From the NCBI GenBank assembly GCA_018267625.1, contig JAFDYC010000074.1:62001-126000 (forward strand): DNA of 64,000 nucleotides. Direction: 5' to 3'. The position numbers and the translations under genes were made by a program. The stretch comes from Bacteroidota bacterium (GTDB lineage: Bacteria > Bacteroidota > Bacteroidia > Chitinophagales > Chitinophagaceae). Shown here piece after piece: positions 1-64,000 of the stretch. The first letter of the stretch is position 1; the number at the start of each line of letters is the position of its first letter. The notes beneath the pieces were generated by a model. It saw only the letters and a program-made list of their open reading frames with translations. It had not been told where the DNA came from and ran no database searches.

Positions 1-702
1 GATTCTCTCGCTCGAATCAAGACCTATACCGACATGGCAGAAGCCGTCCACGATGTGGACCTCGTCGTGGAAGCAGCTACAGAAAACATTGATCTCAAAG
101 TCAAAATCTTTCAGGAACTCGACAAGCTGGCACCTGCCAAGTGTATCCTCGCATCCAACACATCTTCTATCTCTCTGACCCGCATCGCTTCGCACACCAG
201 CCGGCCCACGCAGGTGATCGGGATGCACTTCATGAACCCGGTGCCGGTGATGAAGCTGGTGGAAATCATCAACGGCTATGCTACAGATGATAAGGTGACG
301 GAAGTCATTGTGAATCTTTCGAAATTCCTGGGTAAGGTGCCCTGCGTGGTTCAGGACTATCCCGGTTTTATCTCCAACCGCATCCTGCTGCCTATGATCA
401 ATGAAGCCATCCTGGCTTTACAGGAAGGGGTAGCCGGCGTGGAAGAAATAGATACGATCATGCGTCTGGGTATGGCGCATCCCATGGGCCCACTGCAACT
501 GGCAGATTTCATCGGCCTGGACACATGCTACAGCATTATGAATGTGCTTCACATGGGCTTTGGCAACCAGAAATATGCGCCGGCCACGCTGCTGGCTAAT
601 ATGGTTCAAGCCGGCTATTTGGGCGTGAAGAGTGGCGAAGGTTTTTATAAGTACACACCTGGCTCAAAGGATATGGAGGTGAGCAAGCGGTTTAAAAGGT
701 AA
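1..702 (+). CDS. hbd: 3-hydroxybutyryl-CoA dehydrogenase (3-hydroxyacyl-CoA dehydrogenase family), 5' end outside window
   Basis: The frame is open from base 1, so the start codon and the first part of the NAD-binding Rossmann domain lie outside; 233 residues are visible. The enzyme interconverts 3-hydroxyacyl-CoA and acetoacyl-CoA with NAD(H), in fatty-acid or butanoate metabolism in the cytoplasm. The segment HFMNPVPVMKLVEII holds the His and Glu spaced 12 residues apart that form the catalytic dyad of this family. The PGFISNR motif follows at the domain junction, and the C-terminal helical domain contains HPMGPLQLADFIGLD and KSGEGFYKY. The C-terminus is complete. Known for the family: single-domain, about 280-300 aa, homodimer. 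Whether the substrate is C4 or longer (PaaH/FadB-like) cannot be decided from this part. Confidence 0.9.
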   Translation, partial: DSLARIKTYTDMAEAVHDVDLVVEAATENIDLKVKIFQELDKLAPAKCILASNTSSISLTRIASHTSRPTQVIGMHFMNPVPVMKLVEIINGYATDDKVTEVIVNLSKFLGKVPCVVQDYPGFISNRILLPMINEAILALQEGVAGVEEIDTIMRLGMAHPMGPLQLADFIGLDTCYSIMNVLHMGFGNQKYAPATLLANMVQAGYLGVKSGEGFYKYTPGSKDMEVSKRFKR

Positions 703-719
703 GTGATACTCTAAAATGT

Positions 720-750
720 AGAGGCTGCCTCTGAATAGGAGGTAGCCTCT
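720..750 (+). terminator. Hairpin of the GAGGCTG(T/C)CTC family after hbd
   Basis: Inverted repeat AGAGGCTGCCTC / GGAGGTAGCCTCT, 17 bases after the hbd stop, with one G-T pair. It is the weakest terminator of the family: only a loose T-rich stretch (ATTTTATG) follows. The stem resembles the hairpins at 22045, 48604 and 63249. The remaining bases to 959 show no gene. Confidence 0.5.
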
Positions 751-959
751 ATGCATTTTATGATGATGCCGTGTGCTACGGGATAATTCAGTTTACGGCT
801 CAGGCGATTGCCGCCTGCTTGTTCTGAACCTGGCATAGGCCTTTCGCTAATCCCCCGTGGCTGATTCTTTCAAAGAAATTAGTGCCTACGTTATTGTATT
901 CTTTGTGCAATGCTTCTCTCGAATCCAATTTTGGAACGAGCAAGTAGGCCCTAAAACAA

Positions 960-1994
960 TCAGGGCTTGGCAAATTTCGGGTTGCTAATCAGCTCATAGT
1001 CGGTGAGCGTATGCAGGAATGCTACCAGATCTGATTTTTGCTGCGTGCTCAGCCTGTTTTTTACTTTGTTACGCAGGGACGGATCTAAATTTCGTGCGTG
1101 CTGCAATCCGGAATTGTAGTGTTCTACACATTCTTCCAGCGTTTGAAAACGACCATCGTGCATATAAGGTGCCGTAAGCGCAATATTGCGAAGAGAAGGT
1201 GTTTTGAATTTGCCGCTGTCTGTGGCCAGAAAGGTGATGAGGGCACGGCCGGCATCTGCTGATACACTGTCCAGGCCGTTGTTTCTGTATTCAAAATCGG
1301 AGAAGGTAGAGCCGATGCTGTGGCAATGGGTACAGTCGCCCTTGTCCTCGTCTTCATACACGATGCGGCCGCGGGATTCTGCGTCTGTCAGTGTAGCCTC
1401 ACCCCGTAGGTATTTATCCCATTTGCTGTTGCCAGACACGATGGTTCGTTCGAATTGTGCGATGGCTTTCATGAGCAATACACTGGAAATTGTCCGGGTT
1501 CCAAAGGCTTTCTCAAAGAGGGTAGGGTACTCACTGTGGGCATTAAGTCGTCCCAGCACTATAGCCAGGTCGGCATGCATTTCCACCGGATTCTGAATTG
1601 GCCCTACTACCTGGCTTTCGATGTCAGCCGCACCGCCATCCCAGAAGAAGCCCCGTTGGTAACCCAGATTAAATAGAGGCATGGCATTGCGTGTGCCCAG
1701 CTTCCCGTCAATACCAAAACTGAAGGCCTTTCCCCCATCGGTGAAAGCAAATTCCTGCTTGTGGCAGGAGGCGCAACTCATCGTTTGGTTGCCGGAAAGA
1801 ATGGGGTCGTAGAATAGCTTCCTGCCCAGAGCTACTCCTTCTTCCGTCAGGGGATTATCGGCAGGAACAGGCATCTCCGGTAAGCCTGATGGGATGTCGA
1901 GCTGATAGGCGCGGGGCCCCGGCTCGGTCGCGGTGTGCCGGCAGGCAACTATGCCTAGTACCAGCGCTGTGAGCAGGAATAGTTTGTTCCGCAT
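960..1994 (-). CDS. Di-heme cytochrome c peroxidase of the MauG/MbnH type, lipoprotein
   Basis: A 344-residue exported protein with a lipoprotein signal (LVLGIVAC, Cys18) and two heme c attachment motifs, CASCH at 74-78 and CTHCH at 221-225. This is the layout of the bacterial di-heme peroxidase/MauG superfamily. The gene starts 4 bases after the MbnP-like gene on the same strand, so the two are very likely co-transcribed. In methanotrophs the pair MbnH/MbnP (and the related CorB/CorA) uses the di-heme protein to oxidise a tryptophan of its partner to kynurenine, creating a copper site. I infer the same relation here. A plain hydrogen-peroxide-reducing cytochrome c peroxidase is the alternative, but linkage to MbnP favours the modifying role. 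Confidence 0.88.
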   Translation of the reverse strand: MRNKLFLLTALVLGIVACRHTATEPGPRAYQLDIPSGLPEMPVPADNPLTEEGVALGRKLFYDPILSGNQTMSCASCHKQEFAFTDGGKAFSFGIDGKLGTRNAMPLFNLGYQRGFFWDGGAADIESQVVGPIQNPVEMHADLAIVLGRLNAHSEYPTLFEKAFGTRTISSVLLMKAIAQFERTIVSGNSKWDKYLRGEATLTDAESRGRIVYEDEDKGDCTHCHSIGSTFSDFEYRNNGLDSVSADAGRALITFLATDSGKFKTPSLRNIALTAPYMHDGRFQTLEECVEHYNSGLQHARNLDPSLRNKVKNRLSTQQKSDLVAFLHTLTDYELISNPKFAKP

Positions 1995-1998
1995 ATAC

Positions 1999-2742
1999 CT
2001 ATTCCGTTTTGATGATTTGGAATGCGCCCGGGAAATTGCTTCTCATGGTCATTTCCCAAAAAACATCGTCCCTATTGCCTGAAGTGCGGTTGTTGTCCAG
2101 ATTAAAATCAATGGGGATGGGGTTTGCATATAGTCCGTTCAGGTTGAATCCGAGGGTTATTTTCCGGGTATTGCCATCAATATTCAGGTTGCTGAGTGGC
2201 AATTCAACCTGCACGTAGCCCCGGTCGCTGCCGTAGTGAAAAGCCAGCGGAGTGACATTGCCCAAACTGTCTTTGTAGGAGCCTTCATGCTTGAAGAAGA
2301 TATATCCGGTATTCCAGTTCCAGATCATGCCATGCACGGGGTCCAGAGCGCCGGATTGCGTGCCCGAGTGATTATGCAGCGAGTCCACGCCGAGATGGAA
2401 CCGTAGTTTGGTGTAAGCACCTGCGGGCACATCTGCTATACTAAAGCTTTCAGAAGCGGGCAGGGATGCGTCAATCAGGTAATAGCTGCTGTTTACCGGC
2501 ACCTCCGTACCATCGGCTGTAAGCAATGAGAAATTGCTCAGGTAATATTTCAGCATACTGACGCTGTAGTCATTTCCCTTTGCATTTTGAAAGTTCAGAG
2601 GCCCCATCTGAATGGGCTGGCCATCCACTTCATTTGAAATACTGAATTGTATCGAACCGGGGCTTGGGTTCGAATCCGATTTTTTACAGGAACTAATCAG
2701 GAAGGCGCCGGCACAAGCGGTCAATAGCAGTTTGCGAAGCAT
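1999..2742 (-). CDS. MbnP-like (CorA-related) copper-associated lipoprotein
   Basis: A 247-residue lipoprotein (lipobox LISSC, Cys19) with the features of the MbnP family: a beta-rich domain and the motif GMIWNWNTGYIFFKHEG at about 138-154, rich in Trp and His (Trp141, Trp143, His137, His152). In characterised family members a conserved Trp is oxidised to kynurenine by the di-heme partner MbnH, and the protein binds copper. The partner gene follows directly. No methanobactin precursor or synthesis genes are visible, so the pair is free-standing, as in many non-methanotrophs. It is probably anchored in the outer membrane or at the periplasmic face. Which Trp would be modified is not decided by the sequence alone. 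Confidence 0.85.
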   Translation of the reverse strand: MLRKLLLTACAGAFLISSCKKSDSNPSPGSIQFSISNEVDGQPIQMGPLNFQNAKGNDYSVSMLKYYLSNFSLLTADGTEVPVNSSYYLIDASLPASESFSIADVPAGAYTKLRFHLGVDSLHNHSGTQSGALDPVHGMIWNWNTGYIFFKHEGSYKDSLGNVTPLAFHYGSDRGYVQVELPLSNLNIDGNTRKITLGFNLNGLYANPIPIDFNLDNNRTSGNRDDVFWEMTMRSNFPGAFQIIKTE

Positions 2743-2814
2743 AAAAAAAATTGGCTGTTTGTGAATCGGCGAATGTAACCGAAACCCTTGGGGTTATCGC
2801 TGATATTGCTCAGT

Positions 2815-4416
2815 CTAATCGGGCATCCCGGCTTTGGCTGCGGTGTTGGCAGGCAATATCAGATACACACAAAGAGGCCCTAATTGCCCTTCATCTACGC
2901 GCGGGAAAGGTGTGCCTGTTTCGTTCCGGAAAATTGGGTCGGTAATCTCCATGAGGCCACGTACATGGATGAAATAGGGGATTCCATAGCGCCGCATGTC
3001 TGCCAACACGGAGTCACGGTTCAGGCTGGCAGTAGCGGGGGCGTAATAACGATTACCCGTCCAGTAGGCCAGCAGCCCCATCTTGCTGGGGTTCCCATCT
3101 GCGGCAAAAGAACCTTCTAAGTGCAACACCTTTATTTTTTGTGCCAGCCTATAACTCGCTTCCCCTTCCCGGAACATAGCCTTCAGGTCGTAGAGGGGAT
3201 AGGTAACAAATGAAAGTGCCAAGAGCCAGCAAAGCCCCTGATAAAGCTTTTTATTCTTTTCAAAAAAAGGCGCTGAAATACGCAGCCAGCGGCTCCCCAG
3301 ATTCATCCCTATAGGCAGCAACAGCCAGAGATACCGGGCTTCAATATGAAGCAGCAAATAGCCTAAAGGCATGATGACTGCCGCAGCAAAAAGTACCTTC
3401 TCCTGAACCGAAAAAAGCCTCTTCCTTAAGACCAACGTAACCGCTGTGGCTAAAAAAATGATCAGTAGAAAGGGGGAAATCTGTGCGCTGGCTTCCAAAC
3501 CCTGTAGGGCCGCTTGAACGCTATGCCCTGCCTGGCTTTTTATCATCGAGAGGCTTTCGAAGCGCGTGTGTTCAGGCCCTTCAGCTACATAAGGGTCTTC
3601 CCAGGTGTAGGGCGAATTGATGTAGGGCGGTGGGATTAGGGTATGGATATCACTGCGCAGGCTCTTGTGCCCTACGAGGGTCCAACTGGTGTTGAGTGCC
3701 CCCGATTTTGACACATTCCAAAAGCCATACTTATGGTGCATGAGCGTTGCCAGTGGCACCATGAGCACCAGCATGGTAGTAATGCTCACCAGGAAGGGCC
3801 TCCAGGAAAAGCTCTTACCCGCACTGCGTGAAAGCAACCATACCGCCACCGGCAAATGAAGCAGCAGGAAGTAAAAGGAATAGATTTTGGCGTAGGCAGC
3901 CAGTGCCATCAACACGCCGGCCAGCAGCCACAGCAGCGGCTTCCAGAGGAAGGATGCCCGGTTGATGAGTAGTAGATAAAACAGCAACAAAGCTGTTTGC
4001 CATAGGTCGCAAAAGAGTTGCTTGTACAAGGCATAACATAGAAATCCAGCCAAAGCCAACAACAAGGGAAACCCAGCATCGGCAGCCATTTTATTTTGCC
4101 GGAATAGAGAATAACTCCCGGTTAAGAGGAGCAGGCATGCCAGCGCATTCGTTGCCTGTGCTGCCACCAGGGCATCCATACCCAAGCGTACACAAACCGC
4201 TACCAGCGCGGGGTGGAACGGACTCCACAGGGCATTGACTAAACGCCAGGGTGCACCGGCAGCCGCCCGCCGGGCCATCGTCAGGTAAGCAACGGCATCA
4301 GGGTCCACATAGTATCGGTAAAAAGGGTAGCTCAGCAGGGCAAGCGAACAGAACAACAGGCAAGCCAGCAGCAAATGGGCAGGTCTTAAGGGCTTGTATG
4401 CAACCGGATTCAACAT
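2815..4416 (-). CDS. Polytopic membrane protein resembling a GT39/ArnT-type glycosyltransferase
   Basis: A 533-residue protein with about ten or more hydrophobic segments. An N-terminal segment is followed by a soluble stretch with YYVDPDAVAYLTMARR. In the lipid-linked sugar transferases of the GT-C fold (GT39/GT83), the first periplasmic loop carries an acidic catalytic residue in this kind of D-x-D context. A C-terminal soluble domain of about 110 residues follows the last membrane segment. It probably transfers a sugar from a polyprenyl-phosphate donor on the periplasmic side; donor and acceptor are unknown. Its start overlaps the 3' end of the BtuF-like gene by 7 bases, so the two are translationally coupled although no functional link is obvious. 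Confidence 0.65.
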   Translation of the reverse strand: MLNPVAYKPLRPAHLLLACLLFCSLALLSYPFYRYYVDPDAVAYLTMARRAAAGAPWRLVNALWSPFHPALVAVCVRLGMDALVAAQATNALACLLLLTGSYSLFRQNKMAADAGFPLLLALAGFLCYALYKQLFCDLWQTALLLFYLLLINRASFLWKPLLWLLAGVLMALAAYAKIYSFYFLLLHLPVAVWLLSRSAGKSFSWRPFLVSITTMLVLMVPLATLMHHKYGFWNVSKSGALNTSWTLVGHKSLRSDIHTLIPPPYINSPYTWEDPYVAEGPEHTRFESLSMIKSQAGHSVQAALQGLEASAQISPFLLIIFLATAVTLVLRKRLFSVQEKVLFAAAVIMPLGYLLLHIEARYLWLLLPIGMNLGSRWLRISAPFFEKNKKLYQGLCWLLALSFVTYPLYDLKAMFREGEASYRLAQKIKVLHLEGSFAADGNPSKMGLLAYWTGNRYYAPATASLNRDSVLADMRRYGIPYFIHVRGLMEITDPIFRNETGTPFPRVDEGQLGPLCVYLILPANTAAKAGMPD

Positions 4417-5195
4417 GACAGCATCAGGCGGGAAAGATACTCTGGCGCTTGCAGCAAGCGGCTGCCATACCAGGAAAACAACTCCCCATCTACTAGTATA
4501 GGACGGGCAGCCGGGAGGGCCGACAGCAATTCGGGAATATGTTTTTCGGAAAAAGGATAAGGCTCAGAAGAAAGTAAAATCAGCTCGGGCTGCCGCTCCC
4601 GAACTGCTTCCAGGCTCAACTCGGGATAACGGGGCACATCCGCCATCACATTGGTCCACCCGCAGCGCAGCAGCACCTCATTGATGAACGTATCAGCACC
4701 CACCCACAGCCAGGGATGGCGCCATATGGCATAAGCGACACGTCGCTTTTTAACGGGGATGGCCTCCAGGGAAGCAAAGCCCTGTTCAATCTTTTGCCGG
4801 ATATCCGTGGCTTGTGTAACCCGGTTACACAGCTTGCCAATTTGGCTCATCATGTCTAAGGCTGCTCCAAACGTGTTGATATCACTCAGCCACACGGGGG
4901 CAATACCCGCCAGGGATTCAATTTGCTCCCGTTCATTTTCTTCTTTGTTAGCGATGATGAGGTCGGGCGCCAGTGCGCGTACCGCTTCAATATGTACTTG
5001 CTTCGTACCGCCAACCCGAGCCTTCTGCCGGAACCAGCTTTCAGGATGTACACAGAACTTGGTGATTCCCACCACCTCCTGTTCTAGGCCTAAGTCAGCT
5101 AAAAATTCGGTTTGTGAGGGCACCAGCGAGACGATCCGCTGAGGCTGCCCGGGGACATTCAGGACGCGCCCCATCATGTCGGTAATCAACGGCAT
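4410..5195 (-). CDS. Helical-backbone metal receptor / BtuF-like substrate-binding domain protein without signal peptide
   Basis: A 261-residue protein with the fold of the periplasmic binding proteins for vitamin B12 and iron chelates: RIVSLVPSQTEFLADLG at the N-terminal lobe, LAPDLIIANKEEN, then a long connecting helix and a second lobe with WLWVGADTFINEVL and QPELILLSSEPYPF. The N-terminus (MPLITDMMGRVLNVPG) has no signal peptide or lipobox, and no upstream in-frame start adding one was seen. It is therefore either cytoplasmic or exported by another route. No ABC permease or ATPase gene lies nearby. Stand-alone leaderless members occur in Bacteroidota. A corrinoid or chelate ligand is plausible but unproven. 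Confidence 0.8.
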   Translation of the reverse strand: MPLITDMMGRVLNVPGQPQRIVSLVPSQTEFLADLGLEQEVVGITKFCVHPESWFRQKARVGGTKQVHIEAVRALAPDLIIANKEENEREQIESLAGIAPVWLSDINTFGAALDMMSQIGKLCNRVTQATDIRQKIEQGFASLEAIPVKKRRVAYAIWRHPWLWVGADTFINEVLLRCGWTNVMADVPRYPELSLEAVRERQPELILLSSEPYPFSEKHIPELLSALPAARPILVDGELFSWYGSRLLQAPEYLSRLMLSC

Positions 5196-5262
5196 AGGGC
5201 ATGAGGGTTATAGGCAGTAGTTGCCCGTAAGCGGAGTGAAAACATTGTTGCAAATTTGACCC

Positions 5263-5544
5263 ATGCCCAGTTATTCTATCGGCGAAGCGCTTTCGTTGCT
5301 GCTTGAGAAATCGAAGTGGAAACCCAAGATGCAGGAACTAAAGCTGCGTACCGATTGGGAGCAGATTGCCGGGAAAATAGTAGCGAAATATACCCGGAAC
5401 CTAAGCCTGCATGAAGGCAAGCTGACCATTTTTACGGATGTGGCAGCCCTGAAACAAGAGTTGCTCTATGGCAAGGCCCAGCTCCAGGAAAACATAAACA
5501 AGCATTTTGGGGAAACCGTGGTCAAGGAAATTTTGGTGCGTTAG
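5263..5544 (+). CDS. DUF721 domain protein (DciA-like)
   Basis: A 93-residue protein matching the short DUF721 family of Bacteroidota. It has an N-terminal GEALSLLLEKSKWKPKM segment, the central WEQIAGKIVAKYTR core and a C-terminal KQELLYGKAQLQENINKHFG helix. DUF721 is the family of DciA, the helicase-loading partner of DnaB in bacteria lacking DnaC. In Bacteroidota the short form often stands alone, so a role in replication initiation is an inference. It is divergent from the BtuF-like gene, with 67 bases between the starts. Confidence 0.82.
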   Translation: MPSYSIGEALSLLLEKSKWKPKMQELKLRTDWEQIAGKIVAKYTRNLSLHEGKLTIFTDVAALKQELLYGKAQLQENINKHFGETVVKEILVR

Positions 5545-5848
5545 GCCAGTCCGCCGACCATCTATCAGAAACCGGTTTCAAAAGCGCCTTGCTTTAAAGA
5601 AAATTTTTTTAGTCAGCTTTTGGAAGTTGATGAGGCATCCGTTGCGACGCTCCCTTCAGCAAGATTGCGCTCCCCGGCTATTCCCGGATGACGCAGCCAC
5701 TGCAGATGTTACTGGAATCGTCAGTTAACCGCACAGGCCTGCAACCTGCGATTCTGAACCAAGCTCAGAATAGGACATAATAAAGCTCCATCAGAGCGCT
5801 CGACGGATAAAAAAAGACTTCCAACTCGTAGCAGCTTGCGATCTGGGT
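5545..5848. other. Non-coding stretch between convergent genes, with repeat remnants
   Basis: 304 bases between the DUF721 gene and the DUF58 gene with no credible coding frame. It contains one copy of the GCATCCGTTGCG element (5633-5672), preceded by a TTTTTTTAGTC tract shared with the copy near 44732. It also holds a degenerate short palindrome TTCTGA-N7-TCAGAA at 5752-5770, similar to one at 48525-48539. No clear terminator with a T tract was found. Confidence 0.6.
5633..5672 (+). repeat. Dispersed intergenic element, copy A
   Basis: Begins GGCATCCGTTGCGACGC and continues CTTCAGCAAGATT. It aligns with copies at 17452 and 44762 over about 35-40 bases, and with 12635 over its first part. 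All lie outside genes. Confidence 0.6.
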
Positions 5849-6769
5849 TCAGCTCATCCGGGCGCGTTTGAGCAGGAATGCATGCAACACGGCATTTACA
5901 TCCTGGCGAAGGTCCACGGCCACGCGGTCAATACCATACTGGTGGCATTTATCAGAAAGCTGTTGTTGCCAATCGGCCATCGCCTGGCGGTATTGTGCGG
6001 CCATTTGGGCGGGTTGCAGCCGGGTTTGTTCACCGGTTTCCAAGTCCACAAATTCATAGGGACGGTTTTCAAACTCAAAGTCAAGTTCCTGTTTTCCGTC
6101 CACGATGTGGAAGAGGATGACTTCATGCTTGTTGTAGCGCAGGTGTTGTAAGGCCGAGAAGAGTGCATCTGCATCTTCGTCCTGTTCCATCATGTCGCTA
6201 AAGATCACTACCAAGGAGCGGCGATGGATTTGCTCTGCTATCTGGTGCAGGGCCGTGCTGGCATGTGTTACTTTTTGTTCGGCCTTCTGGTGCAATAGTT
6301 GTTCGAGCCTCAGGCTCAGGTTGCGGTAGTGACTATGTGCGGAGCGACACTCGCTGAGGTAATGCACCGATTCATCAAAGAGGGCGAGGGCAGAGGCATC
6401 CAACTGGCGGCGCAGCAACTGCAACAAGGCAGCGGCAGCGAAGCAGGCAAATTGTAGTTTGTTCAGTTGTTCCGGGTCGCCGGGAAACATCATTGACGAA
6501 GAGGTGTCTATCATCAGGCAGCAACGCAGGTTCGTTTCCTCTTCGAAGCGCTTCACGAAAAGTTTCTCTGTACGCCCATACACCCGCCAGTCCACGTGCC
6601 GCAGTGGGTCGCCGGCATTGTAGGGGCGGTGTTCGGCAAACTCAACTGAAAAGCCATGAAATGGACTTTTGTGCAGGCCAATGATGAAGCCTTCCACAGC
6701 CTGCCTGGCCAGCAATTCTAAGTTGTCGAAAAGGGTCTGAGGGCTGATGTGTAGCTGCGATTGGGCCAT
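5849..6769 (-). CDS. DUF58 domain protein (VWA-like)
   Basis: A 306-residue protein of the DUF58 family. The family core RPYNAGDPLRHVDWRVYGR is near residues 49-67. A von Willebrand A-like domain follows with LMIDTSSSMMF (the DxSxS metal-adhesion motif), and VVIFSDMMEQDEDADALF lies further on. It has no membrane segments. Family members usually sit beside a MoxR AAA+ ATPase and VWA/BatA-D genes and are thought to work with them in protein or cofactor assembly and envelope stress. No MoxR gene is in the immediate neighbourhood here, so the partner must be elsewhere. Confidence 0.88.
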   Translation of the reverse strand: MAQSQLHISPQTLFDNLELLARQAVEGFIIGLHKSPFHGFSVEFAEHRPYNAGDPLRHVDWRVYGRTEKLFVKRFEEETNLRCCLMIDTSSSMMFPGDPEQLNKLQFACFAAAALLQLLRRQLDASALALFDESVHYLSECRSAHSHYRNLSLRLEQLLHQKAEQKVTHASTALHQIAEQIHRRSLVVIFSDMMEQDEDADALFSALQHLRYNKHEVILFHIVDGKQELDFEFENRPYEFVDLETGEQTRLQPAQMAAQYRQAMADWQQQLSDKCHQYGIDRVAVDLRQDVNAVLHAFLLKRARMS

Positions 6770-6929
6770 GGCCTAAAGGTAGCAGGCCAGGGCAGCACTG
6801 GGGGATGAGAAGCCAGAAGAAGACCCTGTGAACGGCTCTGTAACAAAGCATCACAAGTAAAGGAGCATTGTGTCGAAAAAAATTCCCGCTATCTTTAGAC
6901 GCAATTTTTTTCTACCTCCATTTTCGGAA

Positions 6930-7181
6930 ATGATGCTACGTTCTACCCTGTTGCTGGGCACGCTTTGTTTAGTATTTGCCTGCTCATCCTGCGTACGCGA
7001 ATACACTTGCCAGTGTAAGATTAAATACAGTGGCCAGCCCGGTTTGCCGGATAGCACGATTCGTGAGTACCCGATTCGGGATAGCAAAGACAAGGCACAG
7101 GCACTGTGTGAGCAAAACTCATCGCATACCACCGACAATACGAGCCACATTACCACCGACGAGGACTGCAAATTGTTTTAA
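6930..7181 (+). CDS. Small lipoprotein of unknown function, Cys-rich
   Basis: An 83-residue product if started at ATG 6930 (or 82 from ATG 6933). That choice puts a signal peptide (RSTLLLGTLCLVFACSSC) at the N-terminus; the upstream ATG at 6870 would add 20 residues before it. Several cysteines follow (CSSC, YTCQCKIKY, LCEQ, DEDCKLF), which may form disulfides in the periplasm. I recognise no family. It precedes a DoxX/thioredoxin fusion gene by 30 bases on the same strand, so a joint role in envelope thiol chemistry is possible but only an inference. Confidence 0.65.
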   Translation: MMLRSTLLLGTLCLVFACSSCVREYTCQCKIKYSGQPGLPDSTIREYPIRDSKDKAQALCEQNSSHTTDNTSHITTDEDCKLF

Positions 7182-7211
7182 ACGAGGTTTGCAGCTCTCA
7201 TTGTCTCATTC

Positions 7212-8168
7212 GTGGAATCAGATGTAATTCAGCCAGAGCCCAAAAGTCCCTGGCAATTGATTCGTAAAGGGTTGGGCTTTTCGCTCCTACTCGCCCTCGC
7301 TGCCGTTTTTTTCATTTCAGGCTGGAGCAAACTCCAGAACCCGGAACCTTTTGCCTGGAGTTTTATTGATGTACTGCCCATTGGCATCACCAGTGCCGAA
7401 GTACTGGCCCGGGTGTTTATAGGTATCGAATGGGCAATAGGGGCCTGGCTGGCAGCGCATCTTTTCTTACGTCCTGTTACCTACAAGGCAACCATTATCC
7501 TGTTGCTCTTGCTGACTGCCTATCTGGTCGGACTTCTGATGCACCAGGGGAATAATGGAAACTGCGGCTGTTTTGGAGAATGGCTATACATGAAACCCTT
7601 GCCCGCGATATGGAAAAACGCGGTACTGATTGGGCTGACGGTTGTGCTTTGGTTCTTATATCCCGGACGGCCTTACAAGCATGACGGGTACATAGCCTTA
7701 TTCCTTACAGCAGCAGCTTTCACCATTCCCTTTGTAATGCGCCCGGTATATGTGAGCAGCCAGGGCCAGACGATGCACCAGCCCATGTCCTTGGATTCCC
7801 TGTACCGTTATGCTCAGCCTGTGCCCACCCAGGATTTGCGTCAGGGAAAGCATATCATCTGTTATTTCAGCACCACTTGCCCACATTGTATTAAAGCAGC
7901 CTATCTGGTTCAGATTCTGCATCGTCAATATCCTGAATTTCCCATTTTCATGGTGCTCGGTGGCGGTAAACTGGCCGAGCACGACTTCTTTGACGACACA
8001 AAATCGGAGGCAGTCCCTCATACTTTACTCATGAACTCCGATGCGTTTGTTGCACTGGCAGGCCTCTCCGTACCGGCAATTTATTGGGTAAATAATGGCA
8101 TTATTGAAAGGAAGACCTACTATACAGCTCTCGAACCAGCAAGCATAAGAGCCTGGCTGAAACAGTAG
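7212..8168 (+). CDS. DoxX/MauE-like membrane protein fused to a thioredoxin-like domain (BT_3928 family)
   Basis: A 318-residue protein starting at GTG (7212). Residues about 10-165 hold four to five membrane segments of the DoxX/MauE type: GWSKLQNPEPFAWSFIDVLP, then NGNCGCFGEWL with a Cys pair. The C-terminal part, after residue about 200, is a thioredoxin-like domain facing the periplasm with the active-site motif CPHC in CYFSTTCPHCIKAAYLV. This resembles the Bacteroidota BT_3928-type proteins. The membrane part probably passes electrons from quinones or cytoplasmic thiols to the soluble CxxC, for oxidative folding or reduction of envelope proteins; the direction is not evident. Confidence 0.82.
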   Translation: MESDVIQPEPKSPWQLIRKGLGFSLLLALAAVFFISGWSKLQNPEPFAWSFIDVLPIGITSAEVLARVFIGIEWAIGAWLAAHLFLRPVTYKATIILLLLLTAYLVGLLMHQGNNGNCGCFGEWLYMKPLPAIWKNAVLIGLTVVLWFLYPGRPYKHDGYIALFLTAAAFTIPFVMRPVYVSSQGQTMHQPMSLDSLYRYAQPVPTQDLRQGKHIICYFSTTCPHCIKAAYLVQILHRQYPEFPIFMVLGGGKLAEHDFFDDTKSEAVPHTLLMNSDAFVALAGLSVPAIYWVNNGIIERKTYYTALEPASIRAWLKQ

Positions 8169-8249
8169 GAGGAGCGCCAACGAAGAGCCCGAGGGAAACA
8201 GGCAGAGACATATGGCTCATATTTTAACCAATATCAGCTCTGTTTTACT

Positions 8250-8257
8250 TACCTTCG
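8250..8257 (+). promoter_or_regulatory. Possible -7 box for the DUF177-rpmF-plsX group
   Basis: TACCTTCG, one mismatch to the Bacteroidota -7 consensus TAnnTTTG, about 55 bases before the DUF177 start. No good -33 TTG was found at the expected spacing. Confidence 0.3.
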
Positions 8258-8312
8258 CAGCCCTTTTTACGCTACATCTGTCTGAAGTTCTTTGACGAAG
8301 GCTGTGCTGCAC

Positions 8313-8882
8313 ATGAAACATAACCGTGAATTCGAGATAGCCTGGCTCGGCCTAAAGCTGGGGGAGCATATCTATGAATACAGCATCGGGGATGCTTTTA
8401 TGAAAGAGCATGGTGCCCCTCCGCATACCAGCAACTGGAAAGCTCAGGTGGTACTGCGTTTCGACAGGCAACAGAGTTTCTTTCGCCTCTATTTTGATAT
8501 ATCAGGTTCGGTTACAGTGCCTTGTGACCGTTGTGGGGATGACTTCTCTCTTCAGCTATGGGACGAAGCCAACCTGCTGATAAAGCTGACAGGAGAAGAT
8601 GATGAGGCCGAATCGCCAGACGAAGAAGCGGATGTCGCCTTCATTCCCAGGCACGAAACCGTCATTGATATTTCAAGCTGGGTCTATGAATTTGTGCTGC
8701 TCAGTATGCCCCTACAATGCCTCCACCCGGATGGGCAGTGTAACCCCGAAGCGCTGAAGCTACTCAACCAGCTTGGCCAGGCCGAAGATGCTCCGGAACA
8801 CAACATTTGGAACGGACTCAAAGACATTTCCATCGAAGAAGAAAAAAACACAAAACACAAAGGACAAAAATCAAAAGGTTAG
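8313..8882 (+). CDS. DUF177 (YceD-like) protein preceding rpmF
   Basis: The start is set at ATG 8313 (189 residues); a TTG seven codons earlier also lies in frame. The protein contains VTVPCDRCGDDFSLQL and MPLQCLHPDGQC, two Cys pairs typical of DUF177. An acidic linker (DDEAESPDEEADV) lies between them, and the tail is Lys-rich. YceD/DUF177 proteins almost always precede rpmF. They have been linked to 23S rRNA metabolism and ribosome assembly in bacteria and plastids; the mechanism is not visible here. It is the first gene of a three-gene co-oriented group with rpmF and plsX. Confidence 0.88.
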   Translation: MKHNREFEIAWLGLKLGEHIYEYSIGDAFMKEHGAPPHTSNWKAQVVLRFDRQQSFFRLYFDISGSVTVPCDRCGDDFSLQLWDEANLLIKLTGEDDEAESPDEEADVAFIPRHETVIDISSWVYEFVLLSMPLQCLHPDGQCNPEALKLLNQLGQAEDAPEHNIWNGLKDISIEEEKNTKHKGQKSKG

Positions 8883-8955
8883 GTAACTAAGTCACTAGAC
8901 CCGATTTTACCCTTTCTTATCCCAATTCTTAAAACACGACAAAAACCATTCAGAT

Positions 8956-9168
8956 ATGCCAAATCCTAAGCGCCGCCACTCACAACAACGTTCCGCCAAG
9001 CGCCGCACCCACTACAAGGCAACTGCTGAGACCTTCTCTGCAGATAAACTCACTGGCGAAAGTCACCTGCGCCACCGTGCACACTGGTCCGAAGGCAAGC
9101 TCGTATATCGGGGCCGCGTGGTCATCGAAAAGGCTGCAGATGCCAGCAACAACGAGCCAACTGCTTAA
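8956..9168 (+). CDS. rpmF: 50S ribosomal protein bL32
   Basis: A 70-residue basic protein beginning MPNPKRRHSQQRSAKRRTH, the conserved bL32 N-terminus. It is a structural protein of the large subunit. The four zinc-binding cysteines found in many bL32 proteins are absent (a C-minus form), which agrees with related Bacteroidota. Its place between DUF177 and plsX is the conserved order. Confidence 0.97.
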   Translation: MPNPKRRHSQQRSAKRRTHYKATAETFSADKLTGESHLRHRAHWSEGKLVYRGRVVIEKAADASNNEPTA

Positions 9169-9316
9169 GCAGCTACCGCTTGGCCACTGACCTGCAGATA
9201 GGCATTGTTTCTTCTGTAGGTCAGTCACTTTTTTGCCAAGCTTGTTTGAAAACCTTCTTTACTCCGCATCTGATTTTCTCTGCGGCTAACGTCCTACTTA
9301 ATATTTTAGTGCCGGC

Positions 9317-10276
9317 ATGAACATCGCGCTGGACATAATGGGCGGCGACTATGCGCCAGAACAGGCGCTTTTGGGCGTCCGCCAATTTTTTCAGGAGCAT
9401 CCCGGGCAACCGGTGCACCTCCTACTCGTGGGCCGGCCCGAAGCTGCCCAGCCATTTCTGCAGATACTGCAAGATTTTCAGCATTTCTACACTTTGGTGC
9501 CTGCCTCCGAAGTCATCGGGATGCACGAACACCCCACGAAGGCACTAAAAGAAAAACCCGACTCCTCAATTGCGGTCGGCTTCGGTGCGCTTGCACGGGG
9601 CAAAGCAGATGCCTTCATCAGTGCGGGCAATACCGGCGCTATGCTGGTAGGCTCAATGTATTCTGTCAAGGCAATTGAGGGGGTCTTACGACCAACAATT
9701 GCTTCACCCTTGCCCCGCACCGATGGTAGCTTCAATTTCCTGCTGGATGTGGGCATCAATGCCGACTGCAAGCCAGAGCATCTCCTTCAGTTTGCCATTC
9801 TCGGCTCCCTCTATGTCCAGCATGTATTGGGCAAAGAAAACCCCAGCGTGGGCCTGCTTAATATCGGCGAAGAAGAAGGCAAAGGAAACATCCTGGCCCA
9901 GGCTGCTTACCCCTTACTCAAAGAACATCCGGCACTCCGCTTCTCCGGAAATGTGGAGGGACGCGACCTGTTTGGCGACAAAGCCGATGTGGTCGTTTGC
10001 GAAGGCTTCGTTGGAAATGTTGCCCTTAAAATGGCAGAGAGTATTTACCAGATTTTCTCCGAGCAGCGCGGTGTTCAGGATGATTTCCTGGGCCATTTCA
10101 ACTATGAGCTCTACGGTGGAACTCCGGTATTAGGCATTAACAGCCCGGTCATTATCGGACATGGCATCTCCTCGGCTCGTGCCTTCGCCAACATGATTGA
10201 CGTGGCCTGCAAAATGACTAGTTCCGGACTCATCGAAGCCTTTAAATCTCATTTTACTGCTACGGCAACCGTCTAA
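9317..10276 (+). CDS. plsX: Phosphate acyltransferase PlsX
   Basis: A 319-residue protein that converts acyl-ACP and phosphate to acyl-phosphate, the donor for PlsY in phospholipid synthesis; it is a peripheral membrane enzyme. The N-terminus MNIALDIMGGDYAPE and the block ISAGNTGAMLVGSMY are diagnostic, as are GVLRPTIASPLPR, LNIGEEEGKGN and VVVCEGFVGNVALKM. In many bacteria fabH follows plsX. Here the gene is followed instead by a strong terminator and a convergent M13 peptidase gene. Confidence 0.97.
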   Translation: MNIALDIMGGDYAPEQALLGVRQFFQEHPGQPVHLLLVGRPEAAQPFLQILQDFQHFYTLVPASEVIGMHEHPTKALKEKPDSSIAVGFGALARGKADAFISAGNTGAMLVGSMYSVKAIEGVLRPTIASPLPRTDGSFNFLLDVGINADCKPEHLLQFAILGSLYVQHVLGKENPSVGLLNIGEEEGKGNILAQAAYPLLKEHPALRFSGNVEGRDLFGDKADVVVCEGFVGNVALKMAESIYQIFSEQRGVQDDFLGHFNYELYGGTPVLGINSPVIIGHGISSARAFANMIDVACKMTSSGLIEAFKSHFTATATV

Positions 10277-10298
10277 ACTTCCGCAATATCTTTTTCTA

Positions 10299-10330
10299 GT
10301 CGTCGTGAGCAATCCGGCGACTTTTTTTTT
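10299..10330 (+). terminator. Rho-independent terminator after plsX
   Basis: Stem GTCGTCG (10299-10305) pairs with CGGCGAC (10315-10321) with one G-T pair and a 9-base loop, followed by nine T residues (10322-10330). It ends the DUF177-rpmF-plsX transcript. Confidence 0.75.
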
Positions 10331-10410
10331 ATCAAGATTCCTTTGCCCGACTTCTGATACCGCCTATAAACAAAAAAATGCACTCATCCCGCAACCGAAA
10401 TCGTGCAAAG

Positions 10411-10444
10411 AAAAAGGGATGCTAAACAGATTCAGCATCCCTTT
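10411..10444 (-). terminator. Rho-independent terminator of the M13 peptidase gene (possibly bidirectional)
   Basis: GGGATGCT and AGCATCCC form a perfect 8-bp stem with a 9-base loop. It is flanked by A5 on one side and T4 on the other, so it can act on both strands. It lies 21 bases beyond the peptidase stop codon. Confidence 0.7.
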
Positions 10445-10464
10445 TCTGACCGCATCTCAAATCC

Positions 10465-12516
10465 TTACCAGAGATGTACCCGAGCGCTATCCGGCAGGTA
10501 CATCTTATCGCCGGGCTTCACGTTGAAAGCCTGATAAAAGGCAGGTACATTCGGGAATGGGCCATTGACTCGATACTTGGCCGGGGCATGCACATCGGTC
10601 AGCACTTGAGCGGCGAGCTGCTCGGGGCGAATCTGGTACAACCAACCCAGGGCATAGCCGAGGAAGAACCGCTGCATCGGGCTGAGGCCGGAAATCTTCT
10701 TGCCGCTCTTGTAGGCTTCAGTTTGCTGAAAGGCATCCACACCGAGCAACACACCGCCAAGGTCGGCTAAGTTTTCGCCCAGTTCAGCCTGGCCATTCAG
10801 GTGCAGGCTGTCTAAGACCACCATGTTGTTAAACTGCTTTACCAGCACAGAAGCGCGGCGGGCAAACTGAGCTGAGTCTGCCGGGCTCCACCAGTTTTTC
10901 AGGTTACCATCCGCATCGAATTGGCGGCCTTCGTCATCGAAGCCATGGGTGATTTCATGGCCGATAGTGGAGGCAGCAGCATAGCCATATACGAGGGCAT
11001 CATCCAATTGTTCGTCGCGGTAGCCGGGCACGGTGAAGATGCCTGCGGGTAATACAATTTCGTTGTTGGAGGGATTGTAATAAGCGTTGTAGGTCTGTGG
11101 GGTCATGTCCCATTCGCTGCGGTCCACAGGCTTGCCCAGCTTGGCAATCTGATAGTCGTTCCACCATTCGTGGGCATGCATGAGGTTCTCCGCATAGGAG
11201 CTTGTACCGATTTGCATTTTGGAAAAATCTTTCCAATGGTCGGGATAGCCGACTTTCTTTTTCATCACGGCGAGTTTATGCAAAGCTTTCTGCTTGGTGC
11301 TGTCACTCATCCAGTCCAGCTTTTCGATGCGGGCACGGAAGGCATTGCGGATTCCTTCCACCATGTCGGTATAGCGCTGTTTGGCTTTTTCGGGGAAGTA
11401 CTCCTTGACAAAGAGCTGGCCCACTTCTTCACCAATGGCACTTTCCTGTGCGTCCAAAACGCGTTTCCAGCGCGGGCGCATTTGTTTGGCACCATGCAAG
11501 GTTCTGGCGTAAAAATTCCATTGTGCTTCCACGAAGGCCTGGGAGAGATAAGGTGCGAAACTGCTGGCGAAGTGGAAGGCGAAATAGTCCTGAAGAATGG
11601 GGATGGATTCGCTCTGTACAACCTGGCTGAGGGCCTTGTAAAATTCGGGTTGCCCCACCACCACGGAGTCTAGCTTGGGCAGGCCAATATGCGTGATTGT
11701 GGCGGGCCAGTCAATGGCAGGTGCCAGGTGCTGCAAGGCTTCCATGCTCATCTTGTGGTAATTTTTCCATGGGTCGCGTAGGGCTTCGAGCTTGCGAGAA
11801 GCCCCTGCCAGTTTAGTTTCCAGAGCGAGGATTGCCTGGGCACGTTGCTTTGCTTTTAGCGAATCCTTTTCCCCCAAAAGCATCAATATCTGACTTACAT
11901 AACCCGGATATGCCTCCCTGATTTTGAGGGTGCGGGCATCCTGATTGAAATAGTAGTCGCGGTTGGGCAGGCCCAGCCCGCCTTGTGAGAGGCTATAGGA
12001 CATCTCATTGCTGTTTTTCGCATCCTGCGACACGCCTTCATCAAATAAGACACCGACTCCCATGCGGTGCAGTTTAGCCGCTACGGTCATCAATGCTGCA
12101 CGGTCCTGTGCGGCATAGATGTCTTTCAGGCCGGCCTGCAGGGGGGCAATGCCCTTTTGTTCGGCACCATTGCTATCCATGCCCGTCAGCCAGAAATTGG
12201 CCACCTGCTGCTCGATGGCGGAACGGTTTTCTTTCTTCGAGGCGGCCTCATTGATGGCCCGTTTGCGGGTGTATAGTTCTTCGTTCACCAGCTTGCCGAT
12301 GCCCCAGGAACTTTCGTCTGCGGGAATGGGGTTTCGCTTAATCCAGCCGCCATTGGCGTACTCGAAGAAATCCTGACCCGGAGCGATGCTCGTGTCCAAG
12401 TCGGCAATCAGGATATCGCCCTGGGGCGGGGTGCCTGCACCGCCCGTGGAAGCGTTGTGGCAGGCTGATACAGCCAGCGCTGCAATCAGGACGCAGCTAA
12501 GTTTTTTAGGAATCAT
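10465..12516 (-). CDS. M13 family zinc metallopeptidase (neprilysin/PepO-like), lipoprotein
   Basis: A 683-residue protein of normal M13 length. It has a lipoprotein signal (IAALAVSAC, Cys19), so it is envelope-anchored. The zinc site HEITH is at 520-524 and the third ligand Glu is in ENLAD at 581-585. Upstream, the substrate-binding motif NAYYNPSNNEIVLPAGIF corresponds to the NAYY/NAFY signature of the family. It hydrolyses short peptides in the periplasm or at the surface. A TATTTTTG box lies just upstream (12536-12543, minus strand) and could be a -7 element with a very short leader. Confidence 0.95.
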   Translation of the reverse strand: MIPKKLSCVLIAALAVSACHNASTGGAGTPPQGDILIADLDTSIAPGQDFFEYANGGWIKRNPIPADESSWGIGKLVNEELYTRKRAINEAASKKENRSAIEQQVANFWLTGMDSNGAEQKGIAPLQAGLKDIYAAQDRAALMTVAAKLHRMGVGVLFDEGVSQDAKNSNEMSYSLSQGGLGLPNRDYYFNQDARTLKIREAYPGYVSQILMLLGEKDSLKAKQRAQAILALETKLAGASRKLEALRDPWKNYHKMSMEALQHLAPAIDWPATITHIGLPKLDSVVVGQPEFYKALSQVVQSESIPILQDYFAFHFASSFAPYLSQAFVEAQWNFYARTLHGAKQMRPRWKRVLDAQESAIGEEVGQLFVKEYFPEKAKQRYTDMVEGIRNAFRARIEKLDWMSDSTKQKALHKLAVMKKKVGYPDHWKDFSKMQIGTSSYAENLMHAHEWWNDYQIAKLGKPVDRSEWDMTPQTYNAYYNPSNNEIVLPAGIFTVPGYRDEQLDDALVYGYAAASTIGHEITHGFDDEGRQFDADGNLKNWWSPADSAQFARRASVLVKQFNNMVVLDSLHLNGQAELGENLADLGGVLLGVDAFQQTEAYKSGKKISGLSPMQRFFLGYALGWLYQIRPEQLAAQVLTDVHAPAKYRVNGPFPNVPAFYQAFNVKPGDKMYLPDSARVHLW

Positions 12517-12634
12517 TTTTTTGGGATGAAAGCGTCAAAAATAAGCTTCGGAATCAGGCTATTGGCTTTAAATAGAAAGTGGCCTGCGGCATTTAGGAGT
12601 GTGGGCATTGTTTATCGGTTACAGCGCTCTATTC

Positions 12635-12655
12635 GGCATCCGTTGCATCAGAGTG
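12635..12655 (+). repeat. Dispersed intergenic element, partial copy D
   Basis: GGCATCCGTTGCATCAGAG matches the first 12 bases of copies A and C exactly and then diverges. It lies between the start of the M13 gene and the end of the EamA gene, a 183-base gap with no coding frame of note. Confidence 0.4.
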
Positions 12656-12699
12656 CAGGTGCAGGAAACCTAAAAATTCTGTTTATTAAAAAGCAAGGC

Positions 12700-13662
12700 T
12701 TAATCCATGCCGCCACGGTCTTGGATTATGGATTGGGAAGAGCGATTTTGATGAAGCATCAGCCCCATTTGCAGCACTACGGATAGCAGAATCAGGCTGA
12801 GGCCGATGTAAAATCCTGCGCCCAATTCCCGGTTTTCTTTAAAAATCAGGAAAGCCAGCAGGATGCCATATACCGGCTCGAGGTTTACGCTCAGGGTAGA
12901 AGTGAACGCACTAAGTTTTTTAAGCGCGGTGAGGGCTAAGCTTTGCGCCCAAACGGTGCAGCAGAGAGCCAGCACCACGACCCAGAGCCAGTCCCAGGCA
13001 TCTATAGGTAGGAATTGTAAGTGGCTGTGGCTGGGGTTTAGGAGGTAGCGTTCTCCGCCTGCTGCGAGGGCGACACCAATGGCCAGGCTGATGAAGACCC
13101 AGCCGCTGCTCATCTCCCAAAAGACCATTAGGCGAGCGGGGTATTTGGCTGCTATGCTTTTGTTGAGCACGGTGAAGATGGAGCTGATGATGGCCGCAAC
13201 GATGCCGAGTAGGATGCCCGCTTCCCGCAGTGGACCGGCGCCATTGGGTGCATCATCGAGCAGGTACATGACGGCTACTCCGCCCAGTGCGAGCATACCG
13301 ATACCCAGCTCGCGCAGGTTCCAGCGGCTGTCGTTGATGAAGGGGTCGAATAGGGAAGTGAAAATAGAAGCAGTGCTGAGGCATACCAGAGCCACGGAGG
13401 CGTTTGCAAACTTGATGGCCCCGTAGAAGGCTACCCAATGAATGCCCATCAGGATGCCTACCAGAACCAGCCGGGCCTGGTCTTTACGGGCTACGGAAAG
13501 CCAGTGACGGCGCCAGGAAATGATGATAGCAATAAAGAAGGCGGTGAGCAACATGCGCCACCAGACCAGGATGGGGAAGTCGAGCGTGATGGCACGGCCT
13601 AAGACGCCGGTAAAGCCCCAGAGCAGCACGGCGGCATGCATGGCAAGCAGGGCTTTTTTCAT
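12700..13662 (-). CDS. DMT superfamily transporter with two EamA domains
   Basis: A 320-residue protein with ten predicted membrane helices arranged as two EamA repeats. The first starts with HAAVLLWGFTGVLGRAITL. The second contains TLSVNLEPVYGILLAFLIFKE, the usual motif before the last two helices. These are inner-membrane carriers for amino acids, nucleosides or other metabolites; the substrate cannot be read from the sequence. It is divergent from the arginine decarboxylase gene (118 bases between starts), so an amino-acid or polyamine link is conceivable but not shown. Confidence 0.9.
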   Translation of the reverse strand: MKKALLAMHAAVLLWGFTGVLGRAITLDFPILVWWRMLLTAFFIAIIISWRRHWLSVARKDQARLVLVGILMGIHWVAFYGAIKFANASVALVCLSTASIFTSLFDPFINDSRWNLRELGIGMLALGGVAVMYLLDDAPNGAGPLREAGILLGIVAAIISSIFTVLNKSIAAKYPARLMVFWEMSSGWVFISLAIGVALAAGGERYLLNPSHSHLQFLPIDAWDWLWVVVLALCCTVWAQSLALTALKKLSAFTSTLSVNLEPVYGILLAFLIFKENRELGAGFYIGLSLILLSVVLQMGLMLHQNRSSQSIIQDRGGMD

Positions 13663-13721
13663 AGTTGGTTGCGAAATTGAATCAATTTCTCTGCAAGGGG
13701 TTCAAAACGAATTTGCACATT

Positions 13722-13729
13722 TACATTTG
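13722..13729 (+). promoter_or_regulatory. -7 box before the arginine decarboxylase gene
   Basis: TACATTTG fits the Bacteroidota TAnnTTTG consensus exactly, 52 bases before the ATG at 13781. The -33 region has no convincing TTG at 19 bases. Confidence 0.4.
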
Positions 13730-13780
13730 GCGCGAATTTTTTATTCCGAAAGCCCCACATAGTCGCTCAGCCGCGCATCA

Positions 13781-15187
13781 ATGAACAATACTTATACCGA
13801 CCTCGTCAAGCAGACTTTCGATTTTCCACAGGAAGGCTTTGACATAAACGAAGACAAGCATCTTCTTTTCAACGGGCTGGACATTCGCAAACTGATCGAC
13901 AAGTATGGAACGCCATTCAAGCTGACCTTCCTGCCCAAAATCGGGATGCAGGTGGCGAAGGCGAAGAAGCTCTTCAACGATGCGATGAAGAAGCACCGCT
14001 ACGATGGGAAATACTATTACTGCTACTGCACCAAGAGCTCTCATTTTTCTTTCATCGTGGAAGAAACTTTGAAGCAAGGAGTGCACTTAGAAACTTCTTT
14101 CGCCTATGACATCGAGCTGGTGAAAGCCCTGCTGAAACGCCGAAAGATCACTAAGGACATCACCATCATCTGCAACGGATTTAAGACGCGGCAGTACACC
14201 AAGAACATCGCCGGCCTCATCAACTCGGGCTTCAAAAACGTGATTCCGGTGCTGGATAATGTCCAGGAATTTGAAGACTACAAGAAGAGCATTCGTTCCA
14301 AAGACCCTGTAAACATCGGCATACGCATCGCTACTGAAGAAGAGCCAACCTTCGACTTTTACACCTCGCGTCTCGGCATCAAGGTGAAGGACGTGTTGGA
14401 GTTTTACGTGGACAAAATCAAGGGTAACAGCCGCTTTCAACTCAAGATGCTCCACTTCTTCCTGAACAAGGGCATCAAAGACGATATCTACTACTGGAGC
14501 GAACTGAACAAAGTGCTCAACCTCTACTGCCAGCTCAAGAAAATTTGCCCGGAGCTTACGGCCCTCAACCTAGGCGGAGGATTCCCCATCAAGCATTCAT
14601 TGGGCTTTGAGTTTGACTATGGCTACATGGTCAATGAGATTGTCAGCACCATCAAGAATGTCTGTAAAAAAGCCAAGGTGGATGTGCCCGATCTCTACAC
14701 CGAGTTCGGCTCTTTCACTGTGGGCGAATCCGGTGCCGTCATCTATAGCATTCTGAACGAAAAACAGCAGAACGACCGCGAGACCTGGTACATGATTGAC
14801 TCGTCCTTCATCACCACACTGCCGGACACTTGGGGCATCGGCGAGAAATTCCTCCTGCTGCCCATCAACGGCTGGGAGCGCGAATACCAGGAAGTTCATC
14901 TCGGCGGCCTCACCTGCGACAGCCACGATTTCTACACTTCAGAAGAGCATATCAATGCGGTCTTTCTGCCTAAAATTGACAAGGCCGAACCGCTCTACAT
15001 TGGCTTCTTCCACACGGGCGCCTATCAGGACCAGCTTGCCGGCTACGGCGGTATCAAGCACTGCATGATACCCTCGCCCAAACACGTGGTGGTGGAGTAT
15101 GACAAGAATGGCAACCTCGAAGACTGGCTCTATGCCAAAGAACAAAGCGCGCAGAGTATGCTGAAGATTTTGGGGTATATCAAGTAG
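13781..15187 (+). CDS. speA: Group III PLP-dependent arginine decarboxylase
   Basis: A 468-residue protein of the alanine-racemase-fold (group III) decarboxylases, matching the short arginine decarboxylase type common in Bacteroidota. It makes agmatine from arginine for polyamine synthesis, with PLP as cofactor, in the cytoplasm. Visible signatures are KYYYCYCTKSSHFSF (PLP-lysine region), NLGGGFPIKHS (glycine loop for PLP phosphate) and LGGLTCDSHDFYT, which holds the catalytic Cys-Asp-Ser seen in ornithine and arginine decarboxylases. Specificity for arginine over ornithine, lysine or carboxynorspermidine rests on resemblance to the Bacteroidota group. No other polyamine gene is next to it. 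Confidence 0.85.
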   Translation: MNNTYTDLVKQTFDFPQEGFDINEDKHLLFNGLDIRKLIDKYGTPFKLTFLPKIGMQVAKAKKLFNDAMKKHRYDGKYYYCYCTKSSHFSFIVEETLKQGVHLETSFAYDIELVKALLKRRKITKDITIICNGFKTRQYTKNIAGLINSGFKNVIPVLDNVQEFEDYKKSIRSKDPVNIGIRIATEEEPTFDFYTSRLGIKVKDVLEFYVDKIKGNSRFQLKMLHFFLNKGIKDDIYYWSELNKVLNLYCQLKKICPELTALNLGGGFPIKHSLGFEFDYGYMVNEIVSTIKNVCKKAKVDVPDLYTEFGSFTVGESGAVIYSILNEKQQNDRETWYMIDSSFITTLPDTWGIGEKFLLLPINGWEREYQEVHLGGLTCDSHDFYTSEEHINAVFLPKIDKAEPLYIGFFHTGAYQDQLAGYGGIKHCMIPSPKHVVVEYDKNGNLEDWLYAKEQSAQSMLKILGYIK

Positions 15188-15249
15188 CTGAGAAGCGGCC
15201 TAGATCCCAACCTGAAGTTTCTCGCTCATTGGTGTTAACTAGCGTTTAA

Positions 15250-15260
15250 CCCCCCCCCCC
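15250..15260 (+). repeat. Homopolymeric C11 tract
   Basis: Eleven consecutive C residues between the arginine decarboxylase stop and the lipoprotein start, 108 bases before the latter. Such tracts are slippage-prone. A short inverted repeat GCACA-N6-TGTGC follows at about 15293-15308. Confidence 0.85.
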
Positions 15261-15367
15261 ATTTTTCGGAAGTTTGCATCGCAAATGTTGGTGCACACGC
15301 ATTTGTGCGGGAAAATGCCGAAAGCCCGGAATAAAGTAGGCTCACAAAACACAAAAAAACATAAGTA

Positions 15368-16255
15368 GTGAAAAATAGAATTTACAGTCTCTGTGCACTG
15401 TTATGCATCGTGCTCTCGGTAAGTTGCAAGAAGGAAACAACCGAACCAGCCTCAAATCTGCCTAAAAGCAATCATACTACAGCACGTCTCTCATCAGAGC
15501 AGCTAGGCTACATTGCTGCCGTTGGAGATCAACACACTAAAGGGCTGCAATATGCTTACACCTTTCTGGTGAATCTGAAGAGCACATCTCCGGGCACATT
15601 CGATTCAGCTATTCATTTATTGCCGGCAGTAAAAAATGGTATTCATCCATTTTACACGAATAATGAATTAGCCTGGATAAGCAACAACAGTGATACTGCG
15701 ATTGCCTATTCAGACGCTGGTTTCGACGAGACGACGACTATAATCGGTCAAGATCCATATTACTGGCAATCACACCAATTCTGGACGCCAGATCAGGCAC
15801 CTCTATTGAGTGCAACTGCCCAGTCACTCCTTGATGACTTAAGAGGTATAATGCTTGATTCAGCAAAAACCCTTGAGCAGTCTCTAGATGAAATTGCGGC
15901 ACTCGAAGTAACGGCAAATAACAATCCCACATTGGATTCACAGGAGCTCGGCTTAGTATTGACAGCCACTTCAGTTGGAAAATCGTCGCTTCAATATTGG
16001 CTTCAACATTACTCAGACTGGACGCAGTTGGTAGGTACAAGTGTCGCTTGGAAAGTTGCAACCAACAGGACCGCTAGCGCGTGTGCCCGCAACGCCGGTG
16101 CTACCGATGTAGGAATGCTTGTAGGAGGTTCCGTTACTGTAGGTATCGCGTCACTTTTCGGTCCAGTTACAGCTGTAGCTGCTTGGGGTGGCATCATTGG
16201 AGGGGCTATAGGAGGTTCTGTTTCTACAGCTATTATTACGTGGATTTTGTCCTAA
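15368..16255 (+). CDS. Lipoprotein of unknown function with glycine-zipper hydrophobic C-terminus
   Basis: A 295-residue product starting at GTG 15368. The signal peptide ends in the lipobox LSVSC (Cys20), followed by Lys-Lys. The body is low in recognisable motifs. The last 55 residues are a Gly/Ala/Val-rich stretch (GGSVTVGIASLFGPVTAVAA, then GGIIGGAIGGS) that can form a helical hairpin in a membrane, like glycine-zipper segments of pore-forming or membrane-inserted peptides. I do not recognise the family. It is followed after 20 bases by a 70-residue two-helix membrane protein on the same strand. The pair looks like an accessory module behind the C11 tract; a lipoprotein toxin-immunity arrangement is one guess, envelope structure another. 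Confidence 0.7.
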   Translation: MKNRIYSLCALLCIVLSVSCKKETTEPASNLPKSNHTTARLSSEQLGYIAAVGDQHTKGLQYAYTFLVNLKSTSPGTFDSAIHLLPAVKNGIHPFYTNNELAWISNNSDTAIAYSDAGFDETTTIIGQDPYYWQSHQFWTPDQAPLLSATAQSLLDDLRGIMLDSAKTLEQSLDEIAALEVTANNNPTLDSQELGLVLTATSVGKSSLQYWLQHYSDWTQLVGTSVAWKVATNRTASACARNAGATDVGMLVGGSVTVGIASLFGPVTAVAAWGGIIGGAIGGSVSTAIITWILS

Positions 16256-16275
16256 CCCGAATTGGGGTAATTTCA

Positions 16276-16488
16276 ATGAAATATATGAGTATCCAACGCA
16301 GAAAATTTGCCCGATTTTTCCTTATTGGACTTCTGTATGGTAGTGTATTCGGTGTGTTGATTACCATTATATATCGCCGGACACAGAATTTGGCTGTAGT
16401 TATCGGCATTTCCATCGTAATAGGAATCATTTCGGGACTTATTGCAGGTCTCTTATCCAGACGTTTCAAGTCCCCCCAAAAGCGATAA
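16276..16488 (+). CDS. Small two-helix membrane protein
   Basis: 70 residues from ATG 16276, chosen because it sits just after the lipoprotein stop; the longer frame upstream overlaps that gene. A basic N-terminus (SIQRRKFARFF) precedes two hydrophobic helices separated by YRRTQN. The second (IGISIVIGIISGLIAGLLS) is glycine-rich, and the tail SRRFKSPQKR is basic. No family recognised. It probably forms an operon with the preceding lipoprotein. Confidence 0.6.
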   Translation: MKYMSIQRRKFARFFLIGLLYGSVFGVLITIIYRRTQNLAVVIGISIVIGIISGLIAGLLSRRFKSPQKR

Positions 16489-16556
16489 GTAAAACCAATA
16501 AGGCGCAAAAGCGAAGGGCATCTGAGCAATCGGGTTGGCCTTTGTTTTTTTGTTCG

Positions 16557-16606
16557 TCTGTTGTAGCCGGATGAAGAATAGCTTCCCGAAATCCGGCTAC
16601 AACAGA
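16557..16606. repeat. Perfect 16-bp inverted repeat between convergent genes
   Basis: TCTGTTGTAGCCGGAT (16557-16572) and its exact reverse complement (16591-16606) are separated by 18 bases. Inside the loop a small GAAG/CTTC stem can form. There is no T tract after the stem on either strand, so it is not a standard intrinsic terminator, although its position between convergent genes fits a transcription block. Confidence 0.75.
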
Positions 16607-16726
16607 TGTTCCCATGGCCTTCCTTATTCAGGTGCATGGGTTAAGGAGAGGTAGGACACCGCAGCCTTTCTCGTCGCTGATTCCAGGTGCTGGTACACCG
16701 TGGATTTCATGGCCAGAAGCTTGCCT

Positions 16727-17368
16727 TCATGGTTTATCCTGTAGTATAAACTCGCCCTTCACCAGCCAGGAAATGCCGAATGATGTCAGCGCGATGATTT
16801 CTAAAATCAGCGTCGGCTTGTAAGCCCCCACCAGCGCATGTACGGCGGGGATGCCATCAATGGGAATGCCAATAACCGCCACGGCCATTACGATCCCGCA
16901 TACGCGATACACCCGGTTCCGCTGTCGCTTTTGAAGGGTCATGTTCGTTCCGCTCGTCTTCGTAAACAAAAAGACAGACATGTAGGCCAGAATTGCGAAG
17001 AATATTCCCGAAGTGATGTAATGCGCCTTCGAAATCAAATCAGTCTTATCATCCGTTGCTGAAGTGGGCAGCAGTGCAATGCACAGCGCAAAAAATCCCG
17101 CCAGCTTACTAAATATCGAATCCTGTTTCGAATAGCCATTATAGGAAAACAAAAAGAGGGCAATACAGCAGATAATCCCCACATACTCGTCCCGCACTGA
17201 GCTATGGTAATACGCACTCACCGACACACGGATGTAGTGGGTGTGCCCCAGCAGCATGTCGCCAAAGACCATTGCCGGAACCAGCAAAATAGCCAGCCAG
17301 CCCACTGCCTGCCGCAGCGTCAGGTATGAAATCAACAAAGAGTCGGGGCCGTTGGTTGCAGGGCGCAT
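16727..17368 (-). CDS. Six-helix integral membrane protein of unknown function
   Basis: 213 residues from the ATG at 17368. A longer frame to 17512 exists, but its extra 48 codons run through a non-coding repeat, so I reject it. Six or so hydrophobic segments are visible, with motifs RVSVSAYYHSSVRDEYVG after the second helix and LISKAHYITSGIFFA before the fourth; the conserved-looking His, Tyr and Asp residues near the membrane edges suggest a DUF998-like or related fold. The function is unknown. No operon partner. Confidence 0.65.
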   Translation of the reverse strand: MRPATNGPDSLLISYLTLRQAVGWLAILLVPAMVFGDMLLGHTHYIRVSVSAYYHSSVRDEYVGIICCIALFLFSYNGYSKQDSIFSKLAGFFALCIALLPTSATDDKTDLISKAHYITSGIFFAILAYMSVFLFTKTSGTNMTLQKRQRNRVYRVCGIVMAVAVIGIPIDGIPAVHALVGAYKPTLILEIIALTSFGISWLVKGEFILQDKP

Positions 17369-17451
17369 CACAAAATTCCTTTCAGATAAATGTAACCCCA
17401 TAGCACTCCGCAGAACAGAATCATTATTGAACCGGCAGCAGTGCTCCGATT

Positions 17452-17491
17452 GAGCATCCGTTGCGTCGCACTCTTCAGCAGAATCTCCCTT
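17452..17491 (+). repeat. Dispersed intergenic element, copy B
   Basis: AGCATCCGTTGCGTCGCAC followed by CTTCAGCAGAATCTC; nearly identical to copy C (44762) over about 36 bases. It lies in the gap between the trans-sulfuration enzyme gene and the membrane-protein gene. Confidence 0.65.
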
Positions 17492-17562
17492 CTGAGCTCT
17501 GTTTCGCAGCAATTAGGGATCATCCATCCTCCGCATATTCCGGCATCAAGGCATACCCTGAA

Positions 17563-18717
17563 TCAGCCTTCTATCGCCTGCCGTAAATCATCAATTAAAT
17601 CGCCCGAGTCTTCAATGCCCACACTCAGGCGTATCAGTGAGTCAGACAAGCCACGAGCGGCTCGTTCTTCCACCGGAATAGAAGCATGAGTCATGCTGGC
17701 AGGGTGCCCGATCAAGGACTCCACGCCGCCCAGGCTTTCCGCCAGCGAAAACAGCTTGGTATGGCTCAGCACCCGCAGCGCATCCTCCATCTTGTCGCCC
17801 TTCAGCGTAAACGAAATCATCCCACCGAAACCACGCATCTGCAGGGCCGCAATGGCATGATTCGGATGATCTTCAAATCCGCACCACAACACCCGGTCCA
17901 CCTTCGGATGCGCCCGCAGAAAATGAGCAATAGCCGCGCCATTTTCGCAATGCTGCCGCATCCGTACATGCAGTGTTTTGATTCCGCGCAGCACGAGAAA
18001 GCAATCCTGAGGGCCAGGTACAGCACCACAACTGTTTTGAATAAAACGCAAACGCTCTTCTAAAGCCGAGTCCCGCATGATGATGGCCCCATGTACCACA
18101 TCGCTATGACCGGCCAGGTATTTAGTGGCACTATGCACTACGAGGTCAGCCCCGAGGTCTAATGGGTTTTGCAGGTAGGGTGAGGCAAACGTATTGTCCA
18201 CAACCAGCGTTGCTTTTGCCTGCTTTGCCAGCTCCGCCACAGCAGCAATATCAATGATGTTGAGTAAAGGATTTGTTGGCGTTTCCACCCAAATCATTTT
18301 CGTCCGCTCCGTGATATGCTTGCGAATGCCCGAAGCCTCCAGCATAGGCACAAAACGGAACTTGATTCCAAAAGGTTCGAACACCTTCGTGAAGATGCGG
18401 TACGTGCCGCCGTACAAGTCATCGCTCACCAGCACTTCATCACCCGGCAGCAGCAGCTTGGCAACAGCATCCGTAGCAGCCATGCCCGAAGCAAAAGACA
18501 AGGCATATTTACCGTTTTCAATGGAAGCTAATGCTTGTTGCAGCGCCGTTCGGGTAGGGTTTTGCGTTCGGGCGTATTCATAACCTTTATGCTTGCCAGG
18601 TGCATCCTGAACGTAGGTGGAAGTCTGATAGATAGGCGTCATGATGGCACCGGAAAGAGGATCCGGAGCAACGCCGGCATGGATGAGGCGTGTGGCAAGT
18701 TTATGGTTGCTATTCAT
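17563..18717 (-). CDS. Cystathionine gamma-synthase / gamma-lyase family PLP enzyme
   Basis: 384 residues from ATG 18717. A start at 18750 would add 11 residues, but a TACCTTTG promoter box overlaps that region, so the shorter start is preferred. It is a PLP-dependent trans-sulfuration enzyme of the Cys/Met metabolism family. YEYARTQNPTR binds the neighbouring PLP phosphate, and SFASGMAATDAV follows. VVDNTFASPYLQ holds the PLP-binding Asp. HSATKYLAGHSDVVHG contains the Schiff-base lysine, and ESLGGVESLIGHPASMTHAS is at the C-terminus. It makes cystathionine from O-acyl-homoserine and cysteine or breaks it down; family members often do both, and sequence alone does not decide metB against a gamma-lyase. 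Confidence 0.9.
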   Translation of the reverse strand: MNSNHKLATRLIHAGVAPDPLSGAIMTPIYQTSTYVQDAPGKHKGYEYARTQNPTRTALQQALASIENGKYALSFASGMAATDAVAKLLLPGDEVLVSDDLYGGTYRIFTKVFEPFGIKFRFVPMLEASGIRKHITERTKMIWVETPTNPLLNIIDIAAVAELAKQAKATLVVDNTFASPYLQNPLDLGADLVVHSATKYLAGHSDVVHGAIIMRDSALEERLRFIQNSCGAVPGPQDCFLVLRGIKTLHVRMRQHCENGAAIAHFLRAHPKVDRVLWCGFEDHPNHAIAALQMRGFGGMISFTLKGDKMEDALRVLSHTKLFSLAESLGGVESLIGHPASMTHASIPVEERAARGLSDSLIRLSVGIEDSGDLIDDLRQAIEG

Positions 18718-18747
18718 GGGAATAAGTAGATTTCTTTGAAACGCCGG

Positions 18748-18755
18748 CAAAGGTA
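18748..18755 (-). promoter_or_regulatory. -7 box for the trans-sulfuration gene
   Basis: TACCTTTG on the minus strand (18755 to 18748) matches TAnnTTTG. It is about 30 bases before the ATG at 18717, leaving a leader of some 24 bases. No SAM riboswitch can fit in such a leader. Confidence 0.5.
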
Positions 18756-18819
18756 GCGGTTCGGTATAGTGCCTTTTGCACTCGAGCTTTCGATGTTGGG
18801 CACTGTACCTTTAGCAGGT

Positions 18820-19845
18820 ATGAATGTGAATGCGCACTTGCATCCCGGGGAACGGTTGTCTGCCACCGACAAGGAATATGAAAACAGCATCCGCCCGCAG
18901 CAGATTGACGATTTTGCCGGGCAGCCCCAGCTTGTCGAAAACCTGCGCATTTTTATCAAAGCTGCCAACCTCCGCGGTGAGTCGCTTGACCATGTACTCT
19001 TTCACGGCCCCCCTGGCCTCGGCAAGACCACACTCTCGCGCATCGTGGCCAACGAGCTGGGTGTAAGCATTAAAGAGACCTCTGGCCCCGTCATTGAAAA
19101 GCCTGCCGACCTGGCCGGACTGCTCACTTCCCTCGAAGCCCGCGATGTCTTGTTCATTGATGAAATCCACCGCCTCAGCACCGTCGTGGAGGAATATCTC
19201 TATTCCGCGATGGAGGATTTTAAGATTGACATCATGATTGATTCCGGGCCTTCTGCCCGCAGCATTCAAATCAATCTTTCGCCCTTCACGCTGGTGGGCG
19301 CCACCACGCGCTCCGGCCTGCTGACGGCACCTCTGCTTTCACGATTTGGCATCAAGAGCCGTTTAGATTACTACACTTCCGGGGTGCTGCAAGGCATCGT
19401 GATGCGTGCAGCCCAAGTGCTGAATGTGAAAATTACTTCGGATGCTGCCATGGAAATTGCCCGTCGCAGCCGGGGCACACCGCGCATCGCCAACGGACTG
19501 CTGCGCCGGATGCGTGATTTTGCGCAGGTGCTGGGCAATGGCGTGATTGACCTCGGCATTTCGGAGCATGGCCTACGCGCGCTGAACGTGGACGCCAATG
19601 GCCTTGATGAGATGGACAACCGCATCCTGACGGCGCTCATTGATAAATTCAAGGGCGGGCCGGTAGGCATCTCCAACATCGCAACCTCAGTGGGCGAGGA
19701 GGGCGGCACCATCGAGGAAGTGTATGAACCTTTCCTCATTCAGGAAGGCTACATCGTGCGTACCCCGCGCGGCCGCGAAGCGACGGAGAAGGCTTACCTG
19801 CACCTCAACCGCAAGTGGGCGAAGAGTGGACAGGGGTTGTTTTGA
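18820..19845 (+). CDS. ruvB: Holliday junction branch migration helicase RuvB
   Basis: 341 residues from ATG 18820. The longer frame from 18769 adds 17 residues unlike RuvB and overlaps a TACCTTTA promoter-like box at 18806-18813. RuvB is a hexameric AAA+ ATPase that drives branch migration with RuvA. Walker [10 protein letters not shown], Walker B DEIHRL, sensor 1 [14 protein letters not shown], arginine finger region SRFGI and the winged-helix C-terminus with [14 protein letters not shown] are all present. ruvA and ruvC are not in the window. Divergent from the trans-sulfuration gene. Confidence 0.97.
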
Positions 19846-19936
19846 GGCTAATTTTTTTCTTGATTCAAAACCATATAGATCTCCGCAGCTTGTTTGAAAT
19901 TATATTTTTGGAAACAAGCACGTTTTTTCAAATAAA

Positions 19937-19956
19937 ACTGGCTTGCCCAAGCCGGT
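19937..19956 (-). terminator. Intrinsic terminator of the T9SS repeat protein gene
   Basis: On the minus strand ACCGGCTT pairs with AAGCCAGT around a 4-base loop (one G-T pair), followed by TTTTATTTG. It lies 62 bases past the stop at 20019. Confidence 0.5.
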
Positions 19957-20018
19957 ATTGCCAAAAGCCATACCCAACTCAGACAAGCCAGAAATGTGCG
20001 CCGAAACTACAAGTGAGC

Positions 20019-21509
20019 TTAGTGTTTTACCACAAAGCGTTGCTGAGATTGCGAAGCACCGCTGGTAACCTTCAGGATGTAGATACCATTAGTGAGGTTA
20101 TTCGTAGGTATGTCCAGTTTGAAGGATGAAGAGGAATTTATTTCCTGATGTTGGACTTGCCTGCCCGCCATATCATACACCACGATTGAAAAATTCCGGG
20201 CTTGTTTCCACTGGAGTGTCAGTGCTGCATCCGCTGGGTTGGGGCTAATGATCCATTGTAAACCAGAAGCAGTGATTTCGGGGACGGAAAGGCCAAACTG
20301 ATAATGGTAGCGATTTATATTGTCGTTGCTGGTAATAATCCAAGAGCCACTATTATATGTTTCGCTCCGTTCTTCCTTCAATTGCGAACCTGCATAGGTG
20401 CTCAGTACATGGTAGTTATTCACGAATGCGGAACCATTCCAACTTGCACGGACGCGGCTTGTTTCCAAGCTTCCTGAATAGGTGAAGGTGATTTGGTGAT
20501 TCAACTGCCATACACTGGCGTTCCAGCTATAATAGGTTGTTATAAGCGGTTCCCCGGCTGCATTCAGTGGGCTATTGTTGAGGCTGTCAATATTAATCCA
20601 GCCCAGTCCCGTACCATCCCCCCCACTGTAAGCATAAGATACTAAGGCTCCTGCTCCATTATAATAGCTTCTTGAATAATTGGAGTTTCGCCATGCCAAT
20701 GCTGAGACTTGCCAGTACTGGGAAATTATTGATGTAACCAGGTTTGAGGCATTATATGTAATGGTGTATAAATATTGGTTGCTCCAGGTAGCGGTGCCAG
20801 CATTCCAATATTCAGTGAGAGCGGTTGTCCGGTTGCCACTGCCATCAAACGTATTGGTGTACCGAATAGCATTATCCCAGCTTGATGTAGAGGGTTCCCA
20901 TACCTGAGCCACATAGCTGAGTATTTGTTTTGCAGCATTATAGGTGTAATTCGTGTACTGGCTCCAGTTTTCCCAAGCGCTTGTGGAAGGGTTCCATTTT
21001 GTGACCAATGAGTTTATCAGAAGTCCCTGTGAATTGTATATATAGGTGTCCAGTTCAATTTTTGTATAGCTGGAGCTGGTGCTCTCCCAGTCCAAAATGA
21101 TTCTCTTAATGATAAAGTCTTGTGCATTGTAGAAGTACAAGGTCTGTGAACTGGGTATCCATACGTTTGTTGTGGTGTCCCAACTATACTGAATGTTTGT
21201 ATCGCATTGGATAGGGGTAGAGAGTGAGCCGCCCCTGTCGCCGGAGTAAGTATAATAGGCGCTGTCGCTGTTTTGGTAAGCTCCGCTCGTGCCATTACCA
21301 CTAAATGAGCTCAGTAAGCGTACGCTCCAGGCTCCTGTCTTGCCAGGAGTCGTGCCGTCGGGTAGCTGTGGCTCAATGCTCTGACGGAGCACAGATTGAT
21401 GGTGTGAAATGAGAGTTTTGGGTAGTTCCGGCCAGGTCGTGTTTTGTGCCATTGTTGTCAAGGGCAGGATGGCAATAAGTCCCAGGATGGCGTGTGTAAG
21501 TGGCTTCAT
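20019..21509 (-). CDS. T9SS type A cargo protein with YxYxxxG-type tandem repeats
   Basis: A 496-residue secreted protein: N-terminal signal peptide (HAILGLIAILPLTTMAQ), then about eight imperfect repeats of some 40 residues. Each contains a W.PSTS.W / Y..T..YN.. pattern (for example WNPSTSAWENWSQYTNYTYN, WEPSTSSWDN). The repeats are rich in Trp, Tyr, Ser and Thr, and resemble beta-strand repeat arrays such as RHS/YD-like proteins. The last about 75 residues are a type IX sorting domain (ISPNPADAALTLQW, VYDMAGRQV, TNGIYILKV). It is therefore exported through the outer membrane and either attached or released. The function of the repeat region is unknown; adhesion or carbohydrate binding is likely for such arrays but unproven. 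Confidence 0.85.
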   Translation of the reverse strand: MKPLTHAILGLIAILPLTTMAQNTTWPELPKTLISHHQSVLRQSIEPQLPDGTTPGKTGAWSVRLLSSFSGNGTSGAYQNSDSAYYTYSGDRGGSLSTPIQCDTNIQYSWDTTTNVWIPSSQTLYFYNAQDFIIKRIILDWESTSSSYTKIELDTYIYNSQGLLINSLVTKWNPSTSAWENWSQYTNYTYNAAKQILSYVAQVWEPSTSSWDNAIRYTNTFDGSGNRTTALTEYWNAGTATWSNQYLYTITYNASNLVTSIISQYWQVSALAWRNSNYSRSYYNGAGALVSYAYSGGDGTGLGWINIDSLNNSPLNAAGEPLITTYYSWNASVWQLNHQITFTYSGSLETSRVRASWNGSAFVNNYHVLSTYAGSQLKEERSETYNSGSWIITSNDNINRYHYQFGLSVPEITASGLQWIISPNPADAALTLQWKQARNFSIVVYDMAGRQVQHQEINSSSSFKLDIPTNNLTNGIYILKVTSGASQSQQRFVVKH

Positions 21510-22044
21510 GGGGGATTTTATTTTGAGGTGAAGGAATTTTTCAGTTAGTCCGGATGCTGCTCCTTAGAAACTTCAATGAAAAGAGATGTCTAATCCTTTA
21601 TTTGTATCTGCTGCTACGCATGAAATCAAAATGCAATTAAGTTAACACCTCAAATTTAATGATTTTTACCGCATAGCAATTGCTCGTTCCTGTAATTCCC
21701 TTATGGCTAGAAAGGAATTTTTTCCACCCGATAACCACAGGCGAAAATTCTCCGGTGCCTAATTCTCAAAGAGCATGATGCATCATCCGGCTGAGATTAT
21801 TGTAGCAGGGACTGTGCGGCTGAGATAGTTCTTCCTAAAAACACGACTCAATAGTGCAGTCCTACTTCAATTAGGATTTTTGGATAGTCAGCGGGGCATC
21901 CTGATGCAACCTCGCTAAGGCCAGTCTTGAAACAAGTTTGGGGCTGGCGCAACGGATACAGTGAATGGTAAGAAGCGGACTAATGAAAAGACGAAACAGG
22001 CGGTATTGAAGATTGTGTCGGCTTCATCCTGGCTCGAAAAAAGT
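21510..22044. other. Long intergenic stretch without a gene
   Basis: 535 bases between the T9SS gene start and the tRNA terminator. I see no credible coding frame. It holds a good promoter (21651-21679) with a leader of about 135 bases for the T9SS gene, an 8-bp palindrome GATGCATC near 21778, and a weak reverse-oriented match to the GCATCCGTTGCG element near 21945-21960 (GCGCAACGGATAC). Confidence 0.6.
21651..21679 (-). promoter_or_regulatory. Promoter of the T9SS repeat protein gene
   Basis: On the minus strand TTG (21679-21677), an 18-base spacer, then TAAATTTG (21658-21651): a near-consensus Bacteroidota promoter (TTTG-N19-TAnnTTTG). The predicted leader is about 135 bases, unusually long for this window. 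Confidence 0.5.
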
Positions 22045-22073
22045 AGAGGCTGTCTCTTTTTGAGACAGCCTCT
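22045..22073 (-). terminator. Terminator after tRNA-Val (GAGGCTGTCTC family)
   Basis: Perfect 12-bp stem AGAGGCTGTCTC / GAGACAGCCTCT with a 5-base loop. On the minus strand it is followed by AC and six T residues. It lies 6 bases beyond the tRNA. Confidence 0.8.
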
Positions 22074-22079
22074 GTTCTG

Positions 22080-22154
22080 TGGAAGCACACGGGTTCGAAC
22101 CGCGGACCCTCTGCTTGTAAGGCAGATGCTCTAAACCAGCTGAGCTATGCTTCC
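22080..22154 (-). tRNA. tRNA-Val (anticodon UAC)
   Basis: Read on the minus strand, the 7-bp acceptor stem GGAAGCA/TGCTTCC, D arm GCTC...GAGC, anticodon stem-loop TCTGC-CTTACAA-GCAGA and T arm with TTCGAAC all fold. The anticodon TAC (plus-strand 22117-22119) reads GTA valine codons. The discriminator is A and CCA is not encoded. It has its own consensus promoter and terminator. Confidence 0.95.
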
Positions 22155-22171
22155 TTCCCGTTTTGGGACGG

Positions 22172-22201
22172 CAAAGATAACCGCGCCTTCCTTTTTTCCA
22201 A
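22172..22201 (-). promoter_or_regulatory. Consensus promoter of tRNA-Val
   Basis: On the minus strand TTG (22201-22199), exactly 19 bases, then TATCTTTG (22179-22172). This is the full Bacteroidota -33/-7 consensus. Transcription should start about 10 bases before the mature tRNA. Confidence 0.75.
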
Positions 22202-22231
22202 GTGCTGTTTCAAAGAAATTTTTCGTTCATC

Positions 22232-23719
22232 TCAATGGCTGCTGCTTTCATTCATAAAGGCCTCAAAATCCTTCCTGAGTTGTTGCAAGGATGCCCGGTG
22301 CAGATACATCATGTGGCCGGCATCATAATACGTGGAATGTAGGTTCTTCCTGAGTTCCTTGGGCAGAAACATGTGGTGCAACACATAGTCTGTGGTGAAC
22401 CAGGGTGTCGCCAGGTCAAAATAACCGCTGCATACCCAGACCTGCAGGTTTGGGTTTTTCACCATTGCAGACCGCAACTGGTCGGCCACATTCAGGAAGC
22501 CATTTTCTGAGAACCGCCAGGGCCATACCCGCCCGGTCAGAATCTCATAGTTCAAGTCGCTGTGAAAGTTCAGGTCGCGACGGACATAATCATTGAACAC
22601 AGCCGTGTATGCACCGTGTACAGTTCGGTCGTAGCTCGGGTCGTAGTCCGGGCTTTCGCCTGCGCGGTCGTAGTCCACACCTTCAATGCGGGTGTCGAAG
22701 CGGCCAATGGTCTTACCACTGTCGCGGAGTAGTTCTTTATCGAAGCGCCCCACTTGCAGCCGCAGGTTACACTCGTCTAAATGTTTTGCTGAAAGGCCCG
22801 TGAGTCCATGAAGTTTGCTGATAACCACTTTTCGTTCAGCATCGCTCAGTTCATCGCCTTTCATTAGGGCATCTAAATAGGGGCCGGTGGCGTAGTGGCA
22901 AGCATCAGCAGTAATCTGTGCCAGGCTTTGATACTTTTTGTCTGCCTTACCATGATACCAGGCTGCTGCGGCATAGCTTGGGAGTTGCAAGGCATAAGGC
23001 AAGTCGTTATCGCGGCCACTACTATGTGCATTGAACGATAGAACAGCAGAGATCAGTACCACACCATTCAGATAGATGCCATATTGGTCTTGCAGATAAT
23101 TGCTGAGCCCGGCAGCCCTTGTCGTGCCATAGCTTTCCCCCGCAACATATTTAGGTGAGCTCCAGCGGTTGTATCGCGAGAGATACATTCGGATAAAATC
23201 GGCCACAAAACGGAGGTCTTTGTTGTAGCCGGTATAGTCGGATGCAGCCACATGGTTTGCCGGGCGGGTGTAGCCGGTGAGCATGGGGTCAATGAAGACG
23301 AGATCTGCTTTGTCTAACCAGGAATATTCATTGGCAACTGAACGGTAGGGGGGCGCTATGCTTTCACCCTTGTCCGTCATGAGCACGCGCTCGGGCCCCA
23401 TCAGGCCCATGTGCAGCCAAACCGAAGACGATCCCGGCCCTCCATTAAAGGCAAAGAGTATGGGTCGTTTTCCGGGGTCATGCACTCCATCTTTTGAATA
23501 GGCTACGAAAAAGAGCTTTGCCCGCACTGAATCCTGTTCATCTTTCATGGGCATATATCCTGCAGTGGCAGTATAGGGCATGGGCCCGGATGCCGTGCTG
23601 AGCTGATGATGCGTCACGGATAGCGGGCCGGCATTCCATTCTTTATCTATCTTTTTTTCCTGAGCAAAAGAGGCGAAAGAAAGAAGGAACAGGCCACATA
23701 ATGGGAGCAGATTTTTCAT
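22232..23719 (-). CDS. S10 family serine carboxypeptidase-like protein
   Basis: A 495-residue protein with an N-terminal signal peptide (LCGLFLLSFASFAQE). It has the alpha/beta-hydrolase serine carboxypeptidase layout: oxyanion region FNGGPGSSSVWLHMG, nucleophile Ser in GESYGTTR, catalytic Asp in GYFDLATPW and catalytic His in YDAGHMMYLH. Such enzymes remove C-terminal residues from peptides and probably act in the periplasm or outside the cell. Length and motif spacing are normal for bacterial S10 members. Confidence 0.92.
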   Translation of the reverse strand: MKNLLPLCGLFLLSFASFAQEKKIDKEWNAGPLSVTHHQLSTASGPMPYTATAGYMPMKDEQDSVRAKLFFVAYSKDGVHDPGKRPILFAFNGGPGSSSVWLHMGLMGPERVLMTDKGESIAPPYRSVANEYSWLDKADLVFIDPMLTGYTRPANHVAASDYTGYNKDLRFVADFIRMYLSRYNRWSSPKYVAGESYGTTRAAGLSNYLQDQYGIYLNGVVLISAVLSFNAHSSGRDNDLPYALQLPSYAAAAWYHGKADKKYQSLAQITADACHYATGPYLDALMKGDELSDAERKVVISKLHGLTGLSAKHLDECNLRLQVGRFDKELLRDSGKTIGRFDTRIEGVDYDRAGESPDYDPSYDRTVHGAYTAVFNDYVRRDLNFHSDLNYEILTGRVWPWRFSENGFLNVADQLRSAMVKNPNLQVWVCSGYFDLATPWFTTDYVLHHMFLPKELRKNLHSTYYDAGHMMYLHRASLQQLRKDFEAFMNESSSH

Positions 23720-23804
23720 GGATTCTTTTTGAAAAATGCCTTAAAGGGGCAATTGGGAATATGTCTTAATGCAAGAAGATTATTCGAAATTCTACAAAGC
23801 AGGC

Positions 23805-24287
23805 TCACTCAATAGCCACCAGTTCTATCTGAAACATAAGGTTGGTGCTGGGCGGCACGCTCCCACTTCCATTACTGCCGTAGGCTAGGCTGGGCGGGAT
23901 GAAAAGCGTGATGTATCCACCCTCGCCAATCAGAGGAAGGCCTTCCTGCCAGCCTGTGATCAGGTTGCTGAGCAGGAATGATTGGTTGTTGGCAGCTTCG
24001 AGCTGTGTGCCATTCATCAGCCTTAGGGTATAGCTCACCCGAACCTGCGAACAAGGGCTGGGTTTTTTAGCCTCATTTCCCGTTCGTGTGATGATGTAGT
24101 AGAACCCACGACTATCATTTGTAGCATGAATTCCTTGTGTGTTGAGGTCCGATTGCAAACGGGCAACTTCATCGGTAGGAGCCATCGTTTGGATACTGGC
24201 GCAACGGTTGGTGTCACTTTTGCTGCAGGATGAAAAGGCGAGTCCGGCAAACAGGAGAATAAGGAGCGGAAAACCAGAGTTTTTCAT
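23805..24287 (-). CDS. FKBP-type peptidyl-prolyl isomerase lipoprotein
   Basis: 160 residues from ATG 24287, chosen because it places the signal peptide (FPLLILLFAGLAFSSC) at the N-terminus; a longer frame begins at 24362. The FKBP domain occupies the C-terminal half: RVSYTLRLMNG, FLLSNLITGWQEGLPLIGEG, FIPPSLAYGS and the final NLMFQIELVAIE. It catalyses cis-trans isomerisation of Xaa-Pro bonds and assists folding of envelope proteins. Several ring residues of the active site are present, but the usual VHYTG is replaced by VSYTL, so activity may be reduced. Divergent from dapD. Confidence 0.88.
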   Translation of the reverse strand: MKNSGFPLLILLFAGLAFSSCSKSDTNRCASIQTMAPTDEVARLQSDLNTQGIHATNDSRGFYYIITRTGNEAKKPSPCSQVRVSYTLRLMNGTQLEAANNQSFLLSNLITGWQEGLPLIGEGGYITLFIPPSLAYGSNGSGSVPPSTNLMFQIELVAIE

Positions 24288-24350
24288 GTACTGCAAGCTA
24301 AGGATGACGGGGCACTCATAGCCTATTTTCGCAGCCTGAATCATTTCGCC

Positions 24351-25169
24351 ATGTCGCAACACTTACAAGGCCTCATTCTCGATGCATTTTCCAACCGGGA
24401 ATTACTTAAAGAAGATAGATATGCTACTGCCGTGCGCGAGGTAATGGAGGCTTTGGATAAAGGACAACTGCGCGTGGCAGAGCCTACCGAAGCAGGCTGG
24501 AAGGTGAATGAATGGCTCAAGCAAGCCATCCTGCTCTACTTTGCCATTCAGCCAATGCAGACCTGGGACCTTGCCCCATTTGAGTTCTACGATAAGATGC
24601 TATTGAAAAAAGACTACGCTTCCCTTGGAGTACGGGCAGTGCCTCATGCGGTAGCCCGTTACGGATCTTTCTTAGGGAAGAATGTGGTGCTGATGCCTTC
24701 TTATGTCAACATTGGCGCCTATGTGGATGAAGGGACCATGGTGGATACTTGGGCTACAGTGGGTTCCTGTGCACAGATTGGCAAAGGGGTACATCTGTCC
24801 GGCGGAGTGGGTATCGGGGGCGTATTGGAACCTTTGCAGGCAGCGCCGGTAATTGTGGAAGATGGTTGCTTTATTGGCTCGCGCTGCATCGTAGTGGAAG
24901 GTGTGCGGGTGGAGCAAGAAGCTGTACTGGGCGCCAATGTTGTGCTAACGAAAAGCACCAAAATCATTGATGTGAGCGGAGCTGGCCCAGTCAGTTATAT
25001 CGGGCGGGTGCCGGCACGCAGCGTGGTGATTCCCGGCAACTATACCAAAGAATTTCCTGCGGGTAACTATGGCGTAGGCTGTGCGCTCATCATCGGGAAA
25101 CGGAAGGCTTCAACCGATTTAAAGACCAGCCTGAATGAAGCTTTGCGCGATTTTAATGTGTCTGTATAA
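24351..25169 (+). CDS. dapD: Tetrahydrodipicolinate N-succinyltransferase
   Basis: A 272-residue protein of the DapD family, which adds succinyl from succinyl-CoA to tetrahydrodipicolinate in the lysine/diaminopimelate pathway. An N-terminal helical domain (MSQHLQGLILDAF) is followed by a left-handed beta-helix of hexapeptide repeats (VNIGAYVDEGTMVDTWATVG, GVGIGGVLEPLQAAPVIVED) and a C-terminal GNYGVGCALIIGKR segment. Length is normal. No other dap gene is in the window. Confidence 0.96.
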   Translation: MSQHLQGLILDAFSNRELLKEDRYATAVREVMEALDKGQLRVAEPTEAGWKVNEWLKQAILLYFAIQPMQTWDLAPFEFYDKMLLKKDYASLGVRAVPHAVARYGSFLGKNVVLMPSYVNIGAYVDEGTMVDTWATVGSCAQIGKGVHLSGGVGIGGVLEPLQAAPVIVEDGCFIGSRCIVVEGVRVEQEAVLGANVVLTKSTKIIDVSGAGPVSYIGRVPARSVVIPGNYTKEFPAGNYGVGCALIIGKRKASTDLKTSLNEALRDFNVSV

Positions 25170-25220
25170 TAGCGGCAGGCCGGCATTGATTTTTTAGCCT
25201 GAATTCCTGATTCGTTTTTC

Positions 25221-26303
25221 ATGCCCGACTTTTCGTTTCTGAAACAGCCCCTATGGTATGCGACTACCGGCGATTATCTCGCATTCGCTGCTATTTTATT
25301 GCTGACCTTTTTTCTTAAAAAACCGGTTTCCCGCCTATTGGCGCGCCTTAGTTCGGGCCTGGCAATCCGCCAGTCGGGCAGTAAGTATCGCGGCCTGTAT
25401 CGTTCGCTGATTCGTAAGCCACTTGAGTGGTTGTTTTTTGTAATCGTCCTTTTCTATGCCTTCAATTTTATTGAAGAGCCATTGCACCGGATTACCCTGC
25501 TTCGCTGGCACAGCAAAGGCAACCGGGAAGTGTTACACGCCTCCGCTCTACTCGATAAACTGTTTGTTTTTTTTGGGATCATTTTCTTTATCCTGCTGCT
25601 CTCCCGCCTGCTTGATTTTATCTACCGCAGTCAGGCCGAACGTGCCCGGATTCAAATGCAAAGAGCCCGGGCACAGGTTCTGCCCCTGCTTCGGGATGTA
25701 CTCAAAATCGTGCTATGGGTAATTGGTTTTTTCTGGATGCTGGGCTCTGTTTTTGGAGTCAATATCCCTGCCCTCATCACCGGCCTGGGCATCGGCGGTG
25801 TGGCCCTGGCATTGGCTGCTAAAGAAACGATTGAAAACTTCCTGGCCGCCTTCACAATTCTAGCTGACAAATCTTTCGGACTCGATGACAATATCCGGCT
25901 GGGAGCACTCGAAGGAAGGGTAGAGCGAATTGGTTTTCGCAGCACCCGCCTGCGCAGCGCTGATGGCACCTTATTCATCATTCCTAATAAAAAATTGGTG
26001 GATGAAAATCTGGAGAACTTATCTACCGCGGGGCAACTGACGGTACGCCTGAGCCTCCCGCTGAAGTATAGCATCCCTCCTTTTCAAATTGATGAATTAC
26101 TTGCCCGGTTGAAAAGCAATATTTCCATGGAAGCAGAAGTATTGAATAAACCCGATGTGACGGTTGATTCCTACACAGAAAATGCTTTCGTTCTCTTGAT
26201 TTCTTATACGCTTCCCGGCAACTTATCTCTCGCAGAGCAAAAGCAGATCAAGTCTGCGATAGCCGCAAGGGCCTATGTTGAAATTACGGCAGCCCAGAGC
26301 TGA
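25221..26303 (+). CDS. MscS-family mechanosensitive ion channel
   Basis: A 360-residue inner-membrane protein. Four N-terminal membrane segments precede the pore-lining helix with GVNIPALITGLGIGGVALAL and the KETIENFLAAFTILADK beta-domain entry. The cytoplasmic beta domain includes GRVERIGFRSTRLRSADG and IPNKKLVDENLENLS, and an alpha/beta domain follows. It releases solutes on hypo-osmotic shock. Its end overlaps sequence upstream of the cbb3 locus, but no functional link is implied. Confidence 0.92.
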   Translation: MPDFSFLKQPLWYATTGDYLAFAAILLLTFFLKKPVSRLLARLSSGLAIRQSGSKYRGLYRSLIRKPLEWLFFVIVLFYAFNFIEEPLHRITLLRWHSKGNREVLHASALLDKLFVFFGIIFFILLLSRLLDFIYRSQAERARIQMQRARAQVLPLLRDVLKIVLWVIGFFWMLGSVFGVNIPALITGLGIGGVALALAAKETIENFLAAFTILADKSFGLDDNIRLGALEGRVERIGFRSTRLRSADGTLFIIPNKKLVDENLENLSTAGQLTVRLSLPLKYSIPPFQIDELLARLKSNISMEAEVLNKPDVTVDSYTENAFVLLISYTLPGNLSLAEQKQIKSAIAARAYVEITAAQS

Positions 26304-26359
26304 AAAACGCAGCATTGAGCTTGCTTTCACGGTCTGCCTTTTTTTGGGAAAAGCATTAC

Positions 26360-26373
26360 CTGACAGAAATCAC
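26360..26373 (+). promoter_or_regulatory. FNR/CRP-like operator 1 of the cbb3 locus
   Basis: CTGACAGAAATCAC: TGA-N6-TCA, the half-site spacing of FNR-type sites (TTGAT-N4-ATCAA). Thirteen bases (CTGACAGAAATCA) are identical to the site at 29507-29519. Its centre (26366.5) is 51.5 bases before a -7-like box at 26418. A second palindrome CCTGA-GTAG-TCAGG lies at 26403-26416. Confidence 0.55.
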
Positions 26374-26417
26374 TTTTTGTTCCGTGCCGCATCATTTCCC
26401 TGCCTGAGTAGTCAGGA

Positions 26418-26425
26418 TACTTTCG
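26418..26425 (+). promoter_or_regulatory. -7-like box before the Cys-rich protein gene and ccoI
   Basis: TACTTTCG, one mismatch to TAnnTTTG, 27 bases before ATG 26452. There is no good -33 TTG at the normal spacing, as expected for an activator-dependent promoter. Confidence 0.4.
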
Positions 26426-26451
26426 CTTTTGTCTTGAAAAGTATAGTACCC

Positions 26452-26994
26452 ATGCCCCTTCCGCTACCGGATTGTCAGGATTTACGCCAGCTCGTTGCCC
26501 ACCTAGATGGTCTGTATGTGCAACTATCCGCTCTTTGCGAGCGTTCAGCCTCCCTGTTGCCGGAAGTGCAGTATCGCGACCATGGCGCTAAGCTTCGTAT
26601 CTACACTAGCCTTTGTGCCAACCTAAACACACAGCTTGGGCAATACATGCGTCTGCGCCGACTGGTAATCCTGCCTTATTTCGAAGAACTGAAACAAAAG
26701 GAAGAAGAAGGCCACGACTGTCGTAGCTGCGGCGGGCGCTGCGAAATGCAACATAGCCGCCACGTGATGGACATTCAGGAAGCACACGCCAGCCTCCATG
26801 AACTGGCCGAACATCTGCATCCTTTCAACTTATCCCTGCCTGCCTCATCGCTGACTGGCACTGAGCTGCTGCGCGATTTTCGCGCCACTGTAATAAAAGT
26901 CGAAGAATTACTGACTGAAATCCTGTTCATCGAAGAGTCTGCCCTGGTGCCGCTGATAAAAGAACTACAGCGCAAAATCTGGGCTCATGAGTAA
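26452..26994 (+). CDS. Helical protein of unknown function with a Cys/His/Met cluster, coupled to ccoI
   Basis: 180 residues from ATG 26452; a frame from 26275 is longer but overlaps the MscS gene and lacks resemblance to a protein start. The sequence is predicted mostly alpha-helical, with no signal or membrane segment. In the middle it carries CRSCGGRCEMQHSRH, a compact CxxCxxxC-x-M-x-H cluster that could bind copper, iron or zinc. Its 3' end overlaps ccoI by 8 bases, and it sits behind the first FNR-like site, so it is the first gene of the cbb3 maturation unit. I recognise no family. A cytoplasmic metal donor or sensor for CcoI is a reasonable hypothesis; a hemerythrin-like bundle is another. 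Confidence 0.7.
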   Translation: MPLPLPDCQDLRQLVAHLDGLYVQLSALCERSASLLPEVQYRDHGAKLRIYTSLCANLNTQLGQYMRLRRLVILPYFEELKQKEEEGHDCRSCGGRCEMQHSRHVMDIQEAHASLHELAEHLHPFNLSLPASSLTGTELLRDFRATVIKVEELLTEILFIEESALVPLIKELQRKIWAHE

Positions 26995-29494
26995 GCCTCA
27001 AACCCGTAAAATCACTGAAAAAGCTGAACACCCTGCAAGAAGCAGTGAAGAGCAGCTTTGCTTTCACTGCGGCACTCCTTGCCTCGGTGCACATTTTTCT
27101 TTTGAGGAAAAACAGTTTTGCTGCGATGGTTGCAAGCTCGTCTATGAAATCCTTTCCAGTAAAGGCCTCTGCAACTATTACGAATTAGAACAGCATCCAG
27201 GCCTGACGCAAATCCGACCGCTACGCACTGAAAAATTTGCATACCTCGACAATGAAGCGATTGCCGTTAAGCTGTGCAGTTTCCGCACGGCGGAATACAG
27301 CATCGTTACGCTATACCTGCCGGGTGTTCATTGCGCTTCCTGCCTTTGGTTGCTGGAGCACCTGTCGCAGGTGAACCCCGCCATCACTCAGAGCCGACTT
27401 TCTTTCAGCACTAAAGAACTCAGCGTTCACTTTCGCCATGAAGGAATGAGCCTGGGCCAGCTTGCTGCCTTGCTCAGCACCATTGGCTATGAGCCCTACA
27501 TCAGCCTGGATGATGCCGACCGGAAGCGCGTTTCCAACCATACTTTCGACCGTGCCCGCATTGCCCGCCTTGGGGTAGCCGGCTTCTGCTTTGGCAATAT
27601 CATGATGCTCGCCTTTCCGGAATATTTCGGTGGCGGCGACATAGGCCTCCGCTTCACTCAGTTGTTTCGATGGTTGAGTGTGGCGCTCTCTATTCCGGTA
27701 TTTTTCTATTGCGCTTCGGAGTTTTTTGTGAATGCCTGGAGCAGCCTGAGGCAAATTTTTTCCACTCAAAGAAGAGGAGCTGCTCTTTTCAATATTGATG
27801 CACCTATTGCATTAGCCATCCTCATCACCTTCATCCGAAGCCTCTATGAAATATTCAGTGGAACGGGCAGTGGCTATTTAGATAGCATGAGCGGGATTGT
27901 GTTCTTTATGCTCGTGGGTAGGGTGGTGCAGGAACGTACTTTCCGCAGTCTTTCTTTCCATCGCGATTACAAGGCTTATTTCCCTATTGCCGTCACCGTG
28001 CAGACAGAATCAGGCAAGTGTAGCCGTAGCCTGCATGATTTGAAAGCCGGTGACCAGGTACTGATTTCAAACGAAGAAATCATCCCCGCTGATGGCACTA
28101 TGCTGGAAGGTGAGGCCCGTATTGACTACAGCTTTGTGACCGGCGAGAGCGAACAGGTACTTCTGCATCCGGGCCAGAAAGTATATGCCGGAGGCCGGCA
28201 AAAAGGTGCGCAAATGCTCATGCTGGTTGAGAAGCCAGTGGCCGGAAGCTATCTCAGCTCACTTTGGAACAACCACGCTTTTTCAAAAAACAAGCAGGAA
28301 GAAGCATACAGCCGTAGTTCAGTCCATCGGATCAGTATTTGGTTTACGGTAGTGTTATTCACGCTGGCCGCCGTCACTACGGTATGGTGGGCGATACACG
28401 ACCCTTCCAAGATGATACCGGCGGTTTCCACCATGCTCATTGTGGCTTGCCCATGCGCGCTCTTGCTCTGCGCCAGTTTCACACAGGGTTCTTTGATGCG
28501 CCTGTTTTCAGAGCATGGTCTTTTCCTTCGTGATGCTACGGTGATAGAAAAATTGAGCAGTGTAAGTCATGTGGTATTCGATAAGACGGGCACACTCACA
28601 ACCGGCAGTATGCTGCGACCGGAACCAGGAACAGCACCATTTTCTACTGAAGAAAAAATATGGGTCGCTGCAATAGTCACCCGAAGTAATCATCCAAGGA
28701 GCCGGGCATTGGCGGAATATCTGGGGCCTCAGGAGCATGCCAATGTGTTGAATTGGGAGCATGTCGCGGGGGCCGGTGTTCGGGCTATTGTACGGGGGCG
28801 GAGGGTGTTGGTGGGGAATGCACTTTTTTGTGGTAGCCCGAAATCTGCAGAGCTCGTAGTGCGTATAGATGGTAGCTTTTTTTACTTCCAGGAAGTACCC
28901 TGTTTGCGGGAAGGTTTACCCGAAATGCTACGCAGGCTGAAGCCGCGTTTTTCCTTGTCCCTGATCTCGGGCGATGGCTTCCGGCATTTCAGCAGTATGC
29001 GGCAACTTTTTGGAAGCAGTCAACTGCATTTTCAGCAACGGCCCGAAGAAAAGCTGCACTATGTTGAATCACTCCAGCATCAGGGGGAACATGTATTAAT
29101 GATTGGTGATGGTCTGAATGATGCCGGTGCCTTGCAGCAAAGTGATACGGGCATAACCCTGGCAGAAGATGTAAACAATTTCACGCCCTCCTGCGATGCT
29201 ATTCTGGATTCTCGCCAGCTTAGCCAATTGCCGGCCTTGCTGACGATGGCCCGTTGGGGGGGCTATCTCATCCACTTTGCTTTTGGCCTTTCTCTGCTCT
29301 ACAATTTCGTTGGTCTCTATTTCGCCATGCGTGCGGAGATGCACCCACTCATTGCAGCCATCCTGATGCCGGCCAGCACTTTAAGCATAGTCTTGGTCAG
29401 TGTCGGCTTCAGTGCCATGCTGGGCCGTTGGATATTAAAGCCGGATACGGCAACAAGCAGGCGGGATACAGTTCGTAAGGCAATAAAAGTGTAG
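26987..29494 (+). CDS. ccoI: Copper-translocating P-type ATPase CcoI/FixI
   Basis: An 835-residue P1B-type ATPase for cbb3 oxidase assembly. The N-terminus has a Cys-rich zinc/copper-binding domain (FHCGTPC and FCCDGCK), then an HMA domain with CASC at 116-119. Eight membrane segments follow. The intramembrane copper motif CPC is at 488-490, the phosphorylation motif DKTGT starts at 532 and the hinge GDGLND starts at about 707. It exports copper to the periplasmic side for the CuB site of CcoN. The heavy Cys-rich N-terminus is typical of the Bacteroidota and Proteobacteria FixI type. Confidence 0.95.
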   Translation: MSKPQTRKITEKAEHPARSSEEQLCFHCGTPCLGAHFSFEEKQFCCDGCKLVYEILSSKGLCNYYELEQHPGLTQIRPLRTEKFAYLDNEAIAVKLCSFRTAEYSIVTLYLPGVHCASCLWLLEHLSQVNPAITQSRLSFSTKELSVHFRHEGMSLGQLAALLSTIGYEPYISLDDADRKRVSNHTFDRARIARLGVAGFCFGNIMMLAFPEYFGGGDIGLRFTQLFRWLSVALSIPVFFYCASEFFVNAWSSLRQIFSTQRRGAALFNIDAPIALAILITFIRSLYEIFSGTGSGYLDSMSGIVFFMLVGRVVQERTFRSLSFHRDYKAYFPIAVTVQTESGKCSRSLHDLKAGDQVLISNEEIIPADGTMLEGEARIDYSFVTGESEQVLLHPGQKVYAGGRQKGAQMLMLVEKPVAGSYLSSLWNNHAFSKNKQEEAYSRSSVHRISIWFTVVLFTLAAVTTVWWAIHDPSKMIPAVSTMLIVACPCALLLCASFTQGSLMRLFSEHGLFLRDATVIEKLSSVSHVVFDKTGTLTTGSMLRPEPGTAPFSTEEKIWVAAIVTRSNHPRSRALAEYLGPQEHANVLNWEHVAGAGVRAIVRGRRVLVGNALFCGSPKSAELVVRIDGSFFYFQEVPCLREGLPEMLRRLKPRFSLSLISGDGFRHFSSMRQLFGSSQLHFQQRPEEKLHYVESLQHQGEHVLMIGDGLNDAGALQQSDTGITLAEDVNNFTPSCDAILDSRQLSQLPALLTMARWGGYLIHFAFGLSLLYNFVGLYFAMRAEMHPLIAAILMPASTLSIVLVSVGFSAMLGRWILKPDTATSRRDTVRKAIKV

Positions 29495-29505
29495 CAAAAC
29501 ACTGC

Positions 29506-29521
29506 ACTGACAGAAATCAGT
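29506..29521 (+). promoter_or_regulatory. FNR/CRP-like operator 2, before ccoS-ccoNO
   Basis: ACTGACAGAAATCAGT: perfect 5-bp arms ACTGA/TCAGT around CAGAAA. It shares 13 identical bases with operator 1 at 26360 and lies 12 bases past the ccoI stop. The centre (29513.5) is 51.5 bases before the -7-like box at 29565, the same distance as at operator 1. Confidence 0.6.
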
Positions 29522-29564
29522 ATTTACATCGGTAAACATCATAACCGCCGGCTTGGGCCCCGGA

Positions 29565-29572
29565 TAGTTTTA
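29565..29572 (+). promoter_or_regulatory. -7-like box before ccoS-ccoNO
   Basis: TAGTTTTA, one mismatch to TAnnTTTG, 23 bases before the GTG of ccoS. No -33 TTG at the right distance. Placement relative to operator 2 equals that of 26418 to operator 1. Confidence 0.4.
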
Positions 29573-29594
29573 CGCCTTCAAAAAATACTGCTCT

Positions 29595-29732
29595 GTGAGT
29601 GCGCTTCTCATCCTGGTTCTGGCATCTGTGGCGGTAGCCTGCGGTTTCCTGATTGCTTTTTTGTGGTCCGTAAAAGCAGGGCAGTATGACGATAAGCAAG
29701 GCGCAGCCATGCGCATGTTGCACGACGATTAA
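29595..29732 (+). CDS. ccoS: cbb3-type oxidase assembly protein CcoS
   Basis: A 45-residue protein starting at GTG. One membrane helix (SALLILVLASVAVACGFLIA) is followed by FLWSVKAGQYDD and a short tail ending MRMLHDD, the CcoS signature (GQFDD...RML.DD). CcoS is needed for cofactor insertion into the cbb3 catalytic subunit. It lies between ccoI and ccoNO in the expected order. Confidence 0.88.
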   Translation: MSALLILVLASVAVACGFLIAFLWSVKAGQYDDKQGAAMRMLHDD

Positions 29733-29782
29733 GTTTTTCCTTTCCTAATCAGATAATCCAAAACCTCCCAACGCCATCCTGT

Positions 29783-31966
29783 ATGGACCCCAGCAAAACG
29801 CTTCATTCAAATGCCGCGCTCGAAAGCAGCTTAGGCCCAATGGATCAATTCAGCTACGACAATAAGATTGTCCGGCTATTCACTTACGCCACCCTTTTTT
29901 GGGGTATAGTTGGCATGTTGGTCGGGCTCTGGGCCGCGCTACAACTCAGCTTCCCACAACTGACCTTCAACCTGCCGGCAACCACCTTTGGAAGGGTACG
30001 GCCGGTGCATACCAATGCCGTCATTTTTGCCTTTGTCGGTAATGGCATTTTCATGGGGGTTTACTACTCTCTGCAACGGCTCTGCAAGGCCCGCATGTTT
30101 TCCGATTTGCTCAGCAAAATTCATTTCTGGGGCTGGCAGTTGATTATTGTTTTAGGTGCAGTAACCCTGATGGCAGGCTACACCAGCGGTAAGGAGTATG
30201 CAGAGTTAGAATGGCCATTAGACATCCTGATTGCTATCGTGTGGGTCATTTTCGGCTGGAACATGTTTGGCACCATCATGCGCCGTAGGGAAAGGCATCT
30301 TTATGTCGCCATCTGGTTCTACATCGCAACCTTCGTCACGGTGGCGATGCTGCATATCGTCAACAGCCTGGAAATCCCTTTTAGCTGGATGAAGAGCTAT
30401 AGCCTCTACGCCGGCGTGCAGGATGCGCTGGTGCAATGGTGGTACGGGCACAATGCTGTGGCCTTTTTCCTGACCACACCGTATCTCGGCCTGATGTATT
30501 ATTTCCTGCCGAAAGCTGCCAACCGACCCGTGTATTCCTACCGGCTTTCTATCATTCACTTCTGGGCACTCATCTTCCTCTATATATGGGCCGGGCCGCA
30601 CCACCTCCTTTACAATGCACTGCCTGATTGGGCACAGAGCCTCGGTACTGTCTTCTCGGTGATGCTGATTGCCCCCAGTTGGGGCGGTATGATCAATGGC
30701 TTGCTCACCCTGAGAGGTGCCTGGGATAAAGTGCGTGAAGACCCCGTGCTGAAGTTTATGGTCGTAGCCATCACAGCCTACGGCATGGCCACTTTTGAAG
30801 GCCCCTTGCTTTCATTGAAAAGTGTGAATGCTATTTCGCACTTCACCGACTGGACCATTGCTCACGTGCATGTAGGTGCGCTCGGCTGGAATGGCTTCCT
30901 CACATTCGGCATTATCTACTGGCTCGTTCCCAGGATTTTCAAGACAGAACTCTATTCAAAGAAACTGGCCAACGCACACTTCTGGATTGGTACCCTCGGC
31001 ATCATCTTCTATGTAGTTCCAATGTATTGGGCGGGTTTCATGCATGCTTCTCAGATGAAAGAATTCACAGCAGAAGGGCAGCTAAAATACCAGTTTCTGG
31101 AAACGGTTCAGTACATGAAACCCTTCTACTTGCTGCGTTCTGTGGGTGGCTCTTTGTTCCTGGTCGGTGCGCTGATCATGTGCTACAACATCATCAAGAC
31201 CATCCGCCTGGGTAAGGCTGTGGACACGGAACCCGCACAGGCATTGCCGCTGGCCAAGCAGGAAGTAGCACATCCGGGCGTGAAAGACCATTGGCATCGC
31301 TGGATTGAAAGACGCCCGGTTCAATTGATGCTGGGCTCTCTGGTGGTTGTTATTATCGGCGGTGCAGTTGAGTTCATACCTACATTTTTAGTGAAAAGCA
31401 ATGTGCCCACCATTGCCAGCGTGAAACCCTACACGCCTCTGGAATTGGAAGGCCGCGACATCTATGTGCGTGAAGGCTGCTACACCTGCCACAGTCAGAT
31501 GGTTCGTCCCTTCCGCGATGAGGTGGCCCGTTATGGTGAATACAGTAAAGCCGGTGAAAGTGTGTACGACCATCCGTTCCAATGGGGCAGCAAACGAACC
31601 GGCCCCGACCTGGCACGGGAAGGAGGAAAATATCCGGATAGCTGGCACTTCAACCACATGTATGAGCCGACCAGCATGAGCCCAGGCTCGGTGATGCCAC
31701 CTTATCCCTGGTTGATGCGCAATACCATAGATGCTTCCACAACACCCCGGAAAATTCGGGCCATGCAAAAGCTGGGTGTCCCCTATCCCGCAGGCTACGA
31801 CCGGCAGGCTGTGGCAGACATGGAGCAGCAGGCTGCAAAAATTCAGGCCAGCCTGGCTAAGGATAAGATTGAAGTAAAGAGTGATAAAGAAATCATCGCC
31901 CTCATCGCATATCTGCAACGCCTCGGTAAAGACATCAAGGCAGCCGATAAGATGGCCTCAAACTAA
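29783..31966 (+). CDS. ccoN: cbb3-type cytochrome c oxidase, fused subunits I and II (CcoNO)
   Basis: A 727-residue fusion. Residues about 20-485 are CcoN, the twelve-helix catalytic subunit with heme b, heme b3 and CuB (VRPVHTNAVIFAF, WYGHNAVAFFLT, YIWAGPHHLLYNALPDW, HFTDWTIAHVHVGALGW supply the His ligands). After a membrane anchor near 515-530 comes the CcoO part, with heme c motif CYTCH at 566-570, SQMVRPFRDEVARYGEYS, and a later Met ligand (SMSPGSVMPPYPWL). The fusion is the standard Bacteroidota form. It reduces oxygen to water at low oxygen tension and pumps protons. Confidence 0.96.
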   Translation: MDPSKTLHSNAALESSLGPMDQFSYDNKIVRLFTYATLFWGIVGMLVGLWAALQLSFPQLTFNLPATTFGRVRPVHTNAVIFAFVGNGIFMGVYYSLQRLCKARMFSDLLSKIHFWGWQLIIVLGAVTLMAGYTSGKEYAELEWPLDILIAIVWVIFGWNMFGTIMRRRERHLYVAIWFYIATFVTVAMLHIVNSLEIPFSWMKSYSLYAGVQDALVQWWYGHNAVAFFLTTPYLGLMYYFLPKAANRPVYSYRLSIIHFWALIFLYIWAGPHHLLYNALPDWAQSLGTVFSVMLIAPSWGGMINGLLTLRGAWDKVREDPVLKFMVVAITAYGMATFEGPLLSLKSVNAISHFTDWTIAHVHVGALGWNGFLTFGIIYWLVPRIFKTELYSKKLANAHFWIGTLGIIFYVVPMYWAGFMHASQMKEFTAEGQLKYQFLETVQYMKPFYLLRSVGGSLFLVGALIMCYNIIKTIRLGKAVDTEPAQALPLAKQEVAHPGVKDHWHRWIERRPVQLMLGSLVVVIIGGAVEFIPTFLVKSNVPTIASVKPYTPLELEGRDIYVREGCYTCHSQMVRPFRDEVARYGEYSKAGESVYDHPFQWGSKRTGPDLAREGGKYPDSWHFNHMYEPTSMSPGSVMPPYPWLMRNTIDASTTPRKIRAMQKLGVPYPAGYDRQAVADMEQQAAKIQASLAKDKIEVKSDKEIIALIAYLQRLGKDIKAADKMASN

Positions 31967-32025
31967 ATCGTTCCCATTGTATCCCTATTCTATCCTGCCC
32001 GGATATAAGACAAACATGTGCACTT

Positions 32026-32226
32026 ATGAAACTCAGAAACTACTTGGAAAGTATTGCGGGTGTGGGCATTTTCCCGGTCATCACACTGGTCCTCTTTTTT
32101 GCCGTGTTCGTGACACTGGGAGCTTGGGCCATCCTTGCCCGCAGGGAACACCTCCATGCCATGAATCAGTTGCCACTTCATGAAGACGGCAGCACCGAAA
32201 CAGAAACCATCCATTCAAAAGCATAA
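32026..32226 (+). CDS. ccoQ: CcoQ-like small subunit of cbb3 oxidase
   Basis: 66 residues with one membrane helix (FPVITLVLFFAVFVTLGAWA) followed by a charged tail containing RREHLHAMNQLPL. It stands between ccoNO and ccoP, where CcoQ (FixQ) is expected. CcoQ stabilises the complex. The sequence is poorly conserved in the family, so position weighs heavily in this call. Confidence 0.82.
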   Translation: MKLRNYLESIAGVGIFPVITLVLFFAVFVTLGAWAILARREHLHAMNQLPLHEDGSTETETIHSKA

Positions 32227-32238
32227 GCTGATTTTTTC

Positions 32239-33417
32239 ATGAAATCTGCGATTCAGAAACTCTTCTTCTCCGTGCTCTTCCTAGCGCCCGGAGCCGCCTT
32301 TGCTGCCGAAAATGGCACTGCGCCCGGCAGTTTTAACCCGCTCCTTTGGGGCTTGTTCAGCATCATCTTAGTGCTGGCTGTGGCCATCATCATGTTGCTG
32401 TTTGTCTATCAGCAACTGGCTTTTGCCTATCGCGACAAACTTCGGAAAGAGCGCAGTGGAGGCACCGCTGTCAAGGCTCTTATCCTGTTGCTGATGTCCG
32501 GTTTTGCGGCTATGAATTCATGGGCTCAGGAAGCTGCTGCCGCCACCGCTCCGGTCGTTGCGCCCTCATCTCCGCTTATTAATGGCATCCCACGATTTGA
32601 CTTCTATGCCATCCTGGGTTTTATCGCCTTTGAGCTTTTACTCATTGGCGTATTGCTCCACATTATCCTACGCATGGTCAGTCTGCTGCGCGACAAGCCA
32701 CAGGCTGCTGCAGCAATTCAGTCTTCTTTCCTGAAGAAAATACTGCATAAACTCACCAATACGGTAGCTGTGAAGGATGAAGAACGCATCGTGTTGCAGC
32801 ATGATTATGACGGTATCCGGGAATTAGACAACAGCCTGCCTCCCTGGTGGAAATACGGATTTATCGCAACTATCATTTTCGCCTTTGCCTACATGTGGTA
32901 TTACCAGGTGCATCATGGCCCTAATCAGATTGACGAATACAAAGCGGCAGTAGCCAAGGCTGAAAAAGAACAAGCAGCCTACATGGCTAAAGCCGGCAAC
33001 GTAGTTGACGAATCGAACGTGACCCTGATAGAAGACAAAGCCGAGCTTGCCGATGCTGCTGCCTTGTTTAAAAATACCTGTGCTGCCTGCCATCGCGAAG
33101 ATGCCGGTGGAATGGTCGGCCCCAACCTGACGGATAATTATTGGTTGCATGGGGGCACCCTTCAGGATGTCTTTAAGAGCATCAAGTATGGTTGGAAAGA
33201 CAAGGGTATGCCGGAGTGGCAACACAACATGAGCGCAAAGCAAATCGCCGGCCTGGCCAGCTATATCAAACACCTGAGCGGAAAAAATGTACCAGGTGGC
33301 AAGGCACCTCAGGGCGAATTGTTTGTGGATGGAGGCAATGCAGTAGCAAAAGATTCATCAGCCAAAGCCAGCGAAAACAAGATCACCCAACATAAAGACG
33401 AACGAGCGAAAAGCTAA
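32239..33417 (+). CDS. ccoP: cbb3 oxidase subunit III (CcoP), single-heme form
   Basis: 392 residues. A signal-like N-terminal helix is followed by two further membrane segments (residues about 30-55 and 118-145). The cbb3 N-terminal motif YDGIRELDNSLPPWWKYGF leads into the anchoring helix, and a cytochrome c domain has CAACH at 281-285 with a Met ligand in KGMPEWQ. Classical CcoP has two CxxCH motifs; only one is present here. This is common in Bacteroidota but changes the electron path. The N-terminal 150 residues are longer than in proteobacterial CcoP. Confidence 0.92.
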   Translation: MKSAIQKLFFSVLFLAPGAAFAAENGTAPGSFNPLLWGLFSIILVLAVAIIMLLFVYQQLAFAYRDKLRKERSGGTAVKALILLLMSGFAAMNSWAQEAAAATAPVVAPSSPLINGIPRFDFYAILGFIAFELLLIGVLLHIILRMVSLLRDKPQAAAAIQSSFLKKILHKLTNTVAVKDEERIVLQHDYDGIRELDNSLPPWWKYGFIATIIFAFAYMWYYQVHHGPNQIDEYKAAVAKAEKEQAAYMAKAGNVVDESNVTLIEDKAELADAAALFKNTCAACHREDAGGMVGPNLTDNYWLHGGTLQDVFKSIKYGWKDKGMPEWQHNMSAKQIAGLASYIKHLSGKNVPGGKAPQGELFVDGGNAVAKDSSAKASENKITQHKDERAKS

Positions 33418-33459
33418 GCAGGAATTGGGGCGGAAAGGACAGCAGCCCCGGTACATACT

Positions 33460-34887
33460 ATGAAGACACTCACCGGAACTAAGACGCATCAAACAGAAGA
33501 ACCAGAAGCTTTTCGCGACCGGGTAGCCACTATTGATGAAAAAGGGAAGCGCATTTGGCTCTTCCCGCAAAAGCCCAAAGGCAAATACTATACCTGGCGC
33601 AGCTTACTCACGGTACTTTACTTAGTCACTTTGTTTGGCCTGCCTTTCCTGAAGGTGAATGGGCATCCTTTATTTCTGTTCGATGTCACACACCGGAAGT
33701 TTATCCTCTTCGGTCAGATTTTCTGGCCTCAGGACTTTTTCATTTTCGCGGTAGGCATGTTGTTGTTTATCGTCTTCATTGCCTTGTTTACAGTAGTCTT
33801 TGGCCGTGTGTTTTGTGGCTGGATGTGCCCGCAAACCATCTTCATGGAAATGATTTTCCGGAAGATTGAATACTGGATTGAAGGCGATGCTCCGGCTCAG
33901 AAAATGCTCGCCCGTGCCCCCTGGACCACTGAGAAACTACTCAAGAAAAGCAGCAAATGGATAGCCTTTTGGCTGCTTTCATTCATTATCGCCAACACCT
34001 TCCTTGCTTATGTCGTCGGCGTAGAGGCACTTCGGGCTATCATCACAGAACCCTTGTCCGAACATATAGGAGGCTTCACGGGCATCCTCATTTTTACTTC
34101 GATATTCTTCTTTGTCTATCTCCGATTCCGGGAACAGGTGTGCACCGTTGTTTGTCCCTATGGGCGCCTGCAAAGTGTGTTGCTGGATAAAAACAGTATC
34201 GTGGTGGCATACGACTATTCGCGGGGGGAGCCACGAGGCAAATTCAAAAAGAATGAAACCCGCGACAAAGGCGATTGTATTGATTGTTTTCAATGCGTGA
34301 AAGTCTGCCCGACGGGTATAGACATCCGGCATGGTACTCAAATGGAGTGTGTGAATTGCACTGCCTGCATGGATGCCTGCGATCATATGATGGATGCTGT
34401 AGGCTTGCCGCAAGGCCTTATTCGCTACACCTCTGAAAACAGCATTCAGCATGGGAAACAGAAATTCTGGACCCGCCGTGTGATCGGATACGTTGCCGTG
34501 ATGTTGCTCTTGCTCGTTACAGAATCGTTCCTGCTCATTAGCCGTAGCGATGTCGGCGTGAATATCATGCGCACGCCTGGTCAGCTCTATCAGGAGCAGC
34601 CCAATGACCAGCTCAGCAACCTCTACAGTTACAAACTCCTCAATAAAACCTACGCCGACAAAGAGCTCAGCTTCCGCCTCGAAAACGTCCCCGGCGAAAT
34701 CCGGCTGGTTGGAAATAAGAAACTACAAGTGCCCAAGGAGGATGACGCATCCGGTGAGATGTTCATCTTCTTAGATCGCAAACAGGTGCACGACCGAAAG
34801 ACCGAATTGGAAATCGGCGTTTGGGAAGGAGATAAAAAACTCATGACGGTAAACACCAGTTTCCTGGGGCCATTCAAAGCTGATTAA
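33460..34887 (+). CDS. ccoG: Cytochrome c oxidase accessory protein CcoG (FixG)
   Basis: A 475-residue polytopic membrane ferredoxin-like protein with five or so helices. The NapH/FixG motif GRVFCGWMCPQTIFMEMIF comes first. Then CTVVCPYGRLQ, CIDCFQCVKVCP and CVNCTACMDACD provide ligands for two [4Fe-4S] clusters. A C-terminal Ig-like domain (FixG_C) lies outside. CcoG is a cupric reductase needed to deliver copper(I) to the CuB centre. Confidence 0.95.
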   Translation: MKTLTGTKTHQTEEPEAFRDRVATIDEKGKRIWLFPQKPKGKYYTWRSLLTVLYLVTLFGLPFLKVNGHPLFLFDVTHRKFILFGQIFWPQDFFIFAVGMLLFIVFIALFTVVFGRVFCGWMCPQTIFMEMIFRKIEYWIEGDAPAQKMLARAPWTTEKLLKKSSKWIAFWLLSFIIANTFLAYVVGVEALRAIITEPLSEHIGGFTGILIFTSIFFFVYLRFREQVCTVVCPYGRLQSVLLDKNSIVVAYDYSRGEPRGKFKKNETRDKGDCIDCFQCVKVCPTGIDIRHGTQMECVNCTACMDACDHMMDAVGLPQGLIRYTSENSIQHGKQKFWTRRVIGYVAVMLLLLVTESFLLISRSDVGVNIMRTPGQLYQEQPNDQLSNLYSYKLLNKTYADKELSFRLENVPGEIRLVGNKKLQVPKEDDASGEMFIFLDRKQVHDRKTELEIGVWEGDKKLMTVNTSFLGPFKAD

Positions 34888-34908
34888 TTTATCTAAAAAT
34901 CCATCACC

Positions 34909-35358
34909 ATGACCATCAATTGGGGCACTCGGATTCTCCTGCTGTATGTCGGATTTGTTGCGCTGATCGGGCTACTGGTTTGGAAAAGCATGCATACCAA
35001 AGTGAACCTCGTAACAGAGGATTACTACGCTCAGGAACTCGTTTTTCAAAAGAAATTAGATGCAGAAAGGGCCTCCAGCCTGCTGGCTCAAAAGCCGGTA
35101 GTCAGCCTGACGCCGAAGGAAATAATCATATTCTTCCCTCCCGGATTCTCCGGGAAAAACATTGAGGGGCATCTGCAACTCTATTTCGCTCCTGATGCTG
35201 CGCTCGACCGGCAATTTGAGCACCTCCAGGCACACGATGGACAAATTAGTATCCCGCGCAAGTACATTGCTCAATTGAAGTACACAGCAAAGCTTAGCTG
35301 GACTTGTGAAGGCACCACCTATTATCAGGAATACCCCCTCAACCTGCAAGCATCATGA
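34909..35358 (+). CDS. ccoH: FixH/CcoH-family protein
   Basis: 149 residues with one N-terminal membrane helix (ILLLYVGFVALIGLLVWKSM) and the FixH signature LVTEDYYAQELVFQKKLDAE, followed by a beta-rich periplasmic domain. It assists assembly of the cbb3 complex. The stop codon overlaps the next start (ATGA at 35355), so the next gene is translationally coupled. Confidence 0.92.
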   Translation: MTINWGTRILLLYVGFVALIGLLVWKSMHTKVNLVTEDYYAQELVFQKKLDAERASSLLAQKPVVSLTPKEIIIFFPPGFSGKNIEGHLQLYFAPDAALDRQFEHLQAHDGQISIPRKYIAQLKYTAKLSWTCEGTTYYQEYPLNLQAS

Positions 35359-36080
35359 ACGCAGCCCTCATGCTCAGTGTGCTGGTGATGGGCCTGGCCG
35401 GCAGCCTGCATTGTGCAGGTATGTGCGGTCCTATCGTCTGGATGATGCCTTTTCATCAAGACCGGGGCTGGCGGCGAGCCATTAGTATCGGGATGTATCA
35501 TTTGGGGCGGCTCAGTGCATACGCCGTTCTGGGACTGGTACTGTTTTCGTTTAAAGAATTGTTTCACCCGCAGTGGCAGCAATATGTTTCGCTGCTTGCC
35601 GGCCTCATGTTGTTGGCTCTGGGTGTGTTTTATTTCCTGCCCCAGTTAGGGTTAAAAATCCGCCTTCCCTGGACCGGAATAGTTACGATGGCACTTGGAA
35701 AGGTGCTGACGAAACGGCGCAAAGGCTGGCTGTTGGCGGCGGGGCTCCTCAATGGTTTGTTGCCCTGTGGTATGGTCTATATGGCGCTGGCTGCTGCTTT
35801 GAATATGGAAACCGCCGGACAGGCTGCTGCGGTGATGTATGCCTTCGGAGCGGGTACGCTTCCCATGATGGTTTCGCTCAGCCTGCTGCGTGGGAAAATG
35901 AGGATACCGGCTGGAGCGCTAAGGAAATGGACTCCGGTTATCATGCTGCTTTTCGGCTGTCTGTTTGTGCTACGCGGTGCCAATCTGGGCATTCCGTACC
36001 TCAGCCCGAAATTGGAAATGCACACAACGACCGGGCTAACGGAACGGTCGGCACTTAGGTGTTGCCAGAAGGCGGAATAG
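35355..36080 (+). CDS. SafE/UreH-type membrane protein of the cbb3 locus
   Basis: 241 residues with six membrane segments. The N-terminal MGLAGSLHCAGMCGPIVWMM contains the CxxxC/Met motif of the UreH_2/SafE family, and LLNGLLPCGMVYMAL is a second Cys motif. In cbb3 clusters such proteins are thought to help copper transport or cofactor delivery; annotation as a sulfite exporter reflects family naming only. It ends the unit, 3 bases from the convergent LUD gene. Confidence 0.85.
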   Translation: MNAALMLSVLVMGLAGSLHCAGMCGPIVWMMPFHQDRGWRRAISIGMYHLGRLSAYAVLGLVLFSFKELFHPQWQQYVSLLAGLMLLALGVFYFLPQLGLKIRLPWTGIVTMALGKVLTKRRKGWLLAAGLLNGLLPCGMVYMALAAALNMETAGQAAAVMYAFGAGTLPMMVSLSLLRGKMRIPAGALRKWTPVIMLLFGCLFVLRGANLGIPYLSPKLEMHTTTGLTERSALRCCQKAE

Positions 36081-36083
36081 GCC

Positions 36084-36743
36084 CTACTGATTCACATAAA
36101 AGCAATACACCTCCTTGGGGCCATGTACCCCGACCACCAGCGTCTTTTCGATATCCGCTGTGCGGGAAGGCCCTGTGTTCAGGTTAATCATAGAAGGCAA
36201 TTCTTTCCCATAACGTTGACGAAGCAGGTTTAACCCATCCGGGAAATCCGGCACTATCTGCCGGGCATAAGCAATGATGATATGCACCGGATAAAACACA
36301 GATGCAATCCGACCCATAGGCTGGCGGCTGCTCAGCAAAACAGACCCGGTGCGTGCCACCATCGCTTCGCAGGTGGTGATGCAAGCCTCTGCTTCAGTAA
36401 TTCCGGGTCGGACTGCTTCAATCATGTCTAAGCGTGCCGAATGAAACAGTTGCAGCAATTCTGGTTCCGGGCACAGCACCTGTTTCCAGCTTTCAGCATC
36501 GCAGAGAGCCGTCAGGTTTTGGAGCAATTCATTTTCGTTGGAACAGAAAATAAACTTTCCGCCAAGCTGGATAAACTCTTTGGCAAAATGTTCTTCCAGG
36601 GAATCTTCTATCCCGGCAAACGCCTGCGAAATCGGTGCCAGCTCTGCCTCCGGAAAGGGAATAGGCAGATGAGCCTGCTCCAGGCCGGACCGTAGTTTGC
36701 GAAGGATATTTTCCCGGGCTTTCGAAGTGGTGAGCGAATTCAT
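36084..36743 (-). CDS. LUD domain protein (LutC/YkgG-like)
   Basis: 219 residues from ATG 36743 (a frame to 36797 is less likely). LUD-domain motifs are visible: AMVARTGSVLLSSRQPMGR, PVHIIIAYARQIVPDFPDG, TGPSRTADIEKTLVVGVHGP. LutC works with LutA and LutB in lactate oxidation, but neither partner gene is near, so the role here is open. Such lone genes are common in Bacteroidota. Confidence 0.88.
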   Translation of the reverse strand: MNSLTTSKARENILRKLRSGLEQAHLPIPFPEAELAPISQAFAGIEDSLEEHFAKEFIQLGGKFIFCSNENELLQNLTALCDAESWKQVLCPEPELLQLFHSARLDMIEAVRPGITEAEACITTCEAMVARTGSVLLSSRQPMGRIASVFYPVHIIIAYARQIVPDFPDGLNLLRQRYGKELPSMINLNTGPSRTADIEKTLVVGVHGPKEVYCFYVNQ

Positions 36744-36810
36744 GAGCAAAAAATGTGGGTGGCGGTACGAAGCCCGGAACGTATCAGGCAGGGCCAAAAG
36801 TAAAGGCAGC

Positions 36811-38115
36811 TTATTGAAGCGAGGCTTCTGTTTCCAGCACTTGTGTTTCGGCTACCTTGGCCTGATAGGCGGCATTGAAATAACGAGCCAGGCTTGCGGT
36901 GTAGCTGTTTTCTGCTTCTCTCAATTCGATGCTCGTAGCAACGCCCACGCGGAATCGTGCCTGCTGGATGTCTAAGTTTTCGCGGGCATACCCCAGGTTT
37001 TCCTGTTCCAGATTGAAAGCAGCTACGGCATTCTGATAGGCGGTCCAGGCCGTGCGGTATTGGCGGGCAATGGCGCGTTCCTGGCGGGCATATTCCAGCT
37101 CTGCGTTTAGTTCGGAAAGTGAAGCGAGCTTTTCATTTCTGCGCATGCTGCCCGCCTGAAAGAGGGGCACATTCAAAGACAAGCCTACACCCGGGCCAAT
37201 ACTTCTGTTGCTCTTTAGTAATCCGGCACCGGAAAGGGTGCTTGAATAATTGTAGCCGGCAGTAGCATCCAGGCTGGGGAAGTAATTGCTGCGTGCTATG
37301 CGCTGGTTTAACCGGGCCATTTCAATATTGATGCGTTGCGCTTCCAGCAAGGGGCTTTTAGCTGCTAAAAGGCTGCTGTCGGCAGGCCGTAGATTGAGTT
37401 GGATAGGCAGGCTGTCGGCCACCTGATAGATATGTGCTGCATCTGCTCCCATCAGTTCATTGAGTTGGGCCAAGGCTGCGGAATGCCCGGCATCCTGGCT
37501 CAGGCGTTGCGAGCGGGCTGCATTGTAATCCACACGGGCTTGGAGGTAATCTACTTTAGCCGAGGTGCCAATATCATACTTCGCTTTGGACAGATCCATA
37601 CGTGCCTTTGCCAATGAGATTGCAGTGTCTAAGGCTACCGCTTGTTGTTGGTTGTTCACCACAGAGGCGTAGGCTTGTATGACGGCAGAGAGGGTACTTT
37701 GAATCTGTGCCCGGAAGCTGGCATCGGCAAAAGATACCTGCTTGCCGAGTTGACGATATAACAGGAAGGCCCTGCCTGCCGCAAAGACGGTGAAGCTGGC
37801 ATTGATACCCGCTTCGTAACTCAGGGTTTGGGCGCCATTACTTTCCATCAGCACGCCATCGCTGCGTTCAATCTTTGAATTTGCAATGCTGGAATTGATG
37901 CCGGCACTACCATTAATCTGAGGCAAAAGGCCAGCGGCACCCAAAGCATGATTCGTTTGTGCTACCTGTTTATTTAGTCCTACAATCTGCAAGTCGTAAT
38001 TGTAGGCCAGTGCCCGGGCTAATGCTGAATCAAGGCTTAGAAATTCCTGAGCCTTCAGCGGAACAGCGAGTGCAAAAACCAGCAGGATGAGCAGGTAATG
38101 TTTTATGAAAGACAT
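36811..38115 (-). CDS. TolC-family outer membrane efflux protein
   Basis: 434 residues with a signal peptide (LLILLVFALAVPLKAQE). It has two internally similar halves typical of TolC/OprM: FLSLDSALARALAYNYDLQI, long coiled-coil stretches, and FRVGVATSIELREAENSYTAS. It forms the outer-membrane channel of a tripartite exporter. Its start overlaps the stop of the RND gene by one base (38115), so the two are coupled. Confidence 0.93.
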   Translation of the reverse strand: MSFIKHYLLILLVFALAVPLKAQEFLSLDSALARALAYNYDLQIVGLNKQVAQTNHALGAAGLLPQINGSAGINSSIANSKIERSDGVLMESNGAQTLSYEAGINASFTVFAAGRAFLLYRQLGKQVSFADASFRAQIQSTLSAVIQAYASVVNNQQQAVALDTAISLAKARMDLSKAKYDIGTSAKVDYLQARVDYNAARSQRLSQDAGHSAALAQLNELMGADAAHIYQVADSLPIQLNLRPADSSLLAAKSPLLEAQRINIEMARLNQRIARSNYFPSLDATAGYNYSSTLSGAGLLKSNRSIGPGVGLSLNVPLFQAGSMRRNEKLASLSELNAELEYARQERAIARQYRTAWTAYQNAVAAFNLEQENLGYARENLDIQQARFRVGVATSIELREAENSYTASLARYFNAAYQAKVAETQVLETEASLQ

Positions 38116-41100
38116 CAGTCGGCAAGTTTGTCAATAGCCGTAGGCCTGTGTGGCTTACGGCGGGAAATACCGGAGTAGAGTACCGGAAGAATCACGAGGG
38201 AAAGCACCAATGAGAAGCTGACGCCTCCCACAATGACCACGCCTAATGGAATACGGCTGGTGCCGGCAGCGCCCAGAGAAAGAGCGAGTGGCAGTGCGCC
38301 GAACACCATTGCCATCGAGGTCATCAGGATGGGCCTGAGCCGCTGGGTAGAGGCATGGACAACAGACACGGCCTTACTCATGCCCCGGTCGCGATAATGG
38401 TTGGCATATTCTACAATCAGAATCCCGTTTTTCGTTACCAGTCCAATCAGCATGATCATGCCTATTTCTGAAAATATATTGAGCGTATGCCCGCCTACCC
38501 ACAGGGAAATGAGCGCACCTGCCAGGGCTAGGGGCACCGTCAACATGATGATGAAGGGGTCCACGAAACTTTCAAACTGAGCCGCCAGAATCAGGAAAAT
38601 CAGCACCAGGGCAAGCACAAAGGCGAAGATGATGTTGGAGCCGCTTTCGGCATAGTCGGCGGAGTTGCCGGATAGTGAAGAGGTGAAGCTTTCATCAATT
38701 ACATTTTCTTTCTGAAGCTCATTGTAAATCCGTTGCATCTCCAAGATGCCATCGCCGATGGTATGGCCGGCAGTAGGAGTGGCAGAAATAGTGGCGGACT
38801 TATACCGGTTGTAGTGGTAGATGGTGGATGGGCTGGTTGCTTCTTCGGTAGTGACGAGGTTATCTAATGAAATCATGTCGCCGTTGCGGGCACGCACATA
38901 GAAAGATTCAAGGGCAGAAGGATCGTCCCGGTCGCTGCGATACACCTGTCCTATCACTTCATACTGCTTTCCGCTGCGCGTGAAATAACCCAGCCTGCCT
39001 GCCGATAATGCGAGTTGTAAGGTTTGAGAAACATCATCTATCGAAACACCCAGAGAGGCTGCTTTCAACCGGTCAATGTTGACGACCAATTCAGGCTTAT
39101 TGAATTTCAGGTCGATGTCAACGCTTTGCAGCACCTTGGATTTTCGGGCTAAAGCCTCAAATTGGGGCACGGCCTTGGCCAGTTTGCCGAAGTCAATATT
39201 TTGGAGTACGAACGATACCGGTTGCGAACTACCGCCCCCGCGCTGCACCGCGATTGTTTGTTCCTGTACCGCATAAGCACGGCCAAAAGTGTATTTCTTC
39301 AAAGCGCCATTGAGCATATCCACAATCTGCTCCTGGCTGCGATGGCGCTCATTGGGCTCGCTGAGGCGGGCACTGATGAAGCCCACATTTACCGAGCCTG
39401 AACCCATGAATGTGGGTGCCGTCACAGAAAGGATTACCCGCCGTTCATCAGGCTTTACTGAATCCATGATGAGTTGGGTTACGTTGTCCACGTAATGGTC
39501 CATCGCATCATAAGAAGTTCCTTCCGGAGCGGAAAGCAGCATCCGGAACCGGCTCCGGTCTTCTAATGGAGCTAATTCGCTCTTGAGGTTTTTGAAAATA
39601 ACGACGATGAGCAGGAGGGAAACCGCCATGCCCGTATAGGCCAGCCACTGATGCCGCATCATCCAGATCACAATCCGCTTATACCCCCGTTCCATCCCCG
39701 TGAAGAAGGGTTCCGTTCGGGTGTAGAAGGCGGAAGGCTTGTGCACTTTTTGCGCCAGCAAAACATTTAGTACCGGCGTTAGGGTAAGCGATACAAATGC
39801 AGAAATCAACACGGCTCCGGCAACCACAATCCCAAATTCCCGAAACAACCTTCCTGTAAAACCTTGCAGAAACACAATGGGTAGAAAGACTACGGCCAGG
39901 GTGATGGAGGTCGCGATTACGGCAAAATATATCTGTTCACTGCCTTCGCGGGCAGCCCGGTGTTTTTCAATACCTGCTTCTAATTTTTTATAAATAGCCT
40001 CCGTCACTACGATGCCGTCATCCACGACCAGCCCTGTAGCCAGCACGATGGCCAGTAAGGTCAGGATGTTGATCGTGAAGCCCATGATGTACATGATGAA
40101 AAAGGCTCCAATCAGTGAGACCGGTATATCCAGTAAGGGGCGTAGGGCAATCAGCCAGTCGCGGAAGAAGAGATAGATGATTAGGATGACCAGCGCGAAA
40201 GAGATAAACAGTGTCTCTTCTACTTCCGAAATAGACTTCTTAATGAAGGTGGTCGTGTCTAATGCAATGTCAAGATGTATGTCTTTCGGAACGTCTTTTT
40301 CAATTTGCTTGATGCGCCAGTAGAACTCGTTAGAAATGGCAACATAATTCGAGCCTGGCTGGGGAGAAACCGCCAGGGCAATCATGGGAATACTGTTCGA
40401 TTTTAAGACCGTCTCTTCGTTTTCGGGGCCAAGCACCGCTTCTCCTATATCCTGCAGGCGTACGTCAGCGCCCACACTGCCATCTGCGTTTGGAGTGGCA
40501 TGTTTCACAATCAGGTTGTCGAAATCTTCTTCTGTAAACAACCTGCCGAACGTGCGTACCGTCAATTCGGTATGATAGCCGCTCAGCTTCCCGGCCGGCA
40601 ACTCTACGTTTTGCGCATTGAGGGCATTTTGGACATCAGTAAACGTAACACCCAGGCCAGCCATCCTCAAAGGGTCGAGCCAGAGCCGCATGGCATATCG
40701 TTTTTCCCCCCAAATCTGAATCGAGCTTACGCCCGGAATCGTCTGCAGCCGTTCGACGAGTACGTTCTCTGCATAGTCTGTCAGGTCAAGCTGGTTGCGG
40801 GTGTTGCTCTGCACCGTCATGGCCAGGATGGCGCTGGAGTTGGCATCCGCCTTACTGACTACCGGTGGTGCATCAATATCCTGAGGAAGCTGTTTCGTGG
40901 CTTGGCTCACCTTGTCGCGCACATCATTAGCTGCTGCTTCCAGGTCTTCACCCAATTCAAATTCTACAGTGATGCTTGAAAAACCCTGCGAGGAAGAGGA
41001 GGAAATATTCTTGATGCCGGCAATGCCATTAATGGCCTTTTCCAGCGGCTCAGTTATCTGGCTTTCGATGACATCCGGGTTTGCCCCCGAATAGGTGGTG

Positions 41101-41243
41101 CGGACGGTGATCAGGGGTGGGTCAATGCTCGGATACTCACGGATGCCCAGGAAATGGAAGCCAATGCCCCCAAAAATGATGATGATGATATTGATAACTA
41201 TCGCCAGCACCGGGCGGCGCAGCGACAAGGAAGGAAGACTCAT
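38115..41243 (-). CDS. RND-family efflux permease (AcrB/HAE-1 type)
   Basis: A 1042-residue inner-membrane transporter with 12 helices and two large periplasmic loops. The N-terminus LSLRRPVLAIVINIIIIIFG, REYPSIDPP, VVDDGIVVTEAIYKKLE (helix IV with the proton-relay Asp pair) and the second-half repeat are clear. It exports drugs, bile acids or similar compounds using proton force. The TolC partner follows, but no periplasmic adaptor (MFP) gene adjoins; upstream is a divergent acyl-CoA dehydrogenase gene. Confidence 0.95.
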   Translation of the reverse strand: MSLPSLSLRRPVLAIVINIIIIIFGGIGFHFLGIREYPSIDPPLITVRTTYSGANPDVIESQITEPLEKAINGIAGIKNISSSSSQGFSSITVEFELGEDLEAAANDVRDKVSQATKQLPQDIDAPPVVSKADANSSAILAMTVQSNTRNQLDLTDYAENVLVERLQTIPGVSSIQIWGEKRYAMRLWLDPLRMAGLGVTFTDVQNALNAQNVELPAGKLSGYHTELTVRTFGRLFTEEDFDNLIVKHATPNADGSVGADVRLQDIGEAVLGPENEETVLKSNSIPMIALAVSPQPGSNYVAISNEFYWRIKQIEKDVPKDIHLDIALDTTTFIKKSISEVEETLFISFALVILIIYLFFRDWLIALRPLLDIPVSLIGAFFIMYIMGFTINILTLLAIVLATGLVVDDGIVVTEAIYKKLEAGIEKHRAAREGSEQIYFAVIATSITLAVVFLPIVFLQGFTGRLFREFGIVVAGAVLISAFVSLTLTPVLNVLLAQKVHKPSAFYTRTEPFFTGMERGYKRIVIWMMRHQWLAYTGMAVSLLLIVVIFKNLKSELAPLEDRSRFRMLLSAPEGTSYDAMDHYVDNVTQLIMDSVKPDERRVILSVTAPTFMGSGSVNVGFISARLSEPNERHRSQEQIVDMLNGALKKYTFGRAYAVQEQTIAVQRGGGSSQPVSFVLQNIDFGKLAKAVPQFEALARKSKVLQSVDIDLKFNKPELVVNIDRLKAASLGVSIDDVSQTLQLALSAGRLGYFTRSGKQYEVIGQVYRSDRDDPSALESFYVRARNGDMISLDNLVTTEEATSPSTIYHYNRYKSATISATPTAGHTIGDGILEMQRIYNELQKENVIDESFTSSLSGNSADYAESGSNIIFAFVLALVLIFLILAAQFESFVDPFIIMLTVPLALAGALISLWVGGHTLNIFSEIGMIMLIGLVTKNGILIVEYANHYRDRGMSKAVSVVHASTQRLRPILMTSMAMVFGALPLALSLGAAGTSRIPLGVVIVGGVSFSLVLSLVILPVLYSGISRRKPHRPTAIDKLAD

Positions 41244-41260
41244 GGATGGCGTGGAAGGCG

Positions 41261-41268
41261 CAAAGATA
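41261..41268 (-). promoter_or_regulatory. -7 box before the RND-TolC unit
   Basis: TATCTTTG on the minus strand, a consensus -7, 18 bases before the ATG, leaving a leader of some 10 bases. No clear TTG at 19 bases upstream. Confidence 0.45.
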
Positions 41269-41513
41269 GTGCCGCGTTCAGGGGCATTTTATTGGAATCA
41301 GTCATGTGCGGATTGACGAACAGACTCAGGAAGGGGCAATAAAAAAATATAACCCCGCAGCCGGTAAAATTCCGGGTGCTGCTTTCTGGCTGTTTAAAAA
41401 AATCTTTTTCAGACGAATCCTTTTTTGATGGTTGAATGGCATAATTCTTCTGTGCCGGATGCCTTGTATTTACGCCCCTGCATCTTAGCTTTAGTCACTA
41501 CCAATTTTAACCT

Positions 41514-43322
41514 ATGGAACAGTCTGCAACTACTGCCACCGCCTTACCCGGAGGCGCCTTTCTGATTCAAACATCAAGCCCCAAGAGCACCTTTACACCC
41601 GAAGACTTCAGTGAAGAACAACATGCCATTGCCCAGATGTGTCAGGAGTTTTTAGAGAAAGAAGTTTTCCCGAAGCTGGCTGCCATTGATGCGCAGGAAC
41701 CTGGCCTGATGGTCAGCCTGCTGAATAAAGCCGGCGAAATGGGGATGTTGGGAGCTGCCTTCCCGCAAAGCCTCGGCGGCTTGGGCGAAGATTTCGTCAC
41801 CTCTTGTATCATCACCGAAGGCTTGGGTGCAGGCCATTCTTTCCCGGTAGCCGTCACTGCCCATAATGGTATTGGCTCGTTGCCGATCCTCTATTTCGGT
41901 ACTGAAGAACAACGCCAGAAGTACATCCCGAAGCTGGCCAGCGGCGAGATGAAAGGTGCTTATGCCCTCACGGAACCCGGCTCTGGCTCCGATGCACTGG
42001 GCGCTCACACCACTGCTACGCTCAGCGCGGATGGTAAAAACTACGTTCTCAATGGCCAGAAAATATGGATTACCAATGCCGGCTTTGCGGATGTCTTCAC
42101 GGTTTTCGCTAAAGTGGATGGCAAGGATTTTACTGCCTTCATTGTTGATAAAGGCACCCCGGGCCTCACACTCGGTGAAGAAGAACATAAGATGGGCATC
42201 AAAGGCTCATCAACCCGTCAGCTTTTTTTTGAAAACTGCAGTATCCCGGTTAGTCATGTCCTGGGTGAAATCGGACGGGGCCATGTCATCGCGTTCAATA
42301 TTCTCAACATCGGTCGGCTGAAGCTGGCAGCAGCCACACAGGGTGCTTCTAAAGGCGCCATGAAGACAGCGCTTCAGTATGCCCTCACCCGGGAACAATT
42401 CAAAACGCCCATTGCACAGTTCGGTGCCATCCAGTACAAAATTGCCGAAATGGTCATTCGTATCATGGCCACCGAGAGTGGCTTGTATCGCACTGCAAAA
42501 TGGATTGCGGACAAGGAAGAACAACTTCGCGAAGAAGGGAAAAATGATGGGGAAGCTTCGCTGGGCGCGGCAGAAGAATATGCCATCGAATGCGCCATGC
42601 TGAAAGTGATTGGCTCCGAAACTCTTGACTTTGTGGTGGACGAAGGGGTGCAGATTCACGGTGGTAATGGCTTTTCGGATGAATACAACATCAGCAGAGC
42701 TTACCGAGACAGCCGGATCAACCGCATCTTCGAAGGCACGAATGAAATCAATCGCCTGCTCACCCTGGACATGTATCTAAAGCGGGCGATGAAAGGACGC
42801 ATCAACCTCCTCGGGCCGGCATCTGCAGTGGCGAAAGAACTAATGGCCATCCCAGATTTTGGCACCGAGGATGCCGGACTGTTCAGCGTTGAAAAGAGGG
42901 CTGTTGAAAGCTTCAAGAAGGCAACGCTGATGTGCGCCGGTGCTGCCGTACAAAAGCTGATGACCCGCATCGAAACGGAGCAGGAAATCCTGATGTGCCT
43001 CGCCGACATGGCCATGGATTCTTTCCTCGCCGAATGCCTGCTGCTTCGTGCAGAAAAAATGAGTGAGGCTGGAAACTCACTGGCAGAACTAGCTGCAGAC
43101 GTACTCCGTGTATTTATTGCAGACGCTGCCGACCGCATCACCCATTCAGGGCGCAATGCCATCAATGCTTTTGCCGAAGGCGACGAGCAGCGTATGATGC
43201 TCATGGGCCTGAAACGATTCACCAAGACCCCTCCTTTCAACACCAAAGAGGCCAGAAGGCGTATTGCTGCGGCTGCCTATAAATCCGGAGTCTATCCCCT
43301 TCAATCCAGTTTTGTTGGCTGA
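41514..43322 (+). CDS. Acyl-CoA dehydrogenase (about 600-residue VLCAD-like type)
   Basis: 602 residues. The FAD and acyl-CoA binding core is evident: GLGEDFVTSCIITEGLG, YALTEPGSGSDALG, KIWITNAGFADVFTVFAKV, IQIHGG-type VQIHGGNGFSDEYN and RIFEGTNEINRLL, where the Glu is the catalytic base in the VLCAD/short-chain subgroup. A C-terminal extension of some 170 helical residues resembles the VLCAD/ACAD9 form found in many Bacteroidota. It oxidises acyl-CoA in fatty-acid breakdown, passing electrons to ETF. The related hbd gene lies at the far end of the window. Confidence 0.94.
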   Translation: MEQSATTATALPGGAFLIQTSSPKSTFTPEDFSEEQHAIAQMCQEFLEKEVFPKLAAIDAQEPGLMVSLLNKAGEMGMLGAAFPQSLGGLGEDFVTSCIITEGLGAGHSFPVAVTAHNGIGSLPILYFGTEEQRQKYIPKLASGEMKGAYALTEPGSGSDALGAHTTATLSADGKNYVLNGQKIWITNAGFADVFTVFAKVDGKDFTAFIVDKGTPGLTLGEEEHKMGIKGSSTRQLFFENCSIPVSHVLGEIGRGHVIAFNILNIGRLKLAAATQGASKGAMKTALQYALTREQFKTPIAQFGAIQYKIAEMVIRIMATESGLYRTAKWIADKEEQLREEGKNDGEASLGAAEEYAIECAMLKVIGSETLDFVVDEGVQIHGGNGFSDEYNISRAYRDSRINRIFEGTNEINRLLTLDMYLKRAMKGRINLLGPASAVAKELMAIPDFGTEDAGLFSVEKRAVESFKKATLMCAGAAVQKLMTRIETEQEILMCLADMAMDSFLAECLLLRAEKMSEAGNSLAELAADVLRVFIADAADRITHSGRNAINAFAEGDEQRMMLMGLKRFTKTPPFNTKEARRRIAAAAYKSGVYPLQSSFVG

Positions 43323-43354
43323 TTTGCACTATTTTGTCTCCGCATCATTTCTAT

Positions 43355-43392
43355 AAAAAAGCCCCGGAGGATTCTTCCTCATGGGGCTTTTT
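43355..43392. terminator. Bidirectional terminator between convergent genes
   Basis: A6 GCCCC - GGAGGATTCTTCCTCAT - GGGGC T5. An inner GAGGA/TCCTC-type pairing extends the stem. Flanking A and T runs serve both strands, between the acyl-CoA dehydrogenase and M16 peptidase genes. Confidence 0.8.
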
Positions 43393-43415
43393 GTTATTCC
43401 CTTCTTTGGCTTTTT

Positions 43416-44666
43416 CTATGAATTCGGGCTTGCTTTTTCGTAATAGAGGCTAGAGCAGTTTTCAGGGCGCAGTATCTCTGCAGCCGTGCTTTGCAGCAGC
43501 TCACGGGTTACCGCCATATAGCGTTCCATCTCTTCATTGATATAGCCAGCATTGCCCAACAGCTCATAGAAGGCCAGGTTATTGGCCCGGCTCAGCAGGT
43601 TCATGTCCTCAAATTCGATGGTAGTTGCAATCTTGTTTTTTGCCTTTTGGAGTTCATCCTCATGCACCGGTTCGTCCAATAGTTTTTGCAGGACTGTGCA
43701 CACGGCAGCATCGGCATCCTCCAGTTTGCGACCCTCACTGAGCTTGCCTTCCACTACCAGCAGGCCCGGGTCCAAGGAGCCCGTATGATAGCATTGGATG
43801 CTGCTGAACCATTGCTCTTCCTTCACCAATTGCTGATACAACCGGGAGGAATATCCATTGCCCATGATTTCGGTGATGAGGTCGCAGGCGTAATAGGCTT
43901 GTGTGTTTCGGCCCGGCATATGCCAAGCTTTGTAGAGAGCATCGGCGGGCACTTCCGCCTGCAAACGTGCGTGGCGGGCTTCAAGCTGACGAGGCTCCTG
44001 AGGAATGTCGCGGTGGAATTTTTCGCCCGCAGGTATATTCCCAAACCATTTTTCTGCCAGCGGCAGGATGCTTTCCAGGGTCACGTTCCCGGCAACACAC
44101 AGAATAGCATTGCTGGGGTTGTAATGTTTTTTAAAAAAGGCCTTCACATCGCTAAGCTGCGCCTCTTCGATTTGCTGCAGGTTCTTGCCGATGGTCATCC
44201 ACTGATAGGGATGCACCCGATAGGCCAGGGACCTTAGGTGCTGCCAGGCATCACCATACGGCTTATTCAGGTAATGTTCTTTAAACTCTTCGCTTACCAC
44301 CTTCCGCTGCACATCCAGGCTCTTTTTGGAAAATGCGAGGCTCAGCATCCGGTCGCTTTCCAGCCAGAAAGCTGTTTCCAGGTTTTGCAGGGGAAGCTGC
44401 ACATAATAGTTTGTGATGTCGTTTGTGGTGTAGGCATTGTTCTCGCCGCCAGCCATTTGCAGGGGCTCGTCATAGACAGGAATATGCACCGACCCGCCAA
44501 ACATTAAGTGCTCAAAAAGGTGAGCAAAGCCTGTGCGCTCCGGCTCTTCGTCTCTTGCGCCCACATCATACAGAATGTTGACTGCCACCATAGGCGTTGT
44601 CGGGTCATTGTGGACAATCAGGCGGAGGCCATTGCTCAGCACCGTACGTTCAAACAGCAACTTCAT
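43416..44666 (-). CDS. M16 family zinc metallopeptidase
   Basis: 416 residues, about the size of one M16 half-clam subunit. The inverted zinc motif HLFEH (in FAHLFEHLMFGGS) lies near residue 46, with the distal Glu in the VVSEEFKEHYLNKPYG region. The C-terminal half has the M16C domain. It has no signal peptide, so it probably acts in the cytoplasm, or as one half of a heterodimer. A second M16 gene is not adjacent, whereas many bacterial M16 enzymes come in pairs. Confidence 0.93.
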   Translation of the reverse strand: MKLLFERTVLSNGLRLIVHNDPTTPMVAVNILYDVGARDEEPERTGFAHLFEHLMFGGSVHIPVYDEPLQMAGGENNAYTTNDITNYYVQLPLQNLETAFWLESDRMLSLAFSKKSLDVQRKVVSEEFKEHYLNKPYGDAWQHLRSLAYRVHPYQWMTIGKNLQQIEEAQLSDVKAFFKKHYNPSNAILCVAGNVTLESILPLAEKWFGNIPAGEKFHRDIPQEPRQLEARHARLQAEVPADALYKAWHMPGRNTQAYYACDLITEIMGNGYSSRLYQQLVKEEQWFSSIQCYHTGSLDPGLLVVEGKLSEGRKLEDADAAVCTVLQKLLDEPVHEDELQKAKNKIATTIEFEDMNLLSRANNLAFYELLGNAGYINEEMERYMAVTRELLQSTAAEILRPENCSSLYYEKASPNS

Positions 44667-44673
44667 AGAGCTT

Positions 44674-44681
44674 CAAAAGTA
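44674..44681 (-). promoter_or_regulatory. -7 box before the M16 peptidase gene
   Basis: TACTTTTG on the minus strand, matching TAnnTTTG, only 8 bases before the ATG at 44666. If used, the transcript would be nearly leaderless. Confidence 0.4.
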
Positions 44682-44761
44682 CAGGCCAGCGTTGGCCGAA
44701 GCTGATAGTGCCAGCCTGCTCTGCTAATTGATTTTTTTTAGTCGGCAATATCTCATTGCCC

Positions 44762-44800
44762 GGCATCCGTTGCGTCGCACGCTTCAGCAGGATTTCACTG
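44762..44800 (+). repeat. Dispersed intergenic element, copy C
   Basis: GGCATCCGTTGCGTCGCACG, then CTTCAGCAGGATTTC. Best match to copy B; shares the upstream T-tract and AGTC with copy A. Confidence 0.65.
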
Positions 44801-44952
44801 CTCCGCTTTGCCCGAAAGAATAATATCCATACATCATCTGCACACAGGGGCTATGCTGCTATCAGGGTACCGCCGCCGGATGTCCGGTCAGCTAAATGGT
44901 CTTATTTCTTGTATCGAACCATGTCCCAAGGCTTGCCTCGAATGGTCGGGCA

Positions 44953-44971
44953 AAATGTGTTGGCCACATTT
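44953..44971. promoter_or_regulatory. Operator-like inverted repeat before the heme lipoprotein gene
   Basis: AAATGTG - TTGGC - CACATTT: perfect 7-bp arms with a 5-base spacer, centred 30 bases before ATG 44992. It could bind a dimeric regulator; which one is unknown. Confidence 0.35.
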
Positions 44972-44991
44972 ATTCTTTATATTGGAAGTAT

Positions 44992-45477
44992 ATGAAAACA
45001 CTTCTACTACTCACCATATCGCTGATACTTTTGGCCTGTAATCAACAAGCGAAAAACACACAAGTATTGCAACGCCGTATGGATAGTTTAGAAAGCAGAC
45101 TGGCAAACACATATAAACCTGGCTTTGGAGAATTTATGAGCGAGATACAAGCGCATCATTCCAAATTGTGGTTTGCAGGACAAAATGAAAATTGGAAGCT
45201 CGCTGACTTTGAAGTGCACGAGATCATGGAATCCTTCGAAGACATTCAGAAATTCGAAACCGAGCGGAAGGAGAGCCGAATGATAGAAATGATTGACCCT
45301 GTGTTAGACAGTGTGTACCGTGCCATTCAGCAAAAAAATCCTGCCTTATTCAAACGTAATTTCTACCTGCTGACCAACACTTGCAATGATTGCCATCGGG
45401 CAACTGATTTTGAGTTTAATGTTGTTCAGGTTCCCGACAAAGAGTCGTTCAGTAATCAGGATTTTAAAGCCAACTGA
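44992..45477 (+). CDS. Small c-type heme lipoprotein
   Basis: 161 residues from ATG 44992, selected because it starts a lipoprotein signal (LLLTISLILLAC, Cys16); the longer frame from 44896 has no sense upstream. Residues 20-60 are helical, with heptad-like leucines. The C-terminal third has one heme c motif, CNDCH, in LLTNTCNDCHRATDF. This position, near the end of a helical domain, recalls cytochrome c' folds. Probably an outer-membrane or periplasmic electron carrier or gas-binding protein; the partner is unknown. Confidence 0.75.
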   Translation: MKTLLLLTISLILLACNQQAKNTQVLQRRMDSLESRLANTYKPGFGEFMSEIQAHHSKLWFAGQNENWKLADFEVHEIMESFEDIQKFETERKESRMIEMIDPVLDSVYRAIQQKNPALFKRNFYLLTNTCNDCHRATDFEFNVVQVPDKESFSNQDFKAN

Positions 45478-45526
45478 ATCTCGGTGTCCCTTTTCAGCCT
45501 CCAAACAACAAGCCGATAATAGGCCG

Positions 45527-48301
45527 CTACCGAATCAGCAACAATTCTCCCTTGTGTTCCTCCTTCTGGCCAGTATAGCATTCTGCCCGGACGAGGTAGA
45601 AGTAGGTACCGGCTTCGCAATCATAACCATTGAATCTGCCATCCCATCCGGTCCGGGCATTATCGCCGTGAAACACACGTTCACCCCAGCGATTATAGAT
45701 GCTTATTTCAAACTGAATCTGGTTACCATAAGTCACAACGCGAAAAACGTCATTATGCTGGTCACCGTTTGGGGTGAAGGCATTAGGGTATGAAAACCGG
45801 CAACATCGTTCGACGGTGGAAAGCACCTCAGAAGCCGTATCGCGGCAGTTCCATTCGTTGCTCACGATGAGGTGTATGCTTTGCGGGCGCAGTACCAATG
45901 CGGTGAAAACAGGCTGATCGGATGATTTTACATTCGGGTCGGAGCTGGTCCATAAATAACTACCGCCCCCTGAGCCGGTCATGCTGATGAGATCTCCCAT
46001 GCAGAGTTTCACGGGGTCATAATCTATTCCGGCTTCCGGCTTGGGGTAAATGTTTAAGCTTCGTTGCCTCGTGTCAGTACACCCATTCAGATTGACAGTG
46101 AGGGAAAGATGTTTTTCTCCAGGGGTGGTCCAGCGGAGCGCATAAGGGCCGGGGCCACTGGAATCTGGGGCCAGAGCCTCATCAAATGCCCAGGCGTATT
46201 GCAGGCCTGCTGGCGGTATCGTGTTGTACCGTATGAGCGCGGTATCAAATTGGCAGGCATCACTCACATCGAAGCCGGCATAAGGAACCTGCTTCACATA
46301 GATCGTATCGCGGTAGGGGAATGAAGCACATTTGTTTTCATCCACCTGCAGGATAATCACCTTGTAGCCCGTGTCGAACCAACGCACGTGCCAAGGCCCC
46401 ACGCTGTCGCCTGTCACATAACCCGCACCAAGAAAATTCCAGCGATAATCCAGAATGGGGCCAACCCCAACAGTGCCGGTAAAATGGAAGTTGGCCGTAT
46501 CATAGAGGCAGATGCTTTCGGGGCCGGAGAATTGGGCAATGGGGCGTTTGGTGACATACACCTGAACGGTATCTCGCAAGGATCGGCAGGTCTTGTATTG
46601 TTGTTCGACGGTCCAGAAGAAGATGCCCACTGAATCAGTTCGTGGGGTAGGAGCCTGGCCAATATAGCCACCCCCGGAAGTGAACCAACGTGTCACCGCT
46701 CCTGAATCGGCCTGGGCTACCAGTGAGAGCGCTACATCTTTCAAACAATAAAAAATGGGTGAAACAACGCGGGGCCGGTTGGGATACGTGCCGCTGTCCG
46801 GAACAATCAGGGTCACAAGGGTAGGGCAGTCGAGCCGGTCGGAGCGTATTTCGACATCATAGAGACCCGGGGGAAGGCTGTCTTGTAGATGCCCGGTGCT
46901 ATCCCGGTAGCTCTTGATTAGGTTTCCGGATTGCCGGAGGTAGATGCTGCGGGGTGTCAGGCCATTTGTAATGCTAAAATCCACCCAGGCCTGATGCACA
47001 CATTGGGTGGGCGCAATCAGGTAGGCTGATAACTGGTTGGGGCGGATCACATGGATGGTGTAGGCCATCGTCTGTGTAGAAGTCAGGGGGCAGCCATTGT
47101 CTTTATAGGTGACATAAAACGTATGGTTGCCAGGAGGCGCTCCGGTGCTGGTCCAATGAATGGAAATGACCGGTTGTGTCTTATTCGTGCTATCTACGTT
47201 TATAGAGATACCTGCCGGCAAACCCGCCACCGATACTGTGATGGTATCCTTCGCCGCATTCAGGGCAACAATCTTGAATAATGCACTGTCCGTACCATAG
47301 CAGATATTGAAATCACGGGCTCCATCGGCTAAACCTCCAAAGCCCGAATTATTCTTTGCGGTATCAATCATACTCGATGCCGGTGTGTTGTTGCAATTAG
47401 ACAGCACCACAAAATTCATTTCCCGCATCGCAGTACCCACCAGCACTCCATTGCGGTATTCGTTCACGCTTTGTACTACCAGCGACACCTGAGTGTTGTT
47501 TGGGGTGAAATTCATCTGTCCCGTGGCTGAGTTGAAGCTGAAAGAGCCGGAGCTTACCGCAAGTGGGTTAGTAGCAGAAAAGCCGGTGTTGTAGCTGACT
47601 GAGGTGATGGTGCCTCCGCTGGCCATCATACCCGGCACCAGCGAAAACTGAAGAGAATCGCCATTCAGATCATTCGCACCCAGGTTGTATTGCTGAGCTA
47701 CATTGACACAGTAAAAAGGTGTGGGGATGGTCGTGAATTGAGGCGAAGAATTGTTACCCACTTTATTGTTGAGCCGGGCTTCCAGCGCCATGATATTCGA
47801 ACCTGCACTAACGATGTTGGTGATCCCATTGTACCGACCGGCCTGTGCCCCACCATTCCCCATTTGCCCTTCAAATAGAAATCGCCAGTTGGCAGAGGTA
47901 TGGTTCAGGGTGTAATAGCCCACATAAGTGAATCGTCGGATACCCGGCAAGCTTGAATTCGGGTTCTGACATGCCGTATTGAACTTCTGAGCGCTGCATA
48001 CCGGCGTCACATCCACGCTGTCGCCTTGCCAGACGAGGCTGACTGTAGTTTGCAGGCTGGCACTGTCATACACCTTTATGCGTGGCGAAGCGCCCGGCAA
48101 AGTGGCAAATGCATTGGCGGAACTAGGGTTAGGGTCGCAGTTGCCATAAATCACCAGGGTAATCCGGTAGGTATTGCCAAAGGAATACTCATAGAAGAGG
48201 TCTGCTCCACTCACATGGTTGGCTTGGGCAGTACGATGCACAAGCATACAAGACAAGCACAGCAGCACACTCAGTACACAAACCCGGATATGGGAAGACA
48301 T
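45527..48301 (-). CDS. Large T9SS type B protein with PKD-like domains (gliding motility-associated C-terminal domain)
   Basis: 924 residues from ATG 48301, chosen to place the signal peptide (VCVLSVLLCLSCMLVHRTAQA) at the N-terminus. The first 330 residues contain NHVSGADLFYEYSFGNTYRI and beta-rich repeats with a cadherin-like flavour. Several PKD-type domains follow (QFSGPESICLYDTANFHFTG; RWFDTGYKVIILQVDENKC; LSLTVNLNGCTD). The last about 90 residues are the CHU_C/type B sorting domain (YPNAFTPNGDQHNDVF, ISIYNRWGERVF, GTYFYLVRAEC). It is a surface-exposed or secreted adhesin-like protein. Confidence 0.9.
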   Translation of the reverse strand: MSSHIRVCVLSVLLCLSCMLVHRTAQANHVSGADLFYEYSFGNTYRITLVIYGNCDPNPSSANAFATLPGASPRIKVYDSASLQTTVSLVWQGDSVDVTPVCSAQKFNTACQNPNSSLPGIRRFTYVGYYTLNHTSANWRFLFEGQMGNGGAQAGRYNGITNIVSAGSNIMALEARLNNKVGNNSSPQFTTIPTPFYCVNVAQQYNLGANDLNGDSLQFSLVPGMMASGGTITSVSYNTGFSATNPLAVSSGSFSFNSATGQMNFTPNNTQVSLVVQSVNEYRNGVLVGTAMREMNFVVLSNCNNTPASSMIDTAKNNSGFGGLADGARDFNICYGTDSALFKIVALNAAKDTITVSVAGLPAGISINVDSTNKTQPVISIHWTSTGAPPGNHTFYVTYKDNGCPLTSTQTMAYTIHVIRPNQLSAYLIAPTQCVHQAWVDFSITNGLTPRSIYLRQSGNLIKSYRDSTGHLQDSLPPGLYDVEIRSDRLDCPTLVTLIVPDSGTYPNRPRVVSPIFYCLKDVALSLVAQADSGAVTRWFTSGGGYIGQAPTPRTDSVGIFFWTVEQQYKTCRSLRDTVQVYVTKRPIAQFSGPESICLYDTANFHFTGTVGVGPILDYRWNFLGAGYVTGDSVGPWHVRWFDTGYKVIILQVDENKCASFPYRDTIYVKQVPYAGFDVSDACQFDTALIRYNTIPPAGLQYAWAFDEALAPDSSGPGPYALRWTTPGEKHLSLTVNLNGCTDTRQRSLNIYPKPEAGIDYDPVKLCMGDLISMTGSGGGSYLWTSSDPNVKSSDQPVFTALVLRPQSIHLIVSNEWNCRDTASEVLSTVERCCRFSYPNAFTPNGDQHNDVFRVVTYGNQIQFEISIYNRWGERVFHGDNARTGWDGRFNGYDCEAGTYFYLVRAECYTGQKEEHKGELLLIR

Positions 48302-48656
48302 TCGTTCAAAAACGTTGATGGATGCAATACAAAGATGCTCGATACATAATCTTCCATAACGCTGTTGCGGCGATTTTCGGATGCAAAGCGATAAAGAGGT
48401 CAACAAATGACTGTTTTGCTTCAAAATGCTGAGGGCAACATTCCTTCTATTTAGTGCGTGCCTTCGTTGGGGTAGATGAAAACTATTCTTGTTTCGGCTG
48501 GAATGCGCGCATCCATAGCCTATCCTGAATCAAGTTCAGAACAAGGCTGCAAGGATCTTCCATCAGGGGACTATAGCGGCACCAAAACACCATCATAAAG
48601 CAGAAAAAAAATAGGCTGCCCCTTTGAGACAGCCTATTTTTTTCCGAGGGGGATGA
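48302..48656. other. Non-coding stretch between two T9SS genes
   Basis: 355 bases, no credible gene. It contains a short palindrome CCTGAA-TCAAG-TTCAGA at 48524-48540, like the one at 5752, and the terminator at 48604-48643. Beyond that nothing is evident. Confidence 0.55.
48604..48643 (-). terminator. Terminator of the PNGase F-like gene (GAGGCTGTCTC family)
   Basis: AAAAAAATAGGCTG pairs with CAGCCTATTTTTTT around a loop of 12 bases or so with partial inner pairing. It is flanked by A and T runs, so it works for the minus-strand gene that ends at 48657. Confidence 0.75.
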
Positions 48657-50654
48657 TTAGTGGTCGTGGCGGATGCTCACCCGTTGTTGCAGGTGTTGTC
48701 CGTGCTGGTTCTCATAGCTAAGGAGGTAAACACCATCAGCAAGCTCGGAAACATTCATTTGAACGATGCCGTGCGTGTATGCCTGATGCAGCACCTCCCG
48801 GCCCAGCATGTCGTGAAGGGTCAGGAAGCCCTCGCTGTTTTGAAGGCCATCCACCACCACCGTCAGCCGTTGGCCGGCCGGGTTGGGGAATGCTTTCATG
48901 GATGCAGGTAGGGACGTAATAGTAGGCACACCCAGAGGTTCACCCACCGTAAATTCTTCTACGAAACCTGCACCGAAATTGCCGCTGTAATATCCGTGCA
49001 TGGGTACGGTTATGCCCAGGTTGGCATCATACACGCGCAGAGCCCCGGAGGTGGTTGGGAATTGGCTCAACCCAGTGCCGGTGAATTTCCCGACAGCGGT
49101 TCCTGTGGGGATATCATAATAACCCAGGTAGTTGCTGTCCGAAACAACTAAACGGTAGGCGCCATCCGGCAAGGTGAACATGGTATCGCAAACAGAGCTG
49201 ATTGCGCAATTGTTGCATTGTTGAACGATGTTCCCGGCAGCATCCTCAATACGCCATGCCGTCTGGCTGATACTTGCGTTGGAGGGCAGGGGTTCATCGT
49301 TGGTGGCTAATTGAATTTGCAGCTTCGAAGGCCATTGGGGAGCAGCGGCAAAAGTGCTGTTCAGGCTGTTGTTGGTAGGGTCTTCATCAGCAGCTCCGTT
49401 CACTTCGGCTATGTTGGCATGAAAGCCATAGTCGCCGGCAGCCAGGCGTAGCTGGGGCAATGGAGGCAGTGTGATTTCCTGAGTGGAGAAGCTAGGGATA
49501 TTGCCATTCCAGTTGTAGGTGTTTTCCAGTTTCCCATCCACGCCATACAGGATTTTCATACTCGTAATGGCATTAGCCCCGGAGTTGCGGATGCTCAGTA
49601 TCGGACGCCCGGAAATGGGGTTTTCGCGCCAGTGATATTCTGCCTTGGTGGGTGCAATAATATCTTCCAGGGAAGCATCGGTGTTTTTGTTGGCCGTACC
49701 ATAATAGACGACGGTGCTCTCGATGGTATAAGATGCCGGTGACCCACCACCGCTCGTTGTAGAGGTGTAAGCAGGGAAGCTCATTGTTAAGTTGAAAGGA
49801 GCTGCGCCAGGAGAAAGAGGAAGCTCATGTGAAATCGTGCGCACCAACGCCCCCGGACACCAGTTGGCACGTGCATAGATCCAAGTGCCGCTCTGTGGGT
49901 ACAATTCATTCTGCGAGCAGTCTTCCCGGAAAAACTCCTGCTGGGCAACCTGACTTCCGTTCATACTGATTCGGTAAAAATTCGGGCAGAATTCCGCACA
50001 GGCATTGTCGTCGCCGCCATGGCCGGTAATGTTCATCTTCAAAGCAGCAGAGACAGCCGGAATGGGGGGTATTTCTGATTCGGGAACAAGCGCTGTATTG
50101 ATGGGCGTGCTCCCATGTCCGTAATTGAAATTGCCATGCCAGAGCCGGTCCACGCGCAGCACATTTCGTTCCGGAGTTCCTTCGATAAATGCGAAGCGGA
50201 TGTTGGCCGTAAAGCCACCGCTATACCCGGAATAGTGGATGCGCACGGTGCCGGAATCCCGAAGGATGGGATAGTAGTCGGTCACGTCAAAAATGTAGCG
50301 TTGGGTCCAGTTGGCGGCAAAGCGATACCAACCGGTATGCGCATAGGGTGTAATCAGGCGCCCCAGTTCCAGAGTGTCCGGGTGGCTGATGCCCATAAAG
50401 AAAGTCTGTACTGTATAGTCCCAGTCGCCACAATATTGCGGGCTGCCCGGACAGGCATATTTGCCGATGGTGGCTATCATGTAAATTTTCCGGTAGCTCA
50501 CTGAGCTGTCGGGGAAGAGGATGCTCGTGTCAAAATTGTTGTAGTAATTCAGTTGCACATTGTTGGCTTGAACCCAGGTGGTATCTCCCGGTGCCGCAGT
50601 GGCAAAGAGTGGGAAAGCAAGCGCAGCAAGCAGGCAGGCGTACAGTTTTCTCAT
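48657..50654 (-). CDS. PNGase F-like secreted protein with T9SS type A sorting domain
   Basis: 665 residues from ATG 50654, where a signal peptide (LYACLLAALAFPLFATAA) begins. Residues about 25-330 resemble the two jelly-roll domains of peptide-N-glycosidase F: YACPGSPQYCGDWDYTVQTF (the Asp of the WD pair matches the catalytic Asp region), LELGRLITPYAHTGWYRF, and the second-domain motif NITGHGGDDNACAEFCPNFY followed by ARANWCPGA. Then come about 250 residues of beta-sandwich, and the last about 80 are the sorting domain (AFPNPAGQRLTVVV, LHDMLGREVL, ADGVYLLSYEN). It may release N-glycans from glycoproteins outside the cell; whether all catalytic acids are conserved needs an alignment. Confidence 0.8.
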   Translation of the reverse strand: MRKLYACLLAALAFPLFATAAPGDTTWVQANNVQLNYYNNFDTSILFPDSSVSYRKIYMIATIGKYACPGSPQYCGDWDYTVQTFFMGISHPDTLELGRLITPYAHTGWYRFAANWTQRYIFDVTDYYPILRDSGTVRIHYSGYSGGFTANIRFAFIEGTPERNVLRVDRLWHGNFNYGHGSTPINTALVPESEIPPIPAVSAALKMNITGHGGDDNACAEFCPNFYRISMNGSQVAQQEFFREDCSQNELYPQSGTWIYARANWCPGALVRTISHELPLSPGAAPFNLTMSFPAYTSTTSGGGSPASYTIESTVVYYGTANKNTDASLEDIIAPTKAEYHWRENPISGRPILSIRNSGANAITSMKILYGVDGKLENTYNWNGNIPSFSTQEITLPPLPQLRLAAGDYGFHANIAEVNGAADEDPTNNSLNSTFAAAPQWPSKLQIQLATNDEPLPSNASISQTAWRIEDAAGNIVQQCNNCAISSVCDTMFTLPDGAYRLVVSDSNYLGYYDIPTGTAVGKFTGTGLSQFPTTSGALRVYDANLGITVPMHGYYSGNFGAGFVEEFTVGEPLGVPTITSLPASMKAFPNPAGQRLTVVVDGLQNSEGFLTLHDMLGREVLHQAYTHGIVQMNVSELADGVYLLSYENQHGQHLQQRVSIRHDH

Positions 50655-50687
50655 AATAGTCTTTTTGGCACTTAATTGATAAGGGGG

Positions 50688-50695
50688 CAAAGATA
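50688..50695 (-). promoter_or_regulatory. -7 box of the PNGase F-like gene
   Basis: TATCTTTG on the minus strand, 34 bases before the ATG at 50654. It supports that start and excludes the longer frame from 50702. Confidence 0.5.
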
Positions 50696-50749
50696 CCGGC
50701 ATCCCTATCCTTTTGAGTTTTACAAACCGGCAACCGCATCGTTAGCGCC

Positions 50750-50757
50750 TACCTTTG
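50750..50757 (+). promoter_or_regulatory. -7 box of der
   Basis: TACCTTTG, a consensus -7, 25 bases before ATG 50782. It excludes the longer frame from 50755, which would start inside it. It is back to back with the divergent box at 50688. Confidence 0.5.
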
Positions 50758-50781
50758 CCCGCTTTTATAAAATCAGGCCTT

Positions 50782-52158
50782 ATGCCAGGAATCACCGTAG
50801 CCATTGTAGGTCGCCCGAACGTGGGCAAGTCCACTCTTTTTAATCGCCTGCTCGAGGAGCGCAAAGCCATTGTGGACGACTTCTCAGGCGTGACCCGCGA
50901 CCGCCAATACGGCACCGCCGACTGGAATGGCCGCGTCTTTAATGTGATTGACACAGGCGGCTTTGTGTCGCGCAGCGAAGATGTCTTTGAACGGGAAATC
51001 AAAAAGCAAGTCTTGATAGCCCTGGATGAGGCCGATATGTTACTCTTTGTGGTGGACACCCTGACGGGTATTACGGGTCAGGACGAGGATATGGCTGTGG
51101 TGTTACGCCGTAGTAAGAAGCCGGTCTTTCTGGTGGTCAACAAAGCGGACAATTCCGAGCGAGCCTTGATGGGGACTGAATTCTACGGTATGGGCTTTGA
51201 AAAAGTACATTTCATTTCGGCTATCTCCGGCTCGGGCACAGGGGAGTTGCTGGATGATATGACTGCTCTGATGCCCGCACCCGAAAAGCAGGAAGACCTG
51301 GTTGCAGCGCTTCGGGAAGCTGATTTAGAGGGTGCTGAGCAGGCTGCTGTTGCAGAAGAAAAAGCGGCCTTACCCCGCTTCGCCATCATTGGTCAGCCGA
51401 ATGCCGGAAAAAGCACCTTGCTCAATGCACTGGTGGGCCAGGAACGAACCATCGTATCCGAAATTGCCGGAACCACACGAGATACAATTCACACCCACTA
51501 CAAGCTCTTCAACCGTGAGTTTGTCCTAATAGACACGGCAGGGATCCGCAAGAAGAAAAATGTGCATGAAGACCTGGAGTTTTATTCGGTCATCCGCGCC
51601 ATTCGTGCTATGGATGAAGCTGATGTCTGTATGTTGCTCATTGATGCAGCCAAAGGCATGACGGCACAGGATGTCAACATCTTTGCGCTGGCCGCGAAAA
51701 AGGGCAAAGGCATCGTCATCTTAGTCAACAAATGGGATACCGTTCCGGAGAAGAAAACGAATACACCCCGCGATTATGAAAAAGCGATTAAAGAGAAAAC
51801 TGCACCCTTCACCGATGTGCCGGTAATCTTTATTTCTGCCACAGAAAAGCAGCGCATTTTTCAGGCAATGGAAAAGGCCATAGAGGTGTTTGAAAACCGC
51901 CGCCGCCGCATTCCTACTTCCAAGCTAAATGAAATCATGCAGAAGGAAGTGGATGCCTATCCGCCCCCTCTGATGCGCGGCCATGCCGTAAAAATCAAGT
52001 ATATGACGCAGGTGCCCACGGCTGTACCCGCATTTGCTTTTTATTCCAATCACCCCGATGCCATCCGCGAAGGCTACCGCAATTATTTAGAGAATAAACT
52101 GCGCAGTCATTTCCGCTTCAGCGGGGTGCCGGTAAGAATATTTTTCAGAAAGAAATAA
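50782..52158 (+). CDS. der: Ribosome-associated GTPase Der (EngA)
   Basis: 458 residues from ATG 50782, placing the first G domain directly at the N-terminus. Two tandem GTPase domains are evident: GRPNVGKSTLFNRL with NKAD in the first, GQPNAGKSTLLNAL with DTAGIRKKKN and NKWD in the second, then a KH-like C-terminal domain. It is essential for 50S subunit maturation. The acidic linker (EADLEGAEQAAVAEEK) between domains is long. Confidence 0.97.
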   Translation: MPGITVAIVGRPNVGKSTLFNRLLEERKAIVDDFSGVTRDRQYGTADWNGRVFNVIDTGGFVSRSEDVFEREIKKQVLIALDEADMLLFVVDTLTGITGQDEDMAVVLRRSKKPVFLVVNKADNSERALMGTEFYGMGFEKVHFISAISGSGTGELLDDMTALMPAPEKQEDLVAALREADLEGAEQAAVAEEKAALPRFAIIGQPNAGKSTLLNALVGQERTIVSEIAGTTRDTIHTHYKLFNREFVLIDTAGIRKKKNVHEDLEFYSVIRAIRAMDEADVCMLLIDAAKGMTAQDVNIFALAAKKGKGIVILVNKWDTVPEKKTNTPRDYEKAIKEKTAPFTDVPVIFISATEKQRIFQAMEKAIEVFENRRRRIPTSKLNEIMQKEVDAYPPPLMRGHAVKIKYMTQVPTAVPAFAFYSNHPDAIREGYRNYLENKLRSHFRFSGVPVRIFFRKK

Positions 52159-52202
52159 AGAAATAAGGCAATAACACGGGCTCAATTGGGTTCCCCGGCT
52201 GG

Positions 52203-52784
52203 CTATTTTCCAGGGAAATTCATTCGATAATCCACGCTTATTCTACCTGCTGAAATATCATCCAGCTTCTTCTTGAGCAACCTGCGTTTCAGCGGGCTGA
52301 GGTAGTCAATGAATAGCTTACCCTCGATGTGGTCGTATTCATGCAGGATCACTCGGGCGCTTACCTCGTCAAATTCTGCTTCGTGTTCCTGGAAGTGCTC
52401 ATCCATCCAGCGGAGCCGAACCTTAGCGGGCCGGTTGATGTTTTCCCGAATCTTCGGAATGCTCAGGCACCCTTCATTATAGGCCCAGGGCTCGCCAGTT
52501 TCGTCCAGTTTTTGAGCATTGATGAATACCTGCCGGATGCCTTGTTCATTGGGATATTCTGCGCGGTCATCTTCGTCAAATTGCTCTACTAACTGGAGGG
52601 TGTCCACGACAAACAAACGGATGGCTTTGCCGATTTGGGGTGCTGCAATGCCTACGCCGTGGCTGTGGTACATCGTTTCCCACATGTTGGCAATAAGCTG
52701 TTCTAAGTCTGGATAATTCGGGTCAATGTCTTCAGCAAGCTTTCTTAAAACAGGATGTCCGAACGCAAAAACCGGTAGTAACAT
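52203..52784 (-). CDS. def: Peptide deformylase
   Basis: 193 residues. All three motifs of deformylase are present: GVGIAAPQIG, EGCLSIPKI (Cys metal ligand) and HEYDHIEGKLF (HEXXH-type, two His ligands). It removes the formyl group from new proteins. A ten-residue acidic insert (FDEDDRAEYP) is seen in Bacteroidota forms. It follows ruvX by 27 bases in the dnaG-ruvX-def cluster. Confidence 0.97.
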   Translation of the reverse strand: MLLPVFAFGHPVLRKLAEDIDPNYPDLEQLIANMWETMYHSHGVGIAAPQIGKAIRLFVVDTLQLVEQFDEDDRAEYPNEQGIRQVFINAQKLDETGEPWAYNEGCLSIPKIRENINRPAKVRLRWMDEHFQEHEAEFDEVSARVILHEYDHIEGKLFIDYLSPLKRRLLKKKLDDISAGRISVDYRMNFPGK

Positions 52785-52811
52785 GGCGCGAAGGTAGCCG
52801 CTTCGAAAAGT

Positions 52812-53219
52812 TTAGTGATGTTCCATCCATTCCTGCAACAACATCACCGCGCTCACGCTGTCAATGATCCCTTTTTGCTCGCGTACTTTTTTCTTCAGGC
52901 CCATGCCGGCGATGGCCTGCGAAGCCCACTTGGAGCTATATCGTTCATCCACGGTTTCGATGGGCATGTTGGGGAATTGCTTTTTGAATGCCCTAATAAA
53001 GCCTTCCACCAGCGGAGTGGCATGGGTAGGGCTGTCATCCAGGTTGAGCGGATAGCCAATGAGCACGAAGCTGACTGATTCCTGAGTAAAATATTTTTTG
53101 AGAAAATCCATCAGCCCACTTGTGTCCACGGTGCCCAAAGCAGTAGCAATAATGCGCAAGGGATCGCTTACCGCAATGCCGGTTCGTTTCTTGCCATAAT
53201 CCAACATCATTAGGCGCAT
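52812..53219 (-). CDS. ruvX: RuvX/YqgF Holliday junction resolvase-like protein
   Basis: 135 residues, RNase H-like fold. LMMLDYGKKRTGIAVSDP carries the catalytic Asp; VLIGYPLNLDD and ETVDERYSSKWAS (second acidic residue) follow, and KGIIDSVSAVMLLQEWM near the end gives the last one. YqgF acts in pre-16S rRNA end processing and possibly DNA junction resolution. Its start is 2 bases after the dnaG stop. Confidence 0.95.
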   Translation of the reverse strand: MRLMMLDYGKKRTGIAVSDPLRIIATALGTVDTSGLMDFLKKYFTQESVSFVLIGYPLNLDDSPTHATPLVEGFIRAFKKQFPNMPIETVDERYSSKWASQAIAGMGLKKKVREQKGIIDSVSAVMLLQEWMEHH

Positions 53220-53221
53220 GA

Positions 53222-55162
53222 TTATTTCAAAGGCTGATGAAGGGTTACAGTGCCCCGTTTACTGACGATGTCTTGTTTCACTCGAGCTAGTTCCAGGTAC
53301 ATCATCTGTAGGGTTCGGATATGTTCCATATTTGATTCATCCCGCATTTTTTGCATCACTTGTTCTTGTGCTTTCTCAAGCATCTTCAGTTCGAAATAGC
53401 AGAGGGTACTGTCTGCATCGGTAAGGTAGAGTTGGTCTATGTCGGGCAGTTCGATGTCATGCATGGCTTTCCAGTTCGGGCTTACCTCATCCCGATGGTG
53501 CAGCAAGCTGGCCGCCTGACGTTGAAAGTCAGGGTTCGGGTGACTCACGAAGTAAGCAATGACCTTAGGCGGCAGCAGCCCGGTTGCATGCGAGAAATAT
53601 TCATCGAACATTCGTCGGGCCAAGGGGGTTTCGATGAGTGTCGGGTCCACCCGTTCTGCAATTTCATCGGCAACTTTTTTCCCATCGCTAAGAGGCAGTT
53701 CTCCACTTTCCAGAAGCAGGCGCACCAATGCCCATTCTTGCATTTCCGCAGTGGGAAGAGGCTGAGTCAGGGCGGGTTCGGTTCGTGTGTCTGCTGGCAC
53801 TGCAGGGGCTTGTTCGCTCCCTTTTTTTCGGGTCCTTGCTTCCGCGTCTAATCGCTCTCGCAGGTATTTGTTTACTAAGATGACAAGGCCCCCTTCATCT
53901 ACGTCAAGCAAGGTGCTGGCCTGCCGGATATAATGCTGTTGCAGGGAAAAGTCTTCGGCCTTGTTGACTCGGGAAATCGTCTCTGCTATCTCATTGACTA
54001 ATGTGTTTTTCTTCAGAGGGTCGCCGGCCGCTTCTCTCAGCCCCAGGTCAGCGCGGAAGTGGATGACATCCTGTTTGTGTACGGCAACATAAGTTTCAAA
54101 CCCGCTCTTGCCTTGCTTTTGCACGAAGCTGTCGGGGTCTTCGCCTTCGGGCAGCAACACCAGGTGTACCCGGAAGCCCTGACTCAGGGCCAGATCAATG
54201 CCCCGCAGTGCTGCTTTGATACCTGCCGGGTCGGCATCATACAGGATGTTGAGGTTTTTGGTGATGTGGCCAATAGCGCGTAGCTGGTCTTCAGTGAGAG
54301 AGGTGCCGCTGCTGGCAACGGCGTGCTGAATGCCTGCCTGATGCAATGAAATGACATCCAGGTAGCCTTCTACCAGCAGGCATTCATTGAGCTTGCTCAT
54401 GGCTTGCCGAGCCTGATACAAACCATAGAGAACCCGGCTTTTTATGTACAGCTCATTTTCCGGCGTATTGACATACTTGGGTGCCTTGTCGTTGCTCTTA
54501 AGGATGCGAGCGCCAAAGCCCAGCACTCGCCCGGTGTTTCCCTGAATAGGAAAGATGACACGCCCCCGGTAACTATCCTGGTATTGCCCATGACGCTCGC
54601 GGATCAGGCCTGCTTTTTCGAGTAATTCAGGGCTATAATCTTTGCTTTTCGCTTCGCGGAAAAAGGAATCACCTGACTCATCGCAATACCCGAGGCGGAA
54701 GGTGTCGATCGTTTCCTGGCGCAGGCCCCGCTCACGGAAATAAGAAAGACCAATATTTTTTCCTTCTTCGGTTTGACACAAGCTTTCACTGAAAAAATGG
54801 GCGGCAAATTCATTCAGTATGCGCAGGGCTTCTTCGGTCTGTTGGCTCTGAATCTGCTCAGGGCTTCGCTCCGTTTCCTGAAGCTCAATTTTGTAAAAAT
54901 CGGCCAGCCAGTGGATGGATTCTACGAAGCTCAGCTTATTATATTCCTCTACGAAAGTGACCACATTGCCACCACGCCCACAACCGAAGCACTTATAAAA
55001 TCCCTTACTGGCCGAAACAGAGAATGAGGGGGTCTTTTCGTTGTGAAAAGGACAGTTTGCCACATAGTTGGCACCTCTTTTTTTCAGCCTGACGGAAAGG
55101 CCGATAATCTCTACTATGTCTGCGCGATTCAGCACTTCCTGAACCGAGGCTTGGGCAATCAT
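53222..55162 (-). CDS. dnaG: DNA primase
   Basis: 646 residues. N-terminal zinc domain CPFHNEKTPSFSVS ... CFGCGRGGN (CHC2 type), catalytic TOPRIM core (LLVEGYLDVISLHQAG, LYDADPAGIKAALRG, DPDSFVQKQG), then a linker and a C-terminal helicase-binding region. It makes RNA primers for replication. It is the first gene of the cluster dnaG-ruvX-def; the upstream neighbour is a restriction-modification locus. Confidence 0.97.
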   Translation of the reverse strand: MIAQASVQEVLNRADIVEIIGLSVRLKKRGANYVANCPFHNEKTPSFSVSASKGFYKCFGCGRGGNVVTFVEEYNKLSFVESIHWLADFYKIELQETERSPEQIQSQQTEEALRILNEFAAHFFSESLCQTEEGKNIGLSYFRERGLRQETIDTFRLGYCDESGDSFFREAKSKDYSPELLEKAGLIRERHGQYQDSYRGRVIFPIQGNTGRVLGFGARILKSNDKAPKYVNTPENELYIKSRVLYGLYQARQAMSKLNECLLVEGYLDVISLHQAGIQHAVASSGTSLTEDQLRAIGHITKNLNILYDADPAGIKAALRGIDLALSQGFRVHLVLLPEGEDPDSFVQKQGKSGFETYVAVHKQDVIHFRADLGLREAAGDPLKKNTLVNEIAETISRVNKAEDFSLQQHYIRQASTLLDVDEGGLVILVNKYLRERLDAEARTRKKGSEQAPAVPADTRTEPALTQPLPTAEMQEWALVRLLLESGELPLSDGKKVADEIAERVDPTLIETPLARRMFDEYFSHATGLLPPKVIAYFVSHPNPDFQRQAASLLHHRDEVSPNWKAMHDIELPDIDQLYLTDADSTLCYFELKMLEKAQEQVMQKMRDESNMEHIRTLQMMYLELARVKQDIVSKRGTVTLHQPLK

Positions 55163-55227
55163 TTAGTGAAGGTACGCTGAGGGGGAAATGGGACTAAGAA
55201 GCTAAACAATCAAGGAGAATGGATGCC

Positions 55228-55719
55228 TCAATGAATGAAGCGCTTGTTTGCCCACGTGAAAAATTCAGTCAGGTTAAACACCAATATTTCTTTGTTCTGT
55301 GCCCGTCCCGATTGGTATTTTTTATGAGAAACGGCCTCTTTCAGCCATTTAATGGCTCCGGGTTTCCACCCGTCACCATCAATCAAAATCATAATAGAGT
55401 CTTCAGGCATTGCTTCAATGGTGTTGAGATATAGATAAGGCAGCTTTTCGTCAACTGAGCCTGAAACCTGTTGCCATTTACATTCTATCCGAATTTTCAA
55501 ATTATAGACTTGGGAAATGAGCAAGAACTCGGTTTTTCCTTTGTGATCATAGATGGAAGTGAAAGGAGCGTTCTTGAGCAAGATTTACTGGCCATATTTT
55601 TCTTGGTTATTAATCCAGTCTTTATAATCAACAAAATCAAATCCTTTCCCAATCAGAACTGTTTTTACGGCCTCCTCCAGTTGGTTTCCTGAAATATTGC
55701 TCTTTGTTCCTTTCTTCAT
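55228..55719 (-). pseudogene. Type II restriction endonuclease (PD-(D/E)XK type) interrupted by an in-frame stop
   Basis: From ATG 55719, which overlaps the methyltransferase stop by ATGA, the frame gives 44 residues (MKKGTKSNISGNQLEEAVKT...), then TAA at 55585-55587, and continues in the same frame for 118 residues to 55228. The downstream part has the nuclease core: TEFLL (Glu64), IECKW (Glu79-x-Lys81), and a beta strand SIMILIDGDGW. The expected residue at the stop is probably Glu or Gln: a single base change would open the frame. A rescue start (TTG 55581) has no good ribosome site. Either a decayed nuclease or a sequence error. The locus is AT-rich compared with its flanks. Confidence 0.72.
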
Positions 55720-56705
55720 GAACATGGATAATTTGTAACAATAATCTCATTGATTGCGCCTCTTTTTGAAGCGTCTGAATTAATCATCCTTTTTGCAGGT
55801 ATTCTATGAATGATAAAGCCATCATATAACTCATCAAAGAAATGGTCAAGAGGGTTGTTATTCTTTGGGTCAGAATTGCTGAGCATTAGCTGGATTCCTG
55901 ATTGGTCTAATTTCCGAAATAAGCTTGCTAGTTGAATTTGTTCCAAATCGGCAAAACGGCTTTTACTGTAGGAATTAAAGTTGGCTGTTTTGCTGATGGG
56001 GCGATATGGAGGATCTAAATACACAAAAGAGTTGTCTGTTATGTAGTGTGTGACCTCTTTGAAATCAGCAATTTTTATTTCGGCAATTTGCAATATTTGA
56101 TGTACTGCCAGTAAGTTTTGTTCATCGTAGATTTTTGGATTATTATAATCTCCTGCCGGGGCGTTGAATGCTCCGCTCGCATTCACCCGGTAAAGGCCGT
56201 TAAAACAAGTCCTATTCAAAAAAATAAGCTGGGCAGCTCTGGGAAGCCACTCTTCTGAGTAATGTTCATAGTCTATGCTGAAACGTTGGAGATTATAGCT
56301 GCTTCTCTGTTCGTAATAAAATTCTTGCCGTTTTTTTTTGTCAAGCTTTAAATAATTCTTTTGATAGCTGTCTAGATATTCCAGCAATTTCGAAACGTCA
56401 TTTTGAATGACTTGATACGTCAGGATGAGTTCCTCATTGATGTCAAAAAGAAATGCACGCTCAATATTGTATCGTTGAGCTACATCAAAAAAAACGGCTC
56501 CGCTTCCTAAAAAGGGTTCATAATAGGTTTTGAGCATCCCTTGCTTAAGTTGCTTGGGGTAATATTTTTTGAATTGATTCAGTAATTGCCCTTTCCCTCC
56601 CGCCCATTTCAAAAATGGCTTAGCCGTTCCGGGGGAGCGATCAAAAAGGGAAACGGATTGGGAATTGCCCCTTTCCTCAGTCAGAAAATCAGATTTGAAT
56701 GACAT
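55716..56705 (-). CDS. DNA adenine methyltransferase (Dam/D12 class)
   Basis: 329 residues from ATG 56705 (ATG 56735 is a possible alternative adding 10). S-adenosylmethionine-binding motif PFLKWAGGKGQLLNQF, YYEPFLGSGAVFFD, NRTCFNGLYRVNASGAFNAP (the D12 fingerprint) and the catalytic DPPY in FVYLDPPYRPISK. D12-class enzymes methylate N6 of adenine, often in GATC; the exact target cannot be read here. It is fused in operon with the nuclease gene. Both are AT-rich, suggesting recent acquisition. Confidence 0.93.
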   Translation of the reverse strand: MSFKSDFLTEERGNSQSVSLFDRSPGTAKPFLKWAGGKGQLLNQFKKYYPKQLKQGMLKTYYEPFLGSGAVFFDVAQRYNIERAFLFDINEELILTYQVIQNDVSKLLEYLDSYQKNYLKLDKKKRQEFYYEQRSSYNLQRFSIDYEHYSEEWLPRAAQLIFLNRTCFNGLYRVNASGAFNAPAGDYNNPKIYDEQNLLAVHQILQIAEIKIADFKEVTHYITDNSFVYLDPPYRPISKTANFNSYSKSRFADLEQIQLASLFRKLDQSGIQLMLSNSDPKNNNPLDHFFDELYDGFIIHRIPAKRMINSDASKRGAINEIIVTNYPCS

Positions 56706-56786
56706 GGTATCGTGTTTTATGCTTCTGTATCGCACATCTACATTCTTGTAATCCCGATAAATATTAATCTCTGATTCCGCATCAGC

Positions 56787-57323
56787 CTACTGTATATACG
56801 GCTTCAGGCTGTCCACCCGGTTGATACCATTGAACGTGCGGATGAGCTTCCGGTCTTTATCGTAGATGTTGATTTGCGGCAGCATTTCATAAGTGAAGGT
56901 CTGCTTAATGAAATCCGCGCTGTCAATGCCGGTAATGAGGGAGGGAAACTGCGTATAGTGAGTGTTTTTGTCGAAGTATTCGAGATAAGGACCCATCATC
57001 GAAGCAGCCATCAGCACAATCTTCGAACGATGAAACAAGCCAATGGATTTTTCTAAATCCCGGGTCATGTCTTCGCAATGCTCGCAGGTCGGGTTGAAGA
57101 GCATTACGAAGAGATTGGCATCATTGTGTAAATCCTTATCTGTTATCACTTTATTTTCTGCTGTCACCAGCCGTATGGAAGGCATCGGCGCACCGATTTT
57201 GCGAAAATCCATCGTATCAGTTGTTCCCCCTTGTGGTACAGACTCCTTTTTTGCCTGGGGCCTAAAGGCCCATACAGGTAAGGAACAGATCAGCAGCAAG
57301 GCCAGAATTGATTTACGTTGCAT
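56787..57323 (-). CDS. Thioredoxin-like envelope protein
   Basis: 178 residues from ATG 57323, where a signal peptide (SILALLLICSLPVWAF) begins. A thioredoxin fold follows: FVMLFNPTCEHCEDMTRDLE with active site CEHC, and YEMLPQINIYDKDRKLIRTF with the conserved cis-Pro. Similar to TlpA/peroxiredoxin-like Bacteroidota proteins. It may reduce or oxidise disulfides in the periplasm. Divergent from rarA by 51 bases. Confidence 0.88.
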   Translation of the reverse strand: MQRKSILALLLICSLPVWAFRPQAKKESVPQGGTTDTMDFRKIGAPMPSIRLVTAENKVITDKDLHNDANLFVMLFNPTCEHCEDMTRDLEKSIGLFHRSKIVLMAASMMGPYLEYFDKNTHYTQFPSLITGIDSADFIKQTFTYEMLPQINIYDKDRKLIRTFNGINRVDSLKPYIQ

Positions 57324-57374
57324 CGGGCTAAAGTACGCCGATAGGCGAAGCTCTTTTTTCAAAAACACACCGTA

Positions 57375-58643
57375 ATGCATACACCCGTCAAGCCGCTCGC
57401 TGAACGAATGCGCCCGCGCAGCCTGGACGATTTCATCGGTCAGGAACACCTTGTGGGGCCGGGCAAGGTGTTGCGGGGCATGTTGGCCAGTGAGCAGCTC
57501 AGCTCCATGATTTTCTGGGGGCCTCCGGGCGTGGGCAAGACCACCCTGGCTATGATTTTAGCGCAGGCACAAGCCCGGCCCTTTTTCACGCTCAGCGCCA
57601 TTGATAGCGGGGTAAAAGAGGTGCGCCAAGTGATTGCACAGGCACAGCAAGCGGGCGGTGCAGTGTTGTTTATTGATGAAATCCACCGCTTCAACAAAGC
57701 ACAACAAGACAGCCTCCTGGGAGCCGTGGAGCGGGGTATCATCACGCTCATAGGAGCCACTACCGAAAACCCTTCGTTCGAAGTCATCGCTGCATTGCTG
57801 AGTCGCTGCCAGGTCTATGTTCTGAAGGCTTTGGGAGTAGCGGAATTGAAGACGGTTGTGGAACAGGCACTGGCGCACGATGAACTATTGCGCAGCCGTC
57901 ATATCGAAGTACAGGAATGGGAAGCATTGTTGCAACTAAGTGGCGGCGATGCCCGGCGTTTGCTGAACCTGCTCGAACTGAGTGCCCAAAGCCTGAGCCC
58001 AGGTGCACATGCCATCACCAATGCCTTGGTACAGCAAACAATCCAAAGCAAACAATCCCTTTATGATAAAGCAGGCGAACAGCACTACGACATCATTTCT
58101 GCCTTTATAAAGTCCATGCGCGGCTCCGACCCGAATGCTGCAGTCTATTGGCTGGCCCGCATGGTGGAAGGCGGTGAAGACCCGAAATTTATTGCTCGTC
58201 GCATGGTGATATTTTCTTCAGAAGACATCGGCAATGCCAACCCGAATGCCTTGCTGCTGGCTACTTCCACCTTCCAGGCAGTGCAGCTCATCGGCTGGCC
58301 GGAAAGCAGGATTATTCTCTCGCAATGCGCGGTCTATTTAGCATCTTCAGCCAAATCGAATGCCTCTTGCCAGGCCATTGATCGGGCGCAGGAATTAGTG
58401 CGGGCAAAGGGCGACCTGCCGGTACCGCTGCATATCCGCAATGCACCAACCGGCCTGATGAAAAACCTCGGTTATGGTGTAGGTTATCAATACGCACATT
58501 CCTTTGAAGGGAATTTTGTTGTGCAGGAATTTTTGCCTGATGCCATTGCCGGAACCAGGCTGTATGAGCCGGGCGAGAATGCAGCGGAACAAAGGCTGCG
58601 GACCTTCCTGAAAGAGCGTTGGGGCGGGAAATATGGCTACTGA
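57375..58643 (+). CDS. rarA: Replication-associated recombination protein RarA (MgsA)
   Basis: 422 residues. AAA+ core with Walker A GPPGVGKTTLAM and Walker [16 protein letters not shown], sensor 1 LIGATTENPSFEV, then the RarA-specific C-terminus (YDIISAFIKSMRGSDPNAA; AMVEGGEDPKFIARRMVIFS). It acts at stalled forks, with SSB. Normal length. Confidence 0.95.
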   Translation: MHTPVKPLAERMRPRSLDDFIGQEHLVGPGKVLRGMLASEQLSSMIFWGPPGVGKTTLAMILAQAQARPFFTLSAIDSGVKEVRQVIAQAQQAGGAVLFIDEIHRFNKAQQDSLLGAVERGIITLIGATTENPSFEVIAALLSRCQVYVLKALGVAELKTVVEQALAHDELLRSRHIEVQEWEALLQLSGGDARRLLNLLELSAQSLSPGAHAITNALVQQTIQSKQSLYDKAGEQHYDIISAFIKSMRGSDPNAAVYWLARMVEGGEDPKFIARRMVIFSSEDIGNANPNALLLATSTFQAVQLIGWPESRIILSQCAVYLASSAKSNASCQAIDRAQELVRAKGDLPVPLHIRNAPTGLMKNLGYGVGYQYAHSFEGNFVVQEFLPDAIAGTRLYEPGENAAEQRLRTFLKERWGGKYGY

Positions 58644-58701
58644 CAGGCATGGCGGGTTGCCGGGTTTTTACCCGTATCTTTTCCTTAAAAGATTTCAATA
58701 G

Positions 58702-60000
58702 ATGAATACGCTGCTACTGACCATCCTTGCAGCCGTACTTGGGGTGGCTTTCACCTGGTTTTTTTGTCGTGCACGGATGCAGACACTCGCCGCATTGCTG
58801 GCTCAGTCACAACTTGAAAATGAGAAACTGAATACGGCATTAACTGCGGCACAATCAGCCTGCACTGAATTGTCGAAAGAGAGTGCCAGGCAGGAAGCAA
58901 CCCTCAGAGTCAAAGAGGAGCAGTTGGCTGCACAACAAGTTTTCATCGAAACCGCTCGTGCGGATATGGAGCGGGAATTCCGAATCATTGCAGCCAATAC
59001 GCTAGAGCAAAATGCCCGCAGCCTTGGAGCACAACAAGAGACCAAACTCACCGATTTACTGCGCCCTTTCCGCGAACAGATTTTGAATTTTCAGGAGTCA
59101 GTTGGTAAACATTTTTTAGAAGAAGGCAAGGAAAAAACATTATTGCAAAAAGAGATTTCGCTGATGCGGGGAAGCAGTGAGTTGCTCAGCCGGCAGGCGA
59201 ATAGCCTTAGTGAAGCCCTGCGTGGCAGTACCAAACAGCAGGGTGATTGGGGTGAAGGCATTCTTGAAAAAATATTGGAGCATTGTGGCTTGCAGGAAGG
59301 CATTCATTTCACCATTCAGGCTGCTGCCCGTAGTGAAGAGGGTATCAGGTATCGCCCCGATGTGGTGCTGCATCTGCCCGGTAGCCGCAACTTGGTGATA
59401 GATGCTAAGGTCAGCCTGAATGCCTATTGGGATATGTGCGCCTGCGAGGATGAAGCGGCCAGGGTAGGCTTCCCGCCTAAGATTGTAGCAGCTCTTCGAA
59501 ATCATGTAGATGAGTTGCACCGCAGGCCATATCATGAAGTGAGCGGGACACCCGGCTACCTCATCATGTTTGTGCCTGTAGAAGCAGCATACATATGCGC
59601 TTTACAGCACGATGGCAGCTTATGGAAATATGCTTACGACAAAAACATACTCATCATTTCCCCCACCAATTTGATTCCCTTTCTGCGTATGGTGGAAGCG
59701 CTATGGGATCGGGAAAAGAAGTATGAACATGCTGAGGCCATCGCCAAACAGGCAGGAGCGCTTTATGATAAACTGGCTGGCTTTGTAGAGACCTACCAGA
59801 AACTGGGAAATGCCCTGACTGCTGCTCAGAAAAATTATGATGAAAGCTATGGCCAACTGGCTACCGGACGTGGCAATCTGCTGTCGCGGGCTGAACAAAT
59901 GAAAGCGATGGGCATTTCAAACAAAAAATCACTTCCGCAACAAATGGCAGAGCGTGCACAGCTCAATGATGGAATGAATTTTACGGAAGACGTGTCGTAG
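58702..60000 (+). CDS. rmuC: DNA recombination protein RmuC
   Basis: 432 residues. An N-terminal membrane helix (LLLTILAAVLGVAFTWFF) is followed by a long coiled coil to residue about 170. The nuclease-like RmuC domain follows (QQGDWGEGILEKILEHCGL, YRPDVVLHLPGSRNLVIDAK, VSLNAYWDM, LIMFVPVEAAY). RmuC limits inversions at short inverted repeats. Same strand and 58 bases after rarA. Confidence 0.95.
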   Translation: MNTLLLTILAAVLGVAFTWFFCRARMQTLAALLAQSQLENEKLNTALTAAQSACTELSKESARQEATLRVKEEQLAAQQVFIETARADMEREFRIIAANTLEQNARSLGAQQETKLTDLLRPFREQILNFQESVGKHFLEEGKEKTLLQKEISLMRGSSELLSRQANSLSEALRGSTKQQGDWGEGILEKILEHCGLQEGIHFTIQAAARSEEGIRYRPDVVLHLPGSRNLVIDAKVSLNAYWDMCACEDEAARVGFPPKIVAALRNHVDELHRRPYHEVSGTPGYLIMFVPVEAAYICALQHDGSLWKYAYDKNILIISPTNLIPFLRMVEALWDREKKYEHAEAIAKQAGALYDKLAGFVETYQKLGNALTAAQKNYDESYGQLATGRGNLLSRAEQMKAMGISNKKSLPQQMAERAQLNDGMNFTEDVS

Positions 60001-60021
60001 CTCCTTCGATACAATTCCTCG

Positions 60022-61815
60022 TCATTCATCAGTTGCTTCACGGAAAGTCCAGGCTTTAATTGAGCTTATCCATATCGGCGCATCGGAGCCAGGATTCCAA
60101 AAATGAATACTGGCCGTTTTTGCCGGTCTGGGGATGCGAATATCAATGTGAATATTGCTATCGCCTCCATCGCTCAGGTATCGCTGCACGCGCAGCATTT
60201 GTTCGTTGACCACGTTGCCCTGATGCTTTATCTGAACAATGAATTGAGTCATCTTCCAGGCTGTCCATTCCTTTTGTGCAATCTGAAACCTGGCTTGTAC
60301 GCGCAACCAGCCGGCATCGTTATCTGGCAATGAGAAAGTTATTTCCTTCAATCTTGGATTTGCTGCATTTAGGAGCATGCCGGGCCTTTCGTTTTCAGGC
60401 ATTGGGTTTTGTCGCCGGTTGCTGTCGGGATCACTTTGATAGACGAGTTGGTAATGGGCGGCTGAGCCACTAAAAATCTCTGTGGCATCTTTCAACCTTT
60501 CTATTTCGGGTGACACATGCCAACGCCCGACTACCTGCCAGAAATATGCTTTGCTCATTCCATCGGGGTCATAAAGTTTCGCACCTCCATGTGCCTGAAT
60601 ACTGAACCAGATATTGGCGTATGTCGCCAGAAAAATGAATGGCACCGCAGGGTATAACCATACCTTTTTACGTAGCATAAACTCTATCAGTGAAGCAACT
60701 GGAAACAAGATGATCGGGTAACTCTGAATCATTGCTCTGCCGCCCGTTCCGCCATACCACCAGATATCCCAGGCACTCACGATATAGAGGTTGAGGGCGA
60801 AGAAAAGCAGTACGCCTACCTTATTCTTGCCATGCTTTATGAATGGAATAATGCCTGCAAAACACAGCATCATCATCGGGGTGTAGGTAAGCCAGCCACT
60901 GCGATAGCTGAATAGGTATTCATGCAAATGTGGGCGCAGCCAGGAAAAGCCTTTTTCTGCATAGCTATACACCAGCCAGTGCCCGCTCACATATTTCCAA
61001 TAGAAGAGCTGAATGGAGCCAACCATTGCCAGGCACATTATGGCCAGGATGAGTTTGGAGACTTGCTTGTAGTATAGCTGAAAACGGGTGCGGATGCTGT
61101 GCCAGGACAAGCCTTCAAGTCCCCACAGCAGTGGGATGAGTACAGCAATTATTTCTGAAGGGCGAACTAATACGGCCAGCCCGCATAATAAGCCGATTGC
61201 CACGGCATATTTCGTTTCGAATCGGAGGTAAAAATTTCGACTGGCTAAGATGATAAACACATAAATCGTGAACAGCCAATTGTGGGTAAGTGCGCCGTCA
61301 ATTGCTGTATAATTAAGGTAGTTGCTGCCCAGTACCAGCAACAACAACATCAGTGCACAGACCGTGTCGGAGTAATAATAGCGAAGTAGTTTGCGGTAAT
61401 ACCAAAGTCCCAGCAAACAGACCAACAGGCTTCCAATCGTGATTGCTATTTGATAAGGCTGGGAGAAACCATCATCCGGGAATCCCATTGGGACTGCCAA
61501 CAGATGGGCAATGGCAAAAAATGGAGTATAAAGAACTGCCATACCGGACGAATAGGTGAGCACATAGCCACCATTTTCAGATGGGAAACCATAATTGAAC
61601 GTGGGCGTGAATTGGTATTGGGCAATGATGCTGTCTGCAAAATGCTCGCCTTTCAAATCATGATAGATAAAGCTGGCCGGCAAGTACCAGTAATAACCGC
61701 CCACATCCCAGCCGAATGTGCTTTCAGAATGCGTCTGATTAAATCTTGGATAAAATCCTAAACCTGCGAAAAGGATAATAGCTGCACAGACAAACCAAGC
61801 GATGAGCGACTTCAT
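60022..61815 (-). CDS. Polytopic membrane protein of the GT-C/mannosyltransferase-like type
   Basis: 597 residues with a dozen hydrophobic segments. An N-terminal anchor is followed by a periplasmic loop with FGWDVGGYYWYLPASFI, the acidic-aromatic pattern of the GT-C fold; then GALTHNWLFTIYVFIIL and others. The last about 130 residues are soluble and beta-rich (MRVQRYLSDGGDSNIHIDIRI), probably a carbohydrate-binding or jelly-roll domain. It probably adds sugars to a lipid or protein outside the inner membrane. A TAATTTTG box stands directly before the ATG (61824-61831, minus strand). Confidence 0.65.
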   Translation of the reverse strand: MKSLIAWFVCAAIILFAGLGFYPRFNQTHSESTFGWDVGGYYWYLPASFIYHDLKGEHFADSIIAQYQFTPTFNYGFPSENGGYVLTYSSGMAVLYTPFFAIAHLLAVPMGFPDDGFSQPYQIAITIGSLLVCLLGLWYYRKLLRYYYSDTVCALMLLLLVLGSNYLNYTAIDGALTHNWLFTIYVFIILASRNFYLRFETKYAVAIGLLCGLAVLVRPSEIIAVLIPLLWGLEGLSWHSIRTRFQLYYKQVSKLILAIMCLAMVGSIQLFYWKYVSGHWLVYSYAEKGFSWLRPHLHEYLFSYRSGWLTYTPMMMLCFAGIIPFIKHGKNKVGVLLFFALNLYIVSAWDIWWYGGTGGRAMIQSYPIILFPVASLIEFMLRKKVWLYPAVPFIFLATYANIWFSIQAHGGAKLYDPDGMSKAYFWQVVGRWHVSPEIERLKDATEIFSGSAAHYQLVYQSDPDSNRRQNPMPENERPGMLLNAANPRLKEITFSLPDNDAGWLRVQARFQIAQKEWTAWKMTQFIVQIKHQGNVVNEQMLRVQRYLSDGGDSNIHIDIRIPRPAKTASIHFWNPGSDAPIWISSIKAWTFREATDE

Positions 61816-61823
61816 GAAGAATT

Positions 61824-61831
61824 CAAAATTA
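61824..61831 (-). promoter_or_regulatory. -7 box before the GT-C-like gene
   Basis: TAATTTTG on the minus strand, consensus form, 9 bases from the ATG; a near-leaderless transcript would result. No -33 TTG. Confidence 0.35.
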
Positions 61832-61921
61832 GGTAACCTCAGAGAGGGCTACTTTATTATGTACACCTGACCTTATTCCGACATAGAAATCCAAACAAAG
61901 AAAGCGAACTACTTTTCCGCC

Positions 61922-63142
61922 GTGCTGTTGCGTCACATTCCTTTTCTGAAAGCAGTTGCGCTCTATTCCTTTACGGCCTTTGGCGGGCCACAGGGGCATT
62001 TGGGGATGATGGTGAAAACCTTCGTGCAACGCCGCCATGACGTGACCGAAGAAGAGTTGATAGATTTTAACGCCTTCGCCAATATGCTCCCCGGCCCCAG
62101 CAGCACCCAGACGGTGATGCTCATCGCACTGAAACGGGGAGGGATACCGTTGGCTTTAGTCACACTGGGCCTTTGGATTCTTCCTGCCTTTATCATCATG
62201 AGCGCCTGCTCGTTTCTGCTGCTTTATATTGATGCAAAGGCACTGAGCAAAAATCTGTTTTCGTTCATCCAGCCCATGTCCGTAGGTTTTGTCAGCTATG
62301 CGGCCATACGCATGATGAAAACCAGTGTGCGCCATGCGGCCACCTGGGCCATCATGGTGGGCAGCCTGGCAGCTACGCTCATTATTCGTTCGCCCTGGGT
62401 CTTCCCTGCAGTACTGATTGCCGCCGGTTCTTTATCCAATATCTCCAACCGGCGCATCCCGGACCGCTTAGAGAAACCGAAGCCCATTCGCTGGCTCAAC
62501 CTTTGGCTCTTTGCTGCCCTTTTTATCATCGCAGGCCTTGCTTCGGAATTAGCACGCAGGGGTGCCTGGGAGCATGGCCGGGTGTTTAACCTGTTTGAAA
62601 ATTTCTATCGTTTCGGAACCATCGTCTTTGGCGGTGGGCAAGCATTGCTTGCCATGATGCTCTATCAGTTCGTCAACCGCCCCCTTTCCATGGGGCGTTC
62701 CACCTGGCTGTCGGCTGAGCAATTACTGACCGGTTATGGCTTAGTGCAAGCGGTGCCCGGACCGGTGTTTTCCGTGTGCGCCTTTGTAGGCGGAATGAGT
62801 ATGAGCGCATATGGGGCCGGCTGGCAGGTCGCGGGTTGTTTTATCGCAACGATTGCCATTTTCCTGCCCAGCACCTTGTTGATTTTTTTCCTGTTCCCAG
62901 TCTATCACAACCTGCGCCACCATGTCATCATCTTCCGGGCGCTGGAAGGGATTAATGCAGCCGTTGTCGGTATCATTTGGGCTTCGGGCATTGTGCTGTT
63001 GCAAACCATTTCCACACCGCATTTCGATTGGAGCAACCTCGTGGTCATTGCTATCACCTTTTGCCTGCTGCAATTCACGCGCATTCCCGCACCCTTTATC
63101 GTGCTGGGCTGGCTCCTGCTGGGTTGGACGGTGCATTTTTAA
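61922..63142 (+). CDS. chrA: Chromate transporter (CHR family, two-domain)
   Basis: 406 residues from GTG 61922. Two homologous CHR domains are present. The first has ALYSFTAFGGPQGHLGMMV and FANMLPGPSSTQTVMLIAL; the second has YRFGTIVFGGGQALLAMMLY and GYGLVQAVPGPVFSVCAFVG. About ten helices. The typical long-chain ChrA expels chromate with proton or sulfate exchange. In Bacteroidota it is often not linked to chromate resistance, so the natural substrate may differ. Confidence 0.9.
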   Translation: MLLRHIPFLKAVALYSFTAFGGPQGHLGMMVKTFVQRRHDVTEEELIDFNAFANMLPGPSSTQTVMLIALKRGGIPLALVTLGLWILPAFIIMSACSFLLLYIDAKALSKNLFSFIQPMSVGFVSYAAIRMMKTSVRHAATWAIMVGSLAATLIIRSPWVFPAVLIAAGSLSNISNRRIPDRLEKPKPIRWLNLWLFAALFIIAGLASELARRGAWEHGRVFNLFENFYRFGTIVFGGGQALLAMMLYQFVNRPLSMGRSTWLSAEQLLTGYGLVQAVPGPVFSVCAFVGGMSMSAYGAGWQVAGCFIATIAIFLPSTLLIFFLFPVYHNLRHHVIIFRALEGINAAVVGIIWASGIVLLQTISTPHFDWSNLVVIAITFCLLQFTRIPAPFIVLGWLLLGWTVHF

Positions 63143-63248
63143 TGCCCCTCAAGCCTCCGAAAAGTGGAACATGTTTGCTTAGAAAAGTCATTTTTTACCG
63201 GCTGTATTTCTCTGCCCGGTAACGGGGTGCAGCTATTGATAAAAAAAT

Positions 63249-63273
63249 GAGGCTGTCCTTTAGAGACAGCCTC
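63249..63273 (-). terminator. Terminator of the small secreted protein gene (GAGGCTGTCTC family)
   Basis: GAGGCTGTC pairs with GACAGCCTC (7-base loop). On the minus strand a TTTTTTT tract follows. It lies 24 bases past the stop at 63297; the remaining bases back to the chrA stop show no gene. Confidence 0.75.
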
Positions 63274-63296
63274 TGATTATACAGCCCCAAATACAA

Positions 63297-63692
63297 TTAA
63301 TGGTATGCAGTTTCGAAGCTTTTAGCCGTTTGTATCAAGTTCGTACCATTAGCGCTCGCGTCCTTGTTGTATTTCATGTAGTCAATGACGATGTTCTCTA
63401 GCTTCAGCATATGCTGATAGCGGGCATCCCGTTCTTTTCCCGACATCAGGGATGCGTCTTGGCGGGTATAGCCAACCCCCTGGCGCATGATTGCCAACAC
63501 GTCATTGGCGCTGACCTCAATGGCTTCTGCATTTTTTTTCTGAATATTTTTTTCAAGCTCTATGACTTTTGCATGAAGTGCCTTTTGGCCTTCTTTCATG
63601 GCAGCATCGTTTTTTGCTTTGGCACCGCCATCGGCAAATGCAAAAGAAAAGCTGGCCAGCAGCAGTGCGGAAAGGAGAAATAACCGTTTCAT
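63297..63692 (-). CDS. Small secreted helical protein of unknown function
   Basis: 131 residues from ATG 63692, which starts a signal peptide (RLFLLSALLLASFSFAFADG). The mature part is about 110 residues of charged helices with no cysteines (for example KVIELEKNIQKKNAEAIEV, RYQHMLKLENIVIDYMKYNK). I see no known motif; a four-helix bundle is likely. Similar small proteins exist in Bacteroidota without function assigned. Confidence 0.65.
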   Translation of the reverse strand: MKRLFLLSALLLASFSFAFADGGAKAKNDAAMKEGQKALHAKVIELEKNIQKKNAEAIEVSANDVLAIMRQGVGYTRQDASLMSGKERDARYQHMLKLENIVIDYMKYNKDASANGTNLIQTAKSFETAYH

Positions 63693-63825
63693 GATTGGTT
63701 TCGTTCGGAGTTTGGAGTTAAAAATAGGTGATTTTACAGCGGGTGGCCGCAGCATCAGCCTGGTAAGGAGATAAGACGGCTTCTTTTTTAAAAAGGTTGG
63801 CTCGGGCCCCTGTTAATTTTGTCCC

Positions 63826-64000
63826 ATGCATTTTTCGCGGGGTTTTTGGGCGGTGTTGGGCCTGGTCATCCTTGTGATTTGCCTTGCCTGGTTTTGGGGG
63901 AATCCCTTGAATGCTTCACAACCCGCAAACATGTATCCCGCGCATTTGCGCCGCGAAAATCGTCCTGAAAATCTTCATGCCATTGATTCTGCCCTGCATC
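63826..64000 (+). CDS. Partial membrane-anchored protein, 3' end outside window
   Basis: 58 codons of an open frame from ATG 63826 to the window end. It has an N-terminal membrane helix (FWAVLGLVILVICLAWFWG) followed by YPAHLRRENRPENLHAIDSA. A TAATTTTG box lies 12 bases before the ATG (63814-63821). Too short to identify; the helix may be a signal anchor. Confidence 0.55.
   Translation, partial: MHFSRGFWAVLGLVILVICLAWFWGNPLNASQPANMYPAHLRRENRPENLHAIDSALH

Follow-up and report, generated by a model that had tools for sequence, protein, structure and literature searches.

In Proteobacteria, the cbb3 oxidase genes ccoNOQP (fixNOQP) are activated by FNR or FixK, and a Crp/Fnr operator with a TGA-N6-TCA core controls this oxidase together with related low-oxygen genes. 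The DNA studied here, a stretch of 64,000 nucleotides from a Bacteroidota genome (the window), resembles these ccoNOQP promoters in having Crp/Fnr-type TGA-N6-TCA sites before cbb3 genes. It departs from the FNR/FixK box TTGAT-N4-ATCAA in its outer base, which is A or C instead of T, and from the proteobacterial ccoNOQP promoters in being of the Bacteroidota TAnnTTTG type and in carrying a pair of operators, 22 bp from each other, whose proximal member is degenerate. With the TAnnTTTG box at -12 to -5, the proximal centre falls at -41.5, as in class II CRP/FNR promoters of Escherichia coli, and the distal operator lies on the same face of the DNA as the proximal one, as in E. coli class I/II promoters. 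Unlike in E. coli CRP/FNR promoters, however, the distal centre is at -63.5, the 22-bp pair is fixed across genera and one promoter family always carries the proximal half-site only. The candidate regulatory pair, known here from sequence, is reminiscent of FixL-FixJ(-FixK) in that a soluble PAS kinase is combined with a response regulator, but this response regulator itself bears a CRP DNA-binding part where FixJ has an output that activates a separate FixK.

Little is known about how Bacteroidota outside the gut sense a fall in oxygen. Under oxygen limitation, Flavobacterium psychrophilum, which belongs to the same phylum and has the same promoter class and cbb3 oxidase genes, strongly induces its cbb3 oxidase and also induces heme synthesis enzymes (PMC9723704); in the main text of that study, neither a regulator nor an operator of the Crp/Fnr type is named (fnr and crp occur 0 times). 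In the open-access literature, to which our search was confined (subscription papers and regulon databases lay outside it), we found no earlier description of the operator pair, only general low-oxygen data (PMC9723704). Judged by sequence comparison, the promoter pair of the window is a real and conserved Crp/Fnr-type pair, ordinary in principle and distinctly arranged. It offers a concrete, searchable candidate promoter code for the low-oxygen response and two candidate regulators with a common recognition helix, its predictions are testable by single-base changes, and it suggests that an operator array may stay fixed while its sensor changes.

Two promoters within the cbb3 oxidase cluster

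All genes of the cluster lie on the forward strand. The first, orf180 (26452..26994), has no Pfam match and encodes an uncharacterised protein with a conserved H-x-C-x2-C-x3-C motif; a fold search yielded a four-helix bundle without a significant match among solved structures, and members of the orf180 family precede ccoI in several relatives. It is followed by ccoI (26987..29494), encoding a P-type ATPase with an N-terminal metal-binding domain (PF12156, PF00122, PF00702), ccoS (29595..29732; GTG start; PF03597 FixS, E 1.9e-18), ccoNO (29783..31966), in which the cbb3 oxidase subunits I and II are fused (PF00115, PF02433), and a gene for a ccoQ-like small subunit (32026..32226), which has no Pfam match and whose position is taken by a similar small ORF in relatives. 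Further downstream are ccoP (32239..33417; PF14715, PF13442), ccoG (33460..34887), named by gene order, its position being kept in relatives, ccoH (34909..35358; PF05751 FixH) and, at the cluster end, a gene for a DsbD_2-domain membrane protein (35355..36080; PF13386).

Two copies of CTGACAGAAATCA are present at 26360-26372 and 29507-29519, and a genome-wide pattern search found none elsewhere in the 3,020,674-base genome. As the sequence-only reading had described, both copies have the TGA-N6-TCA dyad of Crp/Fnr-family operators, the second has 5-bp arms (ACTGA/TCAGT), and the operator centre lies 51.5 bases before a -7-like box at both promoters (TACTTTCG at 26418-26425 and TAGTTTTA at 29565-29572), the start codons following after 26 nt (ATG at 26452, promoter 1) and 22 nt (GTG at 29595, promoter 2). 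Each box agrees at 5/6 positions with TAnnTTTG, the -7 box of Bacteroidota sigma-A promoters, which occurs in its exact form in many relatives. The sites had been called FNR-like, and this holds in so far as they are Crp/Fnr-type TGA-N6-TCA sites, conserved at orthologous cbb3 promoters and at a fixed distance from the box, but they are not canonical FNR boxes: they read CTGAC...ATCA and do not match TTGAT-N4-ATCAA. The CRP-cAMP box TGTGA-N6-TCACA does not fit either, neither site having TG before TGA or CA after TCA, and no such consensus is found in the ccoS upstream regions compared below; both canonical boxes were thus rejected as the identity of the sites.

The TAnnTTTG sigma-A box of F. 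psychrophilum spans -12 to -5 (PMC9723704). With this box placement the operator centres fall at -63.5 and -41.5 and transcription is predicted to start at about 26430 and 29577, a numbering carried over from another genus, with which the starts predicted earlier from the sequence agree. Promoter 1 then consists of the distal operator TGACAGAAATCA (26361..26372), the remnant of a proximal operator, CGTGCCGCATCA (26383..26394), and its -7 box, and promoter 2 of the same distal operator TGACAGAAATCA (29508..29519), the remnant CGGTAAACATCA (29530..29541), at whose place many relatives have a complete TGA-N6-TCA, and its own -7 box, all on the forward strand. In both promoters, the proximal operator is down to a TCAT half, which is the promoter-side one. 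The class II position -41.5 is exact by conserved geometry, being represented in this genome by a half-site only and with inferred numbering.

The bare 13-mer is weak evidence of function within the window, where CTGACAGAAATCA with up to two mismatches has 3 matches against 1.5 expected. Unlike the 13-mer alone, the geometry of operator, half-operator and -7 box is strong evidence: without mismatches it occurs at two places in the genome, the two window promoters, whereas about 0.1 would be predicted from how many bases the pattern specifies, and the same operator-box geometry is also seen in relatives. Further geometry matches in this genome were few and close to chance level. A wider strict target set was not found in it either, the 49 palindromes of the form MTGAYN4RTCAK being mostly intragenic and lacking the promoter geometry, except for the one that is the second window site.

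Conservation of the operator array among relatives

We retrieved eighty cbb3 loci and compared 68 regions upstream of ccoS. Of these 68 regions, 42 contain TGA-N6-TCA, against a mean of about 3 and a maximum of 8 in 500 Markov shuffles, and other gaps between the half-sites (0-5 and 7-13) are not enriched in them. When sites are paired within one region, 22 pairs are exactly 22 bp apart and every other spacing occurs once each. An exact TAnnTTTG follows 57 bases from the T of TGA in 17 cases and 35 bases from it in another 17, with two cases at other distances (1 each); both window sites have the 57-base distance. Several Flavobacteriaceae differ from the window layout in having a single operator only, the proximal one, 35 bases before the box. 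The recurrence of the motif at orthologous cbb3 loci and, in relatives, before respiration-type genes, on which the sequence-only reading had let its proposal depend, is borne out. The first site of the ccoS regions has the consensus [AC]TGA[CT]AAAA[AG]TCA[TG], the base preceding TGA being A or C in 37 of 41 and the inner base mostly C or T. Because this consensus is A-rich (YAAAAR), the spacer belongs to the motif yet is no fixed word, so that the earlier idea of recognition including the conserved spacer CAGAAA stands for an A-rich spacer but not for that exact word.

A different form recurs at the first gene of the cluster. TGA-N6-TCA-N19-TCAT, and with it the distal operator, is common to all ten orf180-family promoters examined (the window included), the proximal TGA half occurs in 0/10, and the -7 box 57 bases on has TA in nine and GA in one. 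As TCAT is kept and the proximal TGA half is missing in all ten, the orf180 promoter can be described as a conserved one-and-a-half operator.

The complete layout, in which operators centred at -63.5 and -41.5, a distance of 22 bp or two helical turns, precede a TAnnTTTG -7 box, was searched for with the strict tandem pattern TGAN6TCA-N10-TGAN6TCA-N23-TAnnTTT, the reversed pattern serving as control. The strict pattern was found at 141 places in 56 of 101 relatives, the control in none of the genomes. In an even draw across the phylum, it was present in 6/9 genomes of the own family and order, in 6/28 others of the class and in 2/111 of the rest. It is absent from the own genome because the proximal operator is degenerate there. 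Judging from these comparisons, a large group of Bacteroidota has kept a promoter design in which there are two operator positions. Its targets in relatives include ccoI, ccoS, a hemN-like radical SAM gene, Ric/ScdA, cytochrome c, an Rrf2 regulator, Usp, a pyridoxamine-oxidase-like protein and others, a set that we take to be like known FNR regulons.

Promoter mechanism and alternative explanations

We consider it quite likely that both window sites are real switches in front of high-affinity oxidase genes, and these switches are probably oxygen-responsive, low oxygen being the most likely signal. The segments 26360-26425 and 29507-29572 would then each be a promoter of the cbb3 oxidase cluster that depends on an activator, promoter 1 driving orf180-ccoI and promoter 2 driving ccoS-ccoNO-ccoQ-ccoP-ccoG-ccoH. 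Sequence inspection found no -33 TTG at the usual place in either window promoter, which is expected for promoters that depend on an activator. The strong distal site would be occupied by a dimer that assists the binding of another at the weak -41.5 position, and this second dimer, putative at the proximal half-site of the own genome, would substitute for the absent -33 contact and recruit RNA polymerase, amounting to class II activation aided by class I. Class I activation had been proposed from the sequence, and the distal centre at -63.5 is indeed a candidate class I position, but since the site is the distal member of an array with a degenerate partner at the class II position -41.5, simple class I activation would not be the whole story.

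A distal operator working alone, as a pure class I site, with the proximal TCAT being a variant -33 sigma element and no operator half, appears distinctly unlikely. All ten orf180-family promoters do hold TCAT and never TGA, as could be expected of a contact for sigma or RNA polymerase, but at the proximal place of the ccoS promoters a complete TGA-N6-TCA is present in 20 of 29 well-matched regions, the Flavobacteriaceae with a single operator have it 35 bases before the box, and 23 bases separate the end of the TCA from the box, a distance which we take to be outside the usual -33 TTG spacing and to count against this explanation. A chance resemblance without any function has next to no probability left: although a 13-mer with mismatches is not rare in a 64-kb window and the genome holds 49 similar, mostly intragenic palindromes, the second window site among them, the conservation of operators, spacing and box across species refutes it.

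The sequence-only reading had also considered that one of the promoters might be a copy of the other, and a local duplication or gene conversion would account for 13 identical bases, spacer included, an identity of the 6-base spacer having a probability of about 0.007 under the motif. The flanks in the window are unlike, however, with 16/60, 19/45 and 12/34 matches, which is not above background, and distant relatives have both promoters at orthologous places with differing spacers (2 to 5/6 identical within a genome), so that each promoter predates any copying in this lineage. The recurrence of the half-site form in all ten orf180-family promoters likewise indicates that each promoter is separately conserved. 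Copying was rejected on the flank comparison and the orthologous conservation, and we hold it to be very improbable.

Candidate regulators and their sensors

The own genome encodes three PF00027 proteins only: a receiver-CRP fusion (G000:C32:31811-32866), whose gene lies directly after a PAS histidine kinase gene and which combines PF00072, PF00027 and PF13545 (receiver, cNMP-binding fold and Crp helix-turn-helix), an FNR-like protein with conserved cysteines (G000:C35:29442-30149, hereafter the C35 protein) and a short Crp/Fnr protein of 207 aa. Receiver-CRP or FNR-type genes are found in the flanks of many cbb3 loci in relatives. The recognition helix of the own receiver-CRP, GTAKESLIR (GTATESLIR in the receiver-CRP family), groups with GTATE[ST]xIR of the cbb3-cluster-linked FNR-type proteins of relatives, apart from GTIYETVFK and GTARVVVSR of the other two own proteins, so that the fusion has both the domains of such a regulator and a helix matching the cluster-linked ones. 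No cluster-linked FNR-type protein with the GTATE[ST]xIR helix is among the three PF00027 proteins of this genome. The earlier reading of the sites as FNR-like fits the operator at the level of the Crp/Fnr family, but the regulator in the own genome is probably not a plain FNR.

Among the 101 genomes, 48 have both tandem sites and a receiver-CRP, 8 tandem sites only, 15 a receiver-CRP only, without a strict tandem, and 30 neither (odds ratio 12, p 1e-7, kinship between genomes being ignored, so that the p-value overstates independence). Seven of the eight tandem genomes without a receiver-CRP carry an FNR-type protein, and the eighth genome is 72% complete. Of the 94 listed tandem places in receiver-CRP genomes, 44 are at most 20 kb and 27 at most 5 kb from the receiver-CRP gene, counts that kinship inflates. 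In front of the own receiver-CRP operon no such operator was found, so autoregulation finds no support in this genome and was rejected.

These data make the receiver-CRP fusion beside the PAS kinase a rather probable regulator in the own genome, where the PAS histidine kinase whose gene directly precedes it would switch it; in many relatives, the same operators may be read by a cluster-adjacent FNR-type protein that shares this recognition helix and has conserved cysteines. It is fairly doubtful that both promoters are read by the C35 protein instead, as a direct oxygen/NO sensor. For several cluster-linked FNR-type proteins, BLAST ranks this protein first among the own three (about 30-35% identity), it has a Cys cluster at the N terminus and a central Cys (111), conserved in its subfamily, and its recognition helix holds E-x3-K/R; with this cysteine set and helix it might also read the TGA core. 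Its helix GTIYETVFK is unlike the GTATE[ST]xIR common to the receiver-CRP and cluster-linked proteins, however, its subfamily is missing from most tandem-bearing genomes, and no TGA-N6-TCA plus box occurs in the 11 kb surrounding its gene. One genome (G028) has the C35 subfamily and neither a receiver-CRP nor tandem sites, which fits the receiver-CRP as reader. With the receiver-CRP fusion as regulator, a wider scenario is quite possible, and we offer it tentatively: one low-oxygen promoter code (-63.5, -41.5 and -7 box) in the own class may be served by either of two sensors that can stand in for each other and share their helix, one being an FNR-type one-component protein and the other a receiver-CRP of the two-component kind, and in the own lineage the FNR-type reader may have been lost, the two-component system may have taken over cbb3 control and the proximal operator may have decayed to a half-site.

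The PAS domain of the kinase matches the heme PAS domains of FixL and DosP with E values of about 1e-10 to 1e-7. In the alignment, a His stands at the place of the proximal heme ligand of FixL and DosP; as the ligand of the top PAS match is unstated, heme in the kinase PAS is put forward as a hypothesis. A His at this proximal position is present in most of the linked kinases in which this PAS type was recognised.

A conserved cysteine-histidine family beside ccoI

The first gene of the cbb3 oxidase cluster, orf180 (26452-26994, plus strand), is followed directly on its 3' side by ccoI and belongs to an uncharacterised family in which H88, C90, C93 and C97 (orf180 numbering) are invariant. Its predicted fold is a four-helix bundle (pLDDT 82), and we regard it as a candidate metal-binding assembly factor of the oxidase. 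Within orf180 lies a third near-copy of the operator 13-mer, CTGACTGAAATCC (26911-26923, two mismatches), around which no promoter geometry was seen and which is probably due to chance.

Regulatory genes in the same genome

A PAS histidine kinase and the receiver-CRP fusion, our candidate regulator, are encoded in a single operon (L184 4664-6870, contig C32), in front of which lies a divergently oriented 124-aa ORF; relatives of this ORF in other genomes have tandem operators upstream (L118, L143, L228). The FNR-like protein of contig C35 (L185 4443-5153) represents a subfamily with cysteines arranged as C-x4-C-x2-C-x2-C plus one central Cys and with the recognition helix GTxYETVFK, distinct from the FNR-type proteins linked to the cbb3 cluster.

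Tandem operators in relatives

At five places in relatives (G030:C1:2159833, G044:C91:10283, G091:C11:986316, G015:C308:707 and G024:C1:1378363) the tandem operators gave a match on each strand, the two lying 30 bases from one another; a single pair of operators there appears to be shared by two divergent promoters with equal spacing. A congeneric genome (G002:C33) has a tandem-operator promoter adjoining repetitive DNA (L216 4600-5200) whose translation gives repeated ECHQCTNG-like units, in front of a predicted decarboxylase-like ORF.
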